A DNA stretch of 24,414 bases from a virus: positions 1 through 24,414 of IMG/VR virus record IMGVR_UViG_3300044681_001142; one strand, written 5' to 3'. The position numbers and the translations under genes are program-made. The stretch's first letter is position 1, and each line of letters begins with the position of its first letter. The notes under the pieces were generated by a model, which saw only the letters and a program-made list of their open reading frames with translations, was not told the DNA's origin and searched no databases. Shown here piece after piece: positions 1 to 24,414 of the stretch.

Positions 1-21
1 ATAAAAAAAAGAGATTGAACG

Positions 22-1170
22 ATGAAAACTTTCAGCCAATTTAAATATGATTGTTTATTTGAAGTTGCTGGTCAGGGATTTGCTAAAATGAGTGACTATG
101 ATTTTGAACGTTGGGCAAAAGCAAATCCTGCCGCCGCTGAAAGGGCTAAAAAGATTAGAGATCAATTTAAAAAAACTCAGCAGCAAGCTCAACAAGCTGT
201 TGGGCAACAATCCAAATCACCAACACCTCAAGCTAAACCTTCAGGAAGGGCGAGACAAATTGTAGGGGGTGCTGGTAGATTTGTAGCAAAAGCTGGGGCA
301 CTAACTGCAGCTGATATAGCTGCAGATGCTGCAATATCAAAAATTCCTAATCCTCGGGCCAGAGAAACAACACAAGCGGTTAAAGATCTTGCAATGTTCT
401 CATCAACTCCAGTTCTATCTACTTTGGGTCTTTCTGGATCTTCTGCTCCAACTGGTGTTAGAGATGTTGGACCTTATAGAATACAAAAAAGAATAGATCC
501 CGGTGATTCAAATTCTGGATTTGATAAATTTTTAGCCACTGGACGTAATAAATCTGGGTACACTTATAATGATCCCAATGCAGAAAAAATCATAGCATAC
601 AGAAGAGATCGTGCTGGCAGTAAAAGTCCAGAAGATAAGCCAATTAGAGTTGGCGCAGCTAAATCTGGTGGCCAAGTTATTCCTGTACGTTGGGGATCTG
701 TTGCTGGTGAGAGGCGAGTAGGAACACCGGCTCAATCCGCATCGACACAAGCAGTGCAACAGTCTAGAAGAATTGCATCAAAAGCTAATGTTTATGGTGC
801 TACTAGAGGATCTGGAATTGTTGGAACTGGAGGACCAACTACTTTCAACCAAAAAGCTAATACAGTTACCACTGGCGGGAAGACAGTACAACTTCCTAAA
901 ACACAGGTTCTTCCTGGTGGTAGAGTAGGAGACCTTGCATATAAGGGAGGCAAGGCAACTTATCTTGCAAGACCTTCTATTGCTTCTAGAGATACTAATT
1001 TATTCTCTAGAATTTCTAGAGCAACTGGAATTGGTGGCCAGCGAGAAAGAGATGCTGCGGCTGCCAACAGAGAACGCCAGCAAGCAATGCAAAATACTTT
1101 AAGATATAGACAGCAACTTGGTATTACTGGAACTGGTGTTTCGAAGCCTCCAATGAAACCCCTAAGATAA
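22..1170 (+). CDS. Basic protein with T4 internal-protein-like leader; possible capsid-packaged protein
   Basis: I do not recognise a family for the body of this 382-residue protein. The first 14 residues (MKTFSQFKYDCLFE) resemble the capsid-targeting leader of T4 internal proteins (MKTYQEFIAEA type), which the gp21 prohead protease removes after a Glu in an (I/L)xE context; here LFE ends at residue 14, although the next residue is Val rather than the usual Ala/Gly. The rest is rich in Arg, Lys, Gln, Gly and Ala with no hydrophobic membrane segment, which fits a DNA-associated or internal head protein. An Ala-rich stretch (about residues 83-105) and many Gly/Ser-rich segments suggest low complexity. 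The ATG at 22 is preceded by AGAGA. It ends 55 bases before thyX and is separated from it by a promoter. A packaging role is inference; a plain hypothetical protein is the alternative. Confidence 0.6.
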   Translation: MKTFSQFKYDCLFEVAGQGFAKMSDYDFERWAKANPAAAERAKKIRDQFKKTQQQAQQAVGQQSKSPTPQAKPSGRARQIVGGAGRFVAKAGALTAADIAADAAISKIPNPRARETTQAVKDLAMFSSTPVLSTLGLSGSSAPTGVRDVGPYRIQKRIDPGDSNSGFDKFLATGRNKSGYTYNDPNAEKIIAYRRDRAGSKSPEDKPIRVGAAKSGGQVIPVRWGSVAGERRVGTPAQSASTQAVQQSRRIASKANVYGATRGSGIVGTGGPTTFNQKANTVTTGGKTVQLPKTQVLPGGRVGDLAYKGGKATYLARPSIASRDTNLFSRISRATGIGGQRERDAAAANRERQQAMQNTLRYRQQLGITGTGVSKPPMKPLR

Positions 1171-1172
1171 GC

Positions 1173-1201
1173 TTGACAAATTTGAACTCATAAGCTATAC
1201 T
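1173..1201 (+). promoter_or_regulatory. Sigma70-type promoter for thyX-phoH-replication cluster
   Basis: A perfect -35 box TTGACA (1173-1178) and a -10 box TATACT (1196-1201) are separated by 17 bases. Transcription would begin near 1208, giving a short leader before the thyX ATG at 1226. It lies in the only non-coding gap of this part, so it probably drives the downstream tightly packed genes with unmodified host RNA polymerase. Confidence 0.75.
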
Positions 1202-1225
1202 TAAGACTTCAGAGAACGTAATCTA

Positions 1226-1897
1226 ATGAATTCAACCGTAAAGTTAGTTCAAGTAACTCCAGATTCGGAAAAACACATTGCATATTGTGCAAGGGTTAGC
1301 AACCCTAAAAATCAAACCAATACAAATTTTGAAGGTCTAATTAAGTATTGCATTAAAAATCAGCATTGGTCTATTTTTGAACATGCATACATGACTTTGG
1401 AAATTAATACTTCCCTTGCAATTGCAACTCAAATTCTAAGACACAGGAGTTTTACCTATCAGCAATTTTCCCAAAGATATGCTGATAGTAGTGAGCTGCA
1501 ATTAGAACTTCCAATTCCAGATCTTCGTAGACAGGATTTAAAAAATCGTCAAAATTCGATTGATGATATTGATCAAGAAACTAGATCTAAATTTGAATCT
1601 CAAATTCAAGATCATTTTCATGCTAGTATGAATCTTTACAAGAACATGCTTGATGCTGGAATTGCAAAAGAATGTGCAAGATTTGTATTACCTCAAGCAA
1701 CAACGACTCGTTTATACATGACAGGTAGTGTTAGATCATGGATTCATTATATTGATCTCCGGAGTTCTAATGGAACTCAAGCAGAACATATGGAAATTGC
1801 TGAAAAATGTAAATGCATTTTTGTTGAAAATTTCCCTTCAATTTCTAGTGCATTGAATTGGATTTGTTTTGATCAACCATCGCTTATTATCCCTTAA
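1226..1897 (+). CDS. thyX: ThyX flavin-dependent thymidylate synthase
   Basis: FAD-dependent thymidylate synthase methylates dUMP to dTMP using methylene-tetrahydrofolate and NAD(P)H, supplying thymidine for phage DNA synthesis. The 223-residue length is normal. The ThyX signature RHR-x7-S-x-R is present at residues 72-84 (RHRSFTYQQFSQR), followed by Tyr. Upstream FEHA (51-54) fits the conserved His region of the family, and the C-terminal part has the usual Arg-rich substrate segment (TTTRLYMTGSVRSW, about residues 159-172). It is the first gene after a consensus sigma70 promoter, as expected for early/middle nucleotide metabolism. It is very common in T4-like cyanophages. Confidence 0.96.
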   Translation: MNSTVKLVQVTPDSEKHIAYCARVSNPKNQTNTNFEGLIKYCIKNQHWSIFEHAYMTLEINTSLAIATQILRHRSFTYQQFSQRYADSSELQLELPIPDLRRQDLKNRQNSIDDIDQETRSKFESQIQDHFHASMNLYKNMLDAGIAKECARFVLPQATTTRLYMTGSVRSWIHYIDLRSSNGTQAEHMEIAEKCKCIFVENFPSISSALNWICFDQPSLIIP

Positions 1898-1902
1898 AAA
1901 TT

Positions 1903-2136
1903 ATGCCCACTTATAAATTCAAAGACAAAGTTACCGGCGAAGTATTTGAAAAATGGATGTATATGGCACAACGAGAACCATTTTTGGAAACCAATCCAAA
2001 TTTAGTTCAAGTTCCTTATGTACCAAATACCGTCAGCGAAGTTGGAGATTTCCAAAACAAAACTGATGGTGGTTGGAATGAAGTACTTCATCGGGTTTCC
2101 AAAGTCCCCGGATCAGTAGTAAAACCTTACAAGTAA
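1903..2136 (+). CDS. Small conserved cyanophage protein of unknown function (MPTYxF start)
   Basis: A 77-residue protein starting MPTYKFKDKVTGEVFE. The start recalls the FmdB-type zinc-ribbon family (MPTYEY...), but there is not a single Cys here, so it cannot be a working zinc ribbon. The middle is charged (MAQREPFLETNP) and the C-terminal half (DGGWNEVLHRVSKVPG) looks like a short helix. It sits five bases after thyX and six before phoH, so it is co-transcribed. I recall similar short proteins in T4-like cyanophages annotated only as hypothetical. No function is assigned. Confidence 0.75.
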   Translation: MPTYKFKDKVTGEVFEKWMYMAQREPFLETNPNLVQVPYVPNTVSEVGDFQNKTDGGWNEVLHRVSKVPGSVVKPYK

Positions 2137-2142
2137 ATTTAA

Positions 2143-2892
2143 ATGGCAAGAAAAAAAGCTTCTACTAATTCCATCTCAAACATGTCCGCAAAAGAGGTTA
2201 GAAGAAAAAAACCAATAAATGCTGATCTTTTACTTGATATCTCTCCATTGACAGATAACCAGGAAAAATTATTTAAATCATACAGTCAGGGAAAAAATCT
2301 TTTTGCTTATGGGTGTGCTGGAACTGGTAAAACTTTCATAACTTTATATCTTGCTTTAAGAGAAGTGTTGGACATCATGTCCAACTATGAGAAAATCTAC
2401 ATTGTTCGTTCTCTAGTTGCAACTAGAGAAATTGGGTTTCTTCCAGGAACTCATGAAGATAAATCTTCTCTGTATCAAATACCATATAAGAATATGGTCA
2501 AATATATGTTCCAAATGGAAAATGATGCCGCTTTTGAAAATTTATATACTGGACTCAAATCCCAAGAGACCATCAGTTTTTGGAGCACATCTTTTATTCG
2601 AGGAACAACCTTAGACAATTGTATTGTTATTGTCGATGAATGTCAAAACTTGAATTTTCATGAACTTGACAGTATAATTACAAGGATTGGCGAGAATTCA
2701 AAAATTATGTTCTGTGGTGATGCTACTCAAAGCGATTTAATTCGCCAAAACGAAAGGACCGGAATTGTAGACTTTACTAAAATTCTACAAGCTATGCCGG
2801 AATTTGATTGTGTTGAATTTGGGGTTGATGATATTGTTCGCTCCGGATTGGTTAAATCTTACATTGTAAACAAACTGAAATTGGGACTCTAA
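2143..2892 (+). CDS. phoH: PhoH-like P-loop ATPase
   Basis: PhoH-family proteins are P-loop ATPases related to superfamily 1 helicases; their role in phages is unsettled (links to phosphate stress or RNA metabolism have been proposed). The Walker A motif GCAGTGKT is at residues 57-64, after the family's LTDNQEKLF segment. Walker B is IVIVDECQN (161-169), followed by MFCGDATQSDL, the conserved sensor-like segment. The length of 249 residues is usual for phage PhoH. The N-terminal 25 residues are strongly basic. Its stop overlaps the start of the exonuclease gene (A of TAA/ATG), which argues for coupled translation. Confidence 0.95.
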   Translation: MARKKASTNSISNMSAKEVRRKKPINADLLLDISPLTDNQEKLFKSYSQGKNLFAYGCAGTGKTFITLYLALREVLDIMSNYEKIYIVRSLVATREIGFLPGTHEDKSSLYQIPYKNMVKYMFQMENDAAFENLYTGLKSQETISFWSTSFIRGTTLDNCIVIVDECQNLNFHELDSIITRIGENSKIMFCGDATQSDLIRQNERTGIVDFTKILQAMPEFDCVEFGVDDIVRSGLVKSYIVNKLKLGL

Positions 2893-3569
2893 TGTTTAAA
2901 CATATTGATATTGAGCTTCCAGAAATGGAATCTAAAACAATTGATGGCGTTCGTTATTATCCAACTCCTACGGGTAAAATGTACCCCTCAATTACTTCGG
3001 TCACTTCTAATTACAATCGCCAAGTCTTTAAAGAGTGGAGAGAACGTGTAGGAAATGCTGAAGCTGATAGAATTTGTAAAGAATCGACAATGAGGGGTAC
3101 AAATTTTCATCAAATCTGTCAAGATTATTTGGAAAACAAAGAAATACCTTTCATAGATCCGGAAACGGAGCTTATGTTTAATTCGGCAAAACCGTACATT
3201 GACAAAATTGATAATATTCACGCTATCGAAAAATCTCTTTATAGCGATTATTTGGGCATAGCTGGTAGAGTTGATTGTATTGCTGAATATGAAAATGAGC
3301 TTGCAGTAATAGACTTTAAGACTTCAAAGAAAATAAAGCCTGAGGATTGGATTCAGCAGTATTTTGTTCAGGAAGTTGCATATGCTTGCATGTACCATGA
3401 ACTAACTGGAAATGTTGTTAAAAAATTAATTACTATTATGGTAACTCCAACTGGAGATGTTAAAGTTTTTGAAAAGAAAAATTTAGGAGATTATATTGTT
3501 TTATTAACAAAGTATATCAAAAAGTTTGTGGAGGAAAAACTAAAAACTTATGGAAATAACACTAACTGA
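2892..3569 (+). CDS. PD-(D/E)XK exonuclease (RecB/Cas4/MGME1-like)
   Basis: A 225-residue single-domain nuclease. The PD-(D/E)XK core is visible: GTNFHQ (69-74) with the N-terminal His, GRVDCI (125-130) with the metal-binding Asp128, VIDFKTSK (139-146) with Asp141 and Lys143, and QEVAYACMY (160-168) with the helix Gln/Tyr of RecB-like nucleases. This arrangement matches phage and mitochondrial MGME1-type exonucleases. It lies directly upstream of gp33, gp59 and gp32, so a role in DNA end processing or recombination is likely. Its last 20 bases overlap the start of the next gene. Confidence 0.85.
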   Translation: MFKHIDIELPEMESKTIDGVRYYPTPTGKMYPSITSVTSNYNRQVFKEWRERVGNAEADRICKESTMRGTNFHQICQDYLENKEIPFIDPETELMFNSAKPYIDKIDNIHAIEKSLYSDYLGIAGRVDCIAEYENELAVIDFKTSKKIKPEDWIQQYFVQEVAYACMYHELTGNVVKKLITIMVTPTGDVKVFEKKNLGDYIVLLTKYIKKFVEEKLKTYGNNTN

Positions 3570-3813
3570 TTTTGAAGAAGAACTTAAGTCTAAGTTTTTA
3601 AATCAAACAAAATTTTCTTCTGAAATTGAAAATTTTGTAAAAAACGGAAATATTAATTATATTGAAGCTATAGTTCAATATTGCGAAAATCATGGGATTG
3701 AACTTGAAAAGGTTCCAAAACTTTTATCTAAACCCTTAAAAGAAAGGTTAAGGTGTGAAGCAATGGAACTGAATTATTTAAAAAGAACATCGAGAGCAAA
3801 ACTTGATATATGA
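3550..3813 (+). CDS. 33: gp33-like late transcription co-activator
   Basis: An 87-residue protein resembling T4 gp33, which binds the beta-flap of host RNA polymerase and links it to the sliding clamp for late transcription. Support is the segment INYIEAIVQYCENHGIELE (35-53) followed by VPKLLSKPLKERLRCEAMELNYL, the pattern I recall for cyanophage gp33. T4 gp33 is somewhat longer (112 residues). Position directly before gp59 and gp32 matches other T4-like cyanophages. GGAGG at 3530-3534 lies about 15 bases before the ATG, and the gene overlaps the upstream exonuclease by 20 bases and gp59 by 4 (ATGA). Confidence 0.8.
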   Translation: MEITLTDFEEELKSKFLNQTKFSSEIENFVKNGNINYIEAIVQYCENHGIELEKVPKLLSKPLKERLRCEAMELNYLKRTSRAKLDI

Positions 3814-4406
3814 CAGCACATGAATGCTATAGGACATATCTAGCATTTAAAAATCATTTTAATAAAGAAAACTTTGATTATTTTAAATATAAGGGAAAGG
3901 TAAATGCAAGCATAGAAGCATTTAATAAGAGGAAAGATCGTTATTTTTTTGAAAAATTATCAAGGCAAAAAAATGATATAGAAATAAAAGAATTTTTTCT
4001 TGCAAGTTTTATAGAATGTTCCGACTCTCAGAAGCTGTGGATTAGAGAAATTATAAATTGCGGAAATACATATTACAATTCTTGGAAATCTAGAGTAGAT
4101 AGTTTAACTTACAGGTTTAGTCAGGACATAAATTTACTTTGGGAACACTGCTCAGATTTAGATGAGCTACTAAAGTGTGAGTCCGGAAAACACCCACAAC
4201 TTCTTAAATTGCATAGCATAAATAAGATAACTATTGAGACTATGGTCATATTAGACTTAATCTTGCATTATGTAAAAAATTATGATAGAATACTTGAGGA
4301 TCCCATCTGGGAATTCTACAGCATGAGATTAAAAAAATATCAACCTTTTTTGAATCTCGATATAAACTCTTATAAAATTATTGTACGGGAGAAATTTGCA
4401 AAATGA
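3810..4406 (+). CDS. 59: gp59-like loader of the replicative helicase
   Basis: T4 gp59 binds fork DNA and gp32 and loads the gp41 helicase. This 198-residue protein is slightly shorter than T4 gp59 (217). The N-terminal HECYRTYLAFKNHFNKENFD and FKYKGKVNASIEAFNKRKDR (about 25-44), then YFFEKLSR, match the conserved N-terminal DNA-binding part of the family; the protein is basic overall. It starts in an ATGA overlap with gp33 and ends in an ATGA overlap with the next small gene, so translation is coupled throughout gp33-gp59. The neighbourhood with gp32 strongly supports the call. Confidence 0.88.
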   Translation: MTAHECYRTYLAFKNHFNKENFDYFKYKGKVNASIEAFNKRKDRYFFEKLSRQKNDIEIKEFFLASFIECSDSQKLWIREIINCGNTYYNSWKSRVDSLTYRFSQDINLLWEHCSDLDELLKCESGKHPQLLKLHSINKITIETMVILDLILHYVKNYDRILEDPIWEFYSMRLKKYQPFLNLDINSYKIIVREKFAK

Positions 4407-4612
4407 CTGAACAACAAGAACATCTTAAAACGTGTGTTGACCAGCAAAGAGAACTGGTTACAGAAATTCAAAATCTCAATAATCAGCTAACTACAAAAAG
4501 AGAATTGGCGCTTAAGCTTCAGGGAATTATCGAATATTTAACTGGACAAGGAGTCACTCTTTTAGAAGAACCTCAAGAATCGCAGGAGACAAAAATTTCA
4601 GAAGATGAGTAA
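4403..4612 (+). CDS. Small coiled-coil protein between gp59 and the DUF1825-like gene
   Basis: A 69-residue acidic protein. Residues about 5-50 form a continuous amphipathic helix with heptad-spaced Leu/Val/Ile (LVTEIQNLNNQLTTKRELAL), followed by an acidic, Gln/Glu-rich tail, so it is probably a dimeric coiled coil. It overlaps gp59 by four bases and the next gene by eight, showing it is a real co-translated gene. I do not recognise a family. Its position in the replication cluster suggests an accessory role, which is inference. Confidence 0.7.
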   Translation: MTEQQEHLKTCVDQQRELVTEIQNLNNQLTTKRELALKLQGIIEYLTGQGVTLLEEPQESQETKISEDE

Positions 4613-4946
4613 TTTTTTCAATTCTGATTTAGTGAGAAATGAATTGTCTGAAATAAGCTTTCTGCAAAAGAAAATTTTGCAGAGCAGCTTGTCCAAAGAT
4701 GCTTTTGATGACGATCATAATACTAAGCATCTTGAATTACTTAAAGAGTTGTTAGAAAAACAGAAGATAATGTGTACTAGGTTATCACTCACTGAAGATC
4801 CTGGTGCAAAAAAACTTTTTAACCAGTTGGGTAAAATATCTCAACCGTTTCTGAGCGGAGACTCAGAAATTTCGGTCCTCCAAATCTTAAAGGAAATGGA
4901 AGATCGGATAGCCGCCATGGAAAAAGCACTTGACAGCGAAAGCTAG
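4605..4946 (+). CDS. DUF1825-like protein
   Basis: A 113-residue helical protein resembling the DUF1825 family found in cyanobacteria and their phages. The N-terminus FFNSDLVRNELSEISFLQKK matches the family pattern GFFxSEIVQxE; the segment HLELLKELLEKQKIMCTRLSL (about 43-63) followed by an acidic dipeptide matches the second conserved helix; the C-terminal helix ILKEMEDRIAAMEKA fits the family end. Its function is unknown. The gene overlaps its upstream neighbour by eight bases. Its last codons contain the -35 box of the gp32 promoter. Confidence 0.7.
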   Translation: MSNFFNSDLVRNELSEISFLQKKILQSSLSKDAFDDDHNTKHLELLKELLEKQKIMCTRLSLTEDPGAKKLFNQLGKISQPFLSGDSEISVLQILKEMEDRIAAMEKALDSES

Positions 4947-4958
4947 ATGTGTTATATT
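4930..4958 (+). promoter_or_regulatory. Sigma70-type promoter of gp32
   Basis: TTGACA (4930-4935) and TATATT (4953-4958) are spaced by 17 bases. Expected transcription start is near 4965, leaving a leader of about 27 bases before the gp32 ATG at 4992. The -35 box lies inside the end of the upstream gene. A dedicated promoter makes sense because single-stranded DNA-binding protein is needed in large amounts. Confidence 0.7.
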
Positions 4959-4991
4959 AAAACTGTTCATTGATTACCCTTCAATACATTT

Positions 4992-5864
4992 ATGTCTTTT
5001 TCAAATCTTAAAAAACAATCTAATCTTGGAAGTCTTACCGCAAAATTGGTAAAGGAAGTTGAAAAGCTCAATAGCTCGTCTTCTAGTGCAGTGGACGAAC
5101 GAATTTGGAAACCGGAAGTTGATGGAATCGGAAATGGTTATGCAGTCATTCGATTTCTTCCGGCTCCAAATGGAGAAGATCTACCTTGGGCAAAACTCTA
5201 TTCTCACGCCTTTCAGGGAAACGGTGGTTGGCTAATCGATAACTGCCTCACAAGTATTGGTTCTAAGTGCCCAATTTGTGAAGCTAATAGCGAACTGTGG
5301 AATAGTGGTAGCGATGCCAACAAAGAAATTGCTAGGGGAAGGAAGCGCAAACTTTCATACTACAGCAATATTTACGTTGTAAAAGATCCCAAAAACAGTG
5401 ATAACGAGGGAAAGGTATTTCTCTTTAAATATGGACAAAAAATCTTTGATAAAATTCAAGCTGCAATGAAGCCTGAGTTTGAAGATGAAGAACCTTTGAA
5501 CCCGTTTGATTTTTGGCAAGGGGCTGACTTTAAGCTTAAAATCAAAAAAGTTGCTGGGTACTGGAACTACGATTCTTCTGAATTTGCTAAGCAATCGCCT
5601 CTTCTTGGTGGCGATGATGAAGAACTTGAGACTATCTGGAATAAGCAGTATTCTCTTGCTGAACTTGTTTCTTCCGATAAATTTAAGTCGTATGAACAAC
5701 TGAAGTCTCGTTTGGAAGTCGTTCTCGGAAAAGGATCTAAGCAAACTGCTGTAGATGAATCTTTTGAAGATGAAGATGATGGTCGTGGGTCTATCTCCGT
5801 TACCACCTCTAGTGATGATGAAGATGATGCACTAAGTTATTTTCAGAAATTGGTTGATGACTGA
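4992..5864 (+). CDS. 32: gp32 single-stranded DNA-binding protein
   Basis: T4 gp32 coats single-stranded DNA cooperatively during replication, recombination and repair. This 290-residue homolog (T4: 301) shows the structural zinc site: His72, Cys85, Cys93 and Cys96, with H-x12-C and C-x2-C spacings as in T4 and the central spacing two residues shorter. The core includes VIRFLPAPNGEDLPW (52-66). The basic N-terminus (FSNLKKQS) corresponds to the cooperativity region, and the tail after residue 254 is very acidic with runs of Asp/Glu/Ser, the usual protein-interaction tail. It has its own promoter and is followed immediately by an intrinsic terminator. Confidence 0.95.
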   Translation: MSFSNLKKQSNLGSLTAKLVKEVEKLNSSSSSAVDERIWKPEVDGIGNGYAVIRFLPAPNGEDLPWAKLYSHAFQGNGGWLIDNCLTSIGSKCPICEANSELWNSGSDANKEIARGRKRKLSYYSNIYVVKDPKNSDNEGKVFLFKYGQKIFDKIQAAMKPEFEDEEPLNPFDFWQGADFKLKIKKVAGYWNYDSSEFAKQSPLLGGDDEELETIWNKQYSLAELVSSDKFKSYEQLKSRLEVVLGKGSKQTAVDESFEDEDDGRGSISVTTSSDDEDDALSYFQKLVDD

Positions 5865-5871
5865 TTCAACT

Positions 5872-5894
5872 GCCCTCCTTATGGGGGGCTTTAT
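5872..5894 (+). terminator. Intrinsic terminator after gp32
   Basis: GCCCTCC (5872-5878), loop TTAT, then GGGGGGC (5883-5889) form a seven-pair stem with one G-U pair, followed by TTTAT. It lies eight bases after the gp32 stop and its T-tract overlaps the stop codon of the convergent gp53 gene, so it isolates the plus-strand replication cluster from the minus-strand baseplate genes. Confidence 0.8.
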
Positions 5895-6538
5895 AGTATG
5901 CAGGGACTATTAACTCTAATAGTCCTTTCATCTACAAATTCACTCGACTTTTTGTATAAAAATACATTTCTTAAATCCTTTTCAATTACAGAAACATATT
6001 CAGGTCTAAGTAAAATTATAGATCGTTTTTCATCATTTTTTTGAACTTCATATTCTAAATTAGTAATCGCTGTAACTGGATTTGCTGTCTTTAATATACC
6101 ATCTTCGATATATCTAAATACAAAACTTTGACTTACTCGTATACCTTTATTTAATATTATATGATTTTGGTTATTTCTAATTTCAGTGGTTTCATAAAAT
6201 TTTACTTGCTCTAATTCAGATTCGGTGTACTTTTCAAGCAAAAGTGAATACAGCGTTGATTGTGGAAGTGGCCATTCGTCCCTAACATTCTGGATTTGAT
6301 TTGTAACTAAAATTAGCCAATCTAATCCGGGGTTGTTATAATATTTTTCGGCAACTCTATCCGGCCTATCATCTCCAACTATCTGATAATATTCAAATGC
6401 ACTGTATGCCGCTAGTACTTCTTCAGGTATTCTAGCGTATTTGAATAAATTTTTTAAGAGCACGTAATCGTGGGAAGATGATTTATTGCTCTCTAAGGAT
6501 GGATAGTAAACGTTTGGTAAATTTCTAAAATAAGCCAT
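5891..6538 (-). CDS. 53: gp53-like baseplate wedge subunit
   Basis: gp53 is the wedge component that joins wedges to the central hub in T4. The 215-residue protein (T4: 196) carries the recognisable segment YYQIVGDDRPDRVAEKYYNN (about 51-70) followed by GLDWLILVTNQI, the LysM-like motif conserved in gp53 homologs. The N-terminus MAYFRNLPNVYYPS is also typical. The start codon at 6538 shares one base with the gp48 stop, so the two are translated together, and it is the last gene of the leftward block gp4, unknown protein, gp48, gp53. Confidence 0.88.
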   Translation of the reverse strand: MAYFRNLPNVYYPSLESNKSSSHDYVLLKNLFKYARIPEEVLAAYSAFEYYQIVGDDRPDRVAEKYYNNPGLDWLILVTNQIQNVRDEWPLPQSTLYSLLLEKYTESELEQVKFYETTEIRNNQNHIILNKGIRVSQSFVFRYIEDGILKTANPVTAITNLEYEVQKNDEKRSIILLRPEYVSVIEKDLRNVFLYKKSSEFVDERTIRVNSPCIL

Positions 6539-7941
6539 TAGAGCCCCACATCGTCTTCTTCTGTGTATGCGTAATCGTTAGCAAATAATGGAGTTAGTTC
6601 TGCAAATCCCAGTCTTAACACGGTTGAAACTGGATGAGAATCTTGATAAGCCGCCCATCCAGCACCATCTGGAGTATGATCTGCTGACATTTGAGTTAAA
6701 GCACAGATTTTTGGCTTTGGTAGACTTTTATTTGCAGAACCGTCCATTTGTTCATATTTCATAACAAAAACATTTGGGGTTTGCAATAAAACTGCTCCCC
6801 CTTGGGGTATTCGTGGAAGCATGTTTACTTTTAAAAATCTTATGATTTTTCTTAGTTCTTGTGCTTCTTTTGCTGATCTTGGTGATAATTTCCAGTTCAA
6901 TTCAAAAACTCTTAGTGATGGAGCCCTGAATAAAAGTTCTGCATTAGTATTTACAGTTTTCCCAGTTGATCTTGTTAATAAATCCAATGGATTAACTTGT
7001 TGACCAATTTTAGAAATTACCGAGGCAATAACATCATTCTTAATAATTCTTTGTAAATCAGGTCCACCAGAACCATATGATTTTATTATTGAACCTATAG
7101 CCGAGGCGCTTGCAAACTTAGAACTTAAAAATTGGCCAAGGAGAGTTGCATCTCCAAGTGCTCCTGGAAGCTCCTGAAGACCCGAAATATTACCAACCAT
7201 AGCAAATCCAAGGGCAGATAAATCTGAAATTCCCCACTCGGTTTTTAAAGCATCTCTAACTTCAGATGGCATTGGTAGTATTACTTCTCCAGAATACTTC
7301 ATTCCCCTGGGAATAATATTATTCAAAGATGCCATTCCAAACTTAGTAATAAACCCAACTGAAGGATTTCTTTTTGGCACAGATTCTAAAAATCCTTCTT
7401 GGGGTGGAGTATATTTTAAGGCTCCGATTCTTATACAATCTTGAGAATTAACTCTAGTCCTATCTGTTGAAGATTTATTTGCAACTAAGGTTGTTGGAAA
7501 TATATAAACAGATCCTTCTACAAACTGTGGGGGTAATGCTGGGGTTGCTTGAGATGCTATAGCCTTTGTTAATTCTGTGGTGTTTGGATTGCTTGTTTCA
7601 GTAGATAATTTAGACGATAGCGCATAACTATATTCCGAATCCCAAGTGCTTTCTTTTATCGTTCCATTGCTTGCATTGAATGTAGGAGCTACTCCAGGAG
7701 TTCCTAATAATTTTGCTCGTATAGAACTATCAATTACAGATTTCCATGAGCCTGAATTCGCTTGAATAAGTGATTGCGTCGCATCATAAGTCACAGGAAA
7801 CCCAAATGCGTCTTTTATCGAGACAATTTTCCCCGAATCTGGCCCAGACACAGAAACGTCAGCGGTGTACAGGTTATTCTCCGCTACTAGTTTGACATTA
7901 ATAATTTCGTTTTTACTTCTCGTTGGAGTTTGAGATGGCAT
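6538..7941 (-). CDS. 48: gp48-like baseplate tail-tube cap/junction protein
   Basis: gp48 sits on the baseplate hub and starts the tail tube together with gp54. This 467-residue protein is longer than T4 gp48 (364). The C-terminal tube-like fold is recognisable: RVFELNWKLSPRSAKEAQEL (about 344-363), then the helix KIIRFLKVNMLPR (365-377), then the strands VFVMKYEQMDG, and finally VSTVLRLGFAELTPLFANDY (438-457), a tail-tube signature in cyanophage gp48. The N-terminal half is Ser/Thr/Asn-rich. It is one base from gp53 and four from its upstream neighbour. gp54 is encoded separately at 9112, which supports this being gp48. Confidence 0.82.
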   Translation of the reverse strand: MPSQTPTRSKNEIINVKLVAENNLYTADVSVSGPDSGKIVSIKDAFGFPVTYDATQSLIQANSGSWKSVIDSSIRAKLLGTPGVAPTFNASNGTIKESTWDSEYSYALSSKLSTETSNPNTTELTKAIASQATPALPPQFVEGSVYIFPTTLVANKSSTDRTRVNSQDCIRIGALKYTPPQEGFLESVPKRNPSVGFITKFGMASLNNIIPRGMKYSGEVILPMPSEVRDALKTEWGISDLSALGFAMVGNISGLQELPGALGDATLLGQFLSSKFASASAIGSIIKSYGSGGPDLQRIIKNDVIASVISKIGQQVNPLDLLTRSTGKTVNTNAELLFRAPSLRVFELNWKLSPRSAKEAQELRKIIRFLKVNMLPRIPQGGAVLLQTPNVFVMKYEQMDGSANKSLPKPKICALTQMSADHTPDGAGWAAYQDSHPVSTVLRLGFAELTPLFANDYAYTEEDDVGL

Positions 7942-7945
7942 TTAC

Positions 7946-8641
7946 TTATGTTTTCCAGACATTGTTGGGACTAATTCTTTTTCCAGTTTTGTCAACGAAT
8001 TCTTCTACTATAAAATTAGATAGACCTTCAATATCATCATCTGGCACACGCAATGGACTTGAAATTCCACTCAACACATAGGTATGAAGACACTGATCGG
8101 GAACGTAATTTAAACTATTTAGCATGTTCACGCCCACTTTTCCCCGGTATCCTCCCTCTGGTGATAGATAATGGACATTTGCCCCAAGAAAATATATTGT
8201 AGCTGTTTCTTGATTTATACTCATCTCTAAAATTTTTGACAAAGGAAACCTATCCCAATATGGATATCGATATGGATACAGTGCATCATACCCAAAAAAA
8301 TAAAACTTTCCAATTTCAAATCCGAAAGTATCTCCTAAGTCTGTGGTATCATAATTTTCTTGAATGGATGAAAGTTCAGCAAACATTTGGCTTCTATACC
8401 AATCAATAGACGTAAATTTTCCACCAAATGTTTCTTTTTTTCTTAAGATGATTCTTTCGGATGGCTTTAAAATATTTTCGTTTAATGTTTCCGGATCTTC
8501 ATCTTGCTGCTGTTTGCGATTTTTGTATTTTTCAAAAGCAACTCTATTCTTCCTAAGATTTTGTTCAAATCTTAGTTGTCGATTATAGCGACTATTTGGA
8601 TCCTGTATCTCTCTTAAAAGCCTATCTAAGTCTCTAGACAT
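7946..8641 (-). CDS. Conserved T4-like phage protein of unknown role, between gp4 and gp48
   Basis: A 231-residue protein. The first 50 residues are very basic and helical (RLLREIQDPNSRYNRQLRFE...). A central segment FEIGKFYFFGYDALYPYRYP, then WDRFPLSKILEM, then TATIYFLGANVHYLSP (about 148-163) is a pattern I remember from uncharacterised proteins of T4-like cyanophages, where FFxYxPK...YYDxFPL...GLNxHYL recurs. In T4, gp4 lies beside gp2 (DNA end protector) and gp53, so a head/DNA-end or baseplate role is possible from position alone, but I do not see gp2 similarity. It overlaps gp4 by one base. Confidence 0.7.
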   Translation of the reverse strand: MSRDLDRLLREIQDPNSRYNRQLRFEQNLRKNRVAFEKYKNRKQQQDEDPETLNENILKPSERIILRKKETFGGKFTSIDWYRSQMFAELSSIQENYDTTDLGDTFGFEIGKFYFFGYDALYPYRYPYWDRFPLSKILEMSINQETATIYFLGANVHYLSPEGGYRGKVGVNMLNSLNYVPDQCLHTYVLSGISSPLRVPDDDIEGLSNFIVEEFVDKTGKRISPNNVWKT

Positions 8642-9099
8642 TATACGTTAAGGTCATCTTCTGTTAAAATTTTAAATTCCATGAGCCTATCTTCACAATA
8701 TTCTTGTGCAGCTTTCCACTTTGCTTGATTTATTGCGTAATTCATACTTTCATTCAACCATCGTTTAGTTTTTCTTTTGGGTTGTTGGTCCGGCATACTT
8801 AATTTATATTTTGGCTTTATCTCTATTAAATATTTTTTAATGTTGCCATCTCTTTCTCTGGCCTTAATATAAAAGTCTACGAAGTATCTTCTATATTTTT
8901 GATTTACCGGACAAAAATATGGAATTACTACTTCTTCACTATTCCATTCTAAAATGGATGAATTTAGGTCGCAGTAATTCATAAACTTCAATTCCCAAGA
9001 AGATCTGTATATGATATTGGTTGGGTTTCCTTTGTATTTGGAATAGTTTTTGGGTGAAAATTTCCCAGAATAATACATATACATAGTTATATCCAACAT
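8641..9099 (-). CDS. 4: gp4-like head completion protein
   Basis: gp4 (also called gp50/gp4) acts on the filled head before tail joining in T4 and has a nuclease-like fold. The 152-residue protein matches T4 gp4 closely in the parts I remember: YYSGKFSPKNYSKYKGNPTN, then IIYRSSWELKFMNYCD, EEVVIPYFCPVNQKYRRYFVDFYIK, and KKYLIEIKPK; the D...E-x-K arrangement fits a PD-(D/E)XK-type core. The ATG at 9099 gives MLDITMYMYYSGKF; the in-frame ATGs at 9084 or 9078 (MYMYYSGKF, MYYSGKF) fit the family N-terminus better, and a late-promoter-like octamer at 9103-9110 would leave almost no leader for the 9099 start. Confidence 0.9.
   Translation of the reverse strand: MLDITMYMYYSGKFSPKNYSKYKGNPTNIIYRSSWELKFMNYCDLNSSILEWNSEEVVIPYFCPVNQKYRRYFVDFYIKARERDGNIKKYLIEIKPKYKLSMPDQQPKRKTKRWLNESMNYAINQAKWKAAQEYCEDRLMEFKILTEDDLNV
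9078..9085 (+). promoter_or_regulatory. Possible T4-type late promoter for the rightward gp54 block
   Basis: TATACATA matches the T4 late octamer TATAAATA at seven of eight positions and lies 26 bases upstream of the gp54 ATG, inside the 5' end of gp4 on the other strand. Transcription would start near 9097. Position is right for a divergent late promoter; sequence evidence alone is weak. Confidence 0.35.
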
Positions 9100-9102
9100 T
9101 AA

Positions 9103-9110
9103 TATTTAGA
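9103..9110 (-). promoter_or_regulatory. Possible T4-type late promoter for the leftward gp4-gp53 block
   Basis: On the minus strand this reads TCTAAATA, seven of eight matches to the T4 late -10 octamer TATAAATA. It lies just upstream of gp4, where a start for the leftward operon is needed. The match is imperfect and the region is AT-rich, so this is only a candidate. Confidence 0.35.
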
Positions 9111-9111
9111 A

Positions 9112-9930
9112 ATGTCTTCTAATCAGACATTATATTATCCAATAGAGAAAATAAAAAATACTTTTACGAAAGTTTCTATAACTTCGTTTTTTAAGGTTGC
9201 GTTTCCTATATCCAATAAAGGCAATACTGTTGGTCAAGGACTTTTAGATCGATTAGTATCTACTGGAGTTCTTAATACCAGTGATGCTCAGGGATTAGAT
9301 GCCATTGAGCATATTGAGTTATTGTGTTCAAATACTATTTTACCGGGACCTGCATTTAAAACTTCCGATACACTTGGAAATAGACAGGGAATTGTTGAAA
9401 AGGTTCCGTTATATAAACAGTATCCTGAACTTGCAATGACATTTTATGTTGATTCAAATCATGCTATTATAAAATTTTTTGAGGGCTGGACAAATTATAT
9501 AAATCCCCTTTATGGCAACAGTGGAGTGGAATTAATTCCTAATAATCTTGGTCAAAATGGCAATGAAGCTTTATATGAGAACGATTATTACCGCCTTCGT
9601 TACCCAAATGAATATACGCAAAATATTTTAGTTACTAAATTTGAACGTGACATGAATAGCGTTTACACTTCGGGAAATCGAATTGGGGTAAAGCAAAGTA
9701 ATCAATTGACATACAATTTTATACAAGCTTATCCAAACAATATTATTGCTTCTCCTGTAAGCTATAATGGGTCTGATATTCTTACCTATACGGTTACGTT
9801 TAATTACTCCAGATATGTGCTACAATCAACTCCTGAGAATAACGGAAAAACCGTTCTAATTAATGATGCAACAACACAAAAAGACTGGATTGATCCGGAT
9901 ATATATAATCCAGAAGTGCGTCCAGTATAA
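9112..9930 (+). CDS. 54: gp54-like baseplate tail-tube initiator
   Basis: gp54 polymerises on gp48 and starts tail-tube assembly. This 272-residue protein (T4: 320) has tail-tube fold features: KVSITSFFKVAFPI near the N-terminus, HIELLCSNTILPGPAF (about 64-79), then ELAMTFYVDSNHAIIKFFEG (about 106-125) and WTNYINPLY, the F-x-x-D...FFExWxxxI pattern shared by gp19/gp48/gp54. The C-terminal half (YRLRYPNEYTQNILVTKFER, then LTYNFIQAYPNNI, then ILTYTVTFNYSRYV) continues the beta-rich tube fold. It is the first gene of the rightward block and is divergent from gp4 with a gap of only 12 bases. Confidence 0.82.
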   Translation: MSSNQTLYYPIEKIKNTFTKVSITSFFKVAFPISNKGNTVGQGLLDRLVSTGVLNTSDAQGLDAIEHIELLCSNTILPGPAFKTSDTLGNRQGIVEKVPLYKQYPELAMTFYVDSNHAIIKFFEGWTNYINPLYGNSGVELIPNNLGQNGNEALYENDYYRLRYPNEYTQNILVTKFERDMNSVYTSGNRIGVKQSNQLTYNFIQAYPNNIIASPVSYNGSDILTYTVTFNYSRYVLQSTPENNGKTVLINDATTQKDWIDPDIYNPEVRPV

Positions 9931-9951
9931 ACAATTACCCCCTTGAGTTAT

Positions 9952-10677
9952 ATGCCATTACCAACACAAACTGCCCCACAATATGAACTTGTATTACCTT
10001 CAACCAAAAAGAAGATAAAATTTAGACCTTTTTTTGTCGGTGAAGAAAAAATATTAATAATGGCGTTAGAGACTAAAAATATATCTGAGATCTCTAGAGC
10101 GATTAAACAAGTTCTTCAAAATTGTATCATTACTAAAGGAATAAAGGTTGATGTTCTTCCTGCATTCGACATTGAGTACATATTCTTACAGATAAGATCT
10201 AAATCTATTGGAGAATCTATAGATATTGTCGTAACATGTGGAGACGATGGGGAAACAAAAGTTCCCGTAAATATTGCAATTGATGATATACAAGTAGTAT
10301 CCCCTGAAGGTCATTCTGACGTTGTTGATCTTCAAAATGGATATTTTATTAAAATGAGATATCCTTCACTATTGCAGTTTATTGAAAATAATTTTGATCT
10401 CGATAGAAGTTCAGTTAATAATGTAGATAAAAATCATAAGCTTGTTGCATCTTGTATTGATATGGTTTACAATGAATCAGAATGTTGGTCTGCTTCTGAT
10501 TGCACGGAAGAAGAACTTATTCAATATATTGAAAAATTGACACCAAATCAATACGCTAAAGTTGAAAAATTTTTTGAAACAATGCCAAAGCTTTCACATA
10601 CACTTGAGATTGTAAATCCAAATACTCAGGTAACTAATACAATTACTCTTGAGGGGCTAAACGATTTTTTCGGCTAG
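9952..10677 (+). CDS. 26: gp26-like baseplate hub/tail-assembly protein (upstream partner of a probable frameshift)
   Basis: A T4 gp26-family protein (241 residues from this start; T4: 208), needed for baseplate hub assembly. The N-terminus MPLPTQTAPQYELVLPSTKK then KIKFRPFFVGEEKIL fits cyanophage gp26, and VDVLPAFDIEYIFLQIRSKS is a conserved block. An in-frame TTG at 9943 would add three residues; I prefer the ATG at 9952 because it restores the usual family N-terminus. The last codons GAT TTT TTC GGC TAG contain a slippery heptamer T TTT TTC (10665-10671), and a -1 shift there enters the open gp51 frame, giving an extended 299-residue product, much like the G/GT tail-assembly chaperones of lambda. 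Confidence 0.85.
   Translation: MPLPTQTAPQYELVLPSTKKKIKFRPFFVGEEKILIMALETKNISEISRAIKQVLQNCIITKGIKVDVLPAFDIEYIFLQIRSKSIGESIDIVVTCGDDGETKVPVNIAIDDIQVVSPEGHSDVVDLQNGYFIKMRYPSLLQFIENNFDLDRSSVNNVDKNHKLVASCIDMVYNESECWSASDCTEEELIQYIEKLTPNQYAKVEKFFETMPKLSHTLEIVNPNTQVTNTITLEGLNDFFG
10651..10671 (+). promoter_or_regulatory. Candidate -1 ribosomal frameshift site at the end of gp26
   Basis: The heptamer T TTT TTC (10665-10671) is in the X XXY YYZ register with respect to gp26 and lies one codon before its stop. A Shine-Dalgarno-like GAGGGG (10651-10656) ends nine bases before the P-site codon, close to the spacing of the stimulator in dnaX. After a -1 shift the reading frame is open for 59 codons, encoding gp51. 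Efficiency and use in vivo cannot be read from sequence. Confidence 0.65.
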
Positions 10678-10850
10678 CCCTGGCAAAGGAAGATTTGGAG
10701 ACATATTATAGGATAAATTTTTCTCTTATGACCAACCATAAATATTCTTTGACTGAAATTGAAAATATGATTCCTTGGGAACGTGAAATTTATTTGGAAT
10801 TATTGAGACAGTACATTGAAGAACGAGAGGAAAAGTCTAGAAATGGCTGA
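10671..10850 (+). CDS. 51: gp51-like hub assembly protein, probably made as a -1 frameshift fusion with gp26
   Basis: This frame (entered at 10671 after the -1 shift) encodes 59 residues ending at TGA 10848-10850. It contains NFSLMTNHKYSLTEIENMIP then WEREIYLELLRQYIEE, the signature I recall for cyanophage gp51, the hub assembly catalyst. The frame has no ATG or GTG before the conserved AKEDLETYYRINFSL segment: only CTG (10680) and TTG (10695), with the first ATG at 10728 already inside the conserved part. This lack of a start, plus the slippery site, suggests expression as a gp26-gp51 fusion; re-initiation at TTG or ATG remains possible. It overlaps the next gene's ATG (10843) by eight bases. 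Confidence 0.75.
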   Translation, partial: RLALAKEDLETYYRINFSLMTNHKYSLTEIENMIPWEREIYLELLRQYIEEREEKSRNG

Positions 10851-12168
10851 ACCCAAAGCAATAAATTTAGATAAATTTTTTTCTGGGGAAACCACCAAAA
10901 CTTCCATTGCAACCGGGGCAGAGCAAAACTCAACTGTTCCAACAGAATCTGTAAGTATACCTAAATCAGCTTTAGTTGAAATATTAGAGACGATTAAGGA
11001 AACTACGGAAACTAATACCACTCAAGAAAAAATAATTGAACGTGAACGAACCGATGATGCAATACTTCGAGGAATGGTTGGAAGTTTGCAGCAACGATTT
11101 TTCTTTTTAGAAAGTGCATTTTTAAATTTAACTGGTAAATTTAATACTGAACTTCAAACGAGAAAACGTGAAGTTGAAAAACAGGAGCGGTTATTGTTAT
11201 CTCAATATGCGGAAGCCACTAAAATTTCCGATTCTGATTTAAAATCTTTAACTGGAGTAAACCGCCAGACTGATTCTGGTGAAGATTCTACCTTTGGTCT
11301 TTCAGAACAAGCATCAACAGGCGAAGAATCTGAAGGTGGAGTTGCAAATTTAGCAATGTTGGGGGCATTGGGATTAGGAGCTGCCGCTGCTGCTGCATTT
11401 GATGTTCCTTATTCCTCCGAAGGATCTGGAGCAACAGCATCTGCTGGAGTGTGGAAGCCTTTGTTAGATCTTATTGGCTCTGGAGAAGGACCGGGTGGAT
11501 ATGAATCTATGTACCCAAGCACTACCTTAAAGGGTGCAACAAGAATGACGATTGCTGAAGTTGCAAATAAAGCAACTGGAGCAGTTGGTAGATATCAAAA
11601 TATGCCAGAATACCTGATAAACCGGGCAATTGGAGCAGGATTAAATCCTCAAGTAGATCTCTATAGCCCGCAAAATCAAGATAAAATTGCAGTCTATACC
11701 ATTGAGCAAGAGGCCGGGGGAAGAGACTGGTTATCGGGAAATTATCCTGGCGGCGATGAAGCATTTGCCGATAGACTTGCAAATATTTGGGCCGCACTAA
11801 AGGGAAAAGATGGGGTTGGAAAATACGATGGATATGGTGGAAATAAGGCAACTATTGACTTCGATAAAACTTTAAAATCTTTACAGGAAGTTAAACAAAA
11901 TCAATATTCTGCTCCAGAATTGGGAAAACAGAGTAGTATAACAGCTTCCCCTCAATCAGTTAATACTGCCTCTGCGATAGAACAAAAATATTCCCCCACA
12001 TCATTTGGTCAGGATGTAAATCCTATAGTTTTGCCCATGGGAGGATCTCCTCAAATGGCAGCAAAAACTCAAATTTCATCAGGATCTGCAATTCCTGCCG
12101 GAGTTTCTAGAAACTTTAATAATCCGTACCCAGAAATAGTTCAGGCACATTTTAATATAATAGTATAA
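10843..12168 (+). CDS. Tail-associated lysozyme with GH104-like lytic transglycosylase domain
   Basis: Residues about 205-345 resemble the lambda R-type endolysin (GH104): catalytic-type Glu215 in GSGEGPGGYESMYP, ATGAVGRYQ (244-252) like the STGAGRYQ of lambda R, LYSPQNQDKIAVYTIEQE (273-290) like its FSPKSQDAVALQQIKE, and ANIWAALKGKDGVGKYDGYG like its SNIWASLPGAGYG. It should cut the glycan strand of peptidoglycan. The N-terminal 125 residues form a helical/coiled-coil region, followed by an Ala-rich hydrophobic stretch (about 167-187) that might be membrane-active or structural. An upstream in-frame TTG at 10816 exists; the ATG at 10843, preceded by GAGG, is preferred. Set among hub genes, it is likely a virion enzyme used during DNA entry, not a holin-dependent endolysin. 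Confidence 0.8.
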   Translation: MAEPKAINLDKFFSGETTKTSIATGAEQNSTVPTESVSIPKSALVEILETIKETTETNTTQEKIIERERTDDAILRGMVGSLQQRFFFLESAFLNLTGKFNTELQTRKREVEKQERLLLSQYAEATKISDSDLKSLTGVNRQTDSGEDSTFGLSEQASTGEESEGGVANLAMLGALGLGAAAAAAFDVPYSSEGSGATASAGVWKPLLDLIGSGEGPGGYESMYPSTTLKGATRMTIAEVANKATGAVGRYQNMPEYLINRAIGAGLNPQVDLYSPQNQDKIAVYTIEQEAGGRDWLSGNYPGGDEAFADRLANIWAALKGKDGVGKYDGYGGNKATIDFDKTLKSLQEVKQNQYSAPELGKQSSITASPQSVNTASAIEQKYSPTSFGQDVNPIVLPMGGSPQMAAKTQISSGSAIPAGVSRNFNNPYPEIVQAHFNIIV

Positions 12169-12169
12169 T

Positions 12170-13114
12170 ATGCTAAAAACTGCATTTAATCTTTACTCGG
12201 AATCTGTAATTGATACACTTAGTAATGAAGTAACTAATTTATTCAAATTGATACGAAGTTTTAGTCAAAATTATCAAAACGAAACTTCTTTTGTCCGAAG
12301 AAAGGAAGAAAAATTTTTAAAGCAATATGAATTTTTATTGGCAAAAAAGGAGAATAAGGTAAAATCGCTTAATCGAATTTCAGTAAAAAGAACTTCATAT
12401 TTTGAACTTCCGGCGAGAACGAAATCCTTAAGCCAATATTATCCGTTAGAAGAGCCGGATGATGAACGTGATGACAAACTTAATTTGGTTTCTGCAGCAG
12501 CATCTTCTGGGGCACTTTTGCCGAATGGGCTAAATGGTAGATTGAGTAATTCTCAATTAAAATCAGTTGGTGGAGGATTTAAATTGTGGATTCCTGCAGC
12601 AAATTCATATCTTGCTATGAAAGTTGATGCTGAGCGGGATGGAATATATTTTCAACTCTACAGTGCATACAGAACTTATGATGAGCAGCAGCAGCTAGTG
12701 AAAGATAAAGGTCTGTGGAGCCCAACTAATCCAGGAGCAGCTCCGCCTGGACAATCTGTTCACGGACTGGGTGCAGCAATTGATATTGGCCCGGAAGCGG
12801 CTCAAGAATGGATAAGAATAAATGGGAAAAAATATGGATGGGTTCCAACAGTTTCAAATGAACCTTGGCATTTCGAATATATCGGCGGAGGAGGATCTAC
12901 AACAGTTGAACCTCAAAAAGAATCATCGAAGCCAATTACTCAAAAAATATCAGCCGAGTCAAATTTTAAACCAATATTTTTAGTTTCCCAATCGCCAAAT
13001 CCTGTTTATGATTTAACTCAAAGTTCCAATAAAACTTCTCAATCTGCGGATCTAAATAACAGAATAAATACGGCATTTATACTTCAAATGCATTCTACTT
13101 ATGGTATTGGATAA
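12170..13114 (+). CDS. Virion M15-family (VanY/DD-peptidase-like) peptidoglycan peptidase
   Basis: The zinc-peptidase core is clear: SAYRTYDEQQQL (165-176), SVHGLGAAID (196-205) giving ligands His198 and Asp205, and EPWHFEY (231-237) giving catalytic Glu231 and ligand His234. This is the LAS/VanY arrangement of enzymes that cut peptidoglycan stem peptides. The N-terminal 75 residues are basic and helical, and the C-terminal 75 are Ser/Gln-rich and probably link it to the baseplate. The gene begins one base after the GH104-like gene ends and overlaps the next start by one base, so the two wall-cutting enzymes are made together in the hub operon. Confidence 0.88.
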   Translation: MLKTAFNLYSESVIDTLSNEVTNLFKLIRSFSQNYQNETSFVRRKEEKFLKQYEFLLAKKENKVKSLNRISVKRTSYFELPARTKSLSQYYPLEEPDDERDDKLNLVSAAASSGALLPNGLNGRLSNSQLKSVGGGFKLWIPAANSYLAMKVDAERDGIYFQLYSAYRTYDEQQQLVKDKGLWSPTNPGAAPPGQSVHGLGAAIDIGPEAAQEWIRINGKKYGWVPTVSNEPWHFEYIGGGGSTTVEPQKESSKPITQKISAESNFKPIFLVSQSPNPVYDLTQSSNKTSQSADLNNRINTAFILQMHSTYGIG

Positions 13115-14385
13115 TGTCGGCAGAGAATAATTATATAATTGATGAATTTAAATTAACTCCACTTTCCCCTGGAGCTAAACCAGTTGATATGTCAGAAAAT
13201 ACCATTTCATCTTTCTTGTATTTTGAAGATATTTTATCTCCAACAATTACAGCAAAGGTAAGTTTTGCAGTAGTCGATGTTACTTCTCAGCCGGGGGGAT
13301 TTGATGTTTTTGGTGGAGAGGAAATTAATTTTCAAATAACAGTTCCTAATTCTACTTCAAAATTAAATTTTACCACTAAGGGCCGAGGTTTATTTGTTCG
13401 TGGTGTTAGCGCAGATAAAACTTCAACATCTGGGGTATATTCTTTAGAACTAATAAGCCCAGAAGCCCTCAAGAATGAAACTGTGAGAATAAGTAATAGA
13501 TTCGAAACTACAATTGGAGACAGTGTTAAAAAAATATTTTCCACATTAACTACGACTAAAACTATAAATGTCGAAAATACTGTAAATAAGTATTCGTTTA
13601 TTGGAAATAATAAACGTCCCTTTGATTTAATAACCTGGTTGTGTCCAAAATCTGTTCCAGCCACATCGAGTGGATTTGGAAATGCTGGATATTTTTTCTA
13701 TGAAACTTTAGATGGGTATTTTTATGAAAGTGTTAATTCAATGATTTCTTCTCCGAGTGTATTTACGTACACTCAAACGGAAACAGTTACTCCATATAAC
13801 AATGAAAATCAATTTCGCATATTATCTTCGAGCATAACAAAAAATAATGATTTGTTGCAATCTTTGAGAATTGGTATGTATTCTAATGCAAGTCTTTTTT
13901 ATAATTTATATTCAAATCAGCTTACAAAGGTTGATTATAGCTTATCTAAAAAATTTAGCGATTCTTTAGCAACTTCATCAGGAAACACTAAAAGTCCAAA
14001 ACTCCCATTCTCTCTAGAAACATATCCATCTAGGTATTTGATCAGGACTTTAGATGTTGGAAATCTTACCTCCGCAGGAAAACTTGAAGATCAATCAAAT
14101 TTGCCTAAATATCAGGCAGAAGCAATTGTAAGATATAATTTATTATTCACACAACTTCTTAATATTGTAATACCTTGTAATTTAGATTTACGTGCTGGTC
14201 AAGTTATAACCTGCGAAATACCAGAATCAACGGCAAATCCAAATAATAAGACCTTTGAATCTCAGTATTCTGGAAATTATATGATAACCAATTTGTGCCA
14301 TAAATTTGAGGGAAATCAGTGCTTTACATATTTGACCTTAGTAAGAGATTCTTACGAAATTAAAACTAAATCTGAACAAATATAA
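13114..14385 (+). CDS. 27: gp27-like baseplate hub protein
   Basis: A 423-residue beta-rich protein just before the gp5-like gene, as expected for gp27 (T4: 391), which forms the trimeric torus holding gp5. The N-terminal FLYFEDILSPTITAKVSFAV (about 34-53) and later FGGEEINFQITVPN resemble the first tube-like domain of gp27/gpD hub proteins, and the C-terminal LNIVIPCNLDLRAGQVITCE (about 350-369) then GNYMITNLCHKFEG is the typical end of this family, where a flat profile domain is followed by a beta-strand pair. Overlap of one base with the upstream peptidase gene. Identity rests on pattern and order rather than strong motifs. Confidence 0.7.
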   Translation: MSAENNYIIDEFKLTPLSPGAKPVDMSENTISSFLYFEDILSPTITAKVSFAVVDVTSQPGGFDVFGGEEINFQITVPNSTSKLNFTTKGRGLFVRGVSADKTSTSGVYSLELISPEALKNETVRISNRFETTIGDSVKKIFSTLTTTKTINVENTVNKYSFIGNNKRPFDLITWLCPKSVPATSSGFGNAGYFFYETLDGYFYESVNSMISSPSVFTYTQTETVTPYNNENQFRILSSSITKNNDLLQSLRIGMYSNASLFYNLYSNQLTKVDYSLSKKFSDSLATSSGNTKSPKLPFSLETYPSRYLIRTLDVGNLTSAGKLEDQSNLPKYQAEAIVRYNLLFTQLLNIVIPCNLDLRAGQVITCEIPESTANPNNKTFESQYSGNYMITNLCHKFEGNQCFTYLTLVRDSYEIKTKSEQI

Positions 14386-14387
14386 AA

Positions 14388-16484
14388 ATGCTATTAGATC
14401 AATCTTCAAGTCAACTTTTAAGAACTAATTTTCTCGGTAGAGATGGACTTGTTTGGTGGATAGGACAGGTTGCTCTTCCGAAGACTAGTAAGTGGGATCA
14501 ATCTGATTTAACTGCAAAAAAAGAAAATGTTGAGCTATATTATAATAGAGTAAAAGTTAGAATACTTGGGTATCATACATCAAATTGCCAAGATCTTCCT
14601 GACGAAAAGTTACCCTGGGCGCATATTTTAATTCCTCCTGGCCAAGCAAACGGCACAGTAAAGCGTGGTATATCCCATGAATATAAAGGTGGGGAGACTG
14701 TAATTGGGTTTTTTCTGGACGGAGATGATGGTCAGCAACCGGTTATTTTTGGCTCATTATATAAATCGTCTTTTATAAAACCAGAAACTAGCCAACAGCA
14801 GATTTTAACAAAATTATGCTCAGAATTTAAAGCATTTGATTCAGACACTCCTTTACCCCACAATTCTTTGGGAAACACTTCTCCTGCAGGAAAAAATGTT
14901 GGAACTGGAGTTGGAGACGAAAATAAACCTGGCACAGCTAGTGCTACAAATAAATCTGGAATAGACGACATATCTGCCGTTTCTAAAGAAACAATTCCCG
15001 CATCACATAAAATTTTATCCGAAAAGCTTGATGATAAACATCAAACGGTTTCAATATGTGAGAATAATTCTATCAATAAAATTCTTTTGGCAGTTGAACG
15101 TCTTTTGAAAAAAATGAGAACAATTTATGCATATGCCGGAAGATACTATAATATTGTGAGAAATAAGTTAGCAAATTTGACAAATGAAATACGTGCTACA
15201 GCATCATTAATAACTGCATTTATTACTGCAATACTCAAAAAGGGAATGAATAAATTGTTTGATAAATTAAGTAAACTGGTTGTTAATTTAATAGCAGACT
15301 TATTTCCAAAACCAAAACAGCCTAAAGTTGGAAAATTGATCGATGAGTTATTTGCTGAAATATATTGCTTATTTAAAAAATTCATCAGCTCTTTATTTGA
15401 TTGGGTTCTTAAAGGATTGTTTGATTTCATTGGAAAAGCTATAACCGCAGCTTCTTGTGCTGTAGAAAATTTTGTGGGTCAATTACTTAATCAAGTTTTA
15501 ACTAGTATTGATGAATCTTTGGGTCCGATATTAGCACAAATAGATTCAATTGTTGGTGGAGCATTGGGATCTGTAGGAAAAATTTTAAGTGATTCTATGG
15601 GAATATATGGTATTATTAAAGGACTTCTTAGCTGTTCTGATAGTTCTAAAGCCTGCAGACCACCTCAAGTATATTCAATGGCTGAAGGAGTTGAAGTAAA
15701 GGGGGCCGATAATTTTGAAAGAGCTTTAAACACATTTGGAATAGGTGGAGCTTCAAGATTGCTAAAGGATTTAGAGGGTGAATTGGGACTAGGTGAACTT
15801 GATTTGGAGTACAATAGCTGCAATTATTCATCAACTCGTTGTGGGCCACCAAGAGTAGAGATTTTGGGTGGTGGTGGAATTGGAGCTGCTGCAAATGCTA
15901 TTGTCAATAATTTCGGCAGAGTGATTGGAGTAAACATGACAAGTTTTGGGTTCGGCTATGAAGAAATTCCCGTTGTAAGTTTTATTGATGATTGTAATAC
16001 TGGTCAGTATGCAAGAGGAACTGCAATCGTTGAGAATCAGCAAGTTGTCAATATCATTATTGACGATCCCGGTGAAGATTATTTAAATAATACCGTAACA
16101 GTTAATTATGGTGAAGAAAATCTTGATACACAAACTTCCGGAAGCAATAGTCAAGATGGTAAGACATATGTTTCCGAATTGGAGCGAATTGTTGTCAATA
16201 ACCCCGGATATGGGTATCCAGAAAACACCACAATATCTGCGAATGGTTACACATTTACACCAGTATTTGGTGCAAATAATGGAATTGTTGACGTAATAGT
16301 TGATAAGCCGATATACTTTAATGACCTTCCGGAAATTGAAATAAATACTGATATTGGGGGTGGAGTTGGCGCAGTTTTGGTCCCGGTTTTAAAGTTTACA
16401 GAAATTACTTCAGGAAACGATCCCAAATTGGCAGCAATAGATCCCACTTTAATCATTAAAGTCGTTGATTGTGTTCAAAAATGA
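14388..16484 (+). CDS. 5: gp5-like central spike protein: OB-fold without lysozyme domain
   Basis: Residues about 15-127 match the gp5 N-terminal OB-fold: DGLVWWIGQV, YNRVKVRILGYH (52-63), LPWAHILIPPG (75-85), then GETVIGFFLDGDDGQQPVIF and GSLY. T4 gp5 continues with a T4-type lysozyme and a beta-helix needle; here no lysozyme motif is seen. Instead there is a Lys/Ile/Leu-rich helical region (about 215-400), then a beta-rich region with repeated units such as VVNIIIDDPGEDYLNN and RIVVNNPGYGYPENT. The needle part may be supplied by the next gene, whose ATG overlaps the stop as ATGA. At 698 residues it is longer than T4 gp5 (575). The wall-degrading activity is apparently encoded just upstream in two separate genes. 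Confidence 0.8.
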   Translation: MLLDQSSSQLLRTNFLGRDGLVWWIGQVALPKTSKWDQSDLTAKKENVELYYNRVKVRILGYHTSNCQDLPDEKLPWAHILIPPGQANGTVKRGISHEYKGGETVIGFFLDGDDGQQPVIFGSLYKSSFIKPETSQQQILTKLCSEFKAFDSDTPLPHNSLGNTSPAGKNVGTGVGDENKPGTASATNKSGIDDISAVSKETIPASHKILSEKLDDKHQTVSICENNSINKILLAVERLLKKMRTIYAYAGRYYNIVRNKLANLTNEIRATASLITAFITAILKKGMNKLFDKLSKLVVNLIADLFPKPKQPKVGKLIDELFAEIYCLFKKFISSLFDWVLKGLFDFIGKAITAASCAVENFVGQLLNQVLTSIDESLGPILAQIDSIVGGALGSVGKILSDSMGIYGIIKGLLSCSDSSKACRPPQVYSMAEGVEVKGADNFERALNTFGIGGASRLLKDLEGELGLGELDLEYNSCNYSSTRCGPPRVEILGGGGIGAAANAIVNNFGRVIGVNMTSFGFGYEEIPVVSFIDDCNTGQYARGTAIVENQQVVNIIIDDPGEDYLNNTVTVNYGEENLDTQTSGSNSQDGKTYVSELERIVVNNPGYGYPENTTISANGYTFTPVFGANNGIVDVIVDKPIYFNDLPEIEINTDIGGGVGAVLVPVLKFTEITSGNDPKLAAIDPTLIIKVVDCVQK

Positions 16485-17062
16485 AAAAACCTTACATAGA
16501 AGTACATGATAATTATCGAATTGATTCTGGAAATAAACTTCCAAAATTAGGAACAGTAGATTATGCTGTTACCACAAAAAACGGAGATGGATTTGGTCTT
16601 TGTGATAGTGGAAAACATTTTTTAGTAACGGATAATATTTCATACGAATCTGTTGGAAATTCTCTTCCGCAAGATACTAAATCTAATCAGCCACACCAAC
16701 CCGCAAAATGGATTCATGCAAAAAACGGAGATATAGTACTTCAGGCTCCAAATGGAACTTTATATTTAGAAGCTAGGAATATTATTATAGATGCTGTTGG
16801 GGGAGAATTTGGAGAAAGGTCCGATGGGAATGTTTTTGTCCAAGCTACTAACGAATTATATTTGAAGTCTAGTGATAAAGTAACGATTTCTGGGACGGAT
16901 GTTTTATTGCAGGCAACTAAAACTGCTAGTGTTGTTGGAAAATGTTTTCTTAATATTACGGGCGGATTAGTAAATGCAGCAGCAACCGCAGATACGGGTT
17001 CAATATTATCATTATTGGATGAACGAATTAATGAATTAGTTTCTGCATTGGGAGTAATTTAA
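16481..17062 (+). CDS. Beta-structured needle-like protein, downstream partner of gp5
   Basis: A 193-residue beta-rich protein. The segment WIHAKNGDIVLQAPNGTLYL (about 72-91), then EARNIIIDAVGG, and ELYLKSSDKVTISGTDVLLQ (about 123-142) show the short, regular strand-turn repeats found in the gp5/VgrG C-terminal needle (I-x-L-x-A-x-G...). The C-terminal helix DERINELVSALGVI may trimerise it. The ATG at 16481 overlaps the gp5 stop as ATGA; an in-frame TTG at 16469 is less likely. Best explanation is a separate spike segment or needle that extends gp5, but this is inferred from fold pattern and position. Confidence 0.7.
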   Translation: MKKPYIEVHDNYRIDSGNKLPKLGTVDYAVTTKNGDGFGLCDSGKHFLVTDNISYESVGNSLPQDTKSNQPHQPAKWIHAKNGDIVLQAPNGTLYLEARNIIIDAVGGEFGERSDGNVFVQATNELYLKSSDKVTISGTDVLLQATKTASVVGKCFLNITGGLVNAAATADTGSILSLLDERINELVSALGVI

Positions 17063-17063
17063 T

Positions 17064-18098
17064 ATGAATGTGCCAGTAATATCTGTAAGCAAATCGTTGA
17101 ATGTTGGGCATTGTGACCCAACATATATACCAAAAAATCCACTTAGTCTTCCAGGAACAGCAACAGTTAATGGACCGTTGGTTGTTGGGGGATTTGCAGA
17201 TGGTCAATTGTTGCTTCCACTTGCAAAATCTGCGTTAGTTAATATAATTACTCCAGCAACAGTAACAGTTGATATTCCTCCAGTTCCAACTGGATTTGTT
17301 CCGGCAGTTACTGCTGGACTGAAAATTAGTGCTTTAGGGGATGGTGCTGTTCCTTATCCGGGAATTGGATTAGCTGTTAATGCGGTTTCCCATGTAATCA
17401 GCTCAAAGGTTCCAATTCCACCGGCAGCCATTGGGGTCAATTTATTAAGCAGCGATATTATAAACATGGCAAGTCCTACACTAAATGTGCAGGCGAATGA
17501 AGTATTTTTGGGAACTTATACTTCAACGGGGGCAAGAACAAAAACCGGATCTGAAACTCAAACTGGAGCCAAAGCAGAAACTGGAGCAAAGGCTGATACT
17601 GGAGCTAGAGCAGAATCTGGAACAGCAACTCAAAATGCAAATCTTAACGTTGCTGGACCAATTACTAGTCCAACAATTACTAGAATTGACATCGCACTTG
17701 CAACTAAAAAATCCTTTGACATTAAGCATCCGACACAGGAAAATCATAGACTTCGATATATTTGCTTAGAGGGGCCATCTGCAGATGTATACATTAGGGG
17801 AAGACTTTCTGGCGGGAATAAAATATTCCTTCCTGAATATTGGAAAAATCTTGTGCATGAAGAGTCTATAAGTGTTAATCTAACTTCAATCGGAAATTCA
17901 CAAACATTATACATAAAAAAAATAACATCTGACTATATTCTTATTGATTGTTATGATGAGCTACCTATAGATTGTTTTTATACTGTTTTTGCAGAAAGAA
18001 AGGATGTTTCGAAAAATATTCCAGAATATTGTGGAAACACTCCGGAAGATTATCCCGGAGATAATTTAGAATATGCTATTAACGGATTTAGTAAATAA
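17064..18098 (+). CDS. Spike/fibre-like virion protein with hexapeptide repeats and a conserved cyanophage C-terminal domain
   Basis: Three parts are visible in 344 residues. Residues 1-150 are hydrophobic and Gly/Pro/Val-rich with single His16 and Cys17 (SLNVGHC), loosely like PAAR spike tips. Residues 155-190 are six tandem hexapeptides (TGARTK, TGSETQ, TGAKAE, TGAKAD, TGARAE, SGTATQ), a likely trimeric stalk. Residues about 216-325 (KKSFDIKHPTQENHRLRYIC, then LEGPSADVYIRGRL, FLPEYWKNLV, ISVNLTSIG, and CFYTVFAERKDV) form a domain I recognise from many cyanophage structural and tail-fibre-like proteins. It lies one base after the needle-like gene and probably belongs to the central spike or a short fibre. 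Confidence 0.72.
   Translation: MNVPVISVSKSLNVGHCDPTYIPKNPLSLPGTATVNGPLVVGGFADGQLLLPLAKSALVNIITPATVTVDIPPVPTGFVPAVTAGLKISALGDGAVPYPGIGLAVNAVSHVISSKVPIPPAAIGVNLLSSDIINMASPTLNVQANEVFLGTYTSTGARTKTGSETQTGAKAETGAKADTGARAESGTATQNANLNVAGPITSPTITRIDIALATKKSFDIKHPTQENHRLRYICLEGPSADVYIRGRLSGGNKIFLPEYWKNLVHEESISVNLTSIGNSQTLYIKKITSDYILIDCYDELPIDCFYTVFAERKDVSKNIPEYCGNTPEDYPGDNLEYAINGFSK
17526..17633 (+). repeat. Six tandem 18-base units encoding TGxxxx hexapeptides
   Basis: Six consecutive 18-base units each start with an ACN/TCN-GGN pair and encode TG/SG plus four variable residues, mainly Ala, Lys, Arg, Glu, Asp. Units three to five are nearly identical (TGAKAE, TGAKAD, TGARAE). The unit number could vary between relatives by slippage or recombination. 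Confidence 0.85.
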
Positions 18099-18111
18099 CT
18101 AGGAATTAATT

Positions 18112-19482
18112 ATGGGACAAATTACAGATACAATTAAAAATAAAGTATTATCTCTTACTGCTCAAAATACTGAGCAGTATAATTTTATGAAAAATAGAAT
18201 TGTACTTTTGGATAATGAAAAGGAAGATATTTCTCCGGCAATATCTTTAATAGATGCACAAATACAAAATGATATTGATGAGGTTAATTCTAAAATAAAA
18301 GCAGTTGCTGATGCATATCAAGCAAGGTTGACTGCTGGATGTAGAACCTTGAGAGCATGGCAACTTACTGGAGTTATTTTAGATGATCCTGTACTATACA
18401 CTTATAGCTGCATAGAAGTGTCTGCAGTTGGGTTTGCTGATACTACATCGATTTCAACTGGAGTTGGTACTGGAGTTAATACTTATGAGCCTGGATCTTT
18501 ATTGGGCATAACGCCAAAAAATCTTTATGGAATTAAATACTATAATGAGCCTCATACTGTAGATGTTATTGATGGATTAGTTGGTTCATTTATTGGAACT
18601 GTTGGGTCAGGATCTACAGTTTTAACGGTAATGAGTTTGTCTTCATCTGGAGCTTTAGGAGAAGCTAAAGTTGGAGATTTAGTTACTTGTAGTGTTTCTG
18701 GAGTTCTTGCTGGAATAACTACAATTGTGGGGTTTTCCACCGCCATCGCAGATTTATCTTCTGTTGGGATTGGATCTGCGAATAGCACATCTCTTGTAAA
18801 TACAATAACGCTTTCAATTCCGGCTTTAGTGACAGTTACTTCTCCACTAAGCACAGGTAATTTTGCTAATTTTACAATATTAAAGGGCGCAAATCAAATT
18901 GAAATTGATGCAATCCCAATGGACAGCAGTTCATTGACACCACAAACTCTTGGTATTATGGATTCTAGTACTCTTGGAATTGGAACGTTTATTCAATACG
19001 ATAATTCCGGAAATCCCTCTAGTAGTCAAAGTTGGAATCCATTTTTAAATGGAGTTCAAATTGGAAATAGTACAATTGTTCCTCCTTCAGTTGGTGCAGG
19101 AAAAACTTATTTCTATGAAGGATTTACTGTTGCCCCAGAATACCCATCTGGATCATCTACAATTGCTCCAGTTGGAACTGTTATTACGTTAACTGCGTTT
19201 GAATCGCCAGATACATTTAACTTACCAAGTTGTTCAGCTCAAGAAACAGCCTTATCAAATGCTATTAGTGCATTAGCCACGGCAGAATCTGAAATTTCTT
19301 CCGGACTTTCCGTTATGAATTCTAGAATATCTGTTTCAAATACATTGAGAAAAGAAAGAAATCGTTACACTTTGCAGATTTGGGGAATTAGGCAAGTTAT
19401 ATCTGAGTTGGTTAACGATACTGCTAATTTAGCACAAGTCTCTTCTGCATTAGAAGACCCATCAATTTCTGGAATTATTTGA
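18112..19482 (+). CDS. Virion structural protein (Gly/Ser/Thr-rich, helical ends)
   Basis: A 456-residue protein. The first 75 residues and the last 90 are helical, Gln/Asn/Ser-rich with heptad-like spacing (LDNEKEDISPAISLIDAQIQ, and SAQETALSNAISALATAESE), suggesting coiled coils at both ends. The middle is beta-rich with many Gly, Ser, Thr and Val and short repeats such as VGSGSTVLTVMSLSSSGALG. This layout is common among uncharacterised structural proteins of T4-like cyanophages. It follows the spike protein by 13 bases and precedes the tRNA genes. I assign no specific position in the virion. Confidence 0.7.
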   Translation: MGQITDTIKNKVLSLTAQNTEQYNFMKNRIVLLDNEKEDISPAISLIDAQIQNDIDEVNSKIKAVADAYQARLTAGCRTLRAWQLTGVILDDPVLYTYSCIEVSAVGFADTTSISTGVGTGVNTYEPGSLLGITPKNLYGIKYYNEPHTVDVIDGLVGSFIGTVGSGSTVLTVMSLSSSGALGEAKVGDLVTCSVSGVLAGITTIVGFSTAIADLSSVGIGSANSTSLVNTITLSIPALVTVTSPLSTGNFANFTILKGANQIEIDAIPMDSSSLTPQTLGIMDSSTLGIGTFIQYDNSGNPSSSQSWNPFLNGVQIGNSTIVPPSVGAGKTYFYEGFTVAPEYPSGSSTIAPVGTVITLTAFESPDTFNLPSCSAQETALSNAISALATAESEISSGLSVMNSRISVSNTLRKERNRYTLQIWGIRQVISELVNDTANLAQVSSALEDPSISGII

Positions 19483-19496
19483 TGAAGGGGGGGGGG

Positions 19497-19526
19497 TTGA
19501 CAGGATGAACTCCCCTGGTGTATAAT
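19497..19526 (+). promoter_or_regulatory. Consensus sigma70 promoter for the tRNA genes
   Basis: TTGACA (19497-19502) and TATAAT (19521-19526) are both perfect consensus boxes, spaced by 18 bases, with TG just before the -10 box. Expected start is near 19533, about 43 bases before tRNA-Leu. It is the strongest host-type promoter in the window and would make the tRNAs independent of phage late transcription. A run of ten G (19487-19496) abuts the -35 box. Confidence 0.85.
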
Positions 19527-19554
19527 ATAGGAGTCCGTGTGAGGGAAGTTAACC

Positions 19555-19568
19555 GGGGAATTCTCCCC
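19555..19568 (+). other. Short hairpin in the tRNA leader
   Basis: GGGGA-ATTC-TCCCC forms a perfect five-pair stem with a four-base loop, followed by ATTTTAT and then the tRNA-Leu 5' end at 19576. It may shape the leader for 5' processing, or act as a weak attenuator; the T-run is too short for a confident terminator. Confidence 0.45.
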
Positions 19569-19575
19569 ATTTTAT

Positions 19576-19858
19576 GCGAGTATGGCGGAATCGGTAGACG
19601 CACCAGACTTAGTAAATTGAGCCTCATTTAGGAAACTTTATGAGTGTAACTCCTCAAATTCGGGGAAACCTGTAAAATGGCAATCCCGAGCCAAGCATCG
19701 TAAGATGAAGGTGTAGAGACTAGACGGGGAGCACCTAAACCGAAAGGTATGGTGAAGGGATAGTCCAGACCACAAACTCTATGAGGCGGCGAAAGTCGTA
19801 GTGGTAAGAAAATCTGTTGGGCATTATGCCCGTGGGAGTTCAAGTCTCCCTACTCGCA
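19576..19858 (+). tRNA. tRNA-Leu(UAA), interrupted by a group I intron
   Basis: Exon 1 is 19576-19610 and exon 2 is 19809-19858. The acceptor GCGAGTA pairs perfectly with TACTCGC, the D stem GCG/CGC is intact, and the T arm is GGGAG-TTCAAGT-CTCCC. The long variable arm (GGGC-ATTAT-GCCC) marks a class II tRNA. Joining the exons gives the anticodon loop CTTAAAA with anticodon TAA, so it reads UUA leucine codons, frequent in this AT-rich genome. The discriminator is A and CCA is not encoded (ATCA follows). The anticodon stem CCAGA/TCTGT has a C-U mismatch at its base. The intron sits after U34, as in cyanobacterial and chloroplast tRNA-Leu(UAA). Confidence 0.93.
19611..19808 (+). other. Group I (IC3-type) self-splicing intron within tRNA-Leu(UAA)
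   Basis: The 198-base insert begins AGTAAATTGAG and ends in G. The splice-site U34 can pair with the G of an internal GAG guide (U-G wobble, with U33-A and C32-G). The conserved core elements are present in order: Q-like AATCCCGAGCCAAGC (19682-19696), R-like GTGTAGAGACTAGACGGGG... (19711-19735) and S-like AAGGGATAGTCCAGACC (19755-19771). A hairpin CATC-GTAA-GATG fits a short P6, ACCAC (19770-19774) pairs with GTGGT (19801-19805) for P9, and a GCGAAAGT tetraloop lies between. There is no endonuclease gene inside. It is shorter than the well-known Anabaena intron (249 bases), mainly in P6. Confidence 0.92.
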
Positions 19859-19864
19859 TCACCC

Positions 19865-19936
19865 GCCCTTGTAGTTAAACGGCTATAACAGTGCTCTTGT
19901 AAAGCACAATTCTCAGTTCGATTCTGAGCGGGGGCT
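19865..19936 (+). tRNA. tRNA-Thr(UGU)
   Basis: Acceptor GCCCTTG pairs with CGGGGGC (two G-U pairs), D stem GTT/AAC, anticodon stem GTGCT/AGCAC with loop CTTGTAA and anticodon TGT (reads ACA/ACN threonine), and T arm CTCAG-TTCGATT-CTGAG. The discriminator is T and CCA is not encoded. It starts six bases after tRNA-Leu, so both are probably cut from one precursor made from the promoter at 19497. Confidence 0.93.
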
Positions 19937-19940
19937 TCTT

Positions 19941-19948
19941 TATAAATA
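19941..19948 (+). promoter_or_regulatory. T4-type late promoter (exact TATAAATA) for the giant structural gene
   Basis: The exact T4 late -10 octamer TATAAATA lies five bases after tRNA-Thr and 30 bases before the ATG at 19978, the usual spacing. It sits in a small dyad (CTTTAT-AA-ATAAAG, 19938-19951). It would be read by RNA polymerase carrying the phage late sigma factor with gp33. Confidence 0.7.
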
Positions 19949-19977
19949 AAGCATAATAGCTCCTGCATGGATATACG

Positions 19978-22900
19978 ATGCCTCTTTCTAGATTAGAAAA
20001 TTTTCTTAAAAATGTAGACGGAAATATACTCTACGTTAATCCATCAGACCTTGATTCAACAGATGCGATTGAAAATCAAGGCAATTCACAAACTCGTCCA
20101 TTTAAAACAATTCAGAGAGCACTTTTAGAAGCTGCTAGATTCTCGTATAATATTGGCCCATCAAATGATAGGTTCGATAGAACATCAATTTTATTGATGC
20201 CAGGAACTTATGTAATTGACAATCGCCCAGGATATTCTGTTGTTAATTCGAGTGGAGTTGCAGTTTATCGTGATATTAATGGCAACACTTCGAGTATTCC
20301 CGAAATAACAAATTCCAGTAATTTTGATATTGAAGATCCAAACAATGATCTTTATAAATTTAATTCTGTAGAAGGTGGTGTTATTGTCCCTAGAGGAACT
20401 TCTATAGTTGGCTTAGATTTACGTAAAACAAAAATACGACCAAAATATGTTCCAGATCCGGCAAATGCTGGAATTAATAGCACAGCAATCTTTAGAGTAA
20501 CTGGTGGCTGTTATTTTTGGCAATTCTCATTTTTTGATGGCGATATTGATAGTTCAGTATATTATGAAAATACTACAAATGTAAAAACTCCAAATTATTC
20601 GCACCACAAATTAACTTGCTTTGAATATGCTGATGGTGTTAATGGAGTAGGAATTGGAACTTCCTCCGGATTAACTGACCTTCAAATGTATTATTATAAG
20701 CTCAGTAAAGCTTATGGTGATACTTCCGGTAGAGGAGTCGATGATTTCCCAACAACGGATGATTTTGAGCCAAGACCTCCGGAATTTAAAATTGTTGGAG
20801 CTGTAAGTGCCAACGATATTGGAATTTCTAGTGCAGCCAATGTATCTGCAAATCCCCTTACTGCAACTATTGTTACTCCAATAGAACATGGTCTTTCTAT
20901 TGATGATTCTGTTAGAATTTCTGGATTTACCTCTACAGTATATAACGGATCTTGGAAAGTTGTCGGTGTAACTAGTGATAGGCAATTTACTGTAAATATT
21001 GGAGCAGTTCCTGCAACTGCTGGAGTTGTTCTTAATGGATTGGAAAAACTTGTTGTTGAGCCCGATAACGTAAATGGAGCTTCTCCTTATATCTTTAACT
21101 GCTCATTTAGATCAACCTATGGCATGAACGGTCTTTATGCCAATGGCTCTAAAGCTTCTGGATTTAAGTCTATCGTTGTGGCCCAATTTACGGGGATTAG
21201 CTTACAGAAAGATGATAATGCATTCGTAATTTACAACAAAAATACTGGAACATATCAAGATAATGAAGCTGCTCTTAACGTTGGAATTTCTTCAGTACCC
21301 TTACACTTAAATTCTCTTGCAATTTATAAGCCAACATATGAAACATATCATGTGAAGGCGACAAATAATGCGTTTATTCAGGCGGTTTCTATCTTCTCGA
21401 TTGGATTTTCTCAGCACTTTTTGGCGGAAGGTGGTGGAGATATGTCCATTACAAACTCGAACTCCAACTTTGGTGCTAGATCTTTAGTATCAAAAGGATT
21501 CCAGGAAACTTCATTTGATCGTGATGATGTTGGATATATTACCCACATAATTCCACCAAAGGATGATGATTTCAATTTAGATACTAAAACTTGGGTATCT
21601 CTTAATGTCGGACTTACCACTAACGCATCTCCTTCTCCATATACCAATCGAATTTACTTATTTGGATCATCTACAATTGATAATCCACCACCACACATTA
21701 TTGACTCATTTGCGATAGGTTCAAATCAAGATGATCTTTTAAAGGTAACTGTATCAACTGCAACTTCTGAAGTTTCTTTATCTGCTCCAATTTTGATGCC
21801 GATTCCATCTGGAGGGGATGGGCCAGCTTTTGAGAAAACTTTTAATGTTATTCGGGTTGGATCGGCTAATAGCATTACTTCTAATAATACATTTAATCTT
21901 GAAACTGCACACACTTTCTTTACTGGAGAAAGTGTAAGAATTTTAAGTGATGATGGAAATATGCCAGATGGCGTTCTTCCTGATAACATTTACTATGCAA
22001 TTACCGGTGGATCTTTGTCATCAAATCAACTTCAAGTTTCCAGAAGTTTAAATGATGCTATTTCGGGAACTCCTGTTCCCATTGAAATTTTCAATGGAAC
22101 TGGTGGCATGTTGAAAATCGTTAGTCGGGTGAACGATAAAAAGCCAAATGATATTGGCCACCCAATTCAATTTGATTCGGTTAATTCTAATTGGTATGTA
22201 AATACTACTTCAAATAGTTCTAGAAATACTATAACTTCTGGATTCACTGCATATCGCAGTGTTTTAATCACCGGAGAAAGCACAAAATCCTATATTGAAC
22301 GTAGAATTGACACTAGATCCACTACTGATAGAATTTATAGATTCCGTTATGTAATTCCTAAAGAAAATTCTATTGCGAGAGAGCCATCTTTGAATTTTAT
22401 CATTCAGGAAACTAAAACTTCTGGAGTTAATAATTCTAGTGAATTTTCTGTATTAACGAGTCCAACTCAAGCAAGAGCCGTTAGAGTTTTATCTGATCTT
22501 GTTTATGATTCTTCTACTGGGATATGTACTGTAACGACAGAACGCCCTCACAAATTTATATTAGATGATATCATTAAGCTTAATAATGTAAAAAGTTCTG
22601 ATAATCCTGTAGGATATGCATTTTCGGGATACAATGGAATTCATAAAATAACGAAAATTAATAATTCCAAGAAATTTGAATTTCAAACTATTGGAAGTCT
22701 TGGAACTTTTAATAATACTGTATCCACAAGAAACGAAACTCTTGCAACGGTTTCCAGACAAGAGTATAAAAATACACTTTACATTTATAATATTGATAAA
22801 CTTCAAGATCATTCTTATAATAAGTCTGATGGAATTTATCATTTAACCTGTTTAACTGCCAATGTTTCCCCATCAGATCCATATTTTAGTGGGCAAAAAT

Positions 22901-24414
22901 ATACGCAGGGATCTGCATATTTGTTCCCAACTGTCGATAGGGATAATTATAATTCAGATCCAATTGCTGCAGTTTCTTATGCCCAAAATGAAATTTTGGG
23001 AAAAGTTAATATTAACGACAGAAGAAATAGCATTTCAAAGGCTGCAGTAGAAACGTTTTTGAAAAATAATCAAATTGGAATTGCTATTACAAATGCTCAA
23101 AATAGTTCTGGTATAACTACAATTCATACAAATGTTGAGCACAATTTAAACTCAATTAGATCTTTGTCTATTGTAAGTGCTGGATCAAATTATGGATATT
23201 CTGGAATTTCAACGGTTCTTTATAATGCTAGATTGGTTGGAATTGGAATTACTGGGGAAGGTGCTACTGCAAACATTGCTGTAAATTCTTCAGGAACTGT
23301 TACTAATATTACTTTAGTTGATGGTGGCTCTGCTTATGGCGTAGGAATGACTATGACCGTCATTGGAGTTCAAACAGCAGCCTCTTGGACTCCTGCTGTT
23401 GTGTCTGTAAGTGCAATCAATAATAATATTGGAGATGTTATCGAAGTTGTTGGAGTTGGAACAACTGGAAATCGCACAAATAGCGGATATAATGGGATTT
23501 ATAGAATTTCTGGAATTAGTAGCAGTAAATCTATAACTTATAGCAATGGTTCAAATCCGGGAATTTATACCGGAACTGCTGGACACGGATTCTTTAGATT
23601 AATTGATGACGCAATACCATCAACTTCGATTGTTTACACAAATCAATCCTCTGGAATTGCAACAGTTACGACACTTCAGCCACATGGCTTAATTTCGGGG
23701 AATAAGTTTAGTGTTGTCGGTGCTGCTCAAACTATTTTTAACAGAACATTTTTAGTTAAAAATAGAATTAGTACAACCTCATTTGAGTTTTATGTTGGTT
23801 CTCAATATACGCCAGCCACTTTAACCGGATCTTGTTTTATTCTACCTAACGGATTGACATCAAAGGGTGGAGATACTTCGATTGTAGATGAACGAGTTGG
23901 CGGAAGAATGGTTCCTCTTTATGCTGGAATTAGTACTACTGCAGCATCTGGGATTACAACAACTGCAACCACAATAACTTTATCTAGTATTGTTGGATTT
24001 AGTACCGGAGATTATGCTCAAGTTGATAATGAAGTCATTAGAATATCTGGATCAATTAATACTGGCACAAATACAGCCTCTGTTTTGAGGGGAGTTTTGG
24101 GAACCAGAGCGTCTAATCATGATAATGGATCTCTTGTAAGAAAAATTGCTGTAGTTCCAACTGAATTAAGAAGACATAGTATTCTTAGAGCTTCTGGGCA
24201 TACTTTCGAATACGTTGGATTTGGTCATGGTAACTATGCTGCAGCTCTTCCATCAAGACAAAATAGAATTTTAACCAGAGAACAGCAGCTTCTTACTCAA
24301 TCCGTTCAGGAAGATGGTGGAACTGTTGCATACACCGGAACAAATGATAGTGGTGATTTTTATATTGGAAATAAAATCATTAGTCCAATTAATGGTTCTG
24401 AGGTTTCTTTAAAT
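19978..24414 (+). CDS. Giant virion structural protein, 5' part (3' end beyond the window)
   Basis: Reading from ATG 19978 the frame stays open for at least 1,479 codons to the window edge. The start MPLSRLENFLKNVDGNILYV, then NPSDLDSTDAIENQGNSQTR and PFKTIQRALLEAARFSYNIG, is a pattern I recognise from large structural proteins of T4-like cyanophages; the PFKTIQRAL...GPSNDRFD section resembles the entry to a parallel beta-helix. Further along are repeated units of about 50 residues with a TxxPHGL-like start (20850-21006, 21886-22050, 22521-22695, 23656-23800) and a DGGSAY-type unit (23320-23340) like those in gp5. The segment SRQNRILTREQQLLTQSVQE near the window end is also typical. Likely an adhesin or tail/baseplate fibre; exact role unknown. 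Driven by the late promoter at 19941. Confidence 0.85.
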   Translation, partial: MPLSRLENFLKNVDGNILYVNPSDLDSTDAIENQGNSQTRPFKTIQRALLEAARFSYNIGPSNDRFDRTSILLMPGTYVIDNRPGYSVVNSSGVAVYRDINGNTSSIPEITNSSNFDIEDPNNDLYKFNSVEGGVIVPRGTSIVGLDLRKTKIRPKYVPDPANAGINSTAIFRVTGGCYFWQFSFFDGDIDSSVYYENTTNVKTPNYSHHKLTCFEYADGVNGVGIGTSSGLTDLQMYYYKLSKAYGDTSGRGVDDFPTTDDFEPRPPEFKIVGAVSANDIGISSAANVSANPLTATIVTPIEHGLSIDDSVRISGFTSTVYNGSWKVVGVTSDRQFTVNIGAVPATAGVVLNGLEKLVVEPDNVNGASPYIFNCSFRSTYGMNGLYANGSKASGFKSIVVAQFTGISLQKDDNAFVIYNKNTGTYQDNEAALNVGISSVPLHLNSLAIYKPTYETYHVKATNNAFIQAVSIFSIGFSQHFLAEGGGDMSITNSNSNFGARSLVSKGFQETSFDRDDVGYITHIIPPKDDDFNLDTKTWVSLNVGLTTNASPSPYTNRIYLFGSSTIDNPPPHIIDSFAIGSNQDDLLKVTVSTATSEVSLSAPILMPIPSGGDGPAFEKTFNVIRVGSANSITSNNTFNLETAHTFFTGESVRILSDDGNMPDGVLPDNIYYAITGGSLSSNQLQVSRSLNDAISGTPVPIEIFNGTGGMLKIVSRVNDKKPNDIGHPIQFDSVNSNWYVNTTSNSSRNTITSGFTAYRSVLITGESTKSYIERRIDTRSTTDRIYRFRYVIPKENSIAREPSLNFIIQETKTSGVNNSSEFSVLTSPTQARAVRVLSDLVYDSSTGICTVTTERPHKFILDDIIKLNNVKSSDNPVGYAFSGYNGIHKITKINNSKKFEFQTIGSLGTFNNTVSTRNETLATVSRQEYKNTLYIYNIDKLQDHSYNKSDGIYHLTCLTANVSPSDPYFSGQKYTQGSAYLFPTVDRDNYNSDPIAAVSYAQNEILGKVNINDRRNSISKAAVETFLKNNQIGIAITNAQNSSGITTIHTNVEHNLNSIRSLSIVSAGSNYGYSGISTVLYNARLVGIGITGEGATANIAVNSSGTVTNITLVDGGSAYGVGMTMTVIGVQTAASWTPAVVSVSAINNNIGDVIEVVGVGTTGNRTNSGYNGIYRISGISSSKSITYSNGSNPGIYTGTAGHGFFRLIDDAIPSTSIVYTNQSSGIATVTTLQPHGLISGNKFSVVGAAQTIFNRTFLVKNRISTTSFEFYVGSQYTPATLTGSCFILPNGLTSKGGDTSIVDERVGGRMVPLYAGISTTAASGITTTATTITLSSIVGFSTGDYAQVDNEVIRISGSINTGTNTASVLRGVLGTRASNHDNGSLVRKIAVVPTELRRHSILRASGHTFEYVGFGHGNYAAALPSRQNRILTREQQLLTQSVQEDGGTVAYTGTNDSGDFYIGNKIISPINGSEVSLN

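Follow-up and report, generated by a model that had tools for sequence, protein, structure and literature searches.

A predicted capsid-targeted internal protein gene in a fragment of a T4-like cyanophage

The locus and its encoded protein

The window, by which we mean the whole 24,414-base stretch of DNA analysed here, is a fragment of a T4-like cyanophage, and the phage behind it is probably one of freshwater. Its first gene, ORF 22-1170, is followed in order by thyX, a short regulator, phoH, an exonuclease, gp33, gp59, two unknown ORFs and gp32. Parts of the window from 9947 onward have matches in the DSL-LC03 baseplate and tail region, and a tRNA-Thr lies at 19865. The features of the gene and its flanks are as follows.

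1..21 (+): truncated 5′ region that may hold the last bases of a late promoter; it starts ATAAAAAA, which fits those bases
22..1170 (+): predicted gene for a capsid-targeted internal protein; complete ORF (ATG, 382 codons, stop), 382 aa
22..42 (+): putative targeting core MKTFSQF, residues 1-7; positions 1, 2, 4 and 7 (with 10) are the least variable among relatives, and 4 and 7 are the T4 targeting residues
43..63 (+): remaining leader KYDCLFE, residues 8-14, with a predicted gp21 cut after E14 (alignment with relatives; motif L/I-X-E)
88..180 (+): short helical module MSDYDFERW..NPAAAERAKKIR, residues 23-53, common to S-CREM2 gp136; predicted helices at pLDDT 70-86
181..306 (+): Q/P/A-rich linker, residues 54-95; gap-filled alignment, pLDDT mostly low
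307..741 (+): central cassette, residues 96-240; at least one other middle occurs among the relatives
742..1167 (+): conserved C-terminal module, residues 241-382, about 130 residues, with the most invariant columns and predicted beta strands and a helix
1173..1201 (+): sigma70-like promoter TTGACA-17-TATACT, matching 11/12 consensus positions, directly 3′ of the stop of ORF 22-1170

The promoter at 1173..1201 could drive the next gene cluster (thyX, phoH and onward); over the whole region 28 sigma70-like sites were seen against 23.7 expected, which is no clear excess. A terminator-like hairpin (GCCCTCCTTATGGGGGGC) is present at 5872-5889, 3′ of gp32 and between converging ORFs.

The encoded protein begins MKTFSQFKYDCLFE, its first seven residues being MKTFSQF. 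The initial annotation had described a leader of this kind on a basic, low-complexity body, and that description was borne out. The protein carries 62 K+R against 26 D+E (pI 10.75), its composition is biased (A, G, R, S, K, Q, T and P abundant), and 185 of its 382 residues fall below pLDDT 50 in AlphaFold. A pI of 10 or above was found in 14 of the 481 genes of at least 100 aa in three related phages, family members counted in.

Relatives were collected by viral-contig scans seeded with the window protein, alignment A1 and the DSL-LC02 protein. The best 80 of 127 relatives plus L157 were examined, and removal of open-ended, unknown-residue and duplicate entries left 46 distinct full-length sequences; the pI of these 46, drawn from the best 80 of 127 and L157, ranges from 10.2 to 11.6. 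The family comprises members in three named phages (DSL-LC02, DSL-LC03 and S-SRM01) and in many IMG/VR contigs. In DSL-LC02 and DSL-LC03, both freshwater cyanophages of Dishui Lake, the family gene also lies upstream of thyX and phoH, whereas the S-SRM01 relative occupies a different genomic place.

Database searches did not assign the protein to a known family. PHROGs held no family for its body at 0.001 or at 1, Pfam gave only sub-threshold matches for seven family proteins at E up to 1, PADLOC (a library of defence, not counter-defence) returned no match at 1 for four family proteins, and the family profile matched none of the solved structures searched. The AlphaFold model built from 31 sequences was poor (mean pLDDT 54, pTM 0.34) and Foldseek of that model found no PDB or BFVD match at 0.001; we therefore claim no fold. 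Likewise, a scan of bacterial and archaeal genomes gave 232 pattern matches but zero confirmed relatives of the window protein, so no host origin is claimed. The kind of protein, a capsid-targeted internal protein, is already known. Neither the family nor its reach or modular architecture was found described in PHROGs, Pfam, PADLOC or the accessible part of the open-licence literature, and that same part yielded no account of a capsid-targeting leader in cyanophages.

The family is marked by a late-promoter core. The sequence [TGC]ATAAATA lies at -24 to -34 in 45/45 relatives (the 46 from the best 80 of 127, minus L107), representing 39 distinct upstream sequences. The late core fell in range in 3% of shuffled upstream regions, and the background in three phages was 84/469 for other genes of at least 100 aa and 13/380 for shorter ones. 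Sullivan et al. used the T4 late sequence TATAAAT to seek cyanophage late promoters (PMC3037559). Only 21 bases precede the ATG in the window, too few to include the motif: the late promoter is read in the relatives, and the window copy is truncated. ATAAATA was also considered as a mark of all leader genes and rejected, as it was in range in only 3/16 of those in three phages; all three are family members, so the late core marks the family and not leader genes at large.

Leader conservation and the predicted cleavage site

In the capsid-targeting sequence of T4, positions 4 and 7 serve targeting and positions 8 and 10 serve processing by gp21 (PMC9026906). Among the 46 relatives (from the best 80 of 127), position entropy was lowest at 1, 2, 4, 7 and 10 (≤0.75 bits) and stayed above 2 bits from position 11 to position 30, the last examined. 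In the same set, MK....F opens 45/46 sequences, F or Y stands at position 4 in 44/46 and E at position 10 in 40/46. The DSL-LC02 relative starts MKTYREFVAEA, where IPII and IPIII of the T4 record have MKTYQEFIAEA. Loss of the leader among homologs had been named as a result that would speak against the initial annotation; the leader proved instead to be the conserved part of the N-terminus, with its minima at the T4 determinants, and the observation of a T4-type leader on a basic protein is thereby confirmed at the level of sequence. In the exceptional relative, L107 (about 1450-1560), a frameshift falls just after an intact leader, MKTFREFLNE, in the neighbouring frame, reflecting either a sequencing error or a recent loss.

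Such leaders recur in related phages. MK[TS][FY]xxF opens 16 of 868 non-overlapping ORFs of DSL-LC02, DSL-LC03 and S-SRM01, far above the controls: 360 position permutations of the same classes gave a mean of 0.16, with 13 for a near-identical permutation and 4 for the next highest. At S-SRM01 81722-84200 (L030/L033), three leader genes are consecutive, and two basic paralogs among them start MKTFQ[EQ]FQESAAIARGAL. The strict ten-residue pattern, searched as DNA (RTGAARNNNTWYNNNNNNTTYNTNNNNGAR), gave 35 matches in 13/16 phage records, and the reversed control pattern gave zero in 16/16. S-PM2, S-CBWM1 and the T7-like P-SSP7 contained no strict match. In T4 the strict pattern matched IPII, IPIII and gp61.1 only, and therefore misses the known cargoes IPI and Alt. 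The third of these matches, gp61.1 (NC_000866, 18966-19130; L208, L181), is a 54-aa protein starting MKTFKEFIKE. The window gene itself fits the seven-residue core and fails the ten-residue pattern.

This failure reflects the processing positions. The window protein has the targeting residues (MK start, aromatic at 4, F at 7), but residues 8-10 are KYD. In T4 IPIII, D at position 10 stops cutting there and leaves targeting unaffected, and the gp21 motif is L/I-X-E (PMC9026906). As residue 10 of the window protein is D, which would block a cut there, we expect cleavage after E14, where LFE at residues 12-14 aligns with the expected site of the relatives. With a slash at the expected cut, the aligned leaders are MKTFSNF-IVE/AAGTGF (L007), MKTFTDF-IVE/AVGSGF (L125), MKTFSQF-KYDC-LFE/VAGQGF (window, with an insertion) and MKTFSQF-QEDSLTV-ILE/QAGKGF (L082); the site thus keeps adjoining the mature start, with a spacer longer by 0, 4 or 7 residues. 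Accordingly, of the gp21-cut, T4-like leader first proposed, the resemblance in targeting stood and the canonical processing position did not, being KYD at 8-10 with LFE displaced to 12-14.

An [LI]xE motif falls within residues 8-20 in 43/46 relatives (from the best 80 of 127). An earlier rule that only E10-type leaders count was dropped, since in relatives whose leaders are longer a candidate site is still present after 12 or 17 residues. The V following the predicted cut in the window protein is unusual compared with the A found in gp23 and the T4 leaders; the gp23 proteins of four related records have, by motif, FLSE/A, FISE/A or MLTE/A at the expected propeptide end. The gp21 family PF03420 was detected in 4/5 related records; the remaining one is a fragment of 49 kb. 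No ORF of the window, a 24 kb fragment in which family comparison covered ORFs up to 5864, was identified as gp21. By analogy with T4, cleavage of the window protein by gp21 appears likely.

Leader proteins in T4 and in cyanophage virions

The window protein resembles T4 IPI, IPII and IPIII in that all are basic and combine an MK-T-[FY]-x-x-F leader with an L/I-X-E site, which in the window protein is a displaced and predicted one. The bodies of the three T4 proteins have the leader alone in common with one another (leaders were compared here for IPII and IPIII). The window protein differs from them in being about 2-4 times longer than IPIII and IPII, in a body without a known-family match, in its arrangement of linker, alternative middle cassette and shared C-terminal module, and in a predicted cut after 14 residues versus 10. 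A further comparison is T4 Alt, a larger protein and an ADP-ribosyltransferase: the prohead takes it up, gp21 cuts it, and it is ejected with the DNA (PMC9026906); Alt is a known enzyme, whereas the window protein matches no enzyme family. In phiKZ-like giant phages, SPN3US among them, ejection proteins lie inside the head and are cut by a gp21-related protease, in the accessible accounts; these are other phages and the likeness is one of principle only.

For the virion of cyanophage S-CREM2, 52 proteins detected by mass spectrometry are listed (PMC10665884, Table 3). We tested 218 CDS, of which 51 are virion-listed, leaving out the long tail fibre gene, which lies in two stretches. All 3/3 proteins matching the strict pattern [MVL]Kx[FY]xxF[LIVMF]xE were virion-listed (one-sided Fisher p 0.012), as were 5/5 matching the relaxed pattern [MVL]xx[FYL]xxF[LIVMF]xE (one-sided Fisher p 6e-4), which was composed after the S-CREM2 N-termini were known. 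These five are the SAM hydrolase gp6, gp13, the kinase gp14, gp136 and the cytidylyltransferase gp154; gp6 opens MKDFDSFLEE, gp14 VKRFDAFLTE, gp154 MKNFSSFLTE and gp136 MQTFSMFFSE. In addition, the Cas9-like virion protein gp12 (L159, 7704-10313, minus strand) has a leader-like LRFASFMAEA from residue 17, and its start may be misplaced.

Gp6, gp13, gp14, gp136 and gp154 all begin with the relaxed leader pattern, and gp136 shares the next 30 residues of the window type as well; past the N-terminus, no relation of the S-CREM2 virion leader proteins to the window protein was seen. Gp136, identified in the virion by 8 unique peptides, is 46% identical to window residues 1-46 (E 5e-8 in a single comparison). 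It was the top match of the family N-terminal profile among 2244 sequences, with E 3.3e-8 including the leader and 2.5e-4 without it. A tblastn search with gp136 at 0.01 found only itself in the phage collection.

The likeness of the leader to that of T4 might be accidental, the protein remaining in the infected cell. The window copy does miss the canonical processing positions; yet the leader is kept while the residues after it diverge, it recurs on unrelated proteins within the same phages at frequencies well beyond those of the controls, and the related N-terminus of gp136 is present in a virion. We consider accidental likeness very improbable.

The authors of the S-CREM2 study regarded non-structural virion proteins as perhaps encapsulated and perhaps contaminants, and in a word search of the accessible text neither capsid targeting nor internal proteins nor injection came up (PMC10665884). 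For S-SCSM1, both patterns were fixed beforehand, and the virion status of its NMNAT, though not its N-terminus, was known in advance. One of its two leader proteins is marked as virion (NMNAT is, SSCSM1_30 is not), giving no significant excess, and this proteome is neutral as a test of packaging. Our count of its virion-marked proteins was 48 against the 45 stated by the paper, and they include a translational repressor, so cytosolic proteins can enter such lists. S-CREM1 gave no support: in the accessible source, 14 virion proteins are given and the three strict-pattern genes are unnamed among them. Its NadR-like leader gene seems a poor fit for that set, described as four structural proteins, nine of unknown kind and one unmatched; this is mild evidence against packaging.

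NMNAT/cytidylyltransferase-like proteins carry the strict leader in 10/16 records (L182, L184, L188, L189, L194, L195, L197, L200, L204 and S-CREM1 173735-174868), seven being so annotated and three judged by eye (Syn9, S-CRM01 and an interrupted copy in G003). Such proteins are reported in the virions of S-SCSM1, S-CREM2 and S-CBWM1 (for S-CREM2, PMC10665884); the NMNAT of S-CBWM1 is reported in the virion, yet that phage has no strict leader match. The leader also opens a mildly acidic family of 102-109 residues in several cyanophages (L183, L186, L190, L191, L207 and L031), with the consensus MK[ST][FY]xQF[LIM]SES[VI]xIxGDFNG; it is not virion-marked in S-SCSM1.

Modular build, proposed function and alternatives

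The C-terminal module is conserved across the family. It holds 21/30 invariant columns of alignment A1 and 13/16 of alignment A2, and AlphaFold gives it blocks of pLDDT 57-81 as far as residue 370. The middle occurs in at least two versions. A Gly-rich middle replaces the window-type cassette in 6/9 proteins of alignment A1, and the window-type middle occurs also in L004/L082/L212 (a single contig), L005, L006 and L081; the cassette scan reached close relatives only and missed L081. In L081, the window-type middle and C-terminus (61% over its residues 93-396) are joined to another N-terminal stretch, which opens like L153 and L145. Middles swapped between constant ends would be the expected look of injected effectors tracking changing targets.

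The window protein is very probably packaged into the virus head. This is well supported by inference from the identity and conservation of the leader in sequence and from published mass spectrometry of the leader proteins of other cyanophages, and the late promoters upstream of relatives, the presence of gp21 among related phages, the basic charge and one virion proteome agree with it. The packaging proposed in the initial annotation is to that extent upheld.

We propose, with a probability of about three in four, that ORF 22-1170 encodes a T4-type internal head protein. It would be synthesized late and bound to the prohead core through MKTFSQF; the prohead protease gp21 would remove the leader, probably after E14, and the strongly basic remainder of 368 residues would stay in the capsid with the DNA. 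At infection the remainder would be ejected into the cyanobacterium, where the middle cassette, the variable part, would act on a target in the host. Taken alone, ejection into the host is a somewhat favoured prediction, drawn from analogy with T4.

The chief rival is a structural prohead-core or DNA-condensing head protein, loaded by the leader and without action in the host. Its strong basic charge and disordered body would suit such a role, a C-terminal module kept constant beside a varying middle might be expected of a part that binds DNA or the core, and loss of IPIII in T4 leads to aberrant heads (PMC9026906). Against this, the middle cassette differs among relatives, the leader proteins of related phages include enzyme-like ones that scaffolding would not need, and T4 Ip1, Ip2 and Ip3 act in the host against restriction enzymes of the GmrSD type, each blocking a different one (PMC12373910). 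A purely structural role is thus possible, but we hold it to be unlikely. Because each of Ip1-3 blocks a restriction enzyme, anti-restriction is a reasonable candidate role for an ejected protein; that the window protein counters host defence is, by this analogy, a tentative suggestion. Host takeover, also raised in the initial annotation, is likewise no more than a candidate role.

Alternatively, the ejected protein might have the envelope or membrane of the host as its target and, for example, aid DNA entry. The 6/9 alignment A1 proteins with a Gly-rich middle (L007, L012 and L001 among them) have long G/A-rich stretches with small-residue repeats, resembling Gly zippers. However, the middle of the window protein is a different cassette, and the Pfam Gly-zipper families gave no match for seven proteins at E up to 1, and we regard a membrane role as improbable.

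The T4-type internal head protein proposed here could belong to a wider set. The capsid-targeting leader may be a general postal code of T4-like cyanophages, each loading its own set of ejected cargo, and not a peculiarity of T-even coliphages, a reading to which we give even odds. The cargo would include a nucleotidyltransferase of the NAD-synthesis type in many phages and, in S-CREM2, a SAM hydrolase, a kinase and possibly a nuclease resembling Cas9; freshwater phages would load a modular family that retains its leader and C-terminal module and swaps the effector middle. Of all phage proteins, internal proteins are some of the earliest to be inside the host cell. With a leader tag that predicts them, hypothetical and non-structural cyanophage virion proteins would become a defined set of candidates for injection, and the tag would be relevant to the question, raised by the S-CREM2 authors, of whether such enzymes are packed or are contaminants (PMC10665884).
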